Source: an uncultured Flavobacteriaceae bacterium (GTDB lineage Bacteria > Bacteroidota > Bacteroidia > Flavobacteriales > Flavobacteriaceae). Taken from it: DNA of 64,000 bases. The translations under genes and the position numbers were made by a program. How positions within the stretch are numbered: position 1 is the first letter of the stretch; each line of letters begins with the position of its first letter. The stretch spans positions 1 to 64,000 of the forward strand of contig CANLWG010000007.1 of assembly GCA_947494715.1 (NCBI GenBank), read 5' to 3'. The notes below the pieces were generated by a model, which was not told the origin of the DNA, made no database searches, and saw only the letters and a list, made by a program, of their open reading frames with translations. Below are positions 1 to 64,000 of the stretch, one piece after another.

Positions 1-82
1 GGTTCCGTAACCGTTCCATATCCATTTTCAACCCCCTCAAAAAAAATACTTTACGGTGATTTTAATGGTATACAACGTAGGA

Positions 83-106
83 GTATAGATCATTAATGAT
101 CTATAC
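83..106. promoter_or_regulatory. 24-bp perfect palindrome upstream of katG
   Basis: A perfect inverted repeat: the left arm GTATAGATCATT is followed directly by its exact reverse complement. It lies 180 bp before the katG start and about 60 bp from the left window edge, where a divergent gene could begin. Its form suits a dimeric regulator, and its place before a catalase-peroxidase gene suggests a peroxide or iron responsive factor, but the bound protein is unknown. The rest of the 286-bp stretch before katG shows no convincing gene. Confidence 0.5.
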
Positions 107-265
107 TTATTTTATATGTGGAACTAAGATAATCAAAATCAAACTGTGTTCTACGGCCTTGGCCACGAGCCATAACGATTCTTAATATCCGCATAACGCA
201 AAAAAATAACGGCATTCCTAATTTTAAGGACAAGAACTGTACTTTTAGGAAGAATACGCATATAA

Positions 266-2509
<2,244 letters not shown>

Positions 2510-2530
2510 TAGAATTGGTATACAATACCT

Positions 2531-2567
2531 AAAAAGCATCCCGCCGAACGGCGGGATGCTTTTTTTT
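2531..2567 (+). terminator. Rho-independent terminator of katG
   Basis: Ten-base-pair GC-rich stem GCATCCCGCC/GGCGGGATGC with the tetraloop GAAC, flanked by an A run before and a T run after, starting 21 bp past the katG stop. The flanking A and T runs would let it act in both directions. Confidence 0.93.
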
Positions 2568-2668
2568 GATTTCGCAACTAAAATGGGTTGGTCTTGGAAC
2601 TCTAGAATATGGGTATTTTCAAAAGCCTAAATCCGATTTTCACGCCTAGGCCTTTAAGAAGAATCTTA

Positions 2669-2773
2669 GAGACTGTTTTGAAATGTGTGATTAGAATTTT
2701 TATAGGTCATTTTTGATGCGCTTTTAGGCAAAATATTCGAGCATAGCCATAGCTACGGTCTAAAATTTGTCTC
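2669..2773. mobile_element. Possible MITE-like remnant, about 105 bp
   Basis: The segment begins GAGACTGTTTTGAAAT and ends AAAATTTGTCTC, so the outer five bases are perfect terminal inverted repeats and the next bases match only partly. It is flanked by TTA on both sides, which would fit a 3-bp target duplication of the TNA kind made by some IS5-family elements. It holds no reading frame. The near-palindrome CATAGCCATAGCTACGG lies inside. The whole 2568-2802 gap otherwise holds nothing I recognise. The short repeats make this tentative. Confidence 0.3.
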
Positions 2774-2802
2774 TTAATGTAATTGGAACAGAATTTGTTT
2801 TA

Positions 2803-4884
2803 TCACAAGAAATAACCAAGTCTAATACTGCCATAAACATTCCTGTCATTCCCCGGATAAAAATAGCGTGGTTCGTTGCCGCCAAAACTACCTGCATTGA
2901 TCAAGACGGATTGGGCATATCTTGTATTTCCGATATTATTCATGCCAAAATCCAGTCCAAGGGTCAATTTTTGGAAAAACGTTGTACGATATCCAACCCT
3001 TGAGTTAAAGACATTGAAGCTATCACTATACAAGGTGTTTTCATCCCTGAGTGAAATTTCATCCACAAACTGGTGGGTGGTATTCCAATAGAACCCTGGG
3101 CCCCATTGTAATCGTAACCCAGAATTGATACGGTGCTTGGGTACCCCGGTCAATGGATTTCCAGAGAAGTCGTCTTCTCCATCCACAAAGTCTACAAAAC
3201 TATGGTCGCTAAAGGTATAATTTACGAAGGGTGAAATCCGAAATTTTTTGGAAATATCCCAATCATAATTTACCTCCAGATCCAATCCTTGGTGTTTGGT
3301 TTGGCCGGCATTCTTGCCAACAAACTGATCATCGCCCACCCTTTGGGCCACCAAAAGATTTTTGATGTCCATCCGATATAGGGCGGCATCAACAGTCAAC
3401 TTTTTGTTTGCTAGGGAGAGCAATGTCCCTACTTCATAGTTTGTTCCCGTTTCTTGAGCGATATCCGTATTAATAACCCCGTCCGGAGTCAGTGTTTCTT
3501 CCAAACTGGGGTTGGAGAACCCGCGACTTACATTGGCATATACCTTTTGTCCCAATACAAATGAATAGTCCAGATTAAGGCTTGGCATTACGATAACCTT
3601 AAAATTACGTTCAGCACTTGTATTTTGTACACCTGAATTGAACAAATCTCGAAAGTCGTATTTGGTCTTATTGATATTTAGGCCTGCTTGGGCCATAAAC
3701 CTATTGGTCAATGGAACGGTCAACGAACCAAAACCATTAAATTGCCTTCGGAACTCGTTGTTATTGCTCAGTCTACTTCCTTGTAGGCTTCCATTGCCAT
3801 TATTCTCTTGATATAAATTCTCGAACGTACCCCAATGATATTCGTCCTTATACAATTCCCCGCCAAAGGTGTATTGGGCGTTTTGCCCTCCTAGATTGAA
3901 ACTTCCAGAGAATCGTGTTCGGAAACCATAGCCATTGGTAAATTCATCCAAGATATTGAAGGGTCTTGGTTCAAAATGGTCTAGATACGTATAGAAAAAA
4001 CTAGTACTATTTTCTAGTTTATCCGTGAACTTATGATTGAAGGACAAGCCCAACAAAGTATAATTGTTGGTTTCGAAACCTTGTGAGGCGGCCCAGGTAA
4101 AGGCAGCTTGGGTAGGATTCTCATCAAAAGCAGTTTGGCTTAGGGAACTAGGTATCTGTGCCGTATAGTCAATGTGGTTTACCAGTAGCGAAATGGTATT
4201 CCTCTTATTAATTTTCAAGGAAGTGTTCAAGAGAAAGCCGTCCCGCTCAAACCGATTATTTTCCCTGTAGCCATCTGTTTCCATATGACCATAATGAAAG
4301 CCTAGGGATAGTTTTCCTTCCTTATGTAAAAAAGAGAGGTTGTTTTTAAGGAGTGCGTAGGAACCTACGGTAAAATTGTTTCTGAATTCGGTGGATTCTT
4401 CCTTCCGCTCCCTTGAATCTAGGATTATGGCCCCTCCTAAGTTGGTTCCAAAAGCAACCCCTTTAGGGCCTTTTATAACCTCGATTGCTGCAAGGTTTTC
4501 CAGATCGAAAGCTTCAATGGTGGAAAAGCCCGTACCGTTCGTAACTGGAATATCGTTATAGTATAACCGCAATTTGTCCGTACCAAATGGAGTCCGTGCA
4601 CCCACCCCACGGATGGTTATCCTATTGGTATTCAGCGCTCCGGAAAGTATGTAGACACCGGGGATTTGGTTAATGGCCGAAACGGCATCGATAGGACTAT
4701 AATTTTGAAAAACTTTAGGCCCTATTACACGAGAGGGCACAATTCCGATAGCATTTTTAATTCGAACGCTGTCCGTAAGGATTACTTCGTCCAAACGGGT
4801 CACACTATCTTTTTGGGCCGGTTCCTGCGCCTTGCCAAAAAATGGAAATAATAAAATTACGGGAAATAAAAAGGATGCCTTCAT
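2803..4884 (-). CDS. TonB-dependent outer-membrane receptor
   Basis: A 693-residue TonB-dependent receptor that should import a scarce ligand across the outer membrane using TonB-ExbBD energy. A signal peptide (about residues 1-19, ending GKAQ) is followed by a TonB-box-like LDEVILTDS. The plug contains NRITIRGVGARTPFG and IEVIKGPKGVAFGTNLGGAI. The long beta-barrel ends in an aromatic-rich last strand (NVYGSIRLGYFL). There is no N-terminal carboxypeptidase-like domain and no SusD partner, which argues for siderophore or metal uptake rather than glycan uptake; the ligand cannot be named. It starts 30 bp after the outer-membrane protein gene upstream, so they are probably co-transcribed. Confidence 0.93.
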   Translation of the reverse strand: MKASFLFPVILLFPFFGKAQEPAQKDSVTRLDEVILTDSVRIKNAIGIVPSRVIGPKVFQNYSPIDAVSAINQIPGVYILSGALNTNRITIRGVGARTPFGTDKLRLYYNDIPVTNGTGFSTIEAFDLENLAAIEVIKGPKGVAFGTNLGGAIILDSRERKEESTEFRNNFTVGSYALLKNNLSFLHKEGKLSLGFHYGHMETDGYRENNRFERDGFLLNTSLKINKRNTISLLVNHIDYTAQIPSSLSQTAFDENPTQAAFTWAASQGFETNNYTLLGLSFNHKFTDKLENSTSFFYTYLDHFEPRPFNILDEFTNGYGFRTRFSGSFNLGGQNAQYTFGGELYKDEYHWGTFENLYQENNGNGSLQGSRLSNNNEFRRQFNGFGSLTVPLTNRFMAQAGLNINKTKYDFRDLFNSGVQNTSAERNFKVIVMPSLNLDYSFVLGQKVYANVSRGFSNPSLEETLTPDGVINTDIAQETGTNYEVGTLLSLANKKLTVDAALYRMDIKNLLVAQRVGDDQFVGKNAGQTKHQGLDLEVNYDWDISKKFRISPFVNYTFSDHSFVDFVDGEDDFSGNPLTGVPKHRINSGLRLQWGPGFYWNTTHQFVDEISLRDENTLYSDSFNVFNSRVGYRTTFFQKLTLGLDFGMNNIGNTRYAQSVLINAGSFGGNEPRYFYPGNDRNVYGSIRLGYFL

Positions 4885-4914
4885 TCATTATGAATCAAGG
4901 TTTAAAATTAGGGA

Positions 4915-5433
4915 TTAAAATCGAAATCCAACAGATAGTCCTGCCCTATACATGAAGGAATCCTGAAAATCTTCGGGATTTATATTCCTTCCAAGCCCCC
5001 CGCTTACTTCCAAACTAAAACGTTGGCTACGGGTAACCCACTTATTACCAATGCCAAAACCAAGGGCCAAGGTACTATAATCGTTGTTACGGACGCCCAA
5101 GTTATCCGAATTCACTTCATCCTCACCGGTGTAATACAGTCCAAAGGCCTCTGCAAAAAAGCCACTTCTTGGGGCAAAACCAAAATAGGCCCTAAAATTG
5201 GGCCCTATACCAAAATTGCCGTTGTAGTCCTCGGCATCGCCATCAAAATATAAGGTCCCACCTATACTGACGTCCTCATTAAGGAAATACTCATAGGAAC
5301 CTTCGGCCGTGGCAGTAGCTAAAAAAAGCCCTATGTTGAACTTTATTTCGTGATCATTGCCTAATCGGGGATAGGCCTGGGCATTCATAAAATGAATGCT
5401 TAGAAGAAGAAAGGGAAGAATTAGATTTTTCAT
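4915..5433 (-). CDS. Small outer-membrane beta-barrel protein
   Basis: A 172-residue predicted outer-membrane protein. The N-terminus MKNLILPFLLLSIHFMNAQA is a signal peptide. The rest alternates short amphipathic strands with glycine and aromatic residues (FNIGLFLATATAEGSYEYFL, LALGFGIGNKW, AGLSVGFRF) and ends in a C-terminal phenylalanine, as small porin-like barrels do. It lies just upstream of, and in the same direction as, the TonB receptor gene, so a shared role in envelope uptake or assembly is possible. No specific family was recognised. Confidence 0.75.
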   Translation of the reverse strand: MKNLILPFLLLSIHFMNAQAYPRLGNDHEIKFNIGLFLATATAEGSYEYFLNEDVSIGGTLYFDGDAEDYNGNFGIGPNFRAYFGFAPRSGFFAEAFGLYYTGEDEVNSDNLGVRNNDYSTLALGFGIGNKWVTRSQRFSLEVSGGLGRNINPEDFQDSFMYRAGLSVGFRF

Positions 5434-5563
5434 ATGTCAAAACTAAAGGATATCGGAAGTAAATCAAATCGCGTTCCAAAAATGTAATCAAAGGCGTATT
5501 AGGAGGCAACAGCACTATGTATTTCCTGTAACATTCCTTATTTTCGGGCCAAATATTCCATAC

Positions 5564-6328
5564 ATGAAGATAGTTTCGTACAACGTAAACGGTATTCGGG
5601 CCACATTGAACAAAGGTTTTTTAGAATGGTTGAATACCGTAGATCCGGATGTGGTCTGCCTACAGGAAATAAAGGCTCAGGAAGACCAACTGGATCTGGA
5701 ACTCTTTGAAAAAGCCGGATATTCCCATAACTATTGGTTCAGCGCCCAAAAGAAAGGATATAGCGGGGTGGCTATTTTGTCCAAACAAAAACCGGACCAT
5801 GTGGAATTTGGTACCGGAATAGACTATATGGATTTTGAGGGAAGAAACCTAAGGGCGGATTACAACGGGACTTCGATTATGAGCCTGTATCTTCCTTCTG
5901 GAACCAATTTGGCCAGATTGGAACATAAGCTAAAATATATGGCCGATTTTCAGGATTATATCAATGGATTAAAAAAAGAATATCCGAATTTGATTATTCT
6001 TGGAGATTATAATATCTGTCATCAGGCCATTGATATTCATGACCCTGTACGGAATAAGAATGTGTCCGGTTTTTTACCTGTGGAAAGGGAATGGATCGGC
6101 AATTTCATGGACAGTGGATTTATTGATAGCTTCCGTCATTTTAACAAGGAACCCCATAACTATACCTGGTGGAGTTACCGGGCCAATGCCCGAAACAACA
6201 ACAAAGGGTGGCGATTGGATTATGGCATGGTAAGTGAACCGTTAGGGAATCGTCTTAAACGTTCTGTAATTCTATCCGAAGCAAAACATAGTGACCACTG
6301 CCCGATTCTTGTGGAGTTGGAAAATTGA
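5564..6328 (+). CDS. xth: Exodeoxyribonuclease III (AP endonuclease)
   Basis: Exonuclease III/AP endonuclease of base-excision repair, which cuts the backbone 5' of abasic sites. The 254 residues cover the complete endonuclease/exonuclease/phosphatase fold. Motifs run in order: KIVSYNVNGIRA, the metal-binding glutamate in CLQEIKAQEDQL, ILGDYNICHQAIDI, RLDYGMVS and the catalytic SDHCPILVEL at the C-terminus. The length matches E. coli XthA (268). The start is the only sensible ATG before the first core strand. The 130 bp upstream (5434-5563) holds no other gene. Confidence 0.97.
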   Translation: MKIVSYNVNGIRATLNKGFLEWLNTVDPDVVCLQEIKAQEDQLDLELFEKAGYSHNYWFSAQKKGYSGVAILSKQKPDHVEFGTGIDYMDFEGRNLRADYNGTSIMSLYLPSGTNLARLEHKLKYMADFQDYINGLKKEYPNLIILGDYNICHQAIDIHDPVRNKNVSGFLPVEREWIGNFMDSGFIDSFRHFNKEPHNYTWWSYRANARNNNKGWRLDYGMVSEPLGNRLKRSVILSEAKHSDHCPILVELEN

Positions 6329-6361
6329 TGGTTAGTTAAACTTCAAAGGCATTTTAATTTG

Positions 6362-6369
6362 TAAATTTG
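6362..6369 (+). promoter_or_regulatory. Bacteroidota -7 element TAAATTTG
   Basis: TAAATTTG matches the Bacteroidota -7 consensus TAnnTTTG and sits 28 bp before the aldo/keto reductase start. I see no clear -33 TTTG at the expected spacing, so the promoter is supported by the -7 box alone. Confidence 0.45.
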
Positions 6370-6397
6370 GGCTTTTAAAAAAACCGCCGAACTTAGG

Positions 6398-7438
6398 ATG
6401 AAATATACCACCTTACCACACACCGATATTGAAGTCAGTAAAATTTGTTTGGGCACCATGACCTGGGGCAAACAGAATACGGAGGTCGAAGGACATGAAC
6501 AAATGGACTACGCTTTTGATCAGGGCATCAATTTTTTTGACACTGCCGAATTATATCCAATACCTCCACACGCCGACCGATATGCAGATACCGAGAAAAT
6601 CATAGGCACATGGTTCAAAAAGTCCGGGAACCGGGATAAAATTGTTTTGGCCAGTAAGATTGCCGGAAAAGCGGAGTTTTCCAAGTTCATTCGGACTACC
6701 GGATTTACGAGGCAGTCCATAACAGAGGCCGTGGAAGGAAGTTTAAAACGGCTGCAAACCGATTATATAGATCTCTATCAATTGCATTGGCCTGATCGAA
6801 ATACCAACTATTTTGGCAAAAGAGGATACGCCTATGATGTGACCGATCATTGGAAGGATAATATCCACCAGGTATTGGAAACCTTGCGCGATTTGATTCG
6901 TGAAGGAAAAATTCGTCATGTAGGACTTTCCAACGAAACACCTTGGGGGGTAATGCGTTACCTGGAAGAGAGCAAGGTTCACCCAAGCTTACCTAGGATG
7001 ATTACCATACAAAATCCGTATAGTTTGTTGAACCGTTTGTTCGAAGTGGGCAACGCGGAGGTATCACACCGGGAGAAAATAGGTTTGTTGGCCTATTCTC
7101 CTTTAGGTTTCGGTACTTTAAGCGGAAAGTATTTAGGCGGTATGCAACCGGCAATTTCAAGGATTACCCTGTTCCCTAATTATACACGTTATACCGGAGA
7201 AACTGCAGTTAGAGCCACAGAAAAATATCATAAATTGGCTCAGGACAACGACTTGTCCATGGCGCAGATGGCCTTAGCTTTTGTAAACACAAGACCTTTT
7301 TTGACCAGTAATATTATAGGGGCCACCTCTATGCGACAATTGAAAGAAAATATAGCCAGCATTGATGTGGAATTGAGTGATGCGGTTCTTAAGGGTATTG
7401 AGGAAATCCATAATGCGATCCCGAATCCGGCACCTTAG
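6398..7438 (+). CDS. Aldo/keto reductase, Tas-like
   Basis: NADP-dependent aldo/keto reductase with a TIM-barrel fold, 346 residues, matching the Tas/YajO-type subgroup. Catalytic-site motifs are visible: the aspartate and tyrosine in FFDTAELYP, the lysine in KIVLASKIAG, and the histidine in DLYQLHWPDRN. GKIRHVGLSNETPWGV and the late cofactor-binding part (SNIIGATSMRQLKENI) complete the barrel. The physiological substrate is unknown. It converges on radA with only 3 bp between the stops. Confidence 0.93.
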   Translation: MKYTTLPHTDIEVSKICLGTMTWGKQNTEVEGHEQMDYAFDQGINFFDTAELYPIPPHADRYADTEKIIGTWFKKSGNRDKIVLASKIAGKAEFSKFIRTTGFTRQSITEAVEGSLKRLQTDYIDLYQLHWPDRNTNYFGKRGYAYDVTDHWKDNIHQVLETLRDLIREGKIRHVGLSNETPWGVMRYLEESKVHPSLPRMITIQNPYSLLNRLFEVGNAEVSHREKIGLLAYSPLGFGTLSGKYLGGMQPAISRITLFPNYTRYTGETAVRATEKYHKLAQDNDLSMAQMALAFVNTRPFLTSNIIGATSMRQLKENIASIDVELSDAVLKGIEEIHNAIPNPAP

Positions 7439-7441
7439 GTA

Positions 7442-8803
7442 TTACCCAAACAATCGGCTTATTACATCTTCGATTTTGGAAACCAGTTGAATTTCAATCT
7501 GGGTATTTTTCAAGCCAATTTTGTTCCGTTTGGAAACGTAGATTGTAGAAAAACCCAATTTTTCGGCTTCCAAAATACGCTGTTCTACCCGCTGTACCGG
7601 TCGTATTTCTCCGGCCAGCCCGATTTCGGCTGCAAAACAGATACCTTTTTCTATGGGGATATCAATATTGCTGGAAAGAATGGCCGCAATTACGGCCAAA
7701 TCTATGGCCGGATCGTCTACGGAAATACCCCCGGTAATATTTAAAAAGACATCTTTGGCCCCCAATTTAAAACCTGCACGCTTTTCAAGGACCGCCAAAA
7801 GCATATTTAAACGTTTCGCATTGTAGCCCGTGGTAGAACGTTGGGGCGTACCATAGACGGCGGTACTTACCAGGGCTTGGATTTCAATGAGTAAAGGGCG
7901 CATGCCCTCTACCGTCGAGGCAATGGCCGTACCACTAAGCCCCTCGTCGTTTTTTGAAATCAGGATTTCCGAAGGGTTATTCACTTCCCGAAGTCCATTT
8001 CCCTGCATTTCGTAAATGCCCAGTTCCGCAGTGGAACCAAACCTATTTTTTAAAGCTCGGAGTATCCGATACACATAATTTCGGTCACCTTCAAATTGGA
8101 GCACCGTGTCCACCATATGTTCCAAAATCTTGGGACCTGCAATGGAACCATCCTTGGTGATATGACCGATAAGGACAACGGGGGTGTTTGTTTCCTTGGC
8201 AAATTTGATGAGTTCCGCGGTACATTCACGAATCTGGGAAATGCTACCGGCGGCGGATTCAATATAATCAGAATGTAAGGTCTGTATTGAATCGATGACC
8301 ACAATATCCGGTTCCAGGGCCTCGATTTGCTGAAAAATGTGCTGGGTTTTGGTCTCCGTTAGGATAAAGCAATTCGTGGTATTAGGATGGATACGATCCG
8401 CTCGCATCTTAATCTGTTTTTGGCTTTCCTCTCCAGAAACATAGAGTGTTTTGTAGGGAAGTTTTAGGGCTATTTGAAGTAATAAGGTACTTTTACCCAC
8501 ACCGGGCTCTCCCCCTAAAAGTACCATGGAACCTGGGACTAGCCCGCCGCCCAATACTCTGTTGAATTCTTGGTCATGTACATCTAAGCGAAGTTCCCGC
8601 TCCGTGTTTATTTCACTGACCCTTAAAGGTTTGGCAATTTTTTTTCCAGGACTTCCACTTGTTTTCCAGCCACTTTTCTCCTCCTTTTGAATGACTTCCT
8701 CTACCACAGTATTCCATTGCTTGCAGGCGGTGCATTGTCCCACCCATTTCGCGAACTGGGTACCACAATTTTGACAAAAATAGGCAGTTTTAGTTTTGGC
8801 CAT
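7442..8803 (-). CDS. radA: DNA repair protein RadA
   Basis: RecA-related helicase that drives branch migration in recombinational repair. The 453 residues have the normal three-part layout: an N-terminal C4 zinc finger (C10, C13, C24, C27), a RecA-like ATPase with Walker A GGEPGVGKST at 97-106, the RadA-specific LKNRFGSTAELG motif, and a C-terminal Lon-protease-like domain (from about residue 330) with the usual NITGGISVDDPAIDLA stretch. It is the last gene of a leftward group, separated from the esterase-like gene by 161 bp that hold no feature I can identify. Confidence 0.97.
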   Translation of the reverse strand: MAKTKTAYFCQNCGTQFAKWVGQCTACKQWNTVVEEVIQKEEKSGWKTSGSPGKKIAKPLRVSEINTERELRLDVHDQEFNRVLGGGLVPGSMVLLGGEPGVGKSTLLLQIALKLPYKTLYVSGEESQKQIKMRADRIHPNTTNCFILTETKTQHIFQQIEALEPDIVVIDSIQTLHSDYIESAAGSISQIRECTAELIKFAKETNTPVVLIGHITKDGSIAGPKILEHMVDTVLQFEGDRNYVYRILRALKNRFGSTAELGIYEMQGNGLREVNNPSEILISKNDEGLSGTAIASTVEGMRPLLIEIQALVSTAVYGTPQRSTTGYNAKRLNMLLAVLEKRAGFKLGAKDVFLNITGGISVDDPAIDLAVIAAILSSNIDIPIEKGICFAAEIGLAGEIRPVQRVEQRILEAEKLGFSTIYVSKRNKIGLKNTQIEIQLVSKIEDVISRLFG

Positions 8804-8964
8804 CCAAGTAGTTTAGATTGGCCTTAAAGGTAGCAAGAAGTTTGAAAACGTTTGTTTTTATAGATGGAATTCAGGGCCGTAATGGGGTTTTACAGGTTGA
8901 ACAGGTTCGGATTCCAAACCGCCCAGCTCAAGCCCAACTCTGAGCAAAAAAACTGTAAACTCCG

Positions 8965-10098
8965 CTAATATCCAAAATCTGCCTTGAGCGCATCAATTTT
9001 CTCCAATGCCATTTCCTTGGTAAGGAAGTCGATTTCGTCCATGCCAAAGGCTTTTTCAAAGGTACGTAGGGCTTTTTTTGGCTCGCCCAATTGCTCGTAA
9101 TATTCGCCTTCAAAATAAAAACCCAACATGGTATCCGGGAACTCTTTTTTACAAAGGTCCGATAGGGATTTTAAGGATTCCAAATCTTCTTTCTTTCGGG
9201 TTCCGGCGTAAATGGCCATAATATCATTGAGTTCCACGGACTTGCGGAACCCGAAAAGGTCCTCTATCATGGTGTATTTGTCTTCCAAGTATTGGTAAAC
9301 CGGTTCGTCCGATGTTAATATCTTTTCCTTGTACTCCTGCGGGCTTATAGGCTTGAATATGTCAAAGGTCCGGTCCCATGCCTTTCCAAGTCCATACGTA
9401 GCTATGGAAACTTCATTGGCCTCAGGATATTGGTCAAAGAAATAGTGGAAGGACTCCTTATCAATAACCTTAAGTGCCCTGTCCATTTGTAGTATTGTTT
9501 CATCGGTTTTTCCTTCAACGATAAGATGATAGAATATCTTCTGTTTTAGGGCATTTAAACGTTCCGGAACCCTGCTCTCCATTTCTGGGGCCAATGAAGG
9601 TGAGATGCTTATATAGGCATTAAACAATGAATTTTCCTTAAAGAGCCAATAGTTTTGGAAGTTAGCCGTAATATCGTACCCAACGATCATTTTAAAAGGA
9701 GCTGTATTATAGTTCAGGTCCAAATAAGGAATAACCTCCATACCGAGGAATTCAAAGAACTTTTTCCCTTTTTCCGAAGGAAGCCCGGTATTTTCCTCAA
9801 AAGCACAATCTTCCCAACGTAAGTCGTCTTTGCTTTGATGGATGCCCACAACGATGGATTCCGGCATACCTTGGAAAGTACTATAGAATTTGGCGGTGGC
9901 GACTACTTGATCAAATAGATAATCCCCATCCAATACCACAATGAGCGGATATTTTTTTTCTTCCGAAAGGTTTTCTGGGAAATAGTAGGAAACGTCCCTT
10001 CTTTCCTGGAGCTTAAAGGATTCGAAAATCTCTTTTGTCACCTGGGCATTAACACTAAGGCATAAAAGTAGGGTAAGCGTAAGGATTAAACGTTGCAT
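8965..10098 (-). CDS. Esterase-like alpha/beta-hydrolase with altered nucleophile elbow
   Basis: A 377-residue secreted protein (signal peptide 1-18, ending VNA). Residues 20-260 resemble the putative-esterase (IroE/Fes-like) alpha/beta-hydrolase family: PLIVVLDGDYLF, ESIVVGIHQ, FFEFLGMEVIPYLDLNY. Where family members carry GHSxGG, this sequence reads G140-Y-D-I-T, so the catalytic serine appears to be missing. The C-terminal third (about 290-370) is helical and resembles tetratricopeptide-type repeats. It is the fourth gene of the panC-panD-UPF0104 group, starting 28 bp after UPF0104. Hydrolase activity is doubtful, and a binding or structural role is possible. Confidence 0.8.
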   Translation of the reverse strand: MQRLILTLTLLLCLSVNAQVTKEIFESFKLQERRDVSYYFPENLSEEKKYPLIVVLDGDYLFDQVVATAKFYSTFQGMPESIVVGIHQSKDDLRWEDCAFEENTGLPSEKGKKFFEFLGMEVIPYLDLNYNTAPFKMIVGYDITANFQNYWLFKENSLFNAYISISPSLAPEMESRVPERLNALKQKIFYHLIVEGKTDETILQMDRALKVIDKESFHYFFDQYPEANEVSIATYGLGKAWDRTFDIFKPISPQEYKEKILTSDEPVYQYLEDKYTMIEDLFGFRKSVELNDIMAIYAGTRKKEDLESLKSLSDLCKKEFPDTMLGFYFEGEYYEQLGEPKKALRTFEKAFGMDEIDFLTKEMALEKIDALKADFGY

Positions 10099-10125
10099 AA
10101 GGTGTTTTTTGGTCCGTAGGACAGG

Positions 10126-11091
10126 TTACCTGTTTCTGTTCCATAACGGTAATACCAGAAAAGATATTGCACCAAAAACAACAATCATCAAAGTTTGAGA
10201 AATCCACATTATCCATCCAAAGGCATCCCCAGATATGCTACTTATGCCGTATATACTCAAAGCTTTACTCACTGCAATAGGGTAAAGCCCTACGCCTCCA
10301 TTGGTCGTTGCCATAGCAAAGGCACCTGCTACGAAGGCTACCAACAATTCGCTTAATCCAAGTTGAGCAGTCTCAGGAATTGTGAATTTAATAACCCACA
10401 GCATGCCAATATAACAGCTCCAAATAAAAAGAGTATGAAAAACAAAAGGCCACACTTTTTTTATTTTTAGAATACTAAGTATGCCATCTAACAAACCTTT
10501 GATAAATCCTTTTATTTTCAAGGCAATTTTATGAGAAGATTTTTTGATGAAGACTAAAAAGAAGATAACAGCCAACACTCCAATACCCAATATTGACAAC
10601 AGGCCCATAAAATCAAAGCCTCTTTCTTGAAGAAACTGTAAGATAATATCAGTCTGTAGCAGTAAGGTAATAGTAATAATCCCTAACAACATGACAACGT
10701 CAATGATACGCTCTGTTACAATGGTCCCGAACCCTTTTTCAAAAGGTACCCCTTCATAGGTAGCCAATGCAGTGGCTCTTAGAATTTCACCTGTTCTGGG
10801 AATACCTAAATTTGCAAAATAGGCCATAAGAATAATAAAAATGTTATTGCTCAATCTTGGTTTGTACCCTAAAGGCTCCAATAAGTATTTCCAACGGATA
10901 GCACGTGATATATGACTCAACATACCCAAAACAACCGAAAGGCTTACCCAAAATAAGTCAGCCTTTTTTATGTAATAAAGTATCTGTTGTCTATCATAGG
11001 CGGAAGTGGAATTGTACCAATACCAAACCAGAAACACCCCAAATGCTATTGGGATTAGGGTTTTTAGTATTTTTTTTAGATTGTTGCTCAA
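10126..11091 (-). CDS. Lysylphosphatidylglycerol synthase TM-region family protein (UPF0104)
   Basis: A 321-residue integral inner-membrane protein with about eight hydrophobic segments, of the UPF0104/AglD-type family that corresponds to the flippase-like membrane half of MprF. Typical pieces are SRAIRWKYLLEPLGYKP, the AYFANLGIPRTGEILRA loop and FVAGAFAMATTNGGVGLYP. The soluble aminoacyl-transferase half of MprF is absent, so it is more likely a lipid transporter or flippase-type protein than a lysyl-PG synthase. It starts 2 bp after panD, so it is translationally linked to pantothenate genes, an association I cannot explain functionally. Confidence 0.88.
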   Translation of the reverse strand: MSNNLKKILKTLIPIAFGVFLVWYWYNSTSAYDRQQILYYIKKADLFWVSLSVVLGMLSHISRAIRWKYLLEPLGYKPRLSNNIFIILMAYFANLGIPRTGEILRATALATYEGVPFEKGFGTIVTERIIDVVMLLGIITITLLLQTDIILQFLQERGFDFMGLLSILGIGVLAVIFFLVFIKKSSHKIALKIKGFIKGLLDGILSILKIKKVWPFVFHTLFIWSCYIGMLWVIKFTIPETAQLGLSELLVAFVAGAFAMATTNGGVGLYPIAVSKALSIYGISSISGDAFGWIMWISQTLMIVVFGAISFLVLPLWNRNR

Positions 11092-11093
11092 GA

Positions 11094-11444
11094 TCAGTTT
11101 AACAGGTTGTTCGCCTCGTTGGGAAAAATCAATGCCGGATTAAAGTTTTTGGCCTCTTCCAAGTTCATCCAAGCATAGGTAATCAATATCAATACATCCC
11201 CAACAGCGACCTTTCGTGCCGCGGCACCGTTCAAAGTAAGTTCACCACTACCTCGTGGTCCTGGAATGGCATAGGTTTCCAAACGCTCCCCATTGTTGTT
11301 GTTAACAATCTGCACCTTTTCACCACGGATGATATTTGCGGCGTCCATAAGGTCTTCATCAATGGTAATACTCCCTATATAATTAAGGTCGGCACCAGTG
11401 ACTCTTACACGATGAATCTTGGATTTTACAACTTCTATTTGCAT
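11094..11444 (-). CDS. panD: Aspartate 1-decarboxylase PanD
   Basis: Pyruvoyl enzyme that makes beta-alanine from L-aspartate for pantothenate and CoA synthesis. At 116 residues it is of normal length. The self-cleavage site is intact: G24-S25 in [10 protein letters not shown], where the serine becomes the pyruvoyl group. N-terminal residues K9, H11, R12 and the [18 protein letters not shown] and [13 protein letters not shown] segments are typical. It lies 13 bp after panC and just before UPF0104, so panC-panD form one operon supplying both steps that join beta-alanine to pantoate. Confidence 0.97.
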
Positions 11445-11457
11445 GTGACAAAGTTAA

Positions 11458-12303
11458 TTAATTCAGGGCTATGTTATCTATGAGCCGAACATTGTTGGCA
11501 TAAACGGCCATAAAGGCCCTGTATTTTCCATTATCCTGTTTTCTTTTGATGGGCATTAAGGTCTCCACATCCACTATTTCTATATATTCCAACTTTAAAT
11601 ATGGATGCCCTTTAAATTGATTTTTGACCCAATCCACTATAGATTTAGCACTTTCCGTGCCAAATTTCTTTTTGGCAGTCTCCAGTGTTTTATAGATAAG
11701 ACCTGCTTCTTTTCTAAGAGTAGTGGAGAGTCTTTTATTCCGTGAACTCATAGCAAGCCCATTAGGTTCCCTGACAATAGGACAGCCTATTATGTCTACC
11801 GGGATGTCCTTGATTTCCACCAGTTTTTTTATAATTTGTAATTGCTGAAAGTCTTTTTCCCCAAAGTAGGCCTTATCAGGATTTATCAATTTCAATAAGG
11901 TTTCTACCACCGTACCTACTCCGTTAAAATGGCCTTCCCTAAAAGCCCCTTCCATTACTTTGTCCAAACCATCGAACTGATAGGGTACAGAGGTAACCCC
12001 ATTCGGATACATCTCCTCAACGGAGGGAGCAAAAACAATGATTTTACCAGAAAGTTTTTCCAAAATTTGGATGTCACCAATTAGACTTTGGGGGTATTTT
12101 TTCAAATCTTCCAGGTTGTTGAATTGGGTGGGGTTAATGAAAATACTGACTATGGTGGTGTCGTTTTCGGAAATCGCTCTATGGACTAACGCAACATGGC
12201 CGCGGTGCAAAGCTCCCATGGTTGGGACAAGCCCAAGGGACTTCTCATTGCCAAATGACGAAAGATGTGATTTGAGCTCTTTTTCAGTTTTGATTACTAG
12301 CAT
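11458..12303 (-). CDS. panC: Pantothenate synthetase PanC
   Basis: ATP-dependent ligase that joins pantoate to beta-alanine. The class-I tRNA-synthetase-like nucleotide site is visible as VPTMGALHRGH near the N-terminus, followed by FINPTQFNNLEDLKKYP, YFGEKDFQQLQII and the KMSKS-like MSSRNKRL. I placed the start at the ATG at 12303 (MLVIKTEKELK), which gives 281 residues, the usual length. A longer frame to 12378 only adds a hydrophobic, non-conserved stretch that overlaps the divergent promoter. First gene of the leftward panCD operon. Confidence 0.96.
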   Translation of the reverse strand: MLVIKTEKELKSHLSSFGNEKSLGLVPTMGALHRGHVALVHRAISENDTTIVSIFINPTQFNNLEDLKKYPQSLIGDIQILEKLSGKIIVFAPSVEEMYPNGVTSVPYQFDGLDKVMEGAFREGHFNGVGTVVETLLKLINPDKAYFGEKDFQQLQIIKKLVEIKDIPVDIIGCPIVREPNGLAMSSRNKRLSTTLRKEAGLIYKTLETAKKKFGTESAKSIVDWVKNQFKGHPYLKLEYIEIVDVETLMPIKRKQDNGKYRAFMAVYANNVRLIDNIALN

Positions 12304-12363
12304 TGTCTTTGCGCTAAAGGCCAGCAAACTTACTATAATTACGGCTAATCTGCATAATTTTTG

Positions 12364-12371
12364 TAATTTTG
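12364..12371 (+). promoter_or_regulatory. Bacteroidota -7 element TAATTTTG
   Basis: TAATTTTG fits the TAnnTTTG -7 consensus and lies 36 bp before the glycogen-synthase-like gene, in the divergent gap with panC. No good -33 box is seen. Confidence 0.45.
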
Positions 12372-12407
12372 CAGCCACTCTTGTCCGATAAATAAAATAC
12401 AGCTTTT

Positions 12408-13217
12408 ATGAATGGTAAAAAGATATTGTTTGTATCTTCAGAATTAGTCCCCTACCTACCAGAGAACGAAGTTTCCCTAATGTCTTACGAAGCACCAAGG
12501 ATGGTCAACAGCAAAGGTGGCCAAATACGTATTTTCATGCCAAGGTACGGTAATATCAACGAGCGTAGACATCAATTGCATGAAGTGATACGATTGTCCG
12601 GTATGAATTTGGTAATCAACGATATGGATATGCCTTTGATCATAAAAGTGGCTTCCATTCCAAGAGAGAGGATTCAGGTATATTTTATTGACAATGACGA
12701 ATATTTTAAACGAAAATCTACCTTTACCGATGAGGACGGCAATCTTTTTCCAGATAATGACCAACGTGCTATCTTCTTTGCCAAAGGGGTGGTCGAGACC
12801 GTCAAGAAACTAAATTGGTCCCCGGACATTATCCATGTGCATGGTTGGATGGCTTCTTTATTGCCACTTTATCTCAGGGAGTACTATGCCGATGAACCTC
12901 TATTTGCGGACAGTAAAATAGTAACATCGGTCTATGGCAGAAGTTTCGAGGGTAAATTAGATGAGAGCATGATTAAGAAAATTACCTTTGATGGCGTACC
13001 AGAGGAGAATATCAATGCTTTGGAAACTCCCAACTATAATAATTTGTTAAAAGTGGCGGTAGATTATTCGGATGCCGTTATTTTAGCCGCGGAAGAAATT
13101 CCAGAAGATTTACTGAATCACATTTCCAACCTTCAAAAACCCGTGTTACCTTATGTTTCCTTGCAAGAATTTGAAGAAGCATATGCTAATTTTTATAACA
13201 CACAAGTTTTAAAGTAA
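12408..13217 (+). CDS. Glycogen/starch-synthase-like protein, N-terminal domain only
   Basis: A 269-residue protein that matches only the N-terminal (acceptor) Rossmann domain of GT5 glycogen synthases: KKILFVSSELVPY, IRIFMPRYGNINERRHQ, NDQRAIFFAKGVVE, SPDIIHVHGWMASLLPLYL. The C-terminal sugar-nucleotide domain is missing and the stop is followed within 6 bp by the next gene. The KxGGLADV loop that binds ADP-glucose in true synthases is replaced by PENEVSLMSYEAPRM. It is therefore unlikely to be a glycogen synthase on its own. It is divergent from panC and probably co-transcribed with the DUF4270 gene. Function unknown. Confidence 0.85.
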   Translation: MNGKKILFVSSELVPYLPENEVSLMSYEAPRMVNSKGGQIRIFMPRYGNINERRHQLHEVIRLSGMNLVINDMDMPLIIKVASIPRERIQVYFIDNDEYFKRKSTFTDEDGNLFPDNDQRAIFFAKGVVETVKKLNWSPDIIHVHGWMASLLPLYLREYYADEPLFADSKIVTSVYGRSFEGKLDESMIKKITFDGVPEENINALETPNYNNLLKVAVDYSDAVILAAEEIPEDLLNHISNLQKPVLPYVSLQEFEEAYANFYNTQVLK

Positions 13218-13223
13218 TCCTAA

Positions 13224-15119
<1,896 letters not shown>

Positions 15120-15294
15120 TATCAAGAGGTTGCCTTTATACCATAAATTCTGCCTCTATTAAGCAAATTTTTCTTTCCCCCCATACCACATAAAGAGATT
15201 ATACGTTTTATATCCAAAAAGTGGTGAAATTTAATGACATCGCATTAGATTTGCCTAATACTCAAAATTATCTTATTAAATACCTTTTTTAATT

Positions 15295-17142
15295 ATGTGT
15301 GGAATAGTTGGTTATATAGGACACCGGGATGCATATCCCATTATTGTAAAGGGCTTACAACGTTTGGAATATAGGGGATATGATAGTGCGGGGATTGCAT
15401 TGTATGATGGTACTTCAATAAATCTTTCCAAAACCAAGGGTAAGGTCGAAGACCTTAAAAATAAGGCAGAAAAAGGGATTTCCTTAACCGGGAACCTTGG
15501 AGTAGGCCATACACGGTGGGCTACTCATGGGGTACCCAACGATGTAAATTCCCACCCCCATTATTCCAACTCAGGTGACCTCGTAATCATCCACAACGGG
15601 ATTATCGAGAATTATGAATCCATTAAAAAGGAGTTGACAAAAAGGGGTTACACCTTTAAATCGGATACGGACACTGAAGTTTTGGTTAATCTTATTGAGG
15701 AGGTAAAGAAGACCGAAGAGGTAAAACTGGGACAAGCCGTTCAAATTGCTTTGAATCAGGTGGTCGGGGCGTATGCCATTGCAGTCTTTGACAAACAAAA
15801 GCCAGATGAAATTGTAGTGGCCAAGTTAGGGAGCCCTTTGGCTATAGGAATTGGTGAAAATGAGTTTTTCATCGCTTCGGATGCCTCCCCCTTCATAGAG
15901 TTTACCAATAACGCCGTATACTTGGAAGATCAGGAGATGGCTATAGTTCGTTTGGGCAAGGAAATCAAATTACGTAAAATCAAGGATGATGCCATAGCAT
16001 ATCCTAAGATTTTGGAACTACAATTAAACTTGGAGCAAATTGAAAAAGGAGGCTATGACCATTTCATGCTGAAGGAGATTTACGAGCAGCCTCACGCCAT
16101 TTTGGATACGTATAGGGGAAGACTTCTCGCAGATCAAGGCATTATCCGCATGGCGGGAATAGATCAGCATCTGGAAAAATTTGTCAATGCCAACAGGATT
16201 ATTATCGTTGCTTGCGGAACTTCTTGGCATGCGGGGTTGGTAGCAGAATATATTTTTGAGGATTTGGCCAGAATTCCGGTCGAGGTGGAATACGCATCGG
16301 AATTTCGGTATCGGAATCCCGTAATTACGGACAAGGATGTACTTATTGCCATATCACAGTCCGGTGAAACCGCAGATACTTTGGCGGCCATAAAGCTGGC
16401 CAAGGAGAAAGGTGCTTTTGTCTTTGGTGTTTGTAATGTTGTAGGGTCATCTATTGCCAGGGAAACCGATGCAGGTGCCTATACGCATGCCGGACCTGAA
16501 ATAGGAGTTGCGTCGACCAAGGCTTTTACGACCCAGATTACCATTCTAACTTTAATGGCCCTTAAATTAGGTAAGGAAAAAGGAGAGTTTTCGGAATCAA
16601 AATTTCATGAATATTTAGCGGAATTGGAAAACATTCCTGCCAAAGTACAAATAGCCTTGGAATCCAATCCATTGATTGAAATTATTGCAGACGTATATAA
16701 AGATTCTAGCAATTGTCTTTATCTGGGCAGAGGTTACAACTTTCCCGTCGCTCTCGAAGGAGCATTAAAACTGAAGGAAATAAGTTATATACATGCGGAA
16801 GGTTATCCTGCTGCGGAAATGAAACACGGCCCTATTGCCTTGATCGATGAGCAAATGCCTGTAATAGTAATAGCAACGAATAAAGGGCATTATGAAAAAG
16901 TGGTAAGTAATATTCAAGAAATAAAATCAAGAAAAGGTATGATTATCGCTGTGGTCACCGAAGGCGATGAGCAGGTTACGGAATTGGCAGATCATGTAGT
17001 AGAGATTCCGGAAACAATAGAAAGCCTCACGCCATTATTGACCACAATACCCTTACAACTTTTGTCCTACCACATAGCTGTCATGCGAAATTGTAATGTA
17101 GATCAGCCACGTAATTTGGCGAAATCCGTTACTGTTGAATGA
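15295..17142 (+). CDS. glmS: Glutamine-fructose-6-phosphate aminotransferase GlmS
   Basis: Makes glucosamine-6-phosphate from fructose-6-phosphate and glutamine, the first step to UDP-GlcNAc for peptidoglycan and LPS. The 615 residues include an N-terminal class-II glutaminase with nucleophile C2 (MCGIVGYIG) and two C-terminal SIS isomerase domains (ISQSGETADTLAAIKLAKEKG; YLGRGYNFPVALEGALKLKE). The end DQPRNLAKSVTVE is the family signature. The 175-bp leader (15120-15294) shows no recognisable ribozyme or other gene. Confidence 0.98.
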   Translation: MCGIVGYIGHRDAYPIIVKGLQRLEYRGYDSAGIALYDGTSINLSKTKGKVEDLKNKAEKGISLTGNLGVGHTRWATHGVPNDVNSHPHYSNSGDLVIIHNGIIENYESIKKELTKRGYTFKSDTDTEVLVNLIEEVKKTEEVKLGQAVQIALNQVVGAYAIAVFDKQKPDEIVVAKLGSPLAIGIGENEFFIASDASPFIEFTNNAVYLEDQEMAIVRLGKEIKLRKIKDDAIAYPKILELQLNLEQIEKGGYDHFMLKEIYEQPHAILDTYRGRLLADQGIIRMAGIDQHLEKFVNANRIIIVACGTSWHAGLVAEYIFEDLARIPVEVEYASEFRYRNPVITDKDVLIAISQSGETADTLAAIKLAKEKGAFVFGVCNVVGSSIARETDAGAYTHAGPEIGVASTKAFTTQITILTLMALKLGKEKGEFSESKFHEYLAELENIPAKVQIALESNPLIEIIADVYKDSSNCLYLGRGYNFPVALEGALKLKEISYIHAEGYPAAEMKHGPIALIDEQMPVIVIATNKGHYEKVVSNIQEIKSRKGMIIAVVTEGDEQVTELADHVVEIPETIESLTPLLTTIPLQLLSYHIAVMRNCNVDQPRNLAKSVTVE

Positions 17143-17163
17143 TGGATTTGACAAAGAATATCT

Positions 17164-17197
17164 AAAAAAGGCCACGGACAATTTCCGTGGCCTTTTT
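17164..17197 (+). terminator. Terminator of glmS
   Basis: Stem GGCCACGGA/TCCGTGGCC with a 5-base loop, preceded by AAAAAA and followed by TTTTT, 22 bp after the glmS stop. Confidence 0.93.
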
Positions 17198-17340
17198 CTT
17201 TTCAAATTATTGATTTCCTATTTTTTTCAATACTTTTTTATAATTATTATACTATGCATGCATAATTTTTTCCATTTTATGGGTGTTCCTTTGTAAAAAT
17301 CTGTATCTTGCCCTACGAACTAATTTAACTCAAAGTTAAC

Positions 17341-20100
17341 ATGAGAACAACACTATTGTTATCCATGCTGATGCTTGTGACGGTTGGTTTCTCACAAACA
17401 ACGGTGAATGGAAAAGTGGTAGATCAGAACAATCAACCTATACCTGGAGCCAATGTGGTTATTGTTGACAAGACAATAGGCACCGTCACGGATTTTGATG
17501 GGTTTTTTACTTTGGAAACATCTGAAGTCCCCCCTTTTCAGTTAAGAATTACGAGTTTAGGATATTCCGATGAGTCCACAAACGTTGCGGAAAATAACCA
17601 GACGTTGACTATTGTACTTTCGGAGACTCAGACTTTTTTGGATGAGGTGGTCATCTCCGCTTCCAGAACGCCGGAACGTATTTTCGAATCCCCCGTATCG
17701 GTAGAGCGTTTTGGAATAAAGGATATCAAAAACGCTTCGGCAGCCTCATTTTATGGCGGACTTGAAAATTTAAAAGGTGTGGATATCAACACCAGTAGCT
17801 TGACTTTTCAATCCCTGAATACTAGAGGTTTTGCCGCAGTGGATAATTCTAGGTTCGTACAATTGGTTGATGGTATGGACAATTCTTCCCCCGCATTGAA
17901 TTTCGCTTTGGGAAATTTGGTAGGAATGAACGAACTGGATGTGCAAAGTGTGGAGATATTGCCAGGAGCCTCTTCGGCATTATATGGAGCTAATGCCTTC
18001 AACGGTATTCTATTCATGAGAAGTAAGAGTCCTTTTGATTTTCAAGGTATAAGCGTTTATGGGAAAACCGGATGGACCTCTCAGGAAGCGGCCGGAGACA
18101 ATTCATACTATGATATTGGTATAAGAGTGGCCCATGCATTTAACGATAAATTTGCGGTAAAGGCCAATTTCTCCATTTTAGAAGGTACGGACTGGTTTGC
18201 GGTAAATGAAGAAGATTTAAGCATTCCTGGAGCAAACAGAAGTAATCCGGCGTATAACGGATTGAATGTTTTTGGTGATGAGGTTGCAGCACCCATAGAT
18301 TTTGATGCTGCCACCGGATTTCCATCCGGAACCTTAGGTTCAGCTGTGGTTTCCAGGACCGGTTATGCGGAACAGGATTTAACTGATTATGGTGCCCAGA
18401 GCGTCAAGTTTGATGGGGCACTGCATTACAGGCCATTTGGAGACGATTTTGAAATTATCTATAATGGTAGGATAGGTCGCGGTTCCACTATTTTTCACGG
18501 AGCTAGTAGATACTACATTGATGACTTCAGACTACAACAGCACAAGTTGGAGTTCAAGAACAATAACTTTTTTGTAAGAGGATACATTACCTCGGAAAAT
18601 GCAGGGAATTCCTATGACATGCGTTTTACGGGAATAAACGTTAACAACAGGTGGAAGTCCAATGCACAATGGTTTGGGGATTATGTAGCTGCCTTCGCCG
18701 GAGCCAAATTAGGTGTAGGAACAGGGGTACTGCTAGATGATGAAGCGGCCCATGCCGCAGCACGGCAAGCAGCGGATACCGGAAGATTGATTCCCGGAAC
18801 TCCCCAATTTCAAAATGCGTTCAATGCCGTAATTTCTGATGGGGACTTGGCTACTGGGTCACGCTTCATTGATAATACGAAACTGAGCCATATCGATGCA
18901 AATTACAATTTTAGTCATTTGACAAAGGATTTCGCCGATATTCAAATAGGTGGATCGTTTAGGGAGTACGTACTCAATTCGCAAGGAACAATTTTTACGG
19001 ATTTGGATGGCTCCATTCCGTATCAGGAATTTGGATTGTACACTCAAATCCAAAAACAATTTTTAGACGAAAGGCTAAAGTTCACCGGTTCCATTCGATA
19101 TGATAAGAATGAATTTTTTGATGGTTTCCTATCGCCCAGAGCTTCACTGGCCTATACTGCCGGATCCAAAAGAAACCATAACTTCCGAGCCTCCTTTCAA
19201 ACTGGTTTTCGTAACCCCACTACTCAGGACCTGTTTATTGGGTTGAATTTGGGGAACGTAATATTGGTAGGTTCGGCATCGGACAATTTGGAAAAACGTA
19301 CATTTTCGGTAGCCAACAACAATACAGGAAATACTGGAGTTTTTGTACCTAGGGACACCTATGAAAACTCTTTTTCAAAAAGTTCGGTAAATGCCTTTAC
19401 AGCTTCCAACTTTACGGACACCTCATTGTTGGAAGCAGGTAATCCCGACCCCATAAAACCAGAACAAGTTTCCGCTTTTGAATTAGGCTATCGCGGGCAG
19501 ATCGGAAAATTCACTATTGATTTGAGCGGATATTACAATACGTTCCAGGATTTTATAGCTACCGAAAGGGTAATCGTAGCGTTCTCCAAGGATGAGACCA
19601 ACCTGCAAGCATCCGCTGCAGATATAAGAAATGGAGATAGCCAAGAATTTCAGGCCTATACTAATTCCACTGCGGATGTAAACTCGTATGGTGCTACTTT
19701 AGGAGTAAACACAAGGGTTCTCGGTAACTTTGATCTGGGAGTAAACTACACTTATGCGGATTTTGATTTTGACGAAGCGTCCGACCCGGACTTTAGACCT
19801 AGCTTTAATACACCTAAGCATAAAGTAAAAGCATCTTTTGGAAACGAAGAGTTATTCAAAAACTTTGGATTTAATGTAAATTACAGATGGAGCGATGCTT
19901 TTTTCTGGCAGGCTTCTTTTGCGGATGGGGATGTCCCGGCATATACCGTTTTGGATGCCCAAATCAATTATTCAATACCAAAAATAAAATCGGTTTTCAA
20001 AATTGGGGGATCTAACCTCTTGGCAAACGAATATTTCACTGCTGTGGGTACTGGGCTTGTTGGATCCATTTATTACCTTTCTTGGACGATAAACCCATAA
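17341..20100 (+). CDS. TonB-dependent receptor with N-terminal carboxypeptidase-like domain
   Basis: A 919-residue TonB-dependent receptor. It has a signal peptide (1-18), then a carboxypeptidase-D regulatory-like beta-sandwich (TTVNGKVVDQNNQPIPGANV, residues about 20-100), a plug (FLDEVVISASRTPERIFES; VEILPGASSALYGANAFNGI), and a long barrel ending in a terminal-strand NYSIPKIKSVFKIGGSN and IYYLSWTINP. It stands alone with its own terminator and no SusD-type partner. The ligand is unknown. The 198-bp upstream gap (17143-17340) holds the glmS terminator and probably its promoter. Confidence 0.95.
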   Translation: MRTTLLLSMLMLVTVGFSQTTVNGKVVDQNNQPIPGANVVIVDKTIGTVTDFDGFFTLETSEVPPFQLRITSLGYSDESTNVAENNQTLTIVLSETQTFLDEVVISASRTPERIFESPVSVERFGIKDIKNASAASFYGGLENLKGVDINTSSLTFQSLNTRGFAAVDNSRFVQLVDGMDNSSPALNFALGNLVGMNELDVQSVEILPGASSALYGANAFNGILFMRSKSPFDFQGISVYGKTGWTSQEAAGDNSYYDIGIRVAHAFNDKFAVKANFSILEGTDWFAVNEEDLSIPGANRSNPAYNGLNVFGDEVAAPIDFDAATGFPSGTLGSAVVSRTGYAEQDLTDYGAQSVKFDGALHYRPFGDDFEIIYNGRIGRGSTIFHGASRYYIDDFRLQQHKLEFKNNNFFVRGYITSENAGNSYDMRFTGINVNNRWKSNAQWFGDYVAAFAGAKLGVGTGVLLDDEAAHAAARQAADTGRLIPGTPQFQNAFNAVISDGDLATGSRFIDNTKLSHIDANYNFSHLTKDFADIQIGGSFREYVLNSQGTIFTDLDGSIPYQEFGLYTQIQKQFLDERLKFTGSIRYDKNEFFDGFLSPRASLAYTAGSKRNHNFRASFQTGFRNPTTQDLFIGLNLGNVILVGSASDNLEKRTFSVANNNTGNTGVFVPRDTYENSFSKSSVNAFTASNFTDTSLLEAGNPDPIKPEQVSAFELGYRGQIGKFTIDLSGYYNTFQDFIATERVIVAFSKDETNLQASAADIRNGDSQEFQAYTNSTADVNSYGATLGVNTRVLGNFDLGVNYTYADFDFDEASDPDFRPSFNTPKHKVKASFGNEELFKNFGFNVNYRWSDAFFWQASFADGDVPAYTVLDAQINYSIPKIKSVFKIGGSNLLANEYFTAVGTGLVGSIYYLSWTINP

Positions 20101-20122
20101 CTTTCGGATAAAAATACATGAT

Positions 20123-20153
20123 AAAAAAGGGTGTCTACGGACACCCTTTTTTT
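20123..20153 (+). terminator. Terminator after the TonB receptor
   Basis: Stem GGGTGTC/GACACCC with tetraloop TACG, flanked by a run of A and a run of seven T, 23 bp after the receptor stop. Confidence 0.93.
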
Positions 20154-20176
20154 GACCAAAAAACAGCAAGAAGAAG

Positions 20177-20207
20177 TTTTCAATTTAAACGGAATACTAT
20201 ATCTTTG
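20177..20207 (+). promoter_or_regulatory. Promoter of atpDC
   Basis: A -7 element TATCTTTG at 20200-20207 matches the Bacteroidota consensus, with a TTTT -33-like element at 20177-20180 spaced by 19 bp. The start of atpD is 62 bp downstream. Confidence 0.6.
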
Positions 20208-20266
20208 CAGCCTGAAAAACATAGGCCTTGTACAGCCATCTCTAACCCTAATGCATAAACATATAA

Positions 20267-21778
<1,512 letters not shown>

Positions 21779-21863
21779 ACCAAGCTTCGCTCGGTAGATT
21801 CCAAAATTTAATTCCCAAATTCCAATATGGAGTTTGATATTTGTAATTTGAGATTTACACCGT

Positions 21864-22142
21864 ATGTATTTAGAAATCGTATCTCCTGAAGCTACATTAT
21901 TCGCCGGGGAAGTCGTTTCGGTAACTGTACCGGGCATCAATGGGGAATTCCAAATGTTGGCGGATCACGCACCTATCGTTTCATTACTTCAACAGGGGCA
22001 TGTAAAAGTTGATGGCAATGTGGTCATCGATGAATCTTATCAAGATAAGTTTACCAAGGACGCCACCGGGAAGACCGTTCTTCCCATTAAAAGTGGTACG
22101 GTTGAAATGAAAGATAACAAGGTTATCGTTTTGGCGGATTAA
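21864..22142 (+). CDS. atpC: ATP synthase F1 subunit epsilon, short form
   Basis: Epsilon subunit of F1, 92 residues. It matches the N-terminal beta-sandwich (MYLEIVSPEATLFAGEVVSV; VPGINGEFQMLADHAPIVSLL) that contacts gamma and the c-ring. The C-terminal helical hairpin that inhibits ATP hydrolysis in the 130-140 residue proteins of other phyla is absent; short forms are known in Bacteroidota. It lies 85 bp after atpD. The spacer is AT-rich and contains repeated AATTCC/TTTGAnATTT-like words but no gene. Confidence 0.93.
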   Translation: MYLEIVSPEATLFAGEVVSVTVPGINGEFQMLADHAPIVSLLQQGHVKVDGNVVIDESYQDKFTKDATGKTVLPIKSGTVEMKDNKVIVLAD

Positions 22143-22211
22143 GAAATCAATTCAATTTTCTCCTACCTAACAACTTATCAGAGTACGGCCGTCCAAAACA
22201 AAGAAGGATTT

Positions 22212-22742
22212 TTATTCGATCGAAATCAATTGCCATTCCTGATTGGTGGAACGATACGTTTTTAGATCCTTAAAACCTACTGCATAATGTGCTTTTAAGG
22301 AACGTTGGTTCTTCGTATCTACTTCAGTGATAATAGTGGGATAATCAGGGAACAATGCAGTTTTCATGGTTTGGTACAATTTTCGGAAAATACCCTTTTT
22401 ACGATAAGCCTTATGAACACATATTTGCCCCATGACCATATACTTTTGTTCCTCGGGGACTACTTTCTTAATTTCTCGGAACATGGGTTTTAAAACAGGT
22501 ACGGTTCCGGCAAATCTGGGATGCATACATAGGGCATAACCGATTACCGTATCTTTATCCTTTGCAATAATGTGCGGACAGACTTTATGCATCTCTTTTA
22601 ATAGGTCAAGGGAATGGGATACGGTTACAAAGCCTTCCCTATGTTTCTCTTCCATTGACAGGGACACAGGTAGGTTTTGTCTTTGGAGCTCTAAAATTTG
22701 AATCAGTTCATCTTCTTCTGAAGTCCTTTTGTAGATGACCAT
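22212..22742 (-). CDS. GNAT-family N-acetyltransferase
   Basis: A 176-residue Gcn5-related acetyltransferase. The acetyl-CoA-binding core is visible at about 100-150: MGQICVHKAYRKKGIFRKLY gives the beta4 strand and the R/Q-x-x-G-x-G/A-like loop (here RKKGIF), followed by IITEVDTKNQRSLKAHYAVGF. The substrate is unknown. It is divergent from bioF with 35 bp between the starts. Confidence 0.88.
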   Translation of the reverse strand: MVIYKRTSEEDELIQILELQRQNLPVSLSMEEKHREGFVTVSHSLDLLKEMHKVCPHIIAKDKDTVIGYALCMHPRFAGTVPVLKPMFREIKKVVPEEQKYMVMGQICVHKAYRKKGIFRKLYQTMKTALFPDYPTIITEVDTKNQRSLKAHYAVGFKDLKTYRSTNQEWQLISIE

Positions 22743-22777
22743 GTCAAGAAGTTTTAATAAAGGTAGTAAATTTGAAT

Positions 22778-23947
22778 ATGGTCAAACTTCCCCTAAAATT
22801 AAAGGCGAAACTTTTAAAAAGAAAGGAAGAAAGCTTCATCAGAAACTTAACAGAACCTTTGGACTTGGTGGATTTTACCTCCAACGATTATTTGGGGTTT
22901 GCCAGGGACAAAACCATTTTTTCAAAGGCTTCCGGGTTCCTTAAAAAAAAGGGGGTGGCATCAAATGGCGCTACCGGGTCTCGTTTACTTTCGGGCAATC
23001 ACAAATTGTATGTAGAATTGGAAGAAACCCTGGCCGAATTTCATGGGGTGTCTTCCGCAATGGTCTTTAGTTCAGGTTATGATGCCAATGTCGGTTTTTT
23101 TAGTTCGGTTCCCCAACGTGGCGATCTTGTCTTTTTTGATGAACTTATCCACGCTAGTATCCGGGACGGTATCAAAATGGGTAATGCCAAAAGCTATAAA
23201 TTCAAGCATAATGACCTGGAGGATTTAAGAAATAAGTGTAATTCCAAGCATGATCGAAGTACCAATGAAACACAGATTTATATCGTTACCGAATCGGTTT
23301 TCTCTATGGATGGAGACTCCCCTGATTTGAAAAAGTTTTCAAATTTTTGTATCCAAAACGGATTTAATCTTGTTGTTGACGAGGCACATGCAGTAGGCGT
23401 TTTTGGAGAAGAGGGTAAAGGCAAAGTTGATGAATTGGGACTTCAAGAGGAACTATTTGCGCGTATTATCACGTTTGGTAAGGCCCTGGGTTGTCATGGT
23501 GCTGCGATCCTAGGGAGTAGTGAATTAAAGGACTATTTGGTAAATTTTGCCCGAAGCTTTATCTATACCACGGCCTTACCACCACATTCGGTGGCAACGA
23601 TTATTGAAGTATACAATCATTTGGTGTCTTCTGAAGGAGCTGATGCTAGGCAAAGACTCATCGAGAATATTGCTTATTTTAAGGATATGGTATATGAGAA
23701 CGGGCTTAATTCCTTTTTTATCCCGAGCCGTTCGGCAATTCAGTGTTGCATACTACCGGGAAATCATCAAGTGAAGTCAATTGCCAAAAAAATGCAACAT
23801 ACTGGTTTTGACGTAAAACCGATTTTTTCCCCAACCGTTCCGAAAGGTAGGGAAAGGCTACGTTTCTGTTTACATAGTTTCAATACCAAGGAGGAAATTG
23901 AGAAGTGTCTGGAAATACTTTCCCATAATTTAAATGGTCATGGCTGA
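22778..23947 (+). CDS. bioF: 8-amino-7-oxononanoate synthase BioF-like
   Basis: PLP-dependent alpha-oxoamine synthase. Its position beside bioD and bioA points to the biotin step joining pimeloyl thioester and alanine. The 389 residues show the N-terminal DFTSNDYLGFARD, the substrate-site GATGSRLLSGNHKLYVELEE, the PLP aspartate in LVVDEAHAVGVFG, and the PLP lysine in ITFGKALGCHGAAI. I used the ATG at 22778; an in-frame TTG at 22772 is less likely. It overlaps the DUF2007 gene by 8 bp. Confidence 0.93.
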   Translation: MVKLPLKLKAKLLKRKEESFIRNLTEPLDLVDFTSNDYLGFARDKTIFSKASGFLKKKGVASNGATGSRLLSGNHKLYVELEETLAEFHGVSSAMVFSSGYDANVGFFSSVPQRGDLVFFDELIHASIRDGIKMGNAKSYKFKHNDLEDLRNKCNSKHDRSTNETQIYIVTESVFSMDGDSPDLKKFSNFCIQNGFNLVVDEAHAVGVFGEEGKGKVDELGLQEELFARIITFGKALGCHGAAILGSSELKDYLVNFARSFIYTTALPPHSVATIIEVYNHLVSSEGADARQRLIENIAYFKDMVYENGLNSFFIPSRSAIQCCILPGNHQVKSIAKKMQHTGFDVKPIFSPTVPKGRERLRFCLHSFNTKEEIEKCLEILSHNLNGHG

Positions 23948-24320
23948 GAAATTTTACACGTTGGCTTCCTTCGAATTTCCAGCGGATGTTCAAGTACTTA
24001 AAGGCAAATTGGAATCGGAGGGCATTCCCGTTTTTCTAAAAGATGAAAATACCTTGAATTCCGATCCATTTATCAGTAGTGCTATCGGTGGGGTAAGAGT
24101 ACAAGTATACAGCAAGGATAAAGAGAGGGCTAAAGCTATTTATGATGAAATCCGTTCCTACGCTCTGGATAAATATGGAAATCCTGTTATTTGTCCCAAT
24201 TGTAAGGCCCAAAAATCGGAAACCTATTATGAAGGAAAAGGTCTTTTTCACAAACTCTTTCCTTTTTTTGAAAAAAGAAAGTACAAATGCCTAAATTGTG
24301 GCATGATTACAAAACCTTAA
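23940..24320 (+). CDS. DUF2007-domain protein with C-terminal zinc ribbon
   Basis: A 126-residue cytoplasmic protein. The N-terminal half (YTLASFEFPADVQVLKGKLE to the VYSKDKERAKAIYDEI segment) matches the DUF2007 putative signal-transduction domain, a small PII-like fold. The C-terminus holds two CxxC pairs (CPNCKAQ and CLNCGM), a likely zinc ribbon. It is sandwiched in overlap between bioF and bioD, so it is co-translated with biotin genes; a role there is possible but not shown. An ATG at 23934 is the alternative start. Confidence 0.85.
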   Translation: MAEKFYTLASFEFPADVQVLKGKLESEGIPVFLKDENTLNSDPFISSAIGGVRVQVYSKDKERAKAIYDEIRSYALDKYGNPVICPNCKAQKSETYYEGKGLFHKLFPFFEKRKYKCLNCGMITKP

Positions 24321-24322
24321 GA

Positions 24323-24940
24323 ATGCAGAGAATATTCGTTACCGGAATATCTACCGATGTGGGAAAGACCATCGCTTCGGCCATAATTATGGAGGCCTTG
24401 GAGGCAGATTACTGGAAACCGGTTCAGGCTGGGGAATTGGATAATACCGATAGCCATAAAATACGTCAGCTTATTTCCAATACCAAAAGTGTAATCCATA
24501 AAAGCAGTTATGAATTAACGTCCCCCATGAGCCCTCATGCCGCCGCCGAAATAGATGGTATCCGTATTGATAGGCAGCATATCGTTGAACCGCAAACGGA
24601 TAACCATTTGGTCATAGAAGGGGCCGGGGGTTTGCTCGTACCCTTAAACGAGGAAGATACAGTTTTGGATATCATAATGCCCAATTACAAAGTGGTGGTG
24701 GTTTCCCGGCATTATTTGGGAAGCATTAATCATTCTCTATTGACCATCCGTTGGTTACAACAAAAGGGATACGAGGTTTCCGTAATTTTCAGTGGGGATG
24801 CCAATCCACATACAGAAAATATCATACTTCATAAGACAGGGGTATCCTTAATCGGCAGGATTGAAGAAGAATCTAATTTTGACCAAGAAATCATAAAAAA
24901 GTACGCAGATAAATTTCGCCATATATTGGAGTCAATTTAA
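24323..24940 (+). CDS. bioD: Dethiobiotin synthetase BioD
   Basis: ATP-dependent carboxylase that closes the ureido ring of dethiobiotin. The start at 24323 gives MQRIFVTGISTDVGKTIASA with the Walker A GISTDVGKT at the very N-terminus, 205 residues in all. DYWKPVQAGELDNTDS, LTSPMSPHAAAEIDG and VIEGAGGLLVPLNEEDTVLD are family motifs. The longer frame from 24287 merely overlaps the previous gene. Its 3' end overlaps the convergent glycosyltransferase by 9 bp. Confidence 0.96.
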   Translation: MQRIFVTGISTDVGKTIASAIIMEALEADYWKPVQAGELDNTDSHKIRQLISNTKSVIHKSSYELTSPMSPHAAAEIDGIRIDRQHIVEPQTDNHLVIEGAGGLLVPLNEEDTVLDIIMPNYKVVVVSRHYLGSINHSLLTIRWLQQKGYEVSVIFSGDANPHTENIILHKTGVSLIGRIEEESNFDQEIIKKYADKFRHILESI

Positions 24941-26419
24941 GCGTTCAAGGATTTCGGCTTTATCAATTGTCGCGAAAATCTTATAATGCTTTTTTAGATA
25001 GGCATTGATATATTGGTTTTCTTCCACTTCCTTCTTATCGAACACCGATCTATTTTTCCGTACAACAATAGTCTTAGGTTGTACTTCCTCAAGTATGTAT
25101 TGCAGTTCCTGCAATGATGAACTTCTTGGGTTGTCATAAAAAGGGAATAGTTCGTCCCTACAGATATTGCTGGGATGTGTGGCGGCTTTTGTGGGCGGTT
25201 TTACATCCAGTACCCAGTAGCCTATGTGATAGCCCAGAAAGAGAATATTTTGTGTATCCACATGATTGTTGACCAAGTACTGGGGTACGGTGAACCCTTC
25301 GCCATTAAAGAAAGTGCCGCGTTCTATTTTGTTCTTTACAACGGAATAGTATTCCAAATAGCTTTCTAAAGGCAATACCAATGTTAAAAAGAATAAATAG
25401 GGCCTATAATCGAATTTTTGAAATATGGGGATTTTACCAACCGCCATACCAACTAAAATTATCAATATAGGATATAGTTGTATCAAATAATGACTATTGA
25501 TTCTTCCACCTTTGATAAAGGAAAGCAGCACTCCCAAAACGGCAATTACTAAAATTTGGACCATTATAGTCTTAAAATCCAAAAGTTCTTTTTTCCAGGC
25601 ATAGTAGAAAAAGATGCCAAGGAGAAGAAATGTGGGCGCCATTTTAAGGATGGAATACCGCCGCGCGTCTGTGTATTCCAATGGCGCAAGTATAACCGAT
25701 TTCCACCAAACTTCCGGGTTACCCGTAATGAAATAAGGTAATATAGTAAGGAGTACTACCATAACAATTCCACCCGCAAAGAAAAAGGAGAATTGTATTC
25801 CTTTGCCGTATTCCCTTCGTTTTGTATAACTATAAAGAAAGTATACCCCTAAGAGGAGTACAGCATAGGCCATATTCAATTTGGTCATGATCGTTAGCCC
25901 CATTAGAATTCCGGATAATCCTGCCCAAAATATTTTTTCCCGTTTTATAAGTAGATAAAGCCCGGGCATAAAAAAGGCCATACAAATATGCTCGGACATT
26001 ACCCCTTGCAAACTTCCAAAGAGACTTTGTAAGGCGATACAGGCTAGTGCGGCCCAAAAGCCCGATTTCTTGGAATCTACCTCCTTTCCTATCTTATATG
26101 TAAAAAAGGCGGTTATTGCAACCAACAGGGTGCCCAAGAAACGGATGGCCAAAAAACTCTTTCCAAAAACATAGATGCTGCTGGCAAAAAAAAGGTAGGT
26201 AATAGGAGGTTTCAAATCCCAAAGTTCCATATAGGGCAAATAGCCATCTACCCAAGATTGCCCCATAAGAATGAAGGTGCTTTCGTCCCGATCTATATAG
26301 TCCCTAAAGAAAAACGGGAACCGTATAAAAAAGGAAGTTCCGAAAAGCAAAAGAAAAACAGATTTGTCCTTAAGTTTATGGTATTTAGGAGTAAGAGATG
26401 TTATAACTTTGCGCAGCAT
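24932..26419 (-). CDS. Membrane glycosyltransferase, GT39/ArnT-like
   Basis: An integral membrane protein with about ten hydrophobic segments, of the dolichyl-phosphate-mannose/ArnT-like GT-C group. Typical is the first periplasmic loop DYIDRDESTFILMGQSWVDG with the acidic pair that acts in catalysis, then ELWDLKPPITYLFFA and FLAIRFLGTLL. It would move a sugar from a lipid carrier onto a lipid or protein on the outer face of the inner membrane. I prefer the ATG at 26419; frames extend to 26473, only 5 bp from bioA, which would leave no room for promoters. It interrupts the biotin genes on the opposite strand. Confidence 0.85.
   Translation of the reverse strand: MLRKVITSLTPKYHKLKDKSVFLLLFGTSFFIRFPFFFRDYIDRDESTFILMGQSWVDGYLPYMELWDLKPPITYLFFASSIYVFGKSFLAIRFLGTLLVAITAFFTYKIGKEVDSKKSGFWAALACIALQSLFGSLQGVMSEHICMAFFMPGLYLLIKREKIFWAGLSGILMGLTIMTKLNMAYAVLLLGVYFLYSYTKRREYGKGIQFSFFFAGGIVMVVLLTILPYFITGNPEVWWKSVILAPLEYTDARRYSILKMAPTFLLLGIFFYYAWKKELLDFKTIMVQILVIAVLGVLLSFIKGGRINSHYLIQLYPILIILVGMAVGKIPIFQKFDYRPYLFFLTLVLPLESYLEYYSVVKNKIERGTFFNGEGFTVPQYLVNNHVDTQNILFLGYHIGYWVLDVKPPTKAATHPSNICRDELFPFYDNPRSSSLQELQYILEEVQPKTIVVRKNRSVFDKKEVEENQYINAYLKKHYKIFATIDKAEILERLN
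26404..26411 (+). promoter_or_regulatory. Bacteroidota -7 element before bioA
   Basis: TAACTTTG fits TAnnTTTG and lies 67 bp before the bioA start, inside the 5' end of the divergent glycosyltransferase gene. No clean -33 box is visible. Confidence 0.45.
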
Positions 26420-26478
26420 CCGACTGGGGTTGATTCCCATCACCGCAAGATAGATAAAAAGACGATTTATCAAATTCC

Positions 26479-27753
26479 ATGGTACCTAAAAATCTTTCCG
26501 AAAGAGACCAGAAACACATTTGGCATCCACTGACCCAGCATAAGACCCATCCTGAAACATTAGGTATTGTAAGGGCAAAGGGAGCAATTTTGTATGACGA
26601 AAACAACAAGGAGTACATTGATGGTATTGCTTCTTGGTATACCTGTATGTATGGGCATTGCAATGACTTTATCTTGGAAAAAGTACAAAAACAGATGCAT
26701 CGGTTGGATCAGGTGGTATTTAGTGGTTTTACCCACGAGCCCGCCATAGAATTATCTGAGGAACTGATCAAGATTTTACCGCCGAACCAGGATAAACTAT
26801 TCTTTTCGGATAATGGTTCCACAGCAGTTGAAATCGGGATAAAGATGGCACTGCAATACCATTTTAACAAAGGCGACAAAAGGAAGGTGCTTTTAGCTTT
26901 TGAAGATGGATTCCATGGGGATACCTTTGGTGCGATGTCCGTTTCTGGACTATCGGTTTACAATGGCCCTTTTGAAGATTTTTTTATTGATGTGGAGCGA
27001 ATTCCAGTGCCGACAAAAGGCAATATCGAGGATATTCTGGCTACTCTGGAAATACGGCTTGGGCAAAAGGATATAGCGGGTTTTATCTATGAACCTCTTG
27101 TACAGGGAGCCGCCGCAATGAAAACACATGATGTAGAAGGATTGGACCGTATCTTGGCACTATTACGGAAAAATGACGTTTTGACCATTGCGGACGAAGT
27201 CATGACGGGATTCGGAAAAACGGGAACCTATTTCGCATCGGATCAATTGACTACTGATCCGGATATCATTTGCCTGTCCAAGGCTCTGACCGCTGGATTA
27301 ATGCCCATGGCCATTACCAGTTGTTCAAGAAAGATTTATGATGCATTTTACAGCGACGACATAACCAAAGGGCTATTCCACGGGCATACCTATACGGCCA
27401 ACCCTTTGGCGTGTACCGCAGCTTTGGCCGGGATTGAATTGTTGTGCTCCGAAGAAATTCAAAACAGTATTCAACGCATTATAAAATCGCATAAGGATTT
27501 TGGCCAACAAATCAAGACCCATCGTCAAGTGGCTACTATTCGGCAATGTGGTACTATTTTCGCTTTGGATTTAAATGTGCAAACGGAACGCTACGGTAAT
27601 CTTAGGGACAAACTCTTCAGATATTTTATGGATAAAGGTGTATTTTTACGTCCTCTCGGAAACACTATTTACATTTTGGCGCCTTACGTTATTTTGGATG
27701 AACAGTTGGAAAAGGTCTATAGTACTATAAAAAGTGCTTTGGATAGTATTTGA
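26479..27753 (+). CDS. bioA: Adenosylmethionine-8-amino-7-oxononanoate aminotransferase BioA
   Basis: PLP aminotransferase that converts KAPA to DAPA using S-adenosylmethionine as amino donor. The 424 residues open with the family mark SERDQKHIWHPLTQHK, then ASWYTCMYGHCND, DNGSTAVEIGIKMALQYH, the PLP aspartate in TIADEVMTGFGKTG, and the PLP lysine in IICLSKALTAGLMPMA. FHGHTYTANPLACTAALA is also diagnostic. It is followed after 14 bp by the ketoacyl synthase gene. Confidence 0.97.
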   Translation: MVPKNLSERDQKHIWHPLTQHKTHPETLGIVRAKGAILYDENNKEYIDGIASWYTCMYGHCNDFILEKVQKQMHRLDQVVFSGFTHEPAIELSEELIKILPPNQDKLFFSDNGSTAVEIGIKMALQYHFNKGDKRKVLLAFEDGFHGDTFGAMSVSGLSVYNGPFEDFFIDVERIPVPTKGNIEDILATLEIRLGQKDIAGFIYEPLVQGAAAMKTHDVEGLDRILALLRKNDVLTIADEVMTGFGKTGTYFASDQLTTDPDIICLSKALTAGLMPMAITSCSRKIYDAFYSDDITKGLFHGHTYTANPLACTAALAGIELLCSEEIQNSIQRIIKSHKDFGQQIKTHRQVATIRQCGTIFALDLNVQTERYGNLRDKLFRYFMDKGVFLRPLGNTIYILAPYVILDEQLEKVYSTIKSALDSI

Positions 27754-27767
27754 ATTCTGTTGAAGCT

Positions 27768-28943
27768 ATGCCAGAACAACCGATTACCATAACTGCAATT
27801 TCTTCTATTTCTTCATTGGGAAAATCAACCGAAGATGTCTGGGACAGTTACCAGCAGGAGAAACATCTTTTTGAAAAAAGAAGTTTGGGCGATCATAAGG
27901 ACTGGATTGCTCCATTGTCACAAACAGCAAAGCGTGCCATTAATTCCCTAAGAAGCTCCGATGCCAAATACAAAAACCTAGATGATACGGTGCTATATGC
28001 CTTGTATGCTTCTAGACAATCCATACAAAAGGCAGGATGGAAACAAGGGGATAACTTTGGTATTAATATAGGATCTTCCCGTGGGGCAACGGCACTTTTT
28101 GAAAAGCATCATGAGGACTTTAGGGTAACTGGTAAAGTTTCCCCGCTTTCCTCACCAACATCAACTTTGGGTAATATTTCCTCTTGGATAGCCCACGATC
28201 TAAAAACCAAGGGGCCTGAAATTTCACATTCCATTACTTGTTCCACCGCTCTACATGCATTGTTGAACGGGATGGCTTGGATCAAAAGCGGTATGACCGA
28301 TAGATTTTTAGTAGGGGGAAGTGAGGCTCCACTCACACCGTTTACCTTGGCCCAAATGAAGGCATTAAAAATATATGCTGGTTGCCAATCGATGGCCGAG
28401 CGTACTTCAAGCTACCCAAGTAGAGCCTTGGATTTGGAAAAAAAGAAAAATTCAATGGTTTTGGGCGAAGGGGCCTCCATTGCTTGTTTGGAAAAAGGCG
28501 TTCGTCATAATTCCTTGGCAATTATAGAAGGCATCGGATATGCTACGGAACCTTTGGAGCACTATGTGTCCATTTCAAGCGATGCACATTGTTTTCAGCG
28601 ATCCATGGAAATGGCTTTAAATGATCTGATTCCAGAAAACGTTGACGTAATCGTCATGCATACACCTGGAACTATTAAGGGAGATTTATCAGAATACAAA
28701 GCCATTGCGAAGGTTTTTTGTAACAAAATGCCTTTTTTAACTACCAATAAATGGAAAGTAGGCCACACTTTTGGAGCTTCAGGCATGTTAAGTATCGAAA
28801 TGGCAATATTAATGTTGCAACATCAAGAAGTCATAAAAGTACCCTTCGCCGAAGATTTCAAGATACCTTCAAAGATTCGAAAAGTTATGGTCAATTCCGT
28901 CGGATTTGGAGGTAACGCAGTAAGTGTTTTACTTTCAATTTGA
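27768..28943 (+). CDS. Beta-ketoacyl-ACP synthase, biotin-linked
   Basis: A 391-residue condensing enzyme of the FabB/FabF type with the thiolase fold. The complete Cys-His-His set is present: C158 in HSITCSTALHAL, H298 in VMHTPGTIKGD (HGTGT position) and H333 in KWKVGHTFGASG. It is shorter and more diverged than the fatty-acid housekeeping FabF. Its position 14 bp after bioA suggests a role in building the pimeloyl chain; that is inferred from context. An in-frame TTG at 27750 overlapping the bioA stop is a less likely start. Confidence 0.88.
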   Translation: MPEQPITITAISSISSLGKSTEDVWDSYQQEKHLFEKRSLGDHKDWIAPLSQTAKRAINSLRSSDAKYKNLDDTVLYALYASRQSIQKAGWKQGDNFGINIGSSRGATALFEKHHEDFRVTGKVSPLSSPTSTLGNISSWIAHDLKTKGPEISHSITCSTALHALLNGMAWIKSGMTDRFLVGGSEAPLTPFTLAQMKALKIYAGCQSMAERTSSYPSRALDLEKKKNSMVLGEGASIACLEKGVRHNSLAIIEGIGYATEPLEHYVSISSDAHCFQRSMEMALNDLIPENVDVIVMHTPGTIKGDLSEYKAIAKVFCNKMPFLTTNKWKVGHTFGASGMLSIEMAILMLQHQEVIKVPFAEDFKIPSKIRKVMVNSVGFGGNAVSVLLSI

Positions 28944-29006
28944 GATACCTCCCTAATTTTGAAAAAGGTACTATCTTATAAATCTTAACAAGAAAATTAA
29001 AAGCAT

Positions 29007-29588
29007 ATGGAAGAATGGTTTACAGCTTTGACTTTATTTGAAAAAATTTATTGGGTGGTTGCCCTCATTGCTTCGGCAATTTTGGTTATCCTTCTTATTC
29101 TTACTTTGTTGGGTGGTGATGCCGAAGATATGGATGCGGGGGATGTGGATGCTGATGTGGAAGGGGATTATGGCATCGGGTTCCAATTCTTATCTTTTAA
29201 AAATTTGATGGGCTTTTTGACCATTTTCGGTTGGTCTGGAATTGCCTGTCTTGATGGTGGTTTGTCTAAAGGGCTTACTGTTTTAATTTCGGTAGTCTGC
29301 GGATTACTGATGATGTTTGCCATGGCCTCACTTTTTTATTATCTCGGAAAATTACAGAGCAGCGGAACATTGAGGTTGAAAAGTGCATTGAATCAGGTTG
29401 GCGAAGTATATCTGACCATTGGTGCAGGTCGCTCCAAAATTGGCAAGGTAAGTATTACCGTTCAAGGTACTTTACGAGAATTGGAGGCACTTACCGATGA
29501 GGAAAAAGATCTTGTTTTAGGCAACGTTGTTCGTGTTAAAGACATCACGGAAAACGGAATATTAATTGTTGAACTATTAAATAAATAA
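29007..29588 (+). CDS. NfeD-like membrane protein, flotillin partner
   Basis: A 193-residue membrane protein. It has one hydrophobic segment near residues 14-35, an acidic loop (GGDAEDMDAGDVDADVEGD), two more hydrophobic segments at about 65-112, and a C-terminal soluble part (LNQVGEVYLTIGAGRSKIGK) with the beta-rich look of the OB-fold of NfeD-family proteins. The next gene, 4 bp on, is a flotillin, and NfeD and flotillin genes are known to be paired. The family call rests on layout and context. Confidence 0.75.
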   Translation: MEEWFTALTLFEKIYWVVALIASAILVILLILTLLGGDAEDMDAGDVDADVEGDYGIGFQFLSFKNLMGFLTIFGWSGIACLDGGLSKGLTVLISVVCGLLMMFAMASLFYYLGKLQSSGTLRLKSALNQVGEVYLTIGAGRSKIGKVSITVQGTLRELEALTDEEKDLVLGNVVRVKDITENGILIVELLNK

Positions 29589-29592
29589 CCAT

Positions 29593-31035
29593 ATGCTTCT
29601 ATTACCATTACAATTGGGAGGTAGTGCCTCATTATTGGCCATTGGCTTCGCCATTATATTCTTTTTTATCATTATCATCTCCTTCATCCGAAGGTATAAA
29701 CGCTGTCCATCTGATCGTATCCTTGTGGTTTATGGAAGAGTAGGTAGCGGCAGTTCCGCCAAGTGTATTCATGGGGGTGCTGCATTTATTTGGCCGGTAA
29801 TCCAAGATTATCAATTTTTGGATCTCACACCGATTTCGATCGAAGTTAGTTTGGTCAATGCGTTGAGTAAGCAAAATATTCGGGTAAATGTACCTTCACG
29901 TTTTACCATTGGTATTTCCACAGAACCAGGTATTATGCAGAATGCCGCGGAACGTCTTTTAGGTCTTGGCCAAAACGAAATACAGGAATTGGCCCAGGAA
30001 ATTATTTTTGGACAGTTGCGTTTGGTGGTTGCTTCCATGGATATAGAGGAAATCAATTCGGATCGGGATAAGTTCTTGACCAATATTTCGCAAAGCGTTG
30101 AATCGGAATTAAAGAAAGTAGGGCTTAAACTAATCAATGTAAATATCACTGATATCGTAGATGAATCAGGTTATATCGAAGCATTGGGTAAAGAAGCAGC
30201 GGCTCATGCAATAAATGCGGCCCGTAAGTCAGTGGCAGAAAAGAATAGGGATGGTTCCATTGGTGAGGCCAATGCTTTACAAGATGAGCGCACCCAAGTA
30301 GCTGCCGCGAACGCGCAAGCTGTGGAGGGAGAGAATATTGCTAAAATCGATGTCGCAAATTCGGATTCCCTACGCCGACAACGTGAGGCGGAAGCCGAGC
30401 GAACAGCGATTGCCGCTGAAAAGGTACAGACCGCCAAAGCATTGGAAGAATCCTATGCCGCGGAAAAGGATGCTGAGATTGCCAGGGCGGAACGTGAGCG
30501 TTCCTCCCAAATTGCGGATATTGTAGTTCCTGCAGAAATCGATAAAAAGAAAGTCGAGATTGATGCGGAGGCGGAGGCCGAGAAGATACGTCGGCAAGCG
30601 CGTGGCGAAGCGGATGCTATTTTATTCAAAGCACAGGCAGAAGCTCAAGGGCTCTTGGAAGTATTGACCAAACAAGCACAAGGTTTGGACGAAATCGTAA
30701 AGGCTGCAGGTAATGATCCAAAGGATGCAGTACTCTTATTAATAGCGGATAAACTTCCGGAATTGGTCAAAACCCAGGCCGAGGCGATAAAGAATATCAA
30801 AATAGATAAGGTAACTGTGTGGGATTCTGGGGCTAAGACTACTGATGGCAAAGGCTCTACAGCGAATTTCATTTCTGGTATGTACAAGTCCGTACCTCCA
30901 TTACAGGAGATGTTTAATATGGCTGGCATGCAACTTCCTGAATATTTAAAGGGAAAGGCTGTAGATAGTGAGGAAGTCTCCTCGGAAACAAAAAAGAATA
31001 CAAAGCCCAAAAAAGACAATAACGATACGGAATAA
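29593..31035 (+). CDS. Flotillin-family protein (SPFH domain)
   Basis: A 480-residue flotillin of the YuaG/FloT type, a scaffold of ordered membrane microdomains. An N-terminal membrane segment (about 15-32, FAIIFFFIIIISFIRRY) is followed by the SPFH domain (about 40-210; CPSDRILVVYGRVG at its start) and a long Ala/Glu-rich coiled coil (about 215-365) with repeated EAE and AEA motifs, as in flotillins. The C-terminal tail is polar and Lys/Glu-rich. Paired with the preceding NfeD-like gene and set inside the biotin region. Confidence 0.93.
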   Translation: MLLLPLQLGGSASLLAIGFAIIFFFIIIISFIRRYKRCPSDRILVVYGRVGSGSSAKCIHGGAAFIWPVIQDYQFLDLTPISIEVSLVNALSKQNIRVNVPSRFTIGISTEPGIMQNAAERLLGLGQNEIQELAQEIIFGQLRLVVASMDIEEINSDRDKFLTNISQSVESELKKVGLKLINVNITDIVDESGYIEALGKEAAAHAINAARKSVAEKNRDGSIGEANALQDERTQVAAANAQAVEGENIAKIDVANSDSLRRQREAEAERTAIAAEKVQTAKALEESYAAEKDAEIARAERERSSQIADIVVPAEIDKKKVEIDAEAEAEKIRRQARGEADAILFKAQAEAQGLLEVLTKQAQGLDEIVKAAGNDPKDAVLLLIADKLPELVKTQAEAIKNIKIDKVTVWDSGAKTTDGKGSTANFISGMYKSVPPLQEMFNMAGMQLPEYLKGKAVDSEEVSSETKKNTKPKKDNNDTE

Positions 31036-31306
31036 ATGTAAAGGTTTACTCGGCCAAGGTCGAGGAATTGGTAAAGCTATGGGAAAAGAACCCAAAGGTT
31101 AAAATGTGTCCACCTTTTGATAGGAAACCTTTGGGGTCAAATTTGTTGTTGTCTAGGTTATGATGTTGGGCGGTATACAGTTTATGTTGTTTTGAACAAA
31201 GTATGACTAAAAAACAAACAAATATCATATTTTAGCCAATGCCGATGTTGTTTCTTAGCAGCTTATTTTTAATTGGCTAATTTTAATTCGGATATAATTC
31301 AATGCT
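31036..31306. other. 271-bp gap before bioB
   Basis: AT-rich non-coding stretch between the flotillin gene and bioB. I see no hairpin, operator palindrome or convincing promoter consensus. A 60-codon frame on the minus strand lacks any recognisable features and was not accepted. Confidence 0.5.
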
Positions 31307-32401
31307 ATGGACTATACGAGATATGACTGGACCAAGGAGGAAATTCTAAATATATACAATAAACCTCTAATGGAATTGCTGTACGAAGCGGCAACAGTAC
31401 ACAGAAAGCATCATGACCCCAATACCGTGCAGGTTTCCACTTTATTGTCCATTAAAACGGGTGGATGTTCAGAGGATTGTGGATATTGCCCCCAGGCGGC
31501 TAGATATCATACGGATATAGAGAAGAATGACCTTATGTCGGTTTCCCATGTTAAGGCACAGGCATTACGGGCAAAGGAATCCGGAAGCTCAAGGGTGTGT
31601 ATGGGAGCTGCCTGGCGAAACGTAAAGGATGGTCCTGAATTTGATCAAGTGCTGGAAATGGTGCGTACTATCAATAAATTGGATATGGAGGTCTGCTGTA
31701 CCTTGGGCATGATTACCGAAAATCAAGCTAAGCGCTTGGCAGAAGCCGGACTTTATGCCTACAATCACAATTTGGATACTTCAGAAGATTATTATAAGGA
31801 CGTTATCTCCACACGTGCCTTTGAGGATCGTTTGGAAACCATAGATAACGTTAGAAAAAGTAATGTCACGGTTTGTAGTGGCGGCATCATTGGCATGGGG
31901 GAAAAATTGGAGGATCGTGCGGGTATGCTCGTTGCGTTGTCCTCATTAAACCCTCAGCCGGAATCCGTTCCGATAAATGCATTGGTGGCCGTAGAAGGCA
32001 CCCCCATGGAAGATATTGAACCAGTAGCCATTTGGGATATGGTACGTATGGTTGCCTCGACGCGTATTGTAATGCCCGAGACCCAAGTACGACTTTCTGC
32101 AGGCCGCACCCAAATGAGTAGGGAAGGACAAGCACTTTGCTTCTTTGCCGGGGCCAATTCAATTTTTGCCGGTGACAAATTGTTGACCACCCCGAACCCG
32201 GATGTAAATGAGGATATGGAAATGTTTGCCTTACTAGGGCTTAACAATCAGAAACCTTTTGAAAAGCATGCCCAACCTGAAACTGTCGAGGCCTTGGATT
32301 CAGTATTGCAGGCCTTGGGCGAAAAGCCTAAATGGACCCGTCCCGGACATACTATTGAACGCAATGAAGCTGCAAAAGTGAAGTCAAAAATCGTTAAGTA
32401 G
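31307..32401 (+). CDS. bioB: Biotin synthase BioB
   Basis: Radical-SAM enzyme that inserts sulfur into dethiobiotin. The 364 residues carry the radical-SAM cluster C54-x3-C58-x2-C61 (TGGCSEDCGYCPQAARY), the SAM/auxiliary cluster region (ESGSSRVCMGAAWRNVKDG; VCCTLGMI), YNHNLDTSEDYY and the second-cluster arginine region (RLSAGRTQMSREGQALCF). Length and order match the family. It is separated from the other bio genes by the flotillin pair. Confidence 0.98.
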   Translation: MDYTRYDWTKEEILNIYNKPLMELLYEAATVHRKHHDPNTVQVSTLLSIKTGGCSEDCGYCPQAARYHTDIEKNDLMSVSHVKAQALRAKESGSSRVCMGAAWRNVKDGPEFDQVLEMVRTINKLDMEVCCTLGMITENQAKRLAEAGLYAYNHNLDTSEDYYKDVISTRAFEDRLETIDNVRKSNVTVCSGGIIGMGEKLEDRAGMLVALSSLNPQPESVPINALVAVEGTPMEDIEPVAIWDMVRMVASTRIVMPETQVRLSAGRTQMSREGQALCFFAGANSIFAGDKLLTTPNPDVNEDMEMFALLGLNNQKPFEKHAQPETVEALDSVLQALGEKPKWTRPGHTIERNEAAKVKSKIVK

Positions 32402-32479
32402 TCTCTTAATCAAAGGTTAATTTTAGGAAAGCATTTTGTAAGGTTTTTTACCTTTGATGTCTAAATAACCTGAATACCC

Positions 32480-33340
32480 TTGGAATTAAATGACATCCCC
32501 AGAGTCAAAACTCTTACAAAAAAAGAGTTTATAGAGACCTATTTTAAACCCCAAAAACCGGTTGTCATTGAGGAATGTACGCTTGGCTGGCCAGCGCATT
32601 CCAAATGGAACCTGGAGTATATGCGAAAAGTTGCCGGGGATAAAATAGTTCCTCTGTATGACGATAGACCCGTGCATCACAAAGACGGATTCAATGAGCC
32701 TCATGCACGAATGAATATGTCGGATTATATCGACTTATTGAAAACGACCCCTACTAGGTACCGTATTTTTCTTTGGAATATCCTAAAGGAGATTCCTGAA
32801 CTTCAAGAAGACTTTGACTATCCAGACTTAGGTTTACGATTCATGAAAGGCTTGCCCATGCTTTTTTTTGGAGGAAGGGATTCCCATACCTTTATGCATT
32901 ATGATATAGATTTGGCCAATATTTTCCATTTTCACTTTGAAGGTCAAAAAGACTGTATCCTTTTTTCAAGGAAGGAAACCAAGTATCTCTATAAAATACC
33001 ACATTCCTTGATTACGCACGAAAGTATTGATTTTTCCAACCCAGATTTTGAAAAATGGCCGGCCTTGAAACACGCAAAAGGTTATAGAACATATTTAAAC
33101 CATGGCGAAGTGCTTTATATGCCTGAAGGATATTGGCATTATATGAAATATCTTACTCCTGGATTTTCTATGAGCCTAAGGGCCATGGCCCGTAACCCCA
33201 AGAATGTTACCCGGGCGATTTACAACATCCTAATAATGCGGCATTATGATGGCCTAATGCGTAAGCTTAAGGGCCAAAATTGGATAGATTGGAAGAATGA
33301 AGAAGCCATTCAAGAGACAAACAAACGCATTGAGGTATAG
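32480..33340 (+). CDS. JmjC-like cupin_8 oxygenase
   Basis: A 286-residue cupin-like protein of the JmjC/FIH type, expected to be an Fe(II)/2-oxoglutarate-dependent hydroxylase of a protein or small molecule. The metal triad is intact: H140-Y-D142 in FMHYDIDLANIF and H220 in MPEGYWHYMKYL. The N-terminal FKPQKPVVIEECTLGWPA is typical of the family. The start is a TTG, because a stop codon lies 6 bp upstream in frame and the family N-terminus begins right here. Follows bioB by 78 bp; substrate unknown. Confidence 0.87.
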   Translation: MELNDIPRVKTLTKKEFIETYFKPQKPVVIEECTLGWPAHSKWNLEYMRKVAGDKIVPLYDDRPVHHKDGFNEPHARMNMSDYIDLLKTTPTRYRIFLWNILKEIPELQEDFDYPDLGLRFMKGLPMLFFGGRDSHTFMHYDIDLANIFHFHFEGQKDCILFSRKETKYLYKIPHSLITHESIDFSNPDFEKWPALKHAKGYRTYLNHGEVLYMPEGYWHYMKYLTPGFSMSLRAMARNPKNVTRAIYNILIMRHYDGLMRKLKGQNWIDWKNEEAIQETNKRIEV

Positions 33341-33402
33341 GGCTGTCGTAAGTTTTTTTGGAAATGGTGAAACTTTGGTTGAATGAATTCTTGGAGATAT
33401 TG

Positions 33403-33888
33403 TCAAGGGCGATGTTCCTTTAGCAGGTATTCGATCTTATCATAAACTAGGTGATTTTCCCAACCTCTATATAGTAAATAATTTGCTAGTTTTCTCCGCT
33501 TTTCCTGAGGGCTTTTCCCGGTCAATTGTTTCGCCTTTTTTTTTGCTAGGGTGTCCAAAGTCCTTGCATAGTCCTTACCATCAATTTCTTGGAGTGCCGC
33601 TTGTATAATATAGTTGGAAATATTGCGTAGTTTCAGTTCATTTATGATACGGTTTCTTCCCCATTTTTTTATGGTAAACTTTCCACGGGCAAAGCTTTTG
33701 GCAAAACGCTCTTCATTAAGGTAATTCTCCAAAATTAAATGGGCCACAATTTGATCTATAGCCTCAGGAATCATACACATTTCTTTTAACTTGGATACAA
33801 CTTCCTTATGACAACGCTCCTGATAGGCACAATAACGCTCTAGTTTTTTAGTAACTTCAAGGAGGGTATGAGTATGATTAAAAAGCAT
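33403..33888 (-). CDS. recX: Regulatory protein RecX
   Basis: Inhibitor and modulator of RecA filaments. The 161 residues are all-helical, made of three tandem three-helix repeats, with CAYQERCHKEVVSKLKEM, YLNEERFAKSFARGKFTIKK and KKAKQLTGKSPQEKRRKLANY as recognisable repeats. The length is normal. It follows the rng gene after a terminator, so it is probably transcribed mainly from its own promoter. Confidence 0.9.
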   Translation of the reverse strand: MLFNHTHTLLEVTKKLERYCAYQERCHKEVVSKLKEMCMIPEAIDQIVAHLILENYLNEERFAKSFARGKFTIKKWGRNRIINELKLRNISNYIIQAALQEIDGKDYARTLDTLAKKKAKQLTGKSPQEKRRKLANYLLYRGWENHLVYDKIEYLLKEHRP

Positions 33889-33906
33889 TCAGCAAAAATA
33901 ATAAAC

Positions 33907-33940
33907 AAAAAAAGCGACCCCAAATCGGGATCGCTTTTTT
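33907..33940 (-). terminator. Terminator of rng
   Basis: Read on the minus strand, the rng stop codon is followed at once by an A run, the stem GCGATCCC/GGGGTCGC (one bulged A) and a run of seven T. The flanks would also allow it to act on the plus strand. Confidence 0.85.
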
Positions 33941-35486
33941 AATAAATGGTTTTACCGTCCTTATTCTTAAAACGATATTCTAGATACGTATAAGCATCTC
34001 TTGGTTGTATTTTTATCCATTTTTTATGCTCCAAGAACCACTTGGTGCGCATTGAAGGAAAACCTTTGGAAAGGTATGCCGCAATAAATGGATGAATGTT
34101 CAGCGTAATGCTGTTATCCTTTGCCGGTCCTTTCAGAAGTTTTTCCAAATCGGAATTTATCCGGTCTATCAGAACTATTGGGGCTTCAACCTCTTGACCG
34201 TTGCCATTAGGATTTTCCTCAGTAGTTTTAATATTCATTTCTGGCCTTACCCGTTGTCGTGTAATCTGGACAAGACCGAATTTACTAGGCGGCAAAATCT
34301 TATGCTTGGCCCGATCGTCTTTCATCTCATCTCTAAGATGGTCAAAAAGTTTACGCCTGTGTGGCGCCTTTACCATATCAATGAAGTCTATGACAATAAT
34401 GCCGCCCATATCCCGCAGACGCAGTTGTCTCGCAATTTCAGAGGCTGCCAAAAGGTTTACCTCCAAGGCCGTATCCTCCTGATTCTTGGCTTTGTTCGAT
34501 CGGTTGCCACTGTTTACATCAATGACGTGCAAGGCTTCCGTATGCTCTATGATTAGATATGCTCCCTTGCTCATAGAGGCCGTCCTGCCAAAAGAGGTTT
34601 TAATTTGCCTTTCTATTCCAAATTTTTCAAAAACAGGAACGGATGAATTATAAAGCTTCACAATGGATTCCTTTCCCGGTGCAATTTCCTGTACGTAGTC
34701 CTGAATTTGTCCGTAAAGCGTTTCGTCGTCAACATGGATTCCCGTAAAGGAGTCATTGAAAACATCCCGAAGTATGCTTGAGGCTCTGTTGAGCTCTACC
34801 AATACTTTTGAGGGCGTTCGCGCTCTATACAATTTTTTACACATTGCCGACCATTTGTTCAGCAAGTTTTCTAGATCTTTGTCCAGCTCTGCCACTTTTT
34901 TGCCTTCTGCAACTGTTCGGATTATGACCCCGAAACCTTTGGGCTTAATGCTTTTTACAAGTCTCTTAAGCCTATCTTTTTCTTCATTGCTCCCTATCTT
35001 TTGAGAGACGGAAACTCGATCTGAAAAAGGTACCATTACCAGATATCGCCCGGCTATGGAAAGCTCGGAACTTATCCTTGGGCCTTTGGTAGAAATAGGT
35101 TCCTTAACAATTTGCACCAACAAGGATTGATTGGATTTGATAACATCATTGATGCTACCATGTTTGTCAATGTCCTTTTCAAATGGAAAGTTTTTCAGGG
35201 AGTAGTCCCTTAGTTTTCCAGTGCTCACCTTTTTGATAAACTTTAGCATGGAAGAAAGCTGTGGTCCCAGGTCATGGTAATGCAAAAAAGCATCCTTTTC
35301 ATAACCTACGTTTACAAAGGCAGCGTTAAGGCCGGTTACGGGCTTACGCACCTTGGCCAAAAAAATGTCCCCAACGGAAAAGTCGTTGTTGTCCTCTTCT
35401 TTGTGCAATTCAGTGAGCTTCCCATCCTTAAGCAAGGCAAAATCGACGGCATCGGAACTAGATCTTACGATTAATTCTCTATTCAC
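33939..35486 (-). CDS. rng: Ribonuclease G/E family endoribonuclease
   Basis: Endoribonuclease of the RNase E/G family, acting in rRNA processing and mRNA decay. The 515 residues run from MNRELIVRSSSDAVDFALL through an S1 RNA-binding domain (about 35-130: DIFLAKVRKPVTGLNAAFVN), a sensor region and the catalytic metal site (HVIDVNSGNRS; GGIIVIDFIDM). The length is that of RNase G; the long disordered degradosome tail of RNase E is absent. In this phylum it is commonly followed or preceded by the HU gene, as here. Confidence 0.96.
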   Translation of the reverse strand: MNRELIVRSSSDAVDFALLKDGKLTELHKEEDNNDFSVGDIFLAKVRKPVTGLNAAFVNVGYEKDAFLHYHDLGPQLSSMLKFIKKVSTGKLRDYSLKNFPFEKDIDKHGSINDVIKSNQSLLVQIVKEPISTKGPRISSELSIAGRYLVMVPFSDRVSVSQKIGSNEEKDRLKRLVKSIKPKGFGVIIRTVAEGKKVAELDKDLENLLNKWSAMCKKLYRARTPSKVLVELNRASSILRDVFNDSFTGIHVDDETLYGQIQDYVQEIAPGKESIVKLYNSSVPVFEKFGIERQIKTSFGRTASMSKGAYLIIEHTEALHVIDVNSGNRSNKAKNQEDTALEVNLLAASEIARQLRLRDMGGIIVIDFIDMVKAPHRRKLFDHLRDEMKDDRAKHKILPPSKFGLVQITRQRVRPEMNIKTTEENPNGNGQEVEAPIVLIDRINSDLEKLLKGPAKDNSITLNIHPFIAAYLSKGFPSMRTKWFLEHKKWIKIQPRDAYTYLEYRFKNKDGKTIY

Positions 35487-35609
35487 CTGATTTTATTTAT
35501 AGCCATCCGTAGAATACCGGATGTGCTGATTGAACAATAATTAAAACAGGTTGTACAAACCCGTCGAAATTCTTTTTAGAATTTCTATGTCAATGAACGT
35601 ATTAAAACG

Positions 35610-35636
35610 AAAAAGTAGTCGCAAAAACTACTTTTT
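35610..35636 (-). terminator. Terminator after the 29-codon gene
   Basis: On the minus strand, stem AAAAAGTAGT/ACTACTTTTT with a 7-base loop. Its 5' arm overlaps the last codons and the stop of the small basic gene. It separates the HU unit from rng. Confidence 0.8.
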
Positions 35637-35717
35637 CTTGTGTCGGTTTGCTCTCCTACGCTTTTTGCGTTTATGGGTAGCAACCTTATGTCTTTTTCGT
35701 TTTTTACCACTCGGCAT
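35628..35717 (-). CDS. 29-residue very basic protein, ribosomal bS22/mS38-like
   Basis: A 29-codon gene starting MPSGKKRKRHKVATHKRKKR and ending RANRHKKK; about two thirds of its residues are Lys, Arg or His. It resembles the tiny COX24/AURKAIP1 (mS38, bS22) type of small-subunit ribosomal protein, which also consists of a short Lys/Arg helix. The gene has a strong Shine-Dalgarno AAGGAG placed 6 bases before the ATG, which is rare in Bacteroidota, and a terminator right after it. It lies 24 bp after the HU gene. Existence is well supported by start, spacing and terminator; the family call is by resemblance only. Confidence 0.78.
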   Translation of the reverse strand: MPSGKKRKRHKVATHKRKKRRRANRHKKK

Positions 35718-35741
35718 AGAGTTCTCCTTTTAATTGATTTG

Positions 35742-36032
35742 TTATTTTACCTGAACGTTGCTTTTAACCCCTTCTACAAAAACTTTTGCGGGCTTGAATG
35801 CCGGAATGTTGTGGGCCGGTATCTTTATAGTGGTATTTTTGGAGATATTTCTGCCTGTTTTTTCGGCTCTGGTCTTGATAATAAAACTTCCAAAACCTCT
35901 CAAGTAAACATTGTCCCCGCTTTCCAATGAGGATTTCACTTCTTCCATAAAGGATTCTACAGTGGCTTGGACATCTCCCTTTTCAATTCCCAGTTTGTCT
36001 GAGATTTTCGCTACAATTTCAGCTTTCGTCAT
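35742..36032 (-). CDS. hup: HU family DNA-binding protein
   Basis: Histone-like dimeric DNA-bending protein, 96 residues. MTKAEIVAKISDKLGIEKGDVQATVESFMEEVK forms the helical part, and LRGFGSFIIKTRAEKTGRN leads into the beta-arm with ISKNTTIKIPAHNIPAFKPAK. It keeps the proline that intercalates at DNA kinks. It heads a short minus-strand operon with the 29-codon basic gene, divergent from mutY. Confidence 0.96.
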   Translation of the reverse strand: MTKAEIVAKISDKLGIEKGDVQATVESFMEEVKSSLESGDNVYLRGFGSFIIKTRAEKTGRNISKNTTIKIPAHNIPAFKPAKVFVEGVKSNVQVK

Positions 36033-36070
36033 CTTTAATAATTAGATTTTCAGTATGTTTTTTCGGCTTG

Positions 36071-36078
36071 CAAATATA
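36071..36078 (-). promoter_or_regulatory. -7 element of the HU promoter
   Basis: On the minus strand this reads TATATTTG, a perfect TAnnTTTG match, 38 bp upstream of the HU start. No clear -33 box. Confidence 0.5.
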
Positions 36079-36132
36079 TAAATTAAATTGAATCTTTCCC
36101 CTTAACGAGCTAATTTTAAGTATATAAACAGC

Positions 36133-36140
36133 TACTTTTG
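36133..36140 (+). promoter_or_regulatory. -7 element of the mutY promoter
   Basis: TACTTTTG matches TAnnTTTG and lies 19 bp before the mutY ATG; a weak TTTT element lies about 16 bp upstream of it. Confidence 0.5.
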
Positions 36141-36159
36141 CACATTAGTATTTACATAA

Positions 36160-37203
36160 ATGTCTTTTTCCCAAAAAATTCTTCATTGGTATTCAGAAAA
36201 TAAACGAAGCTTGCCTTGGAGAAGCACACGAGATCCCTATAAAATTTGGCTTTCGGAAATCATTCTCCAGCAAACGCGGGTTGTACAAGGAGAACCTTAT
36301 TATCTGAAATTTGTTGAAAATTTCCCCAATGTACAAGATTTGGCCAATGCATCCGAAGAAAGGGTTTTGAAGCTTTGGCAGGGATTGGGTTATTATTCCA
36401 GAGCACGCAATTTGCATGCAACTGCCAAGACCGTGGTAAAGGAGTATGGAGGCCGTTTTCCCGATTCCTATGATGAGCTTTTGAAACTTAAGGGTGTTGG
36501 GGATTATACGGCCAGTGCTATAGCATCCATTTGTTTTGATGAGCCACGGCCGGTTGTGGATGGAAATGTATATCGTGTTCTTGCCCGTTACTTTGGGGTA
36601 GCTATTCCCATCAACATTACTAAAGGGATAAAATATTTTAAGCAACTGGCCATAGAAGTCATGGACGGGAAAAATATAAGGGATTATAACCAGGGGATTA
36701 TGGAATTTGGGGCCATACAATGTGCTCCTAAAAAGCCATATTGCCTACTTTGCCCATTAAATGAAAGTTGTTCGGCATTAAAAAAGAATTTGGTACAAAC
36801 ATTGCCCATAAAAGAAAATAGGACTAAGGTTAGAAAAAGAAATTTCAATTATTTGGTATGGTTGGACCCAAATAACAAAACGAGATTAAGTCAGCGAAAA
36901 GGTAAAGGGATATGGCAAAACCTTTGGGAGTTCCCCCTTTTGGAATCGGAAAATGAATTAAACGAGAAAGAGGTGAGGAAGGAGTTAAATGAAATAGTGT
37001 CCGGTGATTCCTTCCGATTATTTTTGTATAATGAATCATCAATAGTACATAAACTCTCTCACCAACATCTATATACTAAATTTTGGATCATAGAGAGTAA
37101 TGCTAAGCTAGAGAACGGTTTTTCATTGGAAGACTTGGAAAGTTATCCCGTTCCGGTTTTAATTTCGGATTTCATAAAAGCATTCAAAAATTCGTATTTT
37201 TGA
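36160..37203 (+). CDS. mutY: A/G-specific adenine glycosylase MutY
   Basis: Removes adenine mispaired with 8-oxoguanine. The 347 residues have the helix-hairpin-helix glycosylase core (LPWRSTRDPYKIWLSEIILQ with the catalytic glutamate position, then LLKLKGVGDYTASAIASI and PVVDGNVYRVLARYFG with the catalytic aspartate), the 4Fe-4S cluster C188-x6-C195-x2-C198-x5-C204, and a C-terminal MutT-like domain that recognises oxoG. Followed by ssb after 28 bp. Confidence 0.96.
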   Translation: MSFSQKILHWYSENKRSLPWRSTRDPYKIWLSEIILQQTRVVQGEPYYLKFVENFPNVQDLANASEERVLKLWQGLGYYSRARNLHATAKTVVKEYGGRFPDSYDELLKLKGVGDYTASAIASICFDEPRPVVDGNVYRVLARYFGVAIPINITKGIKYFKQLAIEVMDGKNIRDYNQGIMEFGAIQCAPKKPYCLLCPLNESCSALKKNLVQTLPIKENRTKVRKRNFNYLVWLDPNNKTRLSQRKGKGIWQNLWEFPLLESENELNEKEVRKELNEIVSGDSFRLFLYNESSIVHKLSHQHLYTKFWIIESNAKLENGFSLEDLESYPVPVLISDFIKAFKNSYF

Positions 37204-37231
37204 TTTCAATCCAGAAACATAATATAAGAGC

Positions 37232-37702
37232 ATGAGCGGAACGTTGAATAAAGTGATGTTAATAGGGCATTTGGGCGATGAAGTTAAAATGCACTATTTT
37301 GAAGGAGGCGGTTGCATAGGTAGGTTTCCAATTGCTACCAATGAGACATATACCAATAGACAAACCGGTGAAAAGGTAACTAATACCGAATGGCATAATA
37401 TTGTTGTTCGTAACAAGGCCGCTGAGATTTGCGAAAAATACTTGAGTAAAGGAGATAAGGTATATGTGGAAGGCCGATTAAAAACACGTCAATGGCAAGG
37501 TGAAGATGGTAATACCCGTTATTCTACGGAAATACAGGTTCAGGATTTTACCTTCCTTTCCACCAAAAGCGAAAGTATGTCCAATGTACAATCAAATACC
37601 CCTCAGGAACAAAAGCCTGTTTCTGCCAACCCAGGAGCAAAGCCTATTGAAAATATCGCTCACGTAAGTGAACCGGAACCGGATGACGACTTACCTTTTT
37701 AG
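37232..37702 (+). CDS. ssb: Single-stranded DNA-binding protein
   Basis: SSB of replication and repair, 156 residues. An OB-fold occupies about 1-110 (LNKVMLIGHLGDEVKM; TEWHNIVVRNKAAEICEKYL; VEGRLKTRQWQGEDGNTRY), a Gln/Pro-rich linker follows, and the acidic tip ends DDDLPF, the contact peptide for partner proteins. A TATTTTTG -7-like element sits 30 bp upstream within the end of mutY. It leads into gldE-gldD, an arrangement seen in other gliding Flavobacteria. Confidence 0.97.
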   Translation: MSGTLNKVMLIGHLGDEVKMHYFEGGGCIGRFPIATNETYTNRQTGEKVTNTEWHNIVVRNKAAEICEKYLSKGDKVYVEGRLKTRQWQGEDGNTRYSTEIQVQDFTFLSTKSESMSNVQSNTPQEQKPVSANPGAKPIENIAHVSEPEPDDDLPF

Positions 37703-37727
37703 GGAATTCAAAATAAAATCGTGACTG

Positions 37728-39056
37728 TTGGATCCTGACCCCCATAGTTTATTTCTTAGTTTTATAGTTTTTGATAGTGCACTGGCACTGAAGTTAGGTA
37801 TTCTTATAGTCTTGCTGATTTGTTCCGCTCTCATTTCAGGTGCAGAGGTGGCCCTTTTTGGACTCTCCCAAACGGATATAAACGAAATTGCGGAGAATAA
37901 AACGGGCAAAGGCACTATAATTGTTGGTCTATTGGAGCGTCCCAAGAAACTATTGGCGACCATTCTTATTGCCAACAATACCATTAACATAGGGATAGTG
38001 CTTTTATTCAATAGTATTGGGGATACACTCTTCTCTAATATAGACCAGGTTTGGCTGGGTTTCATTTCTGCGCGTTTTTTATTGGAAGTGATTGTGGCCA
38101 CATTCTTGATCCTAATGTTCGGTGAAATCCTTCCCAAGGTCTATGCCAATAGAAATCGGATGCAATTTTCACATTTCATGGCCTATCCGCTCAAGGTGCT
38201 TGATTTTCTTTTCTCACCATTGAGCTTTCCCATGCGTTCTGGCACCATATTTCTATATAATAAATTGGGCAAACAAAAGTCCAGTTTGAGTGTGGATCAC
38301 CTCTCTCAGGCATTGGAACTTACTTCGGAAGGCGATACGACCAAAGAAGAACAAAAAATATTACAGGGCATCGTATCATTCGGAAATACGGATACCAAAC
38401 AGGTAATGCGTCCGCGTATCGATATTTTCGCCTTGAGCGAGGAGATGAAGTTTACCGAAGTCCTTGAGGAAATAAAGAAGAACGGCTATTCCCGTATTCC
38501 AGTTTTTTCGGAGCATATGGACAATGTATTGGGGGTACTATATGTAAAAGATTTGTTACCTTATATAGACAGGAAAAATTTCAATTGGATATCTCTGATA
38601 CGTGAGCCTTATTTTGTGCCGGAAAACAAAAAATTGGATGATCTTTTGCTGGAATTCCAAGACAAAAAAAACCATTTGGCCATTGTTGTGGACGAATATG
38701 GAGGTACTTCCGGCATCGTGACCTTGGAGGATATCATCGAAGAGATCGTTGGGGATATCAGTGATGAATTTGATGATGAGGATTTGGTGTTTTCCAAGTT
38801 GGATGATTATAATTATGTTTTTGAGGGCAAGACCACGCTAAAGGATTTTTACCGGGTGATCAAAATAGCGGAAGAAGAACTTTTTGAGGAGAACAAGGGA
38901 GAATCCGAAACTATCGCCGGCTTTGTTTTGGAAATAGCAGGAAATTTTCCCAAGAAAGGAGAAAAGGTTCTCTTTGAGGAATACCAATTTGTGGTCGAAA
39001 GCTTGGATAAAAAACGATTGAAACAAATAAAAGTTACGCTTCCCCATGAGAAATAA
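37728..39056 (+). CDS. gldE: Gliding motility-associated protein GldE
   Basis: A 442-residue membrane protein of the CorC/CNNM (DUF21-CBS) family. N-terminal DUF21 with about four membrane segments (ALISGAEVALFGLSQTDINE; VVATFLILMFGEILPKVYA), two CBS domains (about 210-330: TDTKQVMRPRIDIFALSEEM; HLAIVVDEYGGTSGIVTLED) and a C-terminal CorC/HlyC domain. The start is TTG at 37728; a stop lies two codons upstream in frame. Its pairing with gldD identifies it as GldE. It overlaps gldD by 11 bp. Confidence 0.94.
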   Translation: MDPDPHSLFLSFIVFDSALALKLGILIVLLICSALISGAEVALFGLSQTDINEIAENKTGKGTIIVGLLERPKKLLATILIANNTINIGIVLLFNSIGDTLFSNIDQVWLGFISARFLLEVIVATFLILMFGEILPKVYANRNRMQFSHFMAYPLKVLDFLFSPLSFPMRSGTIFLYNKLGKQKSSLSVDHLSQALELTSEGDTTKEEQKILQGIVSFGNTDTKQVMRPRIDIFALSEEMKFTEVLEEIKKNGYSRIPVFSEHMDNVLGVLYVKDLLPYIDRKNFNWISLIREPYFVPENKKLDDLLLEFQDKKNHLAIVVDEYGGTSGIVTLEDIIEEIVGDISDEFDDEDLVFSKLDDYNYVFEGKTTLKDFYRVIKIAEEELFEENKGESETIAGFVLEIAGNFPKKGEKVLFEEYQFVVESLDKKRLKQIKVTLPHEK

Positions 39057-39603
39057 ATTTGGTTTTTTGGCTTTTGCGATGATTCTCTTGGGTATGGGTT
39101 GCAAGGAGAACGTTATTCCCAAGCCCAAAGCCATGTTACGATTGGAATATCCGGATTTTGAAACAGAGAATTTGGAAACGAAGAATTTTCAATTCCAATA
39201 CAATACCATGGCCCGATTAAAAAATGAAGGGAACAATTCACTTACGCTGGACTATCCAAAGATCAAAGGCTCCATTTTTATTACCTATAAAGAAGTAAAC
39301 AATAATTTAGGGAAGTTGCTTTCCGATGCCCAAAAACTATCGTATGAACATGTCGTAAAGGCAGATGGCATAGAGGCCAATGAATTCTTAAATCCCGAGG
39401 AACGGGTTTTTGGAATGTTCTATGAAGTTAGTGGCAACGCGGCATCCCAAGCTCAATTTTATGTTACGGATAGTACCACGCATTTTGTCACAGGATCGCT
39501 CTATTTTTATGCAAAACCCAACTATGATTCCATTTATCCCGCAGCGGCCTACCTACAGAAGGACATTCGCAGAATCATGGAAACCCTAAGATGGAAGGAG
39601 TAG
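39046..39603 (+). CDS. gldD: Gliding motility lipoprotein GldD
   Basis: A 185-residue lipoprotein needed for gliding and type IX secretion in Flavobacterium. The signal peptide ends with the lipobox LGMGC (C19). Family pieces are PKPKAMLRLEYPDFETENLE, ISVTYK-like IFITYKEVNNNLGKLL, YEVSGNAASQAQFYVTDST and YFYAKPNYDSIYPAAAYLQKD. It overlaps the end of gldE, so they are translationally coupled. Confidence 0.95.
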   Translation: MRNKFGFLAFAMILLGMGCKENVIPKPKAMLRLEYPDFETENLETKNFQFQYNTMARLKNEGNNSLTLDYPKIKGSIFITYKEVNNNLGKLLSDAQKLSYEHVVKADGIEANEFLNPEERVFGMFYEVSGNAASQAQFYVTDSTTHFVTGSLYFYAKPNYDSIYPAAAYLQKDIRRIMETLRWKE

Positions 39604-39665
39604 CTCCAAACGTCGAAAATTTGTTCGCTCTTTTTGGCTAAGGGCCTTTGGAGTTTTATCAGCTC

Positions 39666-40088
39666 CTACTTTTTCAATACTGCTTCCGCACGCTCTATGC
39701 TGGAATTGATTTCCTCCCGAAGGGCCTTTACCTTTTCCTCCTCCTCATTCAACCATTTTTGCTTTTGTTCCGTAAGTGCTTTTCCGTTAAGGATTTCATC
39801 GGAATCAAAACGATCTCCAAAACCTCTCATCCAGTCCATCATACTTTGATGTGAAGCCTGTAGGTCCTTCATTGCCTTTTCATATTGCATTCCCATTTCC
39901 GTGGAATCCACTTTTGGTTTTAACTCCGCTACCAATTTACCTATGGTGCCCATTTTGGGCATTACTTCATCATGAATGGCCATGACTTTTTCCATCTGAT
40001 CGGTATTTGGATTTGCGATTGATTTTTTATCTTCTTTGCAGGACATCGCCATAACCAAAACGGCAAATAAAAAAATTGTTCTTCTCAT
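39666..40088 (-). CDS. Small helical lipoprotein
   Basis: A 140-residue lipoprotein with signal peptide and lipobox MAMSC (C17). The mature part is polar and almost entirely helical, rich in Lys, Glu and Met (HDEVMPKMGTIGKLVAELK; EQKQKWLNEEEEKVKALREE), with a coiled-coil end. Proteins of this kind, sometimes labelled viral A-type inclusion-like, are common in Flavobacteria. No function is known. On the minus strand a TATATTTG -7 element lies at 40101-40108. Confidence 0.8.
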   Translation of the reverse strand: MRRTIFLFAVLVMAMSCKEDKKSIANPNTDQMEKVMAIHDEVMPKMGTIGKLVAELKPKVDSTEMGMQYEKAMKDLQASHQSMMDWMRGFGDRFDSDEILNGKALTEQKQKWLNEEEEKVKALREEINSSIERAEAVLKK

Positions 40089-40178
40089 TTTTGTTTTTTA
40101 CAAATATAAACCATTCCTATCATGGAAACCATAGGTACACCTTGACAGAAATGGTCTAAATCATTGGTTAAAATTTAA

Positions 40179-41204
40179 TTATTTGAATGCATACTGCAAC
40201 CCTAAGGTCATGGTTTCCTTGTTCTTCAATTGTACCCCATTTAAATCTTGGTACAATGGAAAAGCAAATTCAAAACCAACCCGAAGGTTTTTTAACGGGC
40301 CGTTCGGCACATAGGTGTTAAACCCTATTCCAGAGTTTAAATAGTTCCCTCCGGAATTATCGGTATCCGCTGTTATAACCATCATGGGGTTTAAATTTGG
40401 ATCTATCCCTTCTATTTCACTAACCAACAGTCCTTCCAAGCGTAAAGAAAAGCTTAACCAATCAGTTGCTTTGGCGGCCAACCAATTGTTCAAACTATAA
40501 CGATTTCCATAACGGTATTCCCTATCATTTTCCCCAAAGCGGAAAACACCTCGCAATTGACCTCCATAGGATAGAATGTTTCCCTGGCACAGATAGGTCA
40601 ATGCCAAATTTGTGTCAAAAGTACCGCTTCCAATCTGCATAGGATAGGGCAATTCCACCTCATTAGGTGAAGATGCAGGTGTAACATCACTTTCCGTAAT
40701 GCTCCCAGTAGGGATGGAAAACCCTAATTGTGCATGCATCGTCTGTCTATTTTTATTGAAGAATTTGTAAAGTCCGGAAATTTGGATGTCACCCAATCCC
40801 GAAGCTTCAGTAGTGAACATGCCGCCCATGCGAGTTATATGGTCCATCTCCATGGACAGATAGTTGAACATGGCCATTAAAGTGATTCTGTCACTTGGAG
40901 CGTACATGGCACCTAACATATGCATATTCATAGGCATTTGGGTAGGGGTTACCATATAATCGGCCAAGGCATCGTCAAAAGAGGCATCATCGCTCCCCTG
41001 CTTTAAATCCTCCATGTTCATATACATGTATCGGTAGCTGAACATCCATTCACCTTTGCCGTGCATATGGTCTCCCATTACCGGGATAGGGGCGTGTCCG
41101 TCCGGTCTGCCCGCGGACCATTTTTCGTTGTTCGTACTATTAGTTTCTTGAGCGCAAAGCGTTATTGTTACCATTGTTAGAATGGTAGATATATATATTT
41201 TCAC
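40179..41204 (-). CDS. Met/His-rich outer-membrane protein, possibly copper-related
   Basis: A 341-residue beta-barrel protein with signal peptide (1-18, ending LCA) and a typical C-terminal strand (TMTLGLQYAFK). It resembles the MetA-pathway/transporter-type outer-membrane family. The first 140 mature residues are unusually rich in Met and His: VMGDHMHGKGEWMFSYRY, MYMNMEDLK, TQMPMNMHMLGAMYAP, MEMDHITRMGGMF. Such Met/His clusters bind Cu(I) in copper proteins. The next gene upstream (CxGKC protein) lies 82 bp away on the same strand, so the two may form a copper-handling unit; this is inferred. Confidence 0.78.
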   Translation of the reverse strand: MKIYISTILTMVTITLCAQETNSTNNEKWSAGRPDGHAPIPVMGDHMHGKGEWMFSYRYMYMNMEDLKQGSDDASFDDALADYMVTPTQMPMNMHMLGAMYAPSDRITLMAMFNYLSMEMDHITRMGGMFTTEASGLGDIQISGLYKFFNKNRQTMHAQLGFSIPTGSITESDVTPASSPNEVELPYPMQIGSGTFDTNLALTYLCQGNILSYGGQLRGVFRFGENDREYRYGNRYSLNNWLAAKATDWLSFSLRLEGLLVSEIEGIDPNLNPMMVITADTDNSGGNYLNSGIGFNTYVPNGPLKNLRVGFEFAFPLYQDLNGVQLKNKETMTLGLQYAFK

Positions 41205-41286
41205 GGATGTTATTTTAAATTTTTGGAAATAAGTAATGGGCAGGTCTATTGCCTATTATCAGACTTGAACCTGCAAAAAAAAGAAA

Positions 41287-41667
41287 CTAAACACTAAGGC
41301 TAGGCGGACGAAAGCTAAAGTCGCTATACAGAAAGCTGTAGTTATTACTATAATGAAGAACTGAAGCACCTTTGGGGGTTTCAGTTTTTTGAATAGGTAT
41401 GGCGAGAACATCAATAAAACCAATGGGGTATTCTTCCATGGCTATTTTTGGGAGATTCTGTTTTTTCTCCTCGTTCTGTTCGTTGAGTTTTTGCATTAGG
41501 TAGCACTTCCCATTACATTGCATTTCTACCTTGTCCTTATTGATACAAAGAAATTGAGCAATGTAGTCTTGATCTACTACATATTCAAATAAAGGAAACA
41601 CAGGACGTAGCATGGCCAAGACATAGAGAAAAACAAAAAATGAGGCCCAAAAAGCTTTCAAGTCCAT
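41287..41667 (-). CDS. Membrane protein with CxGKC motif
   Basis: A short protein of about 126 residues from the ATG at 41667 (MDLKAFWASFFVF), or 143 from 41718. One hydrophobic N-terminal segment (AFWASFFVFLYVLAMLRPVFPL) precedes a soluble part with the cysteine motif MQCNGKCYLMQKLNEQ. Small proteins of this type occur beside copper- or haem-related receptors in Flavobacteria, as I recall, and here it neighbours the Met/His-rich barrel protein. The cysteine pair suggests metal or thiol chemistry. Function unknown. Confidence 0.68.
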   Translation of the reverse strand: MDLKAFWASFFVFLYVLAMLRPVFPLFEYVVDQDYIAQFLCINKDKVEMQCNGKCYLMQKLNEQNEEKKQNLPKIAMEEYPIGFIDVLAIPIQKTETPKGASVLHYSNNYSFLYSDFSFRPPSLSV

Positions 41668-41820
41668 TGGTTTTTGCAAAGTTAGGTGATGAAAATTTTT
41701 TAGAGTGTTTTTTGTCATAAAAATTCATTTCATGATTCTTGGAAATTTTTGGTAGGTAACTGTAACAATTTTTTCGCCCCGCAGTCTTTAATATATTGGA
41801 AGAAAACAACGATAAAACCT

Positions 41821-42579
41821 ATGAAGATGAAAAAAAATACTTTTTACACTTTGACCCTGACTTTCCTGGCCTTTGGAGTACTCCAAGTGGATGCCCAGAC
41901 CAAGACCTTACAGGTAGACTCATTTGATAAGATTATGATCAGCCCTCACATTAAGGCGACGTTGGTTCAAGGGGATGAAGAATCCGTATATTTCGAATAT
42001 GCCAATGTTTCCGAGGAGGAAATCAATGTGGAGGTCGAAGGCAAAACCCTACGTATCTATCTGGATGGCGCCAAAACATTGGATAGAAATGAAAAGGTCA
42101 GCGGTAACGGTTACAATATGAGCAGGGCTTATTATGAGGGAGCTGAGGTAAAGGCGATTATCACTTATAAAACTTTGGAGACCTTATCAGTTCGAGGCGA
42201 AGAAATAATACGTTGCGAGAGCACCATTGACCAAAAGAATTTTACTTTACGGATTTATGGGGAATCGCAGGTATACCTATCCGATGTCGACTTGGAAAAG
42301 CTCAAAGTTACCATTTATGGGGAAAGCTACCTTGAAGTTCAAAAGGGTACTGTTGGCCATCAAAAATTTATAGCCTATGGTGAAAGTAAGGTAAATACCA
42401 TGGCAATTGATAATACTTCCACTAGGATATTGGCCTATGGTGAAAGTGATTTTAGGGTAAACGTAGCCGGTCGGCTTAAAGTTACTTGCTATGGGGAAAC
42501 CCATATCACCTATGAAGGAAGTCCGAAGGTAGATAGGGGCATCGTTGTCGGCGAGGCCACTATTCGCAAGATTGGTTAG
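41821..42579 (+). CDS. GIN domain (DUF2807) protein
   Basis: A 252-residue secreted protein: signal peptide (MKKNTFYTLTLTFLAFGVLQ...) and a right-handed parallel beta-helix with repeated short turns (YGESQVYLSDVDLEKLKVT; YGESYLEV; YGESKVNTM; YGESDFRVN). The repeat YGE/YGES recurs six times at a roughly regular spacing, a clear internal repeat. This is the GIN/DUF2807 autotransporter-adhesin-like fold, presumably surface or periplasmic. I chose the start at 41821; earlier frames lack a signal peptide. Confidence 0.87.
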   Translation: MKMKKNTFYTLTLTFLAFGVLQVDAQTKTLQVDSFDKIMISPHIKATLVQGDEESVYFEYANVSEEEINVEVEGKTLRIYLDGAKTLDRNEKVSGNGYNMSRAYYEGAEVKAIITYKTLETLSVRGEEIIRCESTIDQKNFTLRIYGESQVYLSDVDLEKLKVTIYGESYLEVQKGTVGHQKFIAYGESKVNTMAIDNTSTRILAYGESDFRVNVAGRLKVTCYGETHITYEGSPKVDRGIVVGEATIRKIG

Positions 42580-42635
42580 TGTTTATTTAATTGAAGGGCA
42601 TGGATAGGGTTTAAACTCTATCCGTGCCTATTGTT

Positions 42636-44699
42636 TCATTCAAAATCCGCATCGGAGACCCCTTCGTTCACTTTTATTTCCTGTACCAAAAACTCCATAC
42701 TTTGAGGCCCCATGGATTGGGTTAATTTAAAGGGGAACTGTATGCCGGATACTTCTTTGTAATCGTCATAGATTAAAGTTTGTTGCATTTTCTGTCCCTG
42801 CATTTCCGTAGTATTGACCTCTTGTAACTTAAGGCCACTTTCCATGTCATAGAAAATCGATTTTTCATCGGTTATTCTTAATTTATAGGCTTTCTTGCCT
42901 TCAATGGTTTCGACGCCCTCCAGTACAAGGTTATTGTTTAAATAGTTCAGCTCAGGAAAAGGAGCGGACTCTTCCTTTGCTTTCTTCAATTCCTCTTCTC
43001 CCAAATCCTTGCGTTGTCCTTGCATTATCATATAACCCATGTCCCCATCCAGAACCTGCTTGCTCATGGAATTGCCCATCACCTTAACATCCTGCATAAG
43101 TTGGTTCTTGGCAGTTTTTTTCAGTTCAAGGTTCAATTTCATACCCTGCATTTCGGCCTCCGCTATTAAGGCGTAGGATTGTACCCCTTCCAGTTTTTCC
43201 TTACCGCCCAGTGCATTGATATATTTATTGATAACATCGTTGGCCGTAACTCCCTCTGGTATTTTGGCATTATAATCCGGTTTTTCTGTTGCGTTCGCAT
43301 GTTTGTCAAAATACTTCACGGGAATATCTTTTCCATTGAAGGGTATCTTTTCCAAATTCTCCGCAACCTCGCTCCCCTTTCCGGTAACTACGATTCGGAA
43401 ATTATTCAAGGCTATGAATTTTTGGGCAGCTTCTTGGATTTGTTCCGCGGTTACTGCATTAATTTTTTCCAGGTAGGTTGTGTAAAAATCCTCCGGTAAA
43501 TCTTCGGTAAGAATATTGAGGGCATAACGCGCAATGGTTTCCGGTTTTTCTAACGCCATAACAAATTCCCCAACGTATTCGGCCTTTGAGATTTCGATTT
43601 CCTCGGCATCCACTTTTTCATTTCTGATTCGTTTTAATTGATTCAGGAATACAGTTACCGAACTGTCCGTAACCACATTTCGCACACTTGCTCCGGCACG
43701 AAAACGAGAGGCATACTTATCTGCTCCGATACTGGATCTTGCACCATAAGTATATCCCTTGTCCTCACGGAGACTGGCATTGAGATAACTTCGCATGCCA
43801 CCGCCCAAAATATTGTTGGCCAATAGGGAGGGAAAGTAATCTTCGTCCCCCATTTTCAAATCTATCACATTCTGTACGGCAATTTCGGATTGTACCGCAT
43901 TGGGCATATCCACAAAATTTATTTGGGTATACTGTACATTTTTTGGTTTAGCGAGCGTAATAACCGGTGGACTGGCCTTTCGCCATAGCTGAAAAAGTTC
44001 GGTGACTTTTTCTTTTGTTTTTTCAAAATCCACATCACCTATTATGGCCAAATAAGCATTTTTGGGAACAAAATAGTTACGGTAATTCGATGCCACATTC
44101 TCAAGGGTAACCTGTTTTACACTTTCTTGGGTCACAAATTCCCCATACGGATGGTTCACCCCATAGGCCAATGCGCTCTCTACCCTTCTTGCTGCGGTGG
44201 CCACACTCTTTTCGCCAGATTTAATGGCATCCAAAAGAATGTTACGTTCTTTTTCCAATTCTTCAGCTGTAAAATTTGGATTAAGCGCTGCATCCGCAAG
44301 TAGTTCCAAAATGCGGTCGGCATATTTGGACAGCCCGGAAGCGGAAGCGCCACTGGAGCTAAAATTTATAGATGCGCCCATATAATCTACTTCTTCATTG
44401 TAGGTGTCCTTGTCTATATTTGTGGAACCCTTGCCCAGTAAGCTGCCCGTTAACTGACTTACCCCGGCTATTTCACCCTCAACATAAGGAGGGTTGTCTA
44501 TGGCCAATGTGTAGGAAACCCTTGGAAGTTTATGGTTTTCCACCACAATCACCTGCAGACCATTATCCAGTTTAAAAGTTTGGGGAACGCCCAGATTAAT
44601 TTCAGGAATCGGTCCTATCTTCGGTTCTTCGCTTCTGTCCAATTGTGCTGTTATAGCACATGTAATCAATAAAAACAGTAATAAAATAGATTTCTTCAT
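42636..44699 (-). CDS. M16 peptidase-like protein, non-catalytic subunit with extra domain
   Basis: A 687-residue secreted protein of the M16 (insulinase) family: signal peptide, then the two M16 domains (about 30-245 and 250-470), e.g. GLQVIVVENHKLPRVSYTL and ANNILGGGMRSYLNASLRED. Where M16 enzymes carry HxxEH, this protein reads GVSQLTGSLLGKGS, so the zinc ligands are gone. It has the usual R/Y pair of non-catalytic partners downstream (LREDKGYTYGARSS). A further domain of about 200 residues (480-687) with a beta-rich lipoprotein-sorting-like look follows. It starts 1 bp after the catalytic M16 gene, so the two likely form a heterodimer. Confidence 0.92.
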   Translation of the reverse strand: MKKSILLLFLLITCAITAQLDRSEEPKIGPIPEINLGVPQTFKLDNGLQVIVVENHKLPRVSYTLAIDNPPYVEGEIAGVSQLTGSLLGKGSTNIDKDTYNEEVDYMGASINFSSSGASASGLSKYADRILELLADAALNPNFTAEELEKERNILLDAIKSGEKSVATAARRVESALAYGVNHPYGEFVTQESVKQVTLENVASNYRNYFVPKNAYLAIIGDVDFEKTKEKVTELFQLWRKASPPVITLAKPKNVQYTQINFVDMPNAVQSEIAVQNVIDLKMGDEDYFPSLLANNILGGGMRSYLNASLREDKGYTYGARSSIGADKYASRFRAGASVRNVVTDSSVTVFLNQLKRIRNEKVDAEEIEISKAEYVGEFVMALEKPETIARYALNILTEDLPEDFYTTYLEKINAVTAEQIQEAAQKFIALNNFRIVVTGKGSEVAENLEKIPFNGKDIPVKYFDKHANATEKPDYNAKIPEGVTANDVINKYINALGGKEKLEGVQSYALIAEAEMQGMKLNLELKKTAKNQLMQDVKVMGNSMSKQVLDGDMGYMIMQGQRKDLGEEELKKAKEESAPFPELNYLNNNLVLEGVETIEGKKAYKLRITDEKSIFYDMESGLKLQEVNTTEMQGQKMQQTLIYDDYKEVSGIQFPFKLTQSMGPQSMEFLVQEIKVNEGVSDADFE

Positions 44700-44700
44700 C

Positions 44701-46020
44701 TTATTGGTTTTCCGTTTTCGGTAAATATTCCAGTAATAGGCGTTGATTTGAGCCTAGATATTTTTTGGCAATATCCCTGATTTCTTCCCGGGTTATGGAA
44801 CGATACAGGTCTATTTCCGTATTTATAAGGTTGGTATCCCCATAGAGTAAATAATAATTGGCCAAGGAAGCTGCAATTCCCTCAAGAGTAGCGTTGGAAT
44901 TCACAAATTGATTTTCAAACTGGTTCAACAGTTTTTGATGGTCCTTTTCCGAAATGAGCTCTGTTTGCAATTTTTGAATTTCCTCGTCAAATTCTTTGAC
45001 CAAAGTGTCCAGGGTAGTTTCTCCCAAGGGAAGTGCAAATAGCGCATAGATACCATAATCCTCTTGACTTAGGTTTACCGCCTGCACGGCAAGTGCCATT
45101 TTCTTGTCATCAACTAATTTTTTATACAATTTGGAACTATTTCCATTGCTTAGATAGGTAGATATCATATCCAATACCCTTGCATCCCTTGTCGTAAAAG
45201 AAGGCGTTCTATAGCAGGCGACTATTGCCGGTATTTGGATATTGGAATCATAGGCCGTTGCCTTAAATTCTTGTGTAATCGGTTTTTCTTTAAGGAAACT
45301 ACGCTCAATTTTAGCACCCTTGGCGATAGGCCCGAAGTAATCCTGAATCATTTTTTTTGTCGAAGGAATATCAATATCACCAGCGATAATCAAAGCGGCA
45401 TTGTTCGGGATGTAAAATTTGTTGTTAAAAGCGATAAACTCGTCCAAGGTGGCTGCATCCAAATGATCCATAGAACCTATGGTACTCCATCGGTAAGGAT
45501 GCTCTATAAAAAGGTTTTTCTTTATTTCTGCCAGTAAATTTCCATAGGGGCGGTTGTCCACACGCAATCTTTTTTCCTCTTTCACCACCTCGTTCTGAGT
45601 GTCTACGCCCACTTGTTCGATCACGGGATGTAGCAATCGCTCAGATTCTAACCAAAGGCCTGTTTCCAAGGCATTGGAGGGGAACACTTCATAATAATAG
45701 GTGCGGTCATCGTTAGTGGTTGCATTATTTTTTCCTCCTTTGGAGGAAACTATTTTATCCCATTCCCCACGGCCTATGTTCTTGGTTCCCTCAAAAAGAA
45801 GATGTTCAAAAAAGTGCGCGAATCCCGTACGCTCTGGGTCTTCATCCTTGGCCCCTACATGATAGGCTATTGAGGTCACAACAATGGGTGCCGTATTGTC
45901 CTGATGAAGGATTACATGCAGTCCATTGCTGAGGTCGTATTCTTCAAAAGAAACTTCCTGGGCGCTACTATTGAAAACGAATAGAAGTGATGCGAGTAAA
46001 AAGAGAGGTAGTTTTTTCAT
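44701..46020 (-). CDS. M16 family zinc metallopeptidase, catalytic subunit
   Basis: A 439-residue secreted M16 peptidase. The signal peptide (1-20) is followed by the zinc site H69-F-F-E72-H73 (GFAHFFEHLLFEGT) and the third ligand E149 in NEVVKEEKR. Both half-domains are present. It is upstream of and adjacent to the larger non-catalytic M16 gene, the bacterial two-subunit layout. Periplasmic peptide degradation is the likely role. Confidence 0.95.
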   Translation of the reverse strand: MKKLPLFLLASLLFVFNSSAQEVSFEEYDLSNGLHVILHQDNTAPIVVTSIAYHVGAKDEDPERTGFAHFFEHLLFEGTKNIGRGEWDKIVSSKGGKNNATTNDDRTYYYEVFPSNALETGLWLESERLLHPVIEQVGVDTQNEVVKEEKRLRVDNRPYGNLLAEIKKNLFIEHPYRWSTIGSMDHLDAATLDEFIAFNNKFYIPNNAALIIAGDIDIPSTKKMIQDYFGPIAKGAKIERSFLKEKPITQEFKATAYDSNIQIPAIVACYRTPSFTTRDARVLDMISTYLSNGNSSKLYKKLVDDKKMALAVQAVNLSQEDYGIYALFALPLGETTLDTLVKEFDEEIQKLQTELISEKDHQKLLNQFENQFVNSNATLEGIAASLANYYLLYGDTNLINTEIDLYRSITREEIRDIAKKYLGSNQRLLLEYLPKTENQ

Positions 46021-46185
46021 GTTTTAGGAGGGTTACGTCCGTATATCCTTTAAAATAAGTAGTGAATGGAAACTATTTGTTACACGAATATAATTTTTTT
46101 GAGGAATTGAGTAAGATCATAGCTACGCTTTAACAAGAATTTCTATCATATTTTGTATTTTTATGTCAACGTAAGACCATTGGAA

Positions 46186-46641
46186 ATGAAGGAGTTTGTT
46201 TTGCCAATACGATTTGGTGTGGCCACGAGCGGTTGCCTCATTGCCTATTTCCTTATGCTATCGCTCTTCAATCTGCATATCAATGTTTTTTACAGTCTTT
46301 TCAATGGTGTAATCACAGGTTTTGGAATTTACGAGGCCATTAAATTTTTTAGGTTAAGGGACAAGGAGGGATTCAATTACGGAAAAGGATTTATGGCAGG
46401 ATTGGTTACCGGGGGTGTGGCCACTTTAATTTTCACTTTGTTTTTTGCATTATATTCTACTGAGCTCAACATCGAGTTTTTAAACGAACTTTCCACGGTA
46501 TGGGCCAAGGACTATCGCAATTTTGAGGGCATAGTTTTCCTTACGGTCGCTGTTATGGGTTTTGCTACTTCTTTGGTGCTGACACTTTCTTTTATGCAGC
46601 TTTTCAAGACGAGCAATAATCCTAAAAATAAATCAGTTTAA
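46186..46641 (+). CDS. DUF4199 membrane protein
   Basis: A 151-residue membrane protein with four hydrophobic segments (ATSGCLIAYFLMLSLF; NVFYSLFNGVITGFGIYEAI; FMAGLVTGGVATLIFTLFFAL; FLTVAVMGFATSLVLTLSFM). The layout and the DKEGFNYGKGFMAGLVTGG motif match the Bacteroidota DUF4199 family. Function unknown. The ATG at 46186 is preferred over an earlier non-conserved extension. Confidence 0.82.
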   Translation: MKEFVLPIRFGVATSGCLIAYFLMLSLFNLHINVFYSLFNGVITGFGIYEAIKFFRLRDKEGFNYGKGFMAGLVTGGVATLIFTLFFALYSTELNIEFLNELSTVWAKDYRNFEGIVFLTVAVMGFATSLVLTLSFMQLFKTSNNPKNKSV

Positions 46642-46658
46642 AAACTCCTTAAAATCAC

Positions 46659-46688
46659 TTGTGGATTAGCGAATTACCCCTATATTTG
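46659..46688 (+). promoter_or_regulatory. Promoter of rplU-rpmA
   Basis: TTG at 46659-46661, a 19-bp spacer, then a perfect -7 TATATTTG at 46681-46688. This is the best consensus Bacteroidota promoter in the window. The leader to the rplU ATG is about 80 bases. Confidence 0.75.
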
Positions 46689-46777
46689 CACCCGCCTATG
46701 AAAAAAATCCAAATAAGTTTTCTATGGCAAGAAAGTCCTAACGGAAGGACGAACAAACTAAAATCAATATACACGCT

Positions 46778-47341
46778 ATGTACGCAATTGTAGAGATGGC
46801 AGGGCAGCAATTTAAAGTTGCGAAAGACCAAAAAGTGTATGTTCACCGTTTAAAGACGGAAGAAGGCAAAAAGGTTACTTTTAACAATGTACTTCTTTTG
46901 GATGACGGTAAGAACGTAACTGTTGGCGCCCCGGCTATAGACGGAGCCGCTGTTGAGGCTAAAGTCGTTAAGCACCTTAAAGGTGACAAAGTAATCGTCT
47001 TTAAAAAGAAAAGGCGCAAAGGATATCGTAAGAAAAATGGTCATAGACAATTCCTTACGGAAATCGTTGTGGAAAGTATTATTGCCAAAGGAGTCAAAAA
47101 AGCTACTGCTGAAAAGGCTAAGGAGGAAAAACCTACTGCCAAGAAAACCGAAGCAAAAAAGGAAGCTCCTAAAGCTCCCTTGGTGAAAGAAACCGCAAAA
47201 CCCAAGAAGGCCGAGCCTAAAGTAGTAGAGGATTTGAGCAAGAATACGGTGGCCGAATTGAGGGAGATGGCCAAGGCAAAAGATATTACGGGCTATTCCT
47301 CAATGAAGAAAGCTGAATTGATAGCGGCGTTAAAAAAATAA
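46778..47341 (+). CDS. rplU: 50S ribosomal protein L21 with C-terminal extension
   Basis: Ribosomal protein bL21. Residues 1-104 are the standard protein (MYAIVEMAGQQFKVAKDQKV; KKKRRKGYRKKNGHRQFLTE). Unlike the usual 100-odd residues it is 187 long: a Lys/Ala/Pro/Glu-rich linker (about 105-148) and a compact C-terminal helix-extended-loop-helix motif (NTVAELREMAKAKDITGYSS) similar to SAP/Rho-N/HeH nucleic-acid-binding domains. Extended L21 proteins are known in Bacteroidota. Operon with rpmA, 24 bp apart. Confidence 0.96.
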   Translation: MYAIVEMAGQQFKVAKDQKVYVHRLKTEEGKKVTFNNVLLLDDGKNVTVGAPAIDGAAVEAKVVKHLKGDKVIVFKKKRRKGYRKKNGHRQFLTEIVVESIIAKGVKKATAEKAKEEKPTAKKTEAKKEAPKAPLVKETAKPKKAEPKVVEDLSKNTVAELREMAKAKDITGYSSMKKAELIAALKK

Positions 47342-47365
47342 GGAACGAACTAAAAACGATAAATT

Positions 47366-47626
47366 ATGGCACATAAAAAAGGTGTAGGTAGTTCAAAAAA
47401 CGGTAGGGAATCAGAATCGAAACGTTTGGGCGTAAAGATTTTTGGTGGACAAGCCGCCGTTGCGGGAAACATTATCGTTAGACAACGCGGTACCAAGCAC
47501 AATCCCGGTGAAAATGTTTATGCGGGTAAGGATCATACCTTACATGCTAGAGTAGACGGTATGGTGAAATTTGAAAAGAAAGCGGGCGGTAAATCCTATG
47601 TTTCCATAGAACCGTTTGAAGCTTAA
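47366..47626 (+). CDS. rpmA: 50S ribosomal protein L27
   Basis: Ribosomal protein bL27, 86 residues, beside the peptidyl-transferase centre. [20 protein letters not shown] and [20 protein letters not shown] are diagnostic. Unlike Firmicutes L27 there is no N-terminal extension to be cleaved. Followed by a strong terminator. Confidence 0.98.
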
Positions 47627-47653
47627 GAACTATATTTTTATATAAGCTATTGG

Positions 47654-47680
47654 ACCCTGACATCTTGGTCAGGGTTTTTT
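47654..47680 (+). terminator. Terminator of rplU-rpmA
   Basis: Stem ACCCTGAC/GTCAGGGT with a 6-base loop and a run of T, 27 bp after the rpmA stop. Confidence 0.93.
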
Positions 47681-47686
47681 ATTGCC

Positions 47687-47917
47687 ATGAATGAAGAAAG
47701 GGATTTTTGTTTTTATGATTTGGGGAGATTGCCTATTTTAAACCCTATCCAGTTCTTTCGGATCAATAGAAAGTTTATGGTTTCTGTAAAAGCGGTAGTT
47801 GAAATCCATACCTATTTCAACAGCAGATTATTGCTAAAATTATTGCCCAAGGAGGAAGAGCAAGTCATTGTTTCCCGGGAGCGGACTACCAAATTTAAGC
47901 GATGGTTGGATATGTAG
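47687..47917 (+). pseudogene. LytTR DNA-binding domain remnant
   Basis: A 76-residue frame whose last 57 residues match the C-terminal half of a LytTR DNA-binding domain: NPIQFFRINRKFMVSVKAVV, EIHTYFNSRLLLKL, EQVIVSRERTTKFKRWLDM. The first 20 residues and the preceding part of the domain, as well as any receiver domain, are missing; only 60 bp separate it from rpmA, with a terminator in between. It is best read as the truncated end of a LytTR-type response regulator. It could still be translated, but it should not fold as a full LytTR domain. Confidence 0.7.
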
Positions 47918-48021
47918 TTTCCCTTCGGTAGTTGTATGGACCGATGTTTTAATTTTCTGTTAATCCCAAACTACCACCCTCTTAAAAGAAGTAACTTGCA
48001 GCCTCTAATAGAACATAACTT

Positions 48022-48555
48022 ATGAGAACATTTAAATTTCTTCCCTTTGTAGTATTCCTTTTTTTTGTTGGCCATCTTGAGGCACAAAACAAAAAGGATC
48101 AAAAGATTATGAAAGATGCAGTTAAGGCCAAGAAAAGTCTTTTAAAGACTAGTTCTGGTTTGGAAACCTTTTTTGAGAATTCTGCGGGTTACGTTATTTT
48201 TCCCAATGTAGGCAAGGGAGGGCTTATTATTGGAGGCGCTTCTGGAAATGGGGTCGTTTATGAAAAGGGCGGTGAGGCTATTGGGATGGCCGACCTTAAA
48301 AAATTGAACGTAGGTTTCCAAGCAGGGGGACAATCCATTATCGAGGTAATCTTTTTTGAGACCGAAGTGGATTTGGACCGGTTTAAGGAAGGCAAATTTG
48401 CTTTTGAAGCTTCGGCCTCCGCAGTAGCCTTAAAATCTGGGGTTGCCGTGAATGCAAAATATAAGGATGGCGTGGCCGTTTTTGCGCTGCCCAAAGCTGG
48501 CCTTATGGCAGACGCTTCCGTCGGAGGGCAAAAGTTTGGGTATAGCCCGTTTTAG
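48022..48555 (+). CDS. SYLF-domain (Ysc84-like) lipid-binding protein
   Basis: A 177-residue secreted protein with signal peptide (1-21, ending LEA) and a SYLF domain (LLKTSSGLETFFENSAGYVI; FPNVGKGGLIIGGASGNGVV; FAFEASASAVALKSGVAVNA). SYLF proteins bind phosphoinositide or membrane lipids in eukaryotes; bacterial members are periplasmic with unknown role. Monocistronic with its own terminator. Confidence 0.9.
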   Translation: MRTFKFLPFVVFLFFVGHLEAQNKKDQKIMKDAVKAKKSLLKTSSGLETFFENSAGYVIFPNVGKGGLIIGGASGNGVVYEKGGEAIGMADLKKLNVGFQAGGQSIIEVIFFETEVDLDRFKEGKFAFEASASAVALKSGVAVNAKYKDGVAVFALPKAGLMADASVGGQKFGYSPF

Positions 48556-48619
48556 GTTTTTCCTATTGGCAATCCAATATCTATGTAAAAATTAGGATTT
48601 AATGAAATTACTATAAAGG

Positions 48620-48650
48620 AAGGCCCTTGCAGTTATGCAAGGGCCTTTTT
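48620..48650 (+). terminator. Terminator of the SYLF gene
   Basis: Eleven-bp stem AAGGCCCTTGC/GCAAGGGCCTT with loop AGTTAT, ending in five T, 64 bp after the stop. Confidence 0.92.
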
Positions 48651-48657
48651 ATAAGCT

Positions 48658-48686
48658 TTAAAAGCGAGACCTTTTTTAGCGGTCTC
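48658..48686 (-). terminator. Probable terminator of ahcY
   Basis: On the minus strand, stem GAGACC/GGTCTC with a 9-base loop, followed by GCTTTTAAAG, 12 bp after the ahcY stop. The T run is short, so it is weaker than its neighbour. Confidence 0.5.
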
Positions 48687-48697
48687 AAATCTAAAAT

Positions 48698-50014
48698 CTA
48701 GTATCTATAATATTCTGGCTTAAACGGTCCTTGTACTTCAACTCCTATGTACTCCGCTTGATCAGGTTTTAACTCAGTGAGCTCAGCACCTAAACGCGAA
48801 AGGTGTAGGGCCGCTACTTTTTCGTCCAAATGCTTGGGTAGCATATATACCTGGTTTTCGTACTTATCGCTATTGTTCCAGAGCTCTATCTGCGCTAATG
48901 TCTGGTTGGTAAAGGAGTTGCTCATTACAAAACTAGGGTGTCCTGTAGCACAGCCCAAATTTACCAATCTTCCTTCTGCCAAAAGGATGATATCTTTACC
49001 ATCTATGGTATATTTATCTACTTGGGGCTTGATTTCATCCTTGGTATTTCCATAATTTTTGTTCAACCAGGCCATGTCGATTTCATTGTCAAAATGGCCA
49101 ATGTTACAAACGATGGCCTTGTCCTTTAAGGCTTTAAAGTGCTCTGATCGGATGATGTCCTTGTTCCCTGTGGTGGTAATAACTATATCAGCATTACCGA
49201 CCACCGTTTCCAATTTCTTTACTTCAAAACCATCCATACAGGCTTGTAGGGCACAAATGGGATCAATTTCCGTAACGGTCACAATCGAACCTGCACCTTT
49301 AAAAGATGCGGCCGTACCTTTGCCCACATCACCATATCCGGCAACGACTACGCGTTTTCCGGCCAACATGGTATCCGTTGCCCTGCGAATGGCATCCACG
49401 GCACTTTCGCGACAGCCATATTTGTTATCAAATTTGGATTTGGTGACGGAATCGTTCACATTGATTGCGGGCATTGGCAAAACCCCATTTTTAAAACGTT
49501 CGTATAATCGGTGTACTCCGGTAGTAGTTTCCTCGGAAAGCCCTTTAATACCGTCGGTCAATTCAGGATATTGGTCCAACACCATGTTGGTAAGGTCACC
49601 CCCGTCATCCAAGATCATGTTCAAGGGTTTTCTCTCCTCACCAAAGAAAAGGGTCTGTTCTATACACCAATCAAACTCTTGTTCATTCATGCCCTTCCAA
49701 GCATAAACAGGAATACCTGTAGCCGCTATGGCCGCCGCCGCATGATCCTGAGTAGAGAAAATATTACAGGAACTCCAAGTGACATCAGCACCTAAGGCCG
49801 TCAATGTTTCAATCAATACCGCAGTTTGTATGGTCATGTGAAGACACCCTGCGATTCGCGCTCCTCTTAGAGGTTGCTCATCTTTGTATTCTTCCCTAAG
49901 GGACATTAGACCGGGCATTTCTGCCTCTGCCAATTCAATCTCTTTCCTTCCCCAATCGGCAAGTGAAATATCTTTTACCTTATATGGTACATAAGAAACG
50001 GTTTTGGTGCTCAT
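48698..50014 (-). CDS. ahcY: Adenosylhomocysteinase (SAH hydrolase)
   Basis: NAD-dependent hydrolase that splits S-adenosylhomocysteine to adenosine and homocysteine, completing the methylation cycle. The 438 residues include the substrate-domain motifs ([39 protein letters not shown]), the NAD-binding [20 protein letters not shown], and the C-terminal FKPEYYRY with the conserved Lys-Tyr end that reaches into the partner subunit. Length matches the family. Confidence 0.98.
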
Positions 50015-50070
50015 ACTAGTTTTTATTTATTACTTTAGATTAAACAGGAAAACTTGCCTTTTTGCGGTTG

Positions 50071-50078
50071 CAAAGTTA
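50071..50078 (-). promoter_or_regulatory. -7 element of the ahcY promoter
   Basis: On the minus strand this reads TAACTTTG, matching TAnnTTTG, 56 bp upstream of the ahcY start and in the short divergent gap with the phosphopantetheinyl transferase gene. Confidence 0.5.
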
Positions 50079-50098
50079 CAAATATCCTAAAGATTAGC

Positions 50099-50731
50099 AT
50101 GCCTCTTTATAAGACTATACCCATCAACTCATCGATATTGGTTTATATTTGGAAAATCCAGGAATCGGAGGCTGAGCTCTCCGAAGGAATCCAATTGACC
50201 CCCCATTGTCAAAAACGGATAGACGGTATGAAATCCGAGCTGCACCGACGGGGGTTTCTGAGTATTCGGCATTTAATGGCGGAGGCAGGATATGTGGATG
50301 CCGATTTGTACTATGATACTGCGGGGAAGCCTCATCTTGTGGACGGCAGAAAAATTTCTATTACCCATTCCGGCCATTTTACCGGAATTATAGTTAGCGA
50401 TACTATTGAGGTAGGAATTGATATAGAAAGACAAAGGGATAAGATATTACGTATTGCCCATAAATTCACACCTATTGAGGAGTATCGGACCATAGCCAAT
50501 ACAGATGCCCTAGTACGGAAGCTTACCATTGTTTGGGGGGCCAAGGAATCCTTATACAAGATTTGTTCTGATCCCGGAATCAGTTTTTTACACCATATTG
50601 ATGTAAAGGATTTTTTATTTGCGGATAAAACTACAACGGCCGAAGTGTTATATCACGGAAATTTATCGCAATATGATGTCCATTTTTTGGAATTTGAAGG
50701 TTTTAGCTGCGTCTATGCGCTAAAAAGTTGA
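50099..50731 (+). CDS. 4'-phosphopantetheinyl transferase superfamily protein
   Basis: Transfers the phosphopantetheine arm of CoA to a carrier protein. From the ATG at 50099 it is 210 residues, matching the Sfp/HetI-type group. Both core motifs are present: VGIDIERQRDKI (magnesium-binding D and E) and LTIVWGAKESLYK (the WxxKEAxxK helix). ISITHSGHFTGIIVS supplies the first conserved motif. The first 15 residues of the longer frame from 50054 are not family-like. It precedes the thiamine/nicotinamide salvage cluster by 44 bp; a functional link is not evident. Confidence 0.9.
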   Translation: MPLYKTIPINSSILVYIWKIQESEAELSEGIQLTPHCQKRIDGMKSELHRRGFLSIRHLMAEAGYVDADLYYDTAGKPHLVDGRKISITHSGHFTGIIVSDTIEVGIDIERQRDKILRIAHKFTPIEEYRTIANTDALVRKLTIVWGAKESLYKICSDPGISFLHHIDVKDFLFADKTTTAEVLYHGNLSQYDVHFLEFEGFSCVYALKS

Positions 50732-50775
50732 TAAGTTTGCGGTCTATGTTTCATAAACTTCCCTAGCACTGAATT

Positions 50776-51036
50776 ATGCACATTTCCGTAGAACTTACCT
50801 TTTCCCCTTTACAGGACGATTTTGAGGAGCATATCATCAACTTCATCAAAAAGCTTAGGGCATCCGGGCTTACCATTTTGGAAAACCCACTTAGTACCCA
50901 GGTATATGGGGACTATGAAACTGTAATGACTTTGTTGCACACCGAAATCAAGGAGGCTTTTGAGATGATGGACAAGGGTTTGATGTATATGAAAATAGTA
51001 AAATCCGACCGAAGCGAGTATGAACCTCATTTTTGA
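50776..51036 (+). CDS. Thiamine-binding-like small protein (MTH1187/YkoF type)
   Basis: An 86-residue cytoplasmic protein. HISVELTFSPLQDDFEEHI, ASGLTILENPLSTQVYGDYE and EAFEMMDKGLMYMKIVKSD fit the ferredoxin-like fold of the MTH1187/YkoF thiamine-binding family: one strand, a helix, a strand with the T-x-V-x-G-D/E-like turn, a helix and a strand. It overlaps the following transporter gene by 17 bp, implying translational coupling. Binding of thiamine or a precursor is known for the family and inferred here. Confidence 0.72.
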   Translation: MHISVELTFSPLQDDFEEHIINFIKKLRASGLTILENPLSTQVYGDYETVMTLLHTEIKEAFEMMDKGLMYMKIVKSDRSEYEPHF

Positions 51037-51658
51037 TTGGATTTTTTCGCAGTATCAGGACACACCCACCCATATTGTTGTCCTGGAATTGGTAAGTGCC
51101 TTCTTTGCCCTCTTAAGTGTTATTTACTCCAAGCGCGGAAATATATTGGTTTTTCCCACAGGAATAATCGGTACGGGAATAGCGGTTTATATACTATGGA
51201 TTTATGGTCTCCTAGGAGATATGCTCATAAACGCCTACTACTTTTCAATGAGCATAATAGGTTGGTTTGCTTGGACCAGAAAAGTGGACGAAACCCACTT
51301 CATACCGGTTACCTTAACAACGGAAAGGGAGAAGAAATGGTCAATCCTGCTTTTTATGGGAACAATCGTTTTTGTGGCCATTATCTACTCTGCTACAGAT
51401 AGGCTCAATACTTGGATTGCCTACACGGACATACTTACCACGGCAATTTTTTTCGTAGGGATGTGGCTTATGGCCAAAAAGAAGCTGGAAAATTGGATAT
51501 ATTGGATTGTCGGTGATGTCATTACCGTTCCACTCTATTTGTACAAAGGACTTATCTTTAGCGCTATACTATTTTTTGTTTTAACCATAATCGCCATTTT
51601 CGGTTATTTCTCATGGAGGAAAAACTTAAACAAGAGCCCTCGGACATTGTTAAGGTAG
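51020..51658 (+). CDS. pnuC: PnuC-family transporter (nicotinamide riboside or thiamine)
   Basis: A 212-residue membrane protein with about seven hydrophobic segments, of the PnuC facilitator family. Family motifs are VLELVSAFFALLSVIYSKRG, the N/Y-rich substrate helix INAYYFSMSIIGWFAWTRK and NWIYWIVGDVITVPLYLYKG. PnuC members import nicotinamide riboside, and the Bacteroidota PnuT branch imports thiamine. The upstream thiamine-binding-like gene favours thiamine; the downstream NadR-like kinase favours nicotinamide riboside. Overlaps that kinase gene by 46 bp. Confidence 0.88.
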   Translation: MNLIFDWIFSQYQDTPTHIVVLELVSAFFALLSVIYSKRGNILVFPTGIIGTGIAVYILWIYGLLGDMLINAYYFSMSIIGWFAWTRKVDETHFIPVTLTTEREKKWSILLFMGTIVFVAIIYSATDRLNTWIAYTDILTTAIFFVGMWLMAKKKLENWIYWIVGDVITVPLYLYKGLIFSAILFFVLTIIAIFGYFSWRKNLNKSPRTLLR

Positions 51659-52176
51659 TTTTGTTCGGACCGGAATCAACGGGAAAGACCACCTTGGCAG
51701 AACAGTTGGCAAGGCATTATGATACAGTTTGGGTACCCGAGTATGCCCGGGAGTATCTACAAGACAAATGGAACAATGAGCGCAAGACCTGTGAACCTAA
51801 GGACTTGTTGCCCATAGCTGAAGGTCAAATGAGGCTTGAAAACGAACTGACCAAAAAAGCAACTAAAGTTCTTATTTGTGATACGGATTTGTTAGAAACC
51901 AAAGTATATTCGGAAGCTTATTATGTTGGGCATTGTGATCCATTGCTCGAAAAAAATGCATTAAAAAATTCATATCACCTCTATTTCCTGACCTATATCG
52001 ATATTCCTTGGGTTGGGGATGACTTACGGGATAAACCCAACGAACGGGAACGGATGTTTACCTATTTTAAAGAAACTTTAGAAAAATATAACCGTAATTT
52101 TGTAGCCTTAAAAGGGGATAAAAAATCACGGTTGTCGACCGCTATAGAACACATAGATAATTTATTGGATAAATGA
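51613..52176 (+). CDS. NadR-like P-loop kinase
   Basis: A 187-residue soluble ATPase that matches the kinase domain of NadR (ribosylnicotinamide kinase-type, AAA_28). The P-loop is FGPESTGKTTLAEQL (G19 to T26); VWVPEYAREYL and LICDTDLLETKVYSEAYYV are typical of the family, as is DDLRDKPNERERMF for the lid. The adenylyltransferase domain of full NadR is missing. It would trap an imported vitamin by phosphorylation. It overlaps pnuC by 46 bp and DUF4301 by 4 bp (ATGA). Confidence 0.87.
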   Translation: MEEKLKQEPSDIVKVVLFGPESTGKTTLAEQLARHYDTVWVPEYAREYLQDKWNNERKTCEPKDLLPIAEGQMRLENELTKKATKVLICDTDLLETKVYSEAYYVGHCDPLLEKNALKNSYHLYFLTYIDIPWVGDDLRDKPNERERMFTYFKETLEKYNRNFVALKGDKKSRLSTAIEHIDNLLDK

Positions 52177-53726
52177 TACAGCTCTCGGGTAAGGATTTAG
52201 AACAACTTGATAGTAAGGGAATTACAAAGGAAATTGTACAAAATCAAATCGAAACTTTTAAAGAAGGAATCCCTTTTGTCCAGTTAGAAAGAGCTGCGGT
52301 CATAGGGGATGGGATTTCCAAGTTTTCCGAAGATGAGCAGGCCAGATTAATCCACCAGTTTGAGGAGACCCATAATGCTATTTCCTTGCTCAAATTTGTC
52401 CCGGCCTCAGGGGCCGCTTCCCGTATGTTCAAAGCCCTGTTCAATTTCTTGGATAGTTATGACCCAGATAATGAAAGCTTAGAAGACTATCTTGAGCGGA
52501 CAAAGGACTCCGGTCTTAGGAAGTTTTCAGAAGGTTTGTCAGATTTTCCATTTTATGGTTTGGTGCAGAATAGAATAACGGAAATAGCAAGTACTAAAGG
52601 CAAGGAAGTATACTTATTCGTTAAGGAGATGATGTCCGAAAATACCTTGAATTATGGTTTTTACCCTAAAGGCCTTTTACCATTTCACAATTATAAGGAT
52701 CATGTTGCCACCCCATTTGAGGAGCATTTGACCGAAGCGGCCAACTATGCCAAGACCGAGCATAACGCAAACCTACACTTTACGATTTCTCCGCAGCATG
52801 AGGAAATGTTCAAAAAGGAATTCAATTCTGTAAAGGAAAGGGTATCCGCTCGGACAAATACTTTCTTTCAGGTTGGATATTCTTTTCAAAAGCCTTCTAC
52901 GGATACCATAGCCGTGGATATGGAAAATGGACCGTTTCGCAATAATGATGGTTCTTTGTTGTTCAGACCTGGAGGACATGGAGCATTGATTGAAAATTTA
53001 AATGAGCAAGATGCGGATATTATTTTTATAAAAAATATTGATAACGTGGTCGTTCCAGAGGCCTTGGAAGAGGTGTCTAACAGTAAAAAAACATTAGCGG
53101 GCGTGTTATTGGAGGTCCAGCAAAAGGCATTTGAATACGCCAGACTGTTGGATGAGGACGACCACCTTGAAAGTGAAAAACTAAGCGAAATTCAAAGGTT
53201 TTTGACCAATGGCCTAAATGTTCGGTTTTCCGATAATTTTTCAAGTTTAGGTATAACAGAGCAAGTTAAAATACTAAAGGATAAAATAAACCGACCGATA
53301 CGGGTTTGCGGTATGGTCAAAAATGAGGGAGAGCCTGGAGGAGGTCCGTTTTGGATTCGAGATAGACATGATACGGTTTCTTTACAGATTGTGGAATCTG
53401 CCCAAGTAGACATGAATAATAGTGACCAAGTAGCCATTTTTAAGAACTCCACTCATTTTAACCCTGTAGATTTAGTCTGTGGCATTAGGGATTATAGGGG
53501 AACAAAATATAATTTGCTGAATTTCATAGACCCAAAACAGGGATTTATAACAAGTAAGACAAAAGAAGGCAGGGAATTAAAAGCTTTGGAGCTTCCAGGC
53601 CTCTGGAATGGTGCTATGGCTTTTTGGAATACCATATTCGTAGAAGTGCCCCTGTCTACGTTTAATCCGGTAAAGACGGTAAACGATCTGTTAAAACCTT
53701 CACACCAAGTAAGTACGACCCGTTAA
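52173..53726 (+). CDS. DUF4301 protein with nucleotidyltransferase-like signature
   Basis: A 517-residue cytoplasmic protein of the DUF4301 family (start MIQLSGKDLEQLDSKGITKE; end part CGIRDYRGTKYNLLNFIDP). Its role is not established. Residues 75-87, FVPASGAASRMFK, resemble the signature loop of sugar- and nucleotide-type nucleotidyltransferases (L-x-P-A-x-G-x-G-T/S-R-M-x-K), so a nucleotide transfer reaction is a reasonable hypothesis. The gene is the last of the four-gene overlapping cluster (4 bp overlap with the kinase), which suggests it acts on the phosphorylated vitamin or its product. No signal peptide. Confidence 0.83.
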   Translation: MIQLSGKDLEQLDSKGITKEIVQNQIETFKEGIPFVQLERAAVIGDGISKFSEDEQARLIHQFEETHNAISLLKFVPASGAASRMFKALFNFLDSYDPDNESLEDYLERTKDSGLRKFSEGLSDFPFYGLVQNRITEIASTKGKEVYLFVKEMMSENTLNYGFYPKGLLPFHNYKDHVATPFEEHLTEAANYAKTEHNANLHFTISPQHEEMFKKEFNSVKERVSARTNTFFQVGYSFQKPSTDTIAVDMENGPFRNNDGSLLFRPGGHGALIENLNEQDADIIFIKNIDNVVVPEALEEVSNSKKTLAGVLLEVQQKAFEYARLLDEDDHLESEKLSEIQRFLTNGLNVRFSDNFSSLGITEQVKILKDKINRPIRVCGMVKNEGEPGGGPFWIRDRHDTVSLQIVESAQVDMNNSDQVAIFKNSTHFNPVDLVCGIRDYRGTKYNLLNFIDPKQGFITSKTKEGRELKALELPGLWNGAMAFWNTIFVEVPLSTFNPVKTVNDLLKPSHQVSTTR

Positions 53727-53756
53727 ACCTCCATGATAAGTACGGACATGGAAAAT

Positions 53757-53796
53757 GTGTGTAAATCTTATACACTTTTCTTGTTTTTTTACACAC
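53757..53796. promoter_or_regulatory. Putative enhancer: GTGTA/TACAC sites before paralog 1
   Basis: An inverted pair GTGTA (53759-53763) and TACAC (53771-53775) with a 7-bp spacer, followed 14 bp later by TACACAC (53790-53796), which is the exact reverse complement of GTGTGTA at 53757-53763. The same parts in the same order occur before the second paralog at 54543-54590. The site is 150-190 bp before the start codon, suitable for an NtrC-type activator. The remaining part of the 223-bp gap holds only the sigma-54-like element. Confidence 0.5.
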
Positions 53797-53882
53797 TGCT
53801 ATACAGTTATATCAGAAATTACGAATCTATTAAAACTCAGTTTGTCAATTAGTTACGATGGTTTTAAGAAAAAAAACCACAT

Positions 53883-53898
53883 TGGCACTGTTTTCCCA
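53883..53898 (+). promoter_or_regulatory. Sigma-54-like -24/-12 element before paralog 1
   Basis: TTGGCAC (-24) with GG at 53884-53885 and CC at 53896-53897, ten bases between, against the consensus TGGCAC-N5-TTGC. The -24 half is a perfect match, but the -12 reads CC instead of GC. The start codon is about 52 bp downstream. Supported mainly by the adjacent NtrC-type regulator. Confidence 0.4.
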
Positions 53899-53949
53899 TT
53901 AGTATAGGTGATTAACAAAACAAATACATAATTTAAAAAACACAAGAAA

Positions 53950-54270
53950 ATGAAAAGAGTAATGTTAGCTGCAGTAATGGCCTTAGGTACAATGACTGCT
54001 TTTGCACAAGAAGAAGTAACCGAAGAAGCAACTGCAAACTTGGAAGAAGTTGCCGCAGAAGCTGTTGAGGCTCAAGATGGTTTTAACGAAGTAGCTTTGG
54101 AAGAGTTGCCGGAAACAATTACACAAGCTTTGGAAGCTGCTCACCCAGGCGCTTCAGTAGCAAAAGCTTATATGAACGAGCAGTCTCAATACAAACTTGA
54201 AGTAACCAAAGAAGATGGCGAGCAAGTTGAGTTATATGCAGATGCCGAAGGCAATTGGATAGAGATGTAG
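53950..54270 (+). CDS. Secreted acidic PepSY-like protein, paralog 1
   Basis: A 106-residue secreted protein: signal peptide MKRVMLAAVMALGTMTAFAQ, an acidic Glu/Ala-rich stretch (about 21-50), then a PepSY-like/DUF2874-type domain (LPETITQALEAAHPGASVAK; YKLEVTKEDGEQVELYADAE) ending GNWIEM. It is a clear paralog of the gene at 54719: the two share the ELPE-x-(I/V)T start, the AY-x-NE-x-x-QYKLEV strand and the WIEM end. Likely periplasmic or surface exposed. Adjacent to a two-component system. Confidence 0.85.
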   Translation: MKRVMLAAVMALGTMTAFAQEEVTEEATANLEEVAAEAVEAQDGFNEVALEELPETITQALEAAHPGASVAKAYMNEQSQYKLEVTKEDGEQVELYADAEGNWIEM

Positions 54271-54323
54271 TTTAAGCACGTATTATCCATAGAGTTAATT
54301 AATATATTGCTTAGTTTGGTTTT

Positions 54324-54354
54324 AAAATCCCCGGCCTAATCGCCGGGGATTTTT
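54324..54354 (+). terminator. Terminator of paralog 1
   Basis: Twelve-bp stem AAAATCCCCGGC/GCCGGGGATTTT with loop CTAATC and a T run, 53 bp after the stop. It makes the two paralogs separate transcription units. Confidence 0.93.
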
Positions 54355-54542
54355 ATTGGATACCAATTTGAATAAACATGTAAGTCATCTCCACATAGGT
54401 ATTTATTTAGTGGGAAGACAGAATCTTACAAAAGTTAGCTGCACCACGTCTACGTTCAGCACCAGTAAAAAACACGGCCGATCATTCCTTTCAGCCCAAG
54501 GTTTTTTCATTCGTAAATTACCTTTGGAATATGCTACCTCTA

Positions 54543-54590
54543 CGTGTATATTTTACACGGTTCAAAAACCAAATACCCAAAATTACACAC
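54543..54590. promoter_or_regulatory. Putative enhancer: GTGTA/TACAC sites before paralog 2
   Basis: CGTGTA (54543-54548) and TACACG (54554-54559) form an inverted repeat with a 5-bp spacer, followed 25 bp later by TACACAC (54584-54590). This repeats the layout before paralog 1; the IR-to-TACACAC distance differs by 11 bp, close to one helical turn. The rest of the 54355-54718 gap holds a 79-codon frame that I rejected. Confidence 0.5.
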
Positions 54591-54654
54591 TATAAAATAT
54601 ACCCAATAACTTTTAATCAATTGATAACGAGATATTTAAATCTGATTTAGATTC

Positions 54655-54670
54655 TGGTATCATATTTTCT
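54655..54670 (+). promoter_or_regulatory. Sigma-54-like -24/-12 element before paralog 2
   Basis: CTGGTAT with GG at 54656-54657 and TC at 54668-54669, ten bases between. It is a weaker match than the element before paralog 1 but is placed similarly, about 50 bp before the start. Confidence 0.3.
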
Positions 54671-54718
54671 ATCTATAGTTCATGTTTAATTAGTAACAAT
54701 ATTCAAAATTTGAAAATC

Positions 54719-55021
54719 ATGAAAAAATTAGTTTTTGTTTTAGCATTGTCTCTCGGAAGTCTAACAGCTTTTGCTCAAGATACAGATGAAGCCCAAGTTG
54801 ATGCATCCGAGGCCGTTGCCGCTCAGGATGATTTTTCGGAAATTGCAGCTAGCGAATTGCCAGAGGCAGTAACCGCAGCAGTAGCCAAAAATTACCCGAC
54901 TGCTACCATAGACAAGGCTTACGTTAACGAATCAAAACAATACAAACTGGAAGTTTCTTTGGAAGATGGAACCTCGGGAACTTTGTATGCGGACGAAAGT
55001 GGTAACTGGATCGAAATGTAA
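54719..55021 (+). CDS. Secreted acidic PepSY-like protein, paralog 2
   Basis: A 100-residue secreted protein: signal peptide MKKLVFVLALSLGSLTAFAQ, an acidic Asp/Glu/Ala linker, then the same PepSY-like domain as paralog 1 (LPEAVTAAVAKNYPTATIDK; YKLEVSLEDGTSGTLYADES) ending GNWIEM. The ATG at 54719 gives a clean signal peptide; an in-frame TTG at 54710 only adds three residues. The linker is shorter than that of paralog 1. Own terminator downstream. Confidence 0.85.
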   Translation: MKKLVFVLALSLGSLTAFAQDTDEAQVDASEAVAAQDDFSEIAASELPEAVTAAVAKNYPTATIDKAYVNESKQYKLEVSLEDGTSGTLYADESGNWIEM

Positions 55022-55063
55022 ATAACTTGAGTTATTTGTTTTGTATCAAGTTGGTTTGGTCGG

Positions 55064-55091
55064 AAAGGGGTCGTCATTGTACGACCCCTTT
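55064..55091 (+). terminator. Terminator of paralog 2
   Basis: Eleven-bp stem AAAGGGGTCGT/ACGACCCCTTT with loop CATTGT, 43 bp after the stop. The T run is short (CTTTCTATTT). Confidence 0.8.
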
Positions 55092-55223
55092 CTATTTGAG
55101 CTAACTCACCCCGCAGAATAGGTGGAATTTTTTCTTCAAGTAACATATTTCAAATAGTTGTTACGGAATTAACTTTGGTCTGCAGAATGTCTCTTTTTGA
55201 AAAATGTATTTCATAAACTTTAA

Positions 55224-55331
55224 ATGTATTTACTTAGAGATAGCAGTGAGTTCCATATTTCCATCCGCAATCTAAAAATGGAAGTTGATAGATTGACCTC
55301 CCGAATAAAAAGGATTCTACTTATGAAATAG
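55224..55331 (+). CDS. Possible 35-residue helical protein
   Basis: A short frame in the 450-bp gap between paralog 2 and the response regulator: MYLLRDSSEFHISIRNLKME, then VDRLTSRIKRILLMK. The sequence is strongly helix-forming and amphipathic, with good codon use, but there is no ribosome-binding signal or homologue I can recall with certainty. The rest of 55092-55471 shows nothing else. Treat as uncertain. Confidence 0.25.
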   Translation: MYLLRDSSEFHISIRNLKMEVDRLTSRIKRILLMK

Positions 55332-55471
55332 TGTGCTTCAAAAGAGCGGCGAAACTAAAGTTAAACCGATGGTTTTGCCTCTTAATTTCATTCATTATTT
55401 ATGATAATTTTAAAGACTAAACAGCTTTCTTATGCTATTTTTACGTACATATAGCGTACAAGAATTTTTTT

Positions 55472-56845
55472 ATGCCAAACATCTTGATCATCGAAGACGA
55501 TGCCGCCTTTTGTCAAATGCTACAGAAGTTTTTGATTAAAAGAGGGTATGATGCAGAAATTTGTTACCATGCCACGGATGCCAAGGAAAAGTTTAGCGCC
55601 ACTGATTTTGATGTTATTTTGACGGATTTGCGTTTGCCGGATTATGATGGGATACAGTTATTGGCCGATATAAAGAAGGTAAAGCCGAAAACCCCTGTTA
55701 TTCTTATGACGGGCTATGCGGAAGTAGGCACGGCGGTGAAGGCTATGAAGCAGGGCGCTTACGACTATATTTCCAAGCCCTTTACTCCGGAGGAAATTAT
55801 CATGATCATTGAGAATGCATTGAGGGCAAAACCATCCCAAGTAACCCATGATACTCCGAGTGTACAAAAACTTAGGCACAAAGAGACGCCTTCGGAACGG
55901 AAAAAGAGTTCAGATGAAAAGACAATTTTGGGAGTCAGTGATGCTTCAAAGAAGTTGGTTGATTATATTAAACTGGTAGCACCTACTGATATGTCCGTGT
56001 TAATTACCGGTGATAGCGGGACCGGCAAAGAAGTTACTGCCAGAGCAATACATAATAATAGCAAACGCAAGGATTACAACTTTGTGGCCGTGGATTGTGG
56101 AGCTATTCCAAAAGAGCTGGCTTCAAGTGAATTTTTTGGTCATATAAAAGGAAGTTTTACGGGGGCCATTGAGGACAAAACCGGAAACTTTGAAGCAGCC
56201 AATGAAGGCACCCTTTTCTTGGATGAGGTAGGGAATCTTTCCTATGAAAATCAAATCCAATTGCTAAGGGCCTTACAAGAACGGAAGATAAAACGTGTAG
56301 GTAGTACCAAGGAAATCCATGTGGACGTTCGTATCATAACGGCTACAAACGAAGATTTGACGCTTGCCGTTCAAAAGGGAAGCTTTAGAGAAGATCTGTA
56401 CCATAGGTTAAACGAGTTTTCCATTCAAATTCCATCCTTGGAAGAAAGGTTTGAAGATTTGATTTTGTTTGCAGACCATTTTTTGGCGAAGGCCAATGAA
56501 AATTTGAATAAAGAGGTTCACGGCTTTTCAACTCAGGTATGGGAGGCCTTTCGACAATACCACTGGCCTGGAAATCTAAGGGAGCTTCAAAATATAGTCA
56601 AAAGAGCGGTGCTTTTAACAGTAGGTGATGAAGTGAAGATAGAAACGCTTCCTAAGGAGGTTTTACAATCGAACCATTATAGCACAATAAAGCCCGAAAA
56701 TTTTTCTAAATCCGATTTTGAGAAAGATCGTATCATCAAAGCGTTAAAAAAGACTAACTTCAATAAGTCGAAAGCCGCAAAATTATTGCAGGTGACTCGG
56801 AAAACACTCTACAACAAAATCAACCACTATAACTTGGACTTATAA
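55472..56845 (+). CDS. Sigma-54-dependent response regulator, NtrC family
   Basis: A 457-residue NtrC-type activator. Receiver domain about 1-120, with acidic pocket E8-D9-D10 and phospho-acceptor D52 (ILTDLRLPDYDG). AAA+ domain about 150-385 with Walker A GDSGTGKE (180-187), the sigma-54-contacting loop GSFTGA (227-232, a known variant of GAFTGA) and Walker B LFLDEVG. C-terminal Fis-type helix-turn-helix NKSKAAKLLQVTRKTLYNKI. It would drive sigma-54 promoters from upstream enhancers. It converges on and overlaps the hybrid kinase gene by 26 bp, its likely partner. Confidence 0.96.
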   Translation: MPNILIIEDDAAFCQMLQKFLIKRGYDAEICYHATDAKEKFSATDFDVILTDLRLPDYDGIQLLADIKKVKPKTPVILMTGYAEVGTAVKAMKQGAYDYISKPFTPEEIIMIIENALRAKPSQVTHDTPSVQKLRHKETPSERKKSSDEKTILGVSDASKKLVDYIKLVAPTDMSVLITGDSGTGKEVTARAIHNNSKRKDYNFVAVDCGAIPKELASSEFFGHIKGSFTGAIEDKTGNFEAANEGTLFLDEVGNLSYENQIQLLRALQERKIKRVGSTKEIHVDVRIITATNEDLTLAVQKGSFREDLYHRLNEFSIQIPSLEERFEDLILFADHFLAKANENLNKEVHGFSTQVWEAFRQYHWPGNLRELQNIVKRAVLLTVGDEVKIETLPKEVLQSNHYSTIKPENFSKSDFEKDRIIKALKKTNFNKSKAAKLLQVTRKTLYNKINHYNLDL

Positions 56846-59291
56846 CCAACCTACTTTCCATTTCAGAGGTTAAACGGTGTACTTTTTTCTCTAGCTGTTG
56901 CAAATCGTGAAGAAGGGCATTGGTATTCATTGAATCTGGGGTTGCTACTTCCAATCGTTCCAAAAATGGCACGCAATTTTCTACCCTAAGCTGCCTGAAC
57001 ATAGGCAACATACGATGGGAGACATGATTTATTTGAGCATAATCTTGAGCTTTGATTGTTTCTTCCAATAGCCCCATGTTGGCTTGTGTATCCCTTAAAA
57101 AAGTATGTAATACTCCAGAAATGGCATCTTCGTTTTTTCCCAAGAAGGAATGAATAATATCCAAGCTATAGCTTTGGGGCCTTTCTTCTTTGGTAGGGCC
57201 TTCGGGTTTTGCGTCGGTCACTTTTTTAGTCTCCATGCCCATTAACCTCAAAACAGCTATAAGTTCACCTTTGGAGAAAGGTTTTTGTAGCACTTGGTCA
57301 AATCCTTTTGAGGTATAGGTATCCACTTCAAAATCCCTCCTACCGGTCATGGCGATAATAGGTTGGCCTTTATAATGTTTGTATTGACCCGACTTCAATT
57401 TTTTCAAGACTTCAAAACCACTTGTTTTGGGCATTTGTATGTCCGTTAAAACCAAATCGTAAGCCAAATGGGAATCCTCTTCTACGAATAAAAAATTGGT
57501 AAAGATATGGGCGATAATTCCTATACTTTGGGCCAATTCGCGTAACATACCCAATAGAGCGGTATCATCATCAATAATAAGCATGCTAAGTTTGGGCACC
57601 AAATAACGCATGTTCTGCTCTACGGGCCCTAATTTTTGCTGCGTTACTTCCAAGGGTAATTCAAGGGTAAAGGTACTGCCTTGGCCAACCTTACTTTCCA
57701 AGTTCAACGAACCGTTGAGTAATTCCGTCAACTTCTTGGATATAGTGAGTCCCAGGCCATAACCTCCAAATTTTCTTTCGGTATCTGTATCGGCCTGGGC
57801 AAATTCCTTAAAAATAAGTCCTTGCTTTTCTTTGGGAATTCCTATGCCTGTGTCCATAACCGCTATCCTTGCTATCACTTCTTTTTTACCTTCCTTAATG
57901 GTATTTGCCACAATCCTTATATGCCCTTCTTCGGTAAACTTAAAGGCATTTCCAATAAGATTGGTAAGTATTTGACGTAGCCGGAATGGATCTCCCAATA
58001 CTGTTTTTTGAAGCGAAGAATCTATTTCTAGATATAATTTTAGCTTTTTATATGTATAAAGCGACTGCAGGTTTTCGGCGGTTTCTTGGATAAGATATGC
58101 GGGTATAAAGGGTATTTTTTCAATCTTTAATTTGCCCGCTTCCAATTTTGAAAAATCCAAAAGATCATTTACCAGATTACCTACATACCCTGTTGAGGAG
58201 GTTATGTTCTTTAGATACCCTTCCTGTTTTTTGGTTAGATCCGTATTTTCCATGAGTTCCGTATACCCTTGTATCGTGTTTAAAGGAGTTCGTAGATCAT
58301 GGCTTACCGTAGAAATCAATTGTTCTCTACTCTTTAATAGAGATTCGGAATATTTTTTCTCTTTTTCCAATTTTTGCCGGTAGGTCTGCACCTTCCAAAA
58401 ATCGCGGTTGATTAAAAAAGTAAAAAGCCCGACAACAATGAAACCTAATAAGGCCGCCAAACCGGCCAAACGAATACTTTTCCGTAACGCGGATTGCTTT
58501 TTTAGGTTATCGTTATAGGTGTTCAGTATTACTTCCTGCTCCAATGCGGAAACAATATTACGTAGTTGTTGAGAGAGCTCTAGGTCGGTACGGTTAATTT
58601 CATTTTCCTTTTGGGCCAAGAAGCGCTGTGTCTTTGCATCGTTTATTTTGGCCTCCGCCAAAAGAGCCTTGGAAGCGTTAAGAACGGAATCTATTTTTTC
58701 GGAGTCTGGAATGGACGAAGTATCAGCAGGAATGTTCTCGTTTAAATAAGCGACCCAATCTTCCAATACCTTTCGTTTATACGGTGAGAGTTTTTCAGGG
58801 TTCTTTTCAAAATTATACACCGTAAGTTTTCCGAACGATGCCTCCATTTTCCGAAATTCCTTGAGCACATTATCTATAGAACTGTAGTTCTCATTTTTCG
58901 CCTTTAAGCTGCGAAGTTCATTGCTATTGGCTACTTTCTGTTCCAGTAACAACTTTACGCTATCCAATTTCGCTTTTTGGGAGGGATCGATGGCGAGTTG
59001 TTTAAGGGAATCTATTTCATTAAAAACAGAATCGATTTTTTGGGCGTACGCATTAAAATTCTGTTTGGTCTTGGTCTGCAATGCCAATTTGGACAGGCTT
59101 TCCGCTTCGTAAATTTGGGTTACCAAGGAACCGGTCCTTAATAACTTGGTGTCACTTTGGGCAGAGGTTTCGTTATTTACCAAGACCTGTATCTCGGAAT
59201 AGATGAAGTATCCAGCTCCCAAGGCAAGTACGCATAGCATCAAATAACTGATGGCCACCTTAAACGTAAATCTATTCTTGGATTTATCCAT
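56820..59291 (-). CDS. Hybrid sensor histidine kinase with receiver and Hpt domains
   Basis: An 823-residue membrane kinase. TM1 at about 11-31, an extracytoplasmic helical sensor (about 32-272, coiled-coil type), TM2 at about 275-294, HisKA with phospho-acceptor H331 (TVSHDLRTPLNTIQGYTELM), HATPase with N447 and GIGIP/FGGYGLGL boxes (about 435-548), a receiver domain with D617 (YDLVLTDIQMP), and a C-terminal Hpt domain with H759 (HVSHRMLPMFRQL). The order gives a H-D-H relay that would end on the adjacent response regulator. It overlaps that gene tail to tail. Confidence 0.95.
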   Translation of the reverse strand: MDKSKNRFTFKVAISYLMLCVLALGAGYFIYSEIQVLVNNETSAQSDTKLLRTGSLVTQIYEAESLSKLALQTKTKQNFNAYAQKIDSVFNEIDSLKQLAIDPSQKAKLDSVKLLLEQKVANSNELRSLKAKNENYSSIDNVLKEFRKMEASFGKLTVYNFEKNPEKLSPYKRKVLEDWVAYLNENIPADTSSIPDSEKIDSVLNASKALLAEAKINDAKTQRFLAQKENEINRTDLELSQQLRNIVSALEQEVILNTYNDNLKKQSALRKSIRLAGLAALLGFIVVGLFTFLINRDFWKVQTYRQKLEKEKKYSESLLKSREQLISTVSHDLRTPLNTIQGYTELMENTDLTKKQEGYLKNITSSTGYVGNLVNDLLDFSKLEAGKLKIEKIPFIPAYLIQETAENLQSLYTYKKLKLYLEIDSSLQKTVLGDPFRLRQILTNLIGNAFKFTEEGHIRIVANTIKEGKKEVIARIAVMDTGIGIPKEKQGLIFKEFAQADTDTERKFGGYGLGLTISKKLTELLNGSLNLESKVGQGSTFTLELPLEVTQQKLGPVEQNMRYLVPKLSMLIIDDDTALLGMLRELAQSIGIIAHIFTNFLFVEEDSHLAYDLVLTDIQMPKTSGFEVLKKLKSGQYKHYKGQPIIAMTGRRDFEVDTYTSKGFDQVLQKPFSKGELIAVLRLMGMETKKVTDAKPEGPTKEERPQSYSLDIIHSFLGKNEDAISGVLHTFLRDTQANMGLLEETIKAQDYAQINHVSHRMLPMFRQLRVENCVPFLERLEVATPDSMNTNALLHDLQQLEKKVHRLTSEMESRLVISPSYSG

Positions 59292-59414
59292 ACACCTGCT
59301 TAATGCCCAATAGGTATTAAAAATACGTATAAACCGCGGTTAAGGTTTATAATATGGCGTTAATTGCTCCAAAGATTATGATATGTGTAGTATGAGTTGT
59401 AAGTTTGTTCCATC

Positions 59415-59530
59415 TCAAAGGGGTGCGAACTCCTGATAAAACTTTTAGAGGGAAAGACCCTTAACAAGTTCAGGATAAGCTGAGATTATACCCAATGAAC
59501 CTGGGCGGGTAATGCCGCCAAGGAATGCGC
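59415..59530 (+). ncRNA. TPP riboswitch (THI element)
   Basis: All the conserved parts of the thiamine pyrophosphate aptamer are in order: GGGGTGC (59420-59426), a variable P3 arm, CTGAGATTATACCC (59480-59493), TGAACCTG (59496-59503), GGGTAATGCC (59507-59516) and AAGGAAT (59520-59526). It lies about 195 bp before the TonB receptor start on the same strand, so it should switch receptor expression by TPP level. An inverted repeat at 59664-59684 may be part of the expression platform. Confidence 0.96.
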
Positions 59531-59663
59531 AAGTCGCTTTTTGGAATTTCTTTCGTTCTTAATTGAACAAAAAATCAAGTTTAACACAGAATAACAACCC
59601 CTTTTATTCGTCGCTAATTTTTTAGTACGGATGAAACTGCTTTATTCTAAATTTTTATTTACC

Positions 59664-59684
59664 ACCGCTTTCGGAAATAGCGGT
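59664..59684 (+). promoter_or_regulatory. Hairpin between TPP aptamer and receptor start
   Basis: ACCGCT (59664-59669) and AGCGGT (59679-59684) form a 6-bp stem with a 9-base loop in the leader, 37 bp before the receptor ATG. There is no T run, so it is not a terminator by itself. It could take part in riboswitch control of translation; this is inferred. Confidence 0.35.
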
Positions 59685-59720
59685 TACATGCGACCGCTTA
59701 AAAACAATATTAAGTATCGC

Positions 59721-61886
59721 ATGAAAATTGTATTCACAACATTGGCCCTTTTTGGGCTAGCTATGGCCGTTTCGGCCCAGCAAAACCCAACAGATTCTTT
59801 AGAAGGAAAGAAGATCTTACTGGATGAAGTTTTTGTTTCCGCAATTCGTGTAACCAAGGAAACACCAGTTACTTTTTCCAACTTGAAAAAGGAGGAGGTC
59901 GCTTCCAGAAATTTGGGGCAGGACATCCCCATATTAATGAATTTTCTACCTTCAGTAGTCACCACTTCCGATGCCGGTGCCGGGGTAGGCTATACCGGAA
60001 TACGTGTTAGGGGGAGTGATGCAACACGGGTCAATGTTACCATTAATGGTATTCCCTACAATGATGCGGAATCGCAAGGAACCTTTTGGGTAAACATGCC
60101 GGATTTTGCATCCTCCACGGAAAGTTTGCAACTGCAAAGAGGTGTAGGGACTTCTACAAACGGGGCAGGGGCCTTCGGTGCCAGCTTAAACTTATTGACC
60201 GATGGATTTTCCGAAGAGGCGTATGGGCAAATTTCCAGTTCAATTGGAAGCTTTGCCACACTAAGGAACAACATTAAGTTCAGTTCCGGACTGTTGAATG
60301 ATAGAGTTGAAATTTCAGGGCGCTTGTCCAGAATTACTTCGGATGGCTATGTGGATAGGGCTTCGGCAGAACTCGATTCCTATTTTTTACAGGGCGCCTT
60401 CAAAGATGATAATACCCTGATTAAGGCACTGCTTTTTGGCGGACACGAAATTACCTATCAAGCATGGGAAGGTATTACCTCGGAACAACTTGCAACTGAC
60501 CGGACCTTTAATCCCTCTGGTCAGTATACCGATGAAAACGGTAACATCCAGTTTTATGAAAACGAGGTGGATAATTATAAACAGAATCATACACAATTGC
60601 TCTGGAACGAAAGCATTTCCGAAAATTGGAGTAGCAATATTGCATTGCACTATACACGCGGAAGAGGATTCTTTGAACAGTTTAGGAAAGATGATGATTT
60701 TGCCATTTACGGATTTGAACCTCTTACCATCGACGGGGAGGAGGTGAATACGACAGACTTGATTCGGAGGCGTTGGCTGGATAATGACTTTTACGGGACC
60801 GTATTTTCCGTAAACCATAAGAAAAACAATTTGGACATCATCCTGGGTGGTGGATGGAACAGATACGAAGGAGACCATTTTGGTGAGGTCATTTGGGCCC
60901 GTTTTGCCTCAAACAGTGAAATTAGGGATAGGTACTATGATGATACTTCTGTTAAGACGGATTTTAACGTTTTTGCCAAAGCCAATTACAAACTCAACCA
61001 AAAATGGAGTCTTTTTGGGGATATGCAATACAGGAGAGTTAAGTATGAGGCCAATGGAGAGGAAACAGGACTTGTTGATGATATCTTTAACTTTTTCAAT
61101 CCCAAAGCGGGGTTGACCTATGATTTGGACCGAAACAACAACTTCTATTTTTCCTATGCCAGGGCCAATCGGGAACCTAATCGAAATGATTATGAAAACG
61201 GGAACCCAAAGCCCGAAAAACTGAATGATTTTGAATTGGGTTGGCGCTATGTTTCCCCAAACATACAGTTGAATACAAATGTCTACTACATGCGCTATAA
61301 GGATCAATTGGTGCTGACCGGGGAACTTAATGACGTAGGAGCCCCTTTGCGTGCCAATGTAGGCGATAGCTATCGTTTGGGATTGGAAATAGATGCCAAT
61401 GTTCAGATAGGAGATAAATTTTGGTTGAGGCCAAACGTGGCCCTGAGCACAAACAAAAATCTTGATTTTGTATTTCAGCGAGATGGGATTCTCCAAGATT
61501 TGGGCAATACGAATATTGCCTATTCGCCGAACCTGGTCATCGGGAATCAGTTGGGTTTTGCCCCTACGGAACAGTGGCTGGTTTCTGCATTGACGAAGTA
61601 TGTTGGCAAACAATACATGGGCAATATAGATAGCGAAGCCTCCACACTAAAGGCATATTCCCAGACCGATTTGAACATTCAATACATTTGGGAATTGGAT
61701 ACCTTTCTTGAGAGCATTACTTTCTCTGGATTGGTAAACAATATCTTTGACCAGGACATTGTATCCAACGGCTATTTTTTCACCTTCGATGATGACTCTT
61801 CGGGAAACATTACCACAATTGAGGGTGCTGGATTCTACCCACAAGCGGGGATTAATTTTTTGCTGGGTGCCACAGTACGTTTTTGA
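59721..61886 (+). CDS. TonB-dependent receptor, predicted thiamine uptake
   Basis: A 721-residue TonB-dependent receptor. The start at 59721 gives signal peptide MKIVFTTLALFGLAMAVSAQ; the longer frame from 59631 lies in the riboswitch leader. A TonB-box-like LLDEVFVSAIRV is followed by the plug (VVTTSDAGAGVGYTGIRVRG; LQLQRGVGTSTNGAGAFGAS) and a 22-strand-type barrel ending INFLLGATVRF with a C-terminal phenylalanine. No carboxypeptidase-like domain precedes the plug. The TPP riboswitch in its leader points to thiamine or a derivative as ligand. Confidence 0.93.
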   Translation: MKIVFTTLALFGLAMAVSAQQNPTDSLEGKKILLDEVFVSAIRVTKETPVTFSNLKKEEVASRNLGQDIPILMNFLPSVVTTSDAGAGVGYTGIRVRGSDATRVNVTINGIPYNDAESQGTFWVNMPDFASSTESLQLQRGVGTSTNGAGAFGASLNLLTDGFSEEAYGQISSSIGSFATLRNNIKFSSGLLNDRVEISGRLSRITSDGYVDRASAELDSYFLQGAFKDDNTLIKALLFGGHEITYQAWEGITSEQLATDRTFNPSGQYTDENGNIQFYENEVDNYKQNHTQLLWNESISENWSSNIALHYTRGRGFFEQFRKDDDFAIYGFEPLTIDGEEVNTTDLIRRRWLDNDFYGTVFSVNHKKNNLDIILGGGWNRYEGDHFGEVIWARFASNSEIRDRYYDDTSVKTDFNVFAKANYKLNQKWSLFGDMQYRRVKYEANGEETGLVDDIFNFFNPKAGLTYDLDRNNNFYFSYARANREPNRNDYENGNPKPEKLNDFELGWRYVSPNIQLNTNVYYMRYKDQLVLTGELNDVGAPLRANVGDSYRLGLEIDANVQIGDKFWLRPNVALSTNKNLDFVFQRDGILQDLGNTNIAYSPNLVIGNQLGFAPTEQWLVSALTKYVGKQYMGNIDSEASTLKAYSQTDLNIQYIWELDTFLESITFSGLVNNIFDQDIVSNGYFFTFDDDSSGNITTIEGAGFYPQAGINFLLGATVRF

Positions 61887-61910
61887 ACTATTCACAAACT
61901 TGTACTTTTG
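61882..61910 (+). promoter_or_regulatory. Promoter of the oxidoreductase gene
   Basis: TTTG at 61882-61885, a 17-bp spacer and the -7 element TACTTTTG at 61903-61910. The -33 box overlaps the stop of the TonB receptor, so the oxidoreductase probably has its own transcript. Confidence 0.6.
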
Positions 61911-61937
61911 TTGAACAAACATTTTAACAAAGGTGAT

Positions 61938-62930
61938 ATGTCCGATAATAAAACTGATATGAAAACTATCCGTTGGGGTATTATAGGTTGTGGTGATGTA
62001 ACAGAGGTAAAAAGTGGACCGGCATACCAAAATACGGAAGGTTTTGAACTGGTTGCCGTAATGCGTAGGGATGTCGAAAAGGCCAAGGATTATGCCGAAC
62101 GGCACAGTGTTCCCAAATTTCACCCGGATGCCGATGACCTTATTTCGGATAATGAAATTGATGCCGTATACATCGCCACCCCTCCCGATTCGCATAAATA
62201 CTATGCATTAAAAGTGGCCGAAGCTGGAAAACCCTGTTGTATCGAAAAGCCTATGGCACCTTCTTATATGGATAGTTTGAAAATTTATGAGGCTTTCCAG
62301 GAGAAAAACATTCCGTTGTTTATTGCCTATTATAGAAGGTCACTTCCACGATTTGATAAGATTAAGGATTGGTTGGATAGTGGCTTTATTGGTGCCGTAA
62401 GAACTATAAAGTGGCAACTCTCAAAGCCAGCTTCGGATTTGGATAAAAGTACTACGTACAATTGGCGTACCGATACCAAAATCGCTCCGGGAGGGTATTT
62501 CGATGACTTGGCAAGTCATGGCTTGGATCTGTTTTGTTATCTTTTGGGTCCAATTGTTGAGGCCAAGGGAGTGGCTTTGAATCAGCAAGGATTATATTCG
62601 GCTAAGGATGCCATCACTGCTTGCTGGGAACACGAAAGTGGCATAACCGGCTATGGAAATTGGAATTTTGGAAGTTATGGTCATGAAGATTCGGTTGAAA
62701 TAATCGGTGATGAAGGGAAGATTTCATTCTCTATCTTTCATGATAATCCATTGGAATTGGAGAACGGACGAGGGAAGGAAACCTTGGAAATAAGCAATCC
62801 AAAGCATATTCAACAATATCATGTGGCTCATATGAAAAGTCATTTGTTTGATGAATACGAGCATCCTTCATTGGGAAGTTCAGGACTACATACCAGTTGG
62901 GTAATGGATAAAATCATGGGAGTATTATAA
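61938..62930 (+). CDS. Gfo/Idh/MocA family oxidoreductase
   Basis: An NAD(P)-dependent oxidoreductase of about 330 residues. The Rossmann fold opens with IRWGIIGCGDVTEVKSGPAY; the active-site EKP motif is CCIEKPMAPSYMDSL, and the second domain has GGYFDDLASHGLDLFCYLLG with the catalytic H. The substrate is unknown, with sugars or inositols usual for the family. I chose the ATG at 61938, which has AAAGGTGAT just before it; an ATG at 61959 starting at MKTIRWG is equally possible. Confidence 0.92.
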   Translation: MSDNKTDMKTIRWGIIGCGDVTEVKSGPAYQNTEGFELVAVMRRDVEKAKDYAERHSVPKFHPDADDLISDNEIDAVYIATPPDSHKYYALKVAEAGKPCCIEKPMAPSYMDSLKIYEAFQEKNIPLFIAYYRRSLPRFDKIKDWLDSGFIGAVRTIKWQLSKPASDLDKSTTYNWRTDTKIAPGGYFDDLASHGLDLFCYLLGPIVEAKGVALNQQGLYSAKDAITACWEHESGITGYGNWNFGSYGHEDSVEIIGDEGKISFSIFHDNPLELENGRGKETLEISNPKHIQQYHVAHMKSHLFDEYEHPSLGSSGLHTSWVMDKIMGVL

Positions 62931-62939
62931 AATGGAGGT

Positions 62940-63377
62940 TCAATTGGAAATGACAACGCTGTTCCCGTTAAAGGAAGCTCGATATTCCAACATATCATAA
63001 TACCGGTTGCCATCGTCCGGTCTATTTAATTGCTGTCCTGTAAACAAGCTATATTCGTAATCCTCACAAGAGCAGGTAGCGGTCTGTCCTTCCAATTCCA
63101 TGGTAGAACAAATATTCGGGGCGTGATTAGGGCAACTGGCCTCAAATGCCCTGAATTGATCAAAGCCTGAATTGATTACGAAAACGCCCCGTGTTCCTAC
63201 ACCTTGCGTACCTATGTAAACCGCATTTCCCACATTGGTCAATGGACTGTACAAAGGGAGGTTCAAATTAATGTCAAATCGGAAGCCGATCTCCTGCAAG
63301 AACGGATTCCTATTGGTGCGATCGTTGTCACAGGAAAATAGAAATGTTATAAAAAAAATGCTCCAAATGCGCATCAT
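62940..63377 (-). CDS. Rieske-like lipoprotein with degenerate cluster site
   Basis: A 145-residue lipoprotein (lipobox FLFSC, C16). The fold and order resemble Rieske 2Fe-2S proteins: FRAFEASCPNHAPN corresponds to the first ligand loop and ATCSCEDYEYSLFTGQ to the second. The canonical ligands are C-x-H and C-x2-H; here they read C82-P-N-H85 and C102-S-C-E105, so one loop has an extra residue and the other lacks its histidine. Cluster binding is therefore doubtful. Lies between the oxidoreductase and greA. Confidence 0.78.
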   Translation of the reverse strand: MMRIWSIFFITFLFSCDNDRTNRNPFLQEIGFRFDINLNLPLYSPLTNVGNAVYIGTQGVGTRGVFVINSGFDQFRAFEASCPNHAPNICSTMELEGQTATCSCEDYEYSLFTGQQLNRPDDGNRYYDMLEYRASFNGNSVVISN

Positions 63378-63426
63378 AGCGTAAGATCCATTTATATAAT
63401 GAGTACAAAGTTGAGCAAAAATTATG

Positions 63427-63434
63427 TATCTTTG
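63427..63434 (+). promoter_or_regulatory. -7 element of the greA promoter
   Basis: TATCTTTG matches TAnnTTTG, 77 bp before the greA start. No -33 box at the expected distance. Confidence 0.5.
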
Positions 63435-63438
63435 CGTT

Positions 63439-63487
63439 AAATCCTCTCTAAAAAAGCCGGGTACGTCGCGGTCTAAGTAGAGGATTT
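63439..63487 (+). promoter_or_regulatory. Leader hairpin of greA
   Basis: AAATCCTCT (63439-63447) pairs perfectly with AGAGGATTT (63479-63487), enclosing 31 bases that contain a smaller CCG/CGG pairing. With the -7 box ending at 63434, transcription should start near the first base of this stem, so the mRNA would begin in a hairpin. This may stabilise the message or regulate greA. Confidence 0.5.
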
Positions 63488-63511
63488 TCCTATTTAATAA
63501 ATAATGAGGTT

Positions 63512-63988
63512 ATGAGTAGCGTATCTTACTATACAGCTGAGGGACTTAAAAAATTGAGGGAAGAATTAAGCAATCTGAAGGATGTGGAGCGGCCTAAGGC
63601 ATCGCAGGCTATTGCAGATGCCAGGGATAAAGGGGATTTGTCGGAAAATGCCGAATACGATGCGGCCAAGGAAGCCCAAGGGCTGCTGGAACTCAAAATA
63701 TCCAAATTGGAGGAAACTTTGGCAAATGCAAGGTTAATAGATGAATCGCAGTTGGATACTTCCAAGGTATTGGTGCTGTCCACGGTAAAATTAAAGAACC
63801 GGGCGAATGGTATGGAGATGAAGTATACCTTGGTAGCTGAAAGTGAAGCCGATTTGAAAACCGGAAAGATATCCGTAAGCTCTCCCATTGGCAAAGGACT
63901 ACTGGGCAAGGAAGTGGGCGATACCGCAGAAATTACCGTTCCAAATGGCACCTTAAAATTTGATATTTTGGAGATTACAAGAGATTAA
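63512..63988 (+). CDS. greA: Transcription elongation factor GreA
   Basis: Rescues backtracked RNA polymerase by stimulating transcript cleavage. The 158 residues have the N-terminal coiled coil with the tip acidic residues in ARDKGDLSENAEYDAAKEAQ and a C-terminal FKBP-like domain (ISVSSPIGKGLLGKEVGDTA). Length matches GreA (158 in E. coli). Complete within the window. Confidence 0.97.
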   Translation: MSSVSYYTAEGLKKLREELSNLKDVERPKASQAIADARDKGDLSENAEYDAAKEAQGLLELKISKLEETLANARLIDESQLDTSKVLVLSTVKLKNRANGMEMKYTLVAESEADLKTGKISVSSPIGKGLLGKEVGDTAEITVPNGTLKFDILEITRD

Positions 63989-64000
63989 TATAAGACCTGT

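Follow-up and report, generated by a model that had tools for sequence, protein, structure and literature searches.

The window analysed here, a 64,000-nt stretch of a 5.97-Mb marine flavobacterial genome, carries two small PepSY-like genes in tandem, each preceded by the same series of promoter-like elements, beside genes for an NtrC-type response regulator and a hybrid histidine kinase. Positions below are those of the window; P1 and P2 denote the first and second PepSY-like gene with its upstream elements, and negative distances are counted from the GG of the promoter box.

53757–53775, forward strand: P1 enhancer palindrome GTGTGTAAATCTTATACAC, half-sites 1 and 2 (GTGTA at −125, TACAC at −113)
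53790–53796, forward strand: P1 half-site 3, TACACAC (−94)
53800–53805, forward strand: P1 half-site 4, TATACA (−84)
53830–53856, no strand: P1 IHF-type dyad, centre 53843 (−41), class A
53882–53897, forward strand: P1 sigma-54-type box TTGGCACTGTTTTCCC, GG-N10-CC
53950–54270, forward strand: P1 PepSY-like gene, 106 aa, with a signal-peptide-like start as read from the sequence
54324–54353: 12-bp perfect hairpin 3′ of P1, ending in five T's, a likely intrinsic terminator
54543–54559, forward strand: P2 enhancer palindrome CGTGTATATTTTACACG (GTGTA at −112, TACAC at −102)
54574–54579, forward strand: P2 half-site 3, degenerate, TACCCA (−82)
54584–54590, forward strand: P2 half-site 4, TACACAC (−72)
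54613–54639, no strand: P2 IHF-type dyad, centre 54626 (−30), class B
54654–54669, forward strand: P2 sigma-54-type box CTGGTATCATATTTTC, GG-N10-TC
54719–55021, forward strand: P2 PepSY-like paralog, 100 aa when counted from its ATG (in the ORF list it begins at TTG, 54710)
55472–56845, forward strand: NtrC-type response regulator, candidate activator (REC, sigma-54 AAA+ with GSFTGA loop, Fis-type HTH)
56820–59291, reverse strand: membrane hybrid histidine kinase (predicted helical periplasmic sensor, HisKA, HATPase, REC; an HPt-like C terminus is only suggested)

The regulator matched PF00072, PF00158 and PF02954 above their Pfam cut-offs, and its GSFTGA loop was at least 98% conserved in a 74-row alignment. 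Profile matches placed HisKA, HATPase and REC domains in the kinase, the periplasmic part of which was predicted to be all-helical (structure model, mean pLDDT 74) and was well conserved (60% mean column identity, 34 rows). Long alignments of the kinase C terminus to the TorS and EvgS models, below their cut-offs, suggested an HPt-like region; Pfam gave no HPt match there. The regulator and kinase genes converge, their 3′ ends overlapping by 26 nt (56820–56845). The P1 and P2 proteins, both with signal-peptide-like starts by eye and hence probably secreted, comprise one PepSY/BLIP-like unit each, scoring 19.3 and 21.1 bits, respectively, against PF11396 (PepSY_like), below its gathering cut-off of 28.3. 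The hairpin 3′ of P1 indicates that P1 and P2 are likely to be separate units. A GC-rich 11-bp hairpin followed by a T-rich stretch, identified by eye 3′ of P2 (55064–55091), is a possible terminator between P2 and the regulator gene.

An earlier note on this DNA had described, before each paralog, an inverted GTGTA/TACAC pair, a TACACAC and a GG-N10-YC element, and our recomputed coordinates and spacings agreed with it to the base. In P1, GTGTA (53759–53763) and TACAC (53771–53775) are 7 nt apart, TACACAC follows 14 nt after the pair, and the GG (53884) lies 87 nt beyond it; the corresponding values in P2 are 5 nt (GTGTA 54544–54548, TACAC 54554–54558), 25 nt and 65 nt (GG 54656). The two promoters thus differ by 11 and 22 bp, as claimed, and the layout is far beyond chance. 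The bare GTGTA-N5–7-TACAC pair occurred at 11 places in the genome versus 12 for a reversed control. Seven of the other nine places lay within ORFs and two were intergenic, with an open frame 115 bp away (minus strand) for one and 340 bp away for the other. The concern that the motif might occur at random frequency therefore held for the bare pair, although not for the full module. Because the bare palindrome, at background frequency, is no evidence by itself, it was rejected as such and related loci were used instead.

A regulator-based scan yielded 80 loci, of which 74 were flavobacterial (L013–L086) and six were distant (L087–L092); the latter had no synteny and were excluded before counting. 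The kinase gene was convergent, on the opposite strand, in all 74 flavobacterial loci, PepSY-like genes (one to five copies) were present in 70 and DUF4301 in 59. PepSY-like genes were missing from four loci. In three, the locus is truncated at a contig end; the fourth, L042, retains regulator and kinase and truly has no PepSY-like gene, which counts against the explanation favoured below. Six loci (L014, L015, L020, L022, L053 and L057) have four to five PepSY-like copies in a row, some separated by 65–76-bp spacers without a promoter module of their own. The promoter sample drew on 71 loci (the window plus 70 related ones) and comprised the sequence before 159 PepSY-like genes, including a few weak paralog matches (for example, L063_9655, L064_8398, L066_4242, L053_2935 and L057_3058). 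A GG box was present before 147 of the 159 genes, scoring above 9 in 141 and 3–9 in six.

The sigma-54-like layout proposed from the window was supported by this comparison. The box TTGGYAYYATWTTYYC (TTGGYAYN5TTYC) scored above 9 in 141 of 159 upstream regions (shuffles: mean 0.3, maximum 1), mostly 50–90 bp before the start, and a matrix trained only on 39 sites from distant loci recovered it in 49 of 52 near genes with more than 150 bp of upstream sequence (null 0.45, maximum 1). Within the TGGYAY −24 context, the GG was invariant (141/141), as was the A after the next base, and the −12 C was kept at canonical spacing in 126 of 141 boxes. The G at −13 is nearly invariant in the textbook sigma-54 consensus. 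Here, the GC of the canonical −12 element was not the rule: the −13 base was T in 102 boxes, C in 38 and G in one, and a strict box pattern applied to all 159 upstream regions gave T in 98, C in 17 and neither G nor A. Three P1 promoters (L024, L025 and L084), among the six with box scores of 3–9, had a perfect −24 element and no −12 C. Of the 12 genes that lack a box, eight have just 65–76 bp of upstream sequence, bounded by the previous gene or, for one of them, by a contig end; they may be transcribed by read-through from the upstream neighbour. The Bacteroidota housekeeping promoter TAnnTTTG, raised previously as an alternative, was found between box and start in none of 146 genes (null 5.8) and in the last 150 nt upstream in 11 of 146 (null 19.5), and was not supported. 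The pattern of conserved bases points to a sigma-54-type promoter with a variant −12 element.

Genome-wide, the TTYC box showed no excess (15 places versus 15 in the control). Canonical TTGGYAYN5TTGC sites numbered 26 versus 10 in the control, and 20 of the 26 lay within ORFs longer than 150 aa, so that no regulon was inferred from them. Downstream of another sigma-54 activator, one canonical TGGCACN5TTGC site (L155:10773, contig C7 of the window's genome, G000) stands about 82 bp ahead of a gene labelled GreA-like by eye; it recurs 82 bp before the homologous gene in L220, a relative from another genus. Among other homologs of this gene, no canonical site was found before nine with a settable start, and two were not parsed. 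A lineage-wide loss of the −12 G was thus not supported; rather, with canonical TTGC beside another activator in this genome and one relative, the TTYC form looks regulon-specific.

The genome has one rpoN gene, with an intact RpoN box. In the portions of PMC5505868 consulted, the sigma-54 HTH residues E378 and R383 crosslink to promoter DNA. In the window's genome, R383 is kept and the E378-aligned residue is Val. We sampled 51 loci (that of this genome, the 30 with the best scores and a further 20 chosen among 80 genomes; L012 and L158–L207), in which 43 HTHs were read in the right frame, 42 with Ile and one, that of the window's genome, with Val; three were in the wrong frame and five were not parsed. 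Since the search pattern required the Arg of R383, the R383 result is valid for the window's genome only. Ile or Val at the E378-aligned position is common to the phylum sample, and by itself it is no explanation for the regulon.

Conservation of the enhancer upstream of relatives' genes was also apparent: of the 147 PepSY-like genes that have a GG box, 58 also have a GTGTA..TACAC pair before it (shuffles: mean 0.36, maximum 3). TACAC half-sites peaked at about −113, −103, −93, −83 and −72, with GTGTA near −124. This ladder was phased to the GG with a period of 10.3–10.4 bp (R 0.65; 88 of 143 genes kept after thinning), supporting the idea that the spacings hold the sites on the same face of the DNA. 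Exact palindromes were missing from many P2-type promoters, in which half-sites remain. When 60 family genomes were searched without starting from the regulator, the strict form GTGTGTAANNNTTACACA, drawn from an alignment that included L026 (= G092), occurred in four genomes, and the control pattern once. In three of the four the site lay about 190 bp before a PepSY-like gene, and in the fourth (L211) it did not; the window's own genome has no site of the strict form. Upstream of the regulator gene itself, neither the palindrome nor a correctly spaced box was found (0 of 65 cases), which gives no indication of direct autoregulation through such sites. A box with spacing one base longer occurred in five of these 65 (null 0.4, maximum 3), all Arenibacter; the five sequences are nearly identical and were taken as one inherited chance match.

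Between enhancer and box we found a dyad, TTAA-N4-YTGATWATCAR-N4-TTA, that is absent from the earlier note and fits the IHF consensus, WATCARNNNNTTR, on both strands. Exact one-strand matches to WATCARNNNNTTR lay between enhancer and box in 83 of 147 genes (null 2.4), and 45 more had exactly one mismatch (null 32.4, weak by itself); in the window, P2 matches exactly and P1 with one mismatch. A dyad matrix scored above 6 in 136 of 147 (null 5.7, maximum 11). The dyad symmetry suggests a homodimeric HU/IHF-type protein. The genome has two HU/IHF-family genes, and one of them, a candidate for the dyad binder, lies in the window near 35766–36032 on the reverse strand.

The dyads fell into two registers, with centres at −41.1 (SD 0.4, 84 genes; class A) or −30.5 (SD 0.5, 51 genes; class B), leaving one outlier among the 136 scored. 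The mean shift was 10.6 bp, or 11 nt in the window, whose P2 promoter lacks 11 nt between dyad and box when aligned to the module profile. Half-site-to-dyad distances were about −72, −52 and −42 in both classes, 1–2 bp looser in class B. As read from these alignments, class B is class A minus one helical turn between dyad and box, with enhancer and dyad forming a near-rigid block. Class A accounted for the first PepSY-like gene in 63 of 71 loci; where the second was scored, it was class B in 36 of 40. The earlier comparison of the two TACACAC sites consequently stands as to spacing but not as to identity, because TACACAC is half-site 3 in P1 and half-site 4 in P2; the 11- and 22-bp differences both follow from a single one-turn shift, which is the true displacement of the module. 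What the comparison adds to the earlier description is threefold: an IHF-type dyad, a −13 G that is consistently lost, and one shift that explains both spacings.

To gauge regulon size, we used a 148-position profile of the module (R1), a sequence-only model built from 61 class-A promoters. The profile search of the window's genome returned two strong matches (E 7.8e-18 and 3.1e-10) and then a partial one at 0.018; its filters were stricter, and some weak matches may be lost. That only these two promoters were convincing, near-exclusive in the genome and beside a syntenic regulator and kinase, fits the earlier proposal of a self-contained regulon in which a hybrid kinase and an NtrC-type regulator serve two targets. 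Across the 60 family genomes, there were 30 matches with E ≤ 5.9e-4 in 18 genomes, the training set overlapping these genomes at G082, G092, G107 and G118 (= L014, L026, L055 and L032) and also including the window. For 15 of the 18 best-per-genome matches, a PepSY-like gene lay in the same 3-kb locus, together with DUF4301 and/or a regulator homolog; it was directly downstream in 14 and, in L258, about 0.6 kb on, behind a second match. The other three were L259, L261 and L264. In L259 (G104, about 1501–2195), the module precedes a regulator homolog with no PepSY-like ORF; here the gene may have been lost, the module may drive a small RNA, or it may control the regulator directly. When related loci were thinned to 36 regulator clusters (<85% identity), 35 had PepSY-like genes, with the box in 35, the dyad in 34 and the exact palindrome in 23.

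Together, these data make it highly probable that a phosphorelay encoded at this locus controls P1 and P2 as a regulon of two sigma-54-type promoters. In the mechanism we propose, the membrane hybrid kinase, with its helical periplasmic sensor, would phosphorylate the adjacent NtrC-type regulator. A regulator dimer would bind the GTGTAA-N3-TTACAC palindrome, and further protomers or dimers would occupy two TACACA half-sites lying roughly two and three turns beyond it. An HU/IHF-family protein, probably homodimeric given its symmetric site, would bend the DNA at the TTAA..TGATWATCA..TTA dyad, bringing the regulator's AAA+ ring onto sigma-54 RNA polymerase at the TTGGYAYN5TTYC box and thereby opening both PepSY-like genes. 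Relative to the box, the block of enhancer and dyad sits in one of two registers separated by one helical turn, class A at P1 and class B at P2. The elements, with their conservation, spacing, synteny and near-exclusive presence in the genome, are direct observations; the identity of the binder, activation rather than repression, dependence on sigma-54 and bending are the parts of this scheme that we infer.

Several other readings would account for some of these features. The module could be of the sigma-54 type with another activator of the genome binding the ladder, the adjacent regulator controlling something else. The genome encodes six strong PF00158 proteins, the one adjoining P1 and P2 and five others, of which three retain an intact G[AS]FTGA loop (four intact loops in all); however, the sites track this locus, 15 of 18 best-per-genome matches lying with a PepSY-like gene, and we regard a different activator as improbable. 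Two of the six (L140 and L143 in G000) have altered loops, GAFTSA and GAFTDA, and may lack sigma-54 activation. Slightly less probable still is that the TTGGYAYN5TTYC box is some other conserved element, such as an ECF-type promoter or an operator. The missing −13 G, along with the canonical TTGC site beside another activator in this genome and one relative, speaks for such an element. Against it are the invariant GG (141/141), the C (126/141) and the TGGYAY −24 element, an rpoN gene with an intact RpoN box, an adjacent sigma-54 activator gene and an enhancer phased to the GG. A 2025 survey (PMC12316311), in the passages available, gives the sigma-54 consensus as TGGCACN5-7TTGCT and names validated E. 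coli promoters that also deviate at −12.

The sites alone are silent on the sign of regulation, so the regulator might repress both genes from them, or act both ways. Dual activator and repressor roles exist among such regulators, but sites placed 70–125 bp ahead of the GG, as here, are typical of activation, and the GSFTGA loop is retained across the 74-row alignment, leaving repression very improbable. Mere shared ancestry of duplicated intergenic DNA, devoid of function, would suit paralogs that are duplicates in tandem, as P1 and P2 are. Yet in an alignment of 27 of 39 P1-labelled upstream regions (12 left out), majority-base cover was 0.89 in the palindrome, 0.82 in half-site 3, 0.70 in half-site 4 and 0.81 in the box, compared with 0.48 in the spacer after the palindrome, 0.57 in the middle stretch (dyad included) and 0.67 in the leader. 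In addition, the geometry holds within about 1 bp in 135 of 136 dyads, and the elements persist across the 36 regulator clusters, so that the chance of ancestry without function is close to negligible.

A two-promoter regulon of this kind resembles nifH-type promoters, in which an IHF site lies between a sigma-54 promoter and an NtrC/NifA-type enhancer. Shared features are the order of enhancer, bend site and box, helical phasing, an NtrC-family AAA+ regulator, the TGGYAY −24 element and the −12 C at canonical spacing. Unlike nifH-type promoters, those described here have T or C rather than G at −13, a TACACA ladder, a symmetric IHF-type dyad and two natural registers one turn apart. PepSY-like (DUF2874) genes are also found near, or listed with, sensor-kinase genes elsewhere in Bacteroidota, at the HaeSR/DUF2874 locus of Porphyromonas gingivalis and at BT0922–BT0923 of Bacteroides, according to parts of PMC3764172 and PMC10434189. 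The HaeSR/DUF2874 system differs in that 'NtrC' is absent from the accessible text of PMC3764172, where 'sigma' comes up twice, once for an ECF factor and once for a sigma-E regulator; no link to sigma-54 was evident. Relative to the BLIP-fold DUF2874/PepSY_like proteins (PDB 3due, 3db7 and 3u1w), as described in excerpts of PMC2954215, the proteins here have one unit of about 65 residues, whereas BVU2987 has a tandem unit. The same excerpts state that DUF2874 proteins are thought to inhibit partners; that the PepSY-like products feed back on the kinase or act as envelope inhibitors is a tentative guess. A literature search confined to open-licence PMC papers returned no sigma-54/PepSY regulon in flavobacteria and little on sigma-54 regulation in Bacteroidota.

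More speculatively, and with doubt outweighing belief, these boxes might represent a family-wide sigma-54 promoter subtype with T or C in place of the −13 G. A homodimeric HU/IHF bend, together with an activator array of four half-sites, would perhaps make up for this change. Such promoters would be readable by a Bacteroidota sigma-54 with Ile or Val at E378 and locked off without bending, the two registers setting different outputs of the paralogous envelope proteins.

We conclude that the locus is a genuine, conserved regulon of two sigma-54-type promoters, in which the −12 element is unusual and the register differs by a near-rigid shift of one turn, with binding and expression following the scheme above as its probable mode of action. 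It brings together a regulator gene, the sequence code that the regulator probably recognises, a probable bend site and a seemingly complete set of two target promoters. With the same module present in many species in two registers one turn apart, it constitutes a natural experiment in helical phasing, and promoter scans that demand a −12 TTGC would miss such promoters in the Flavobacteriaceae.
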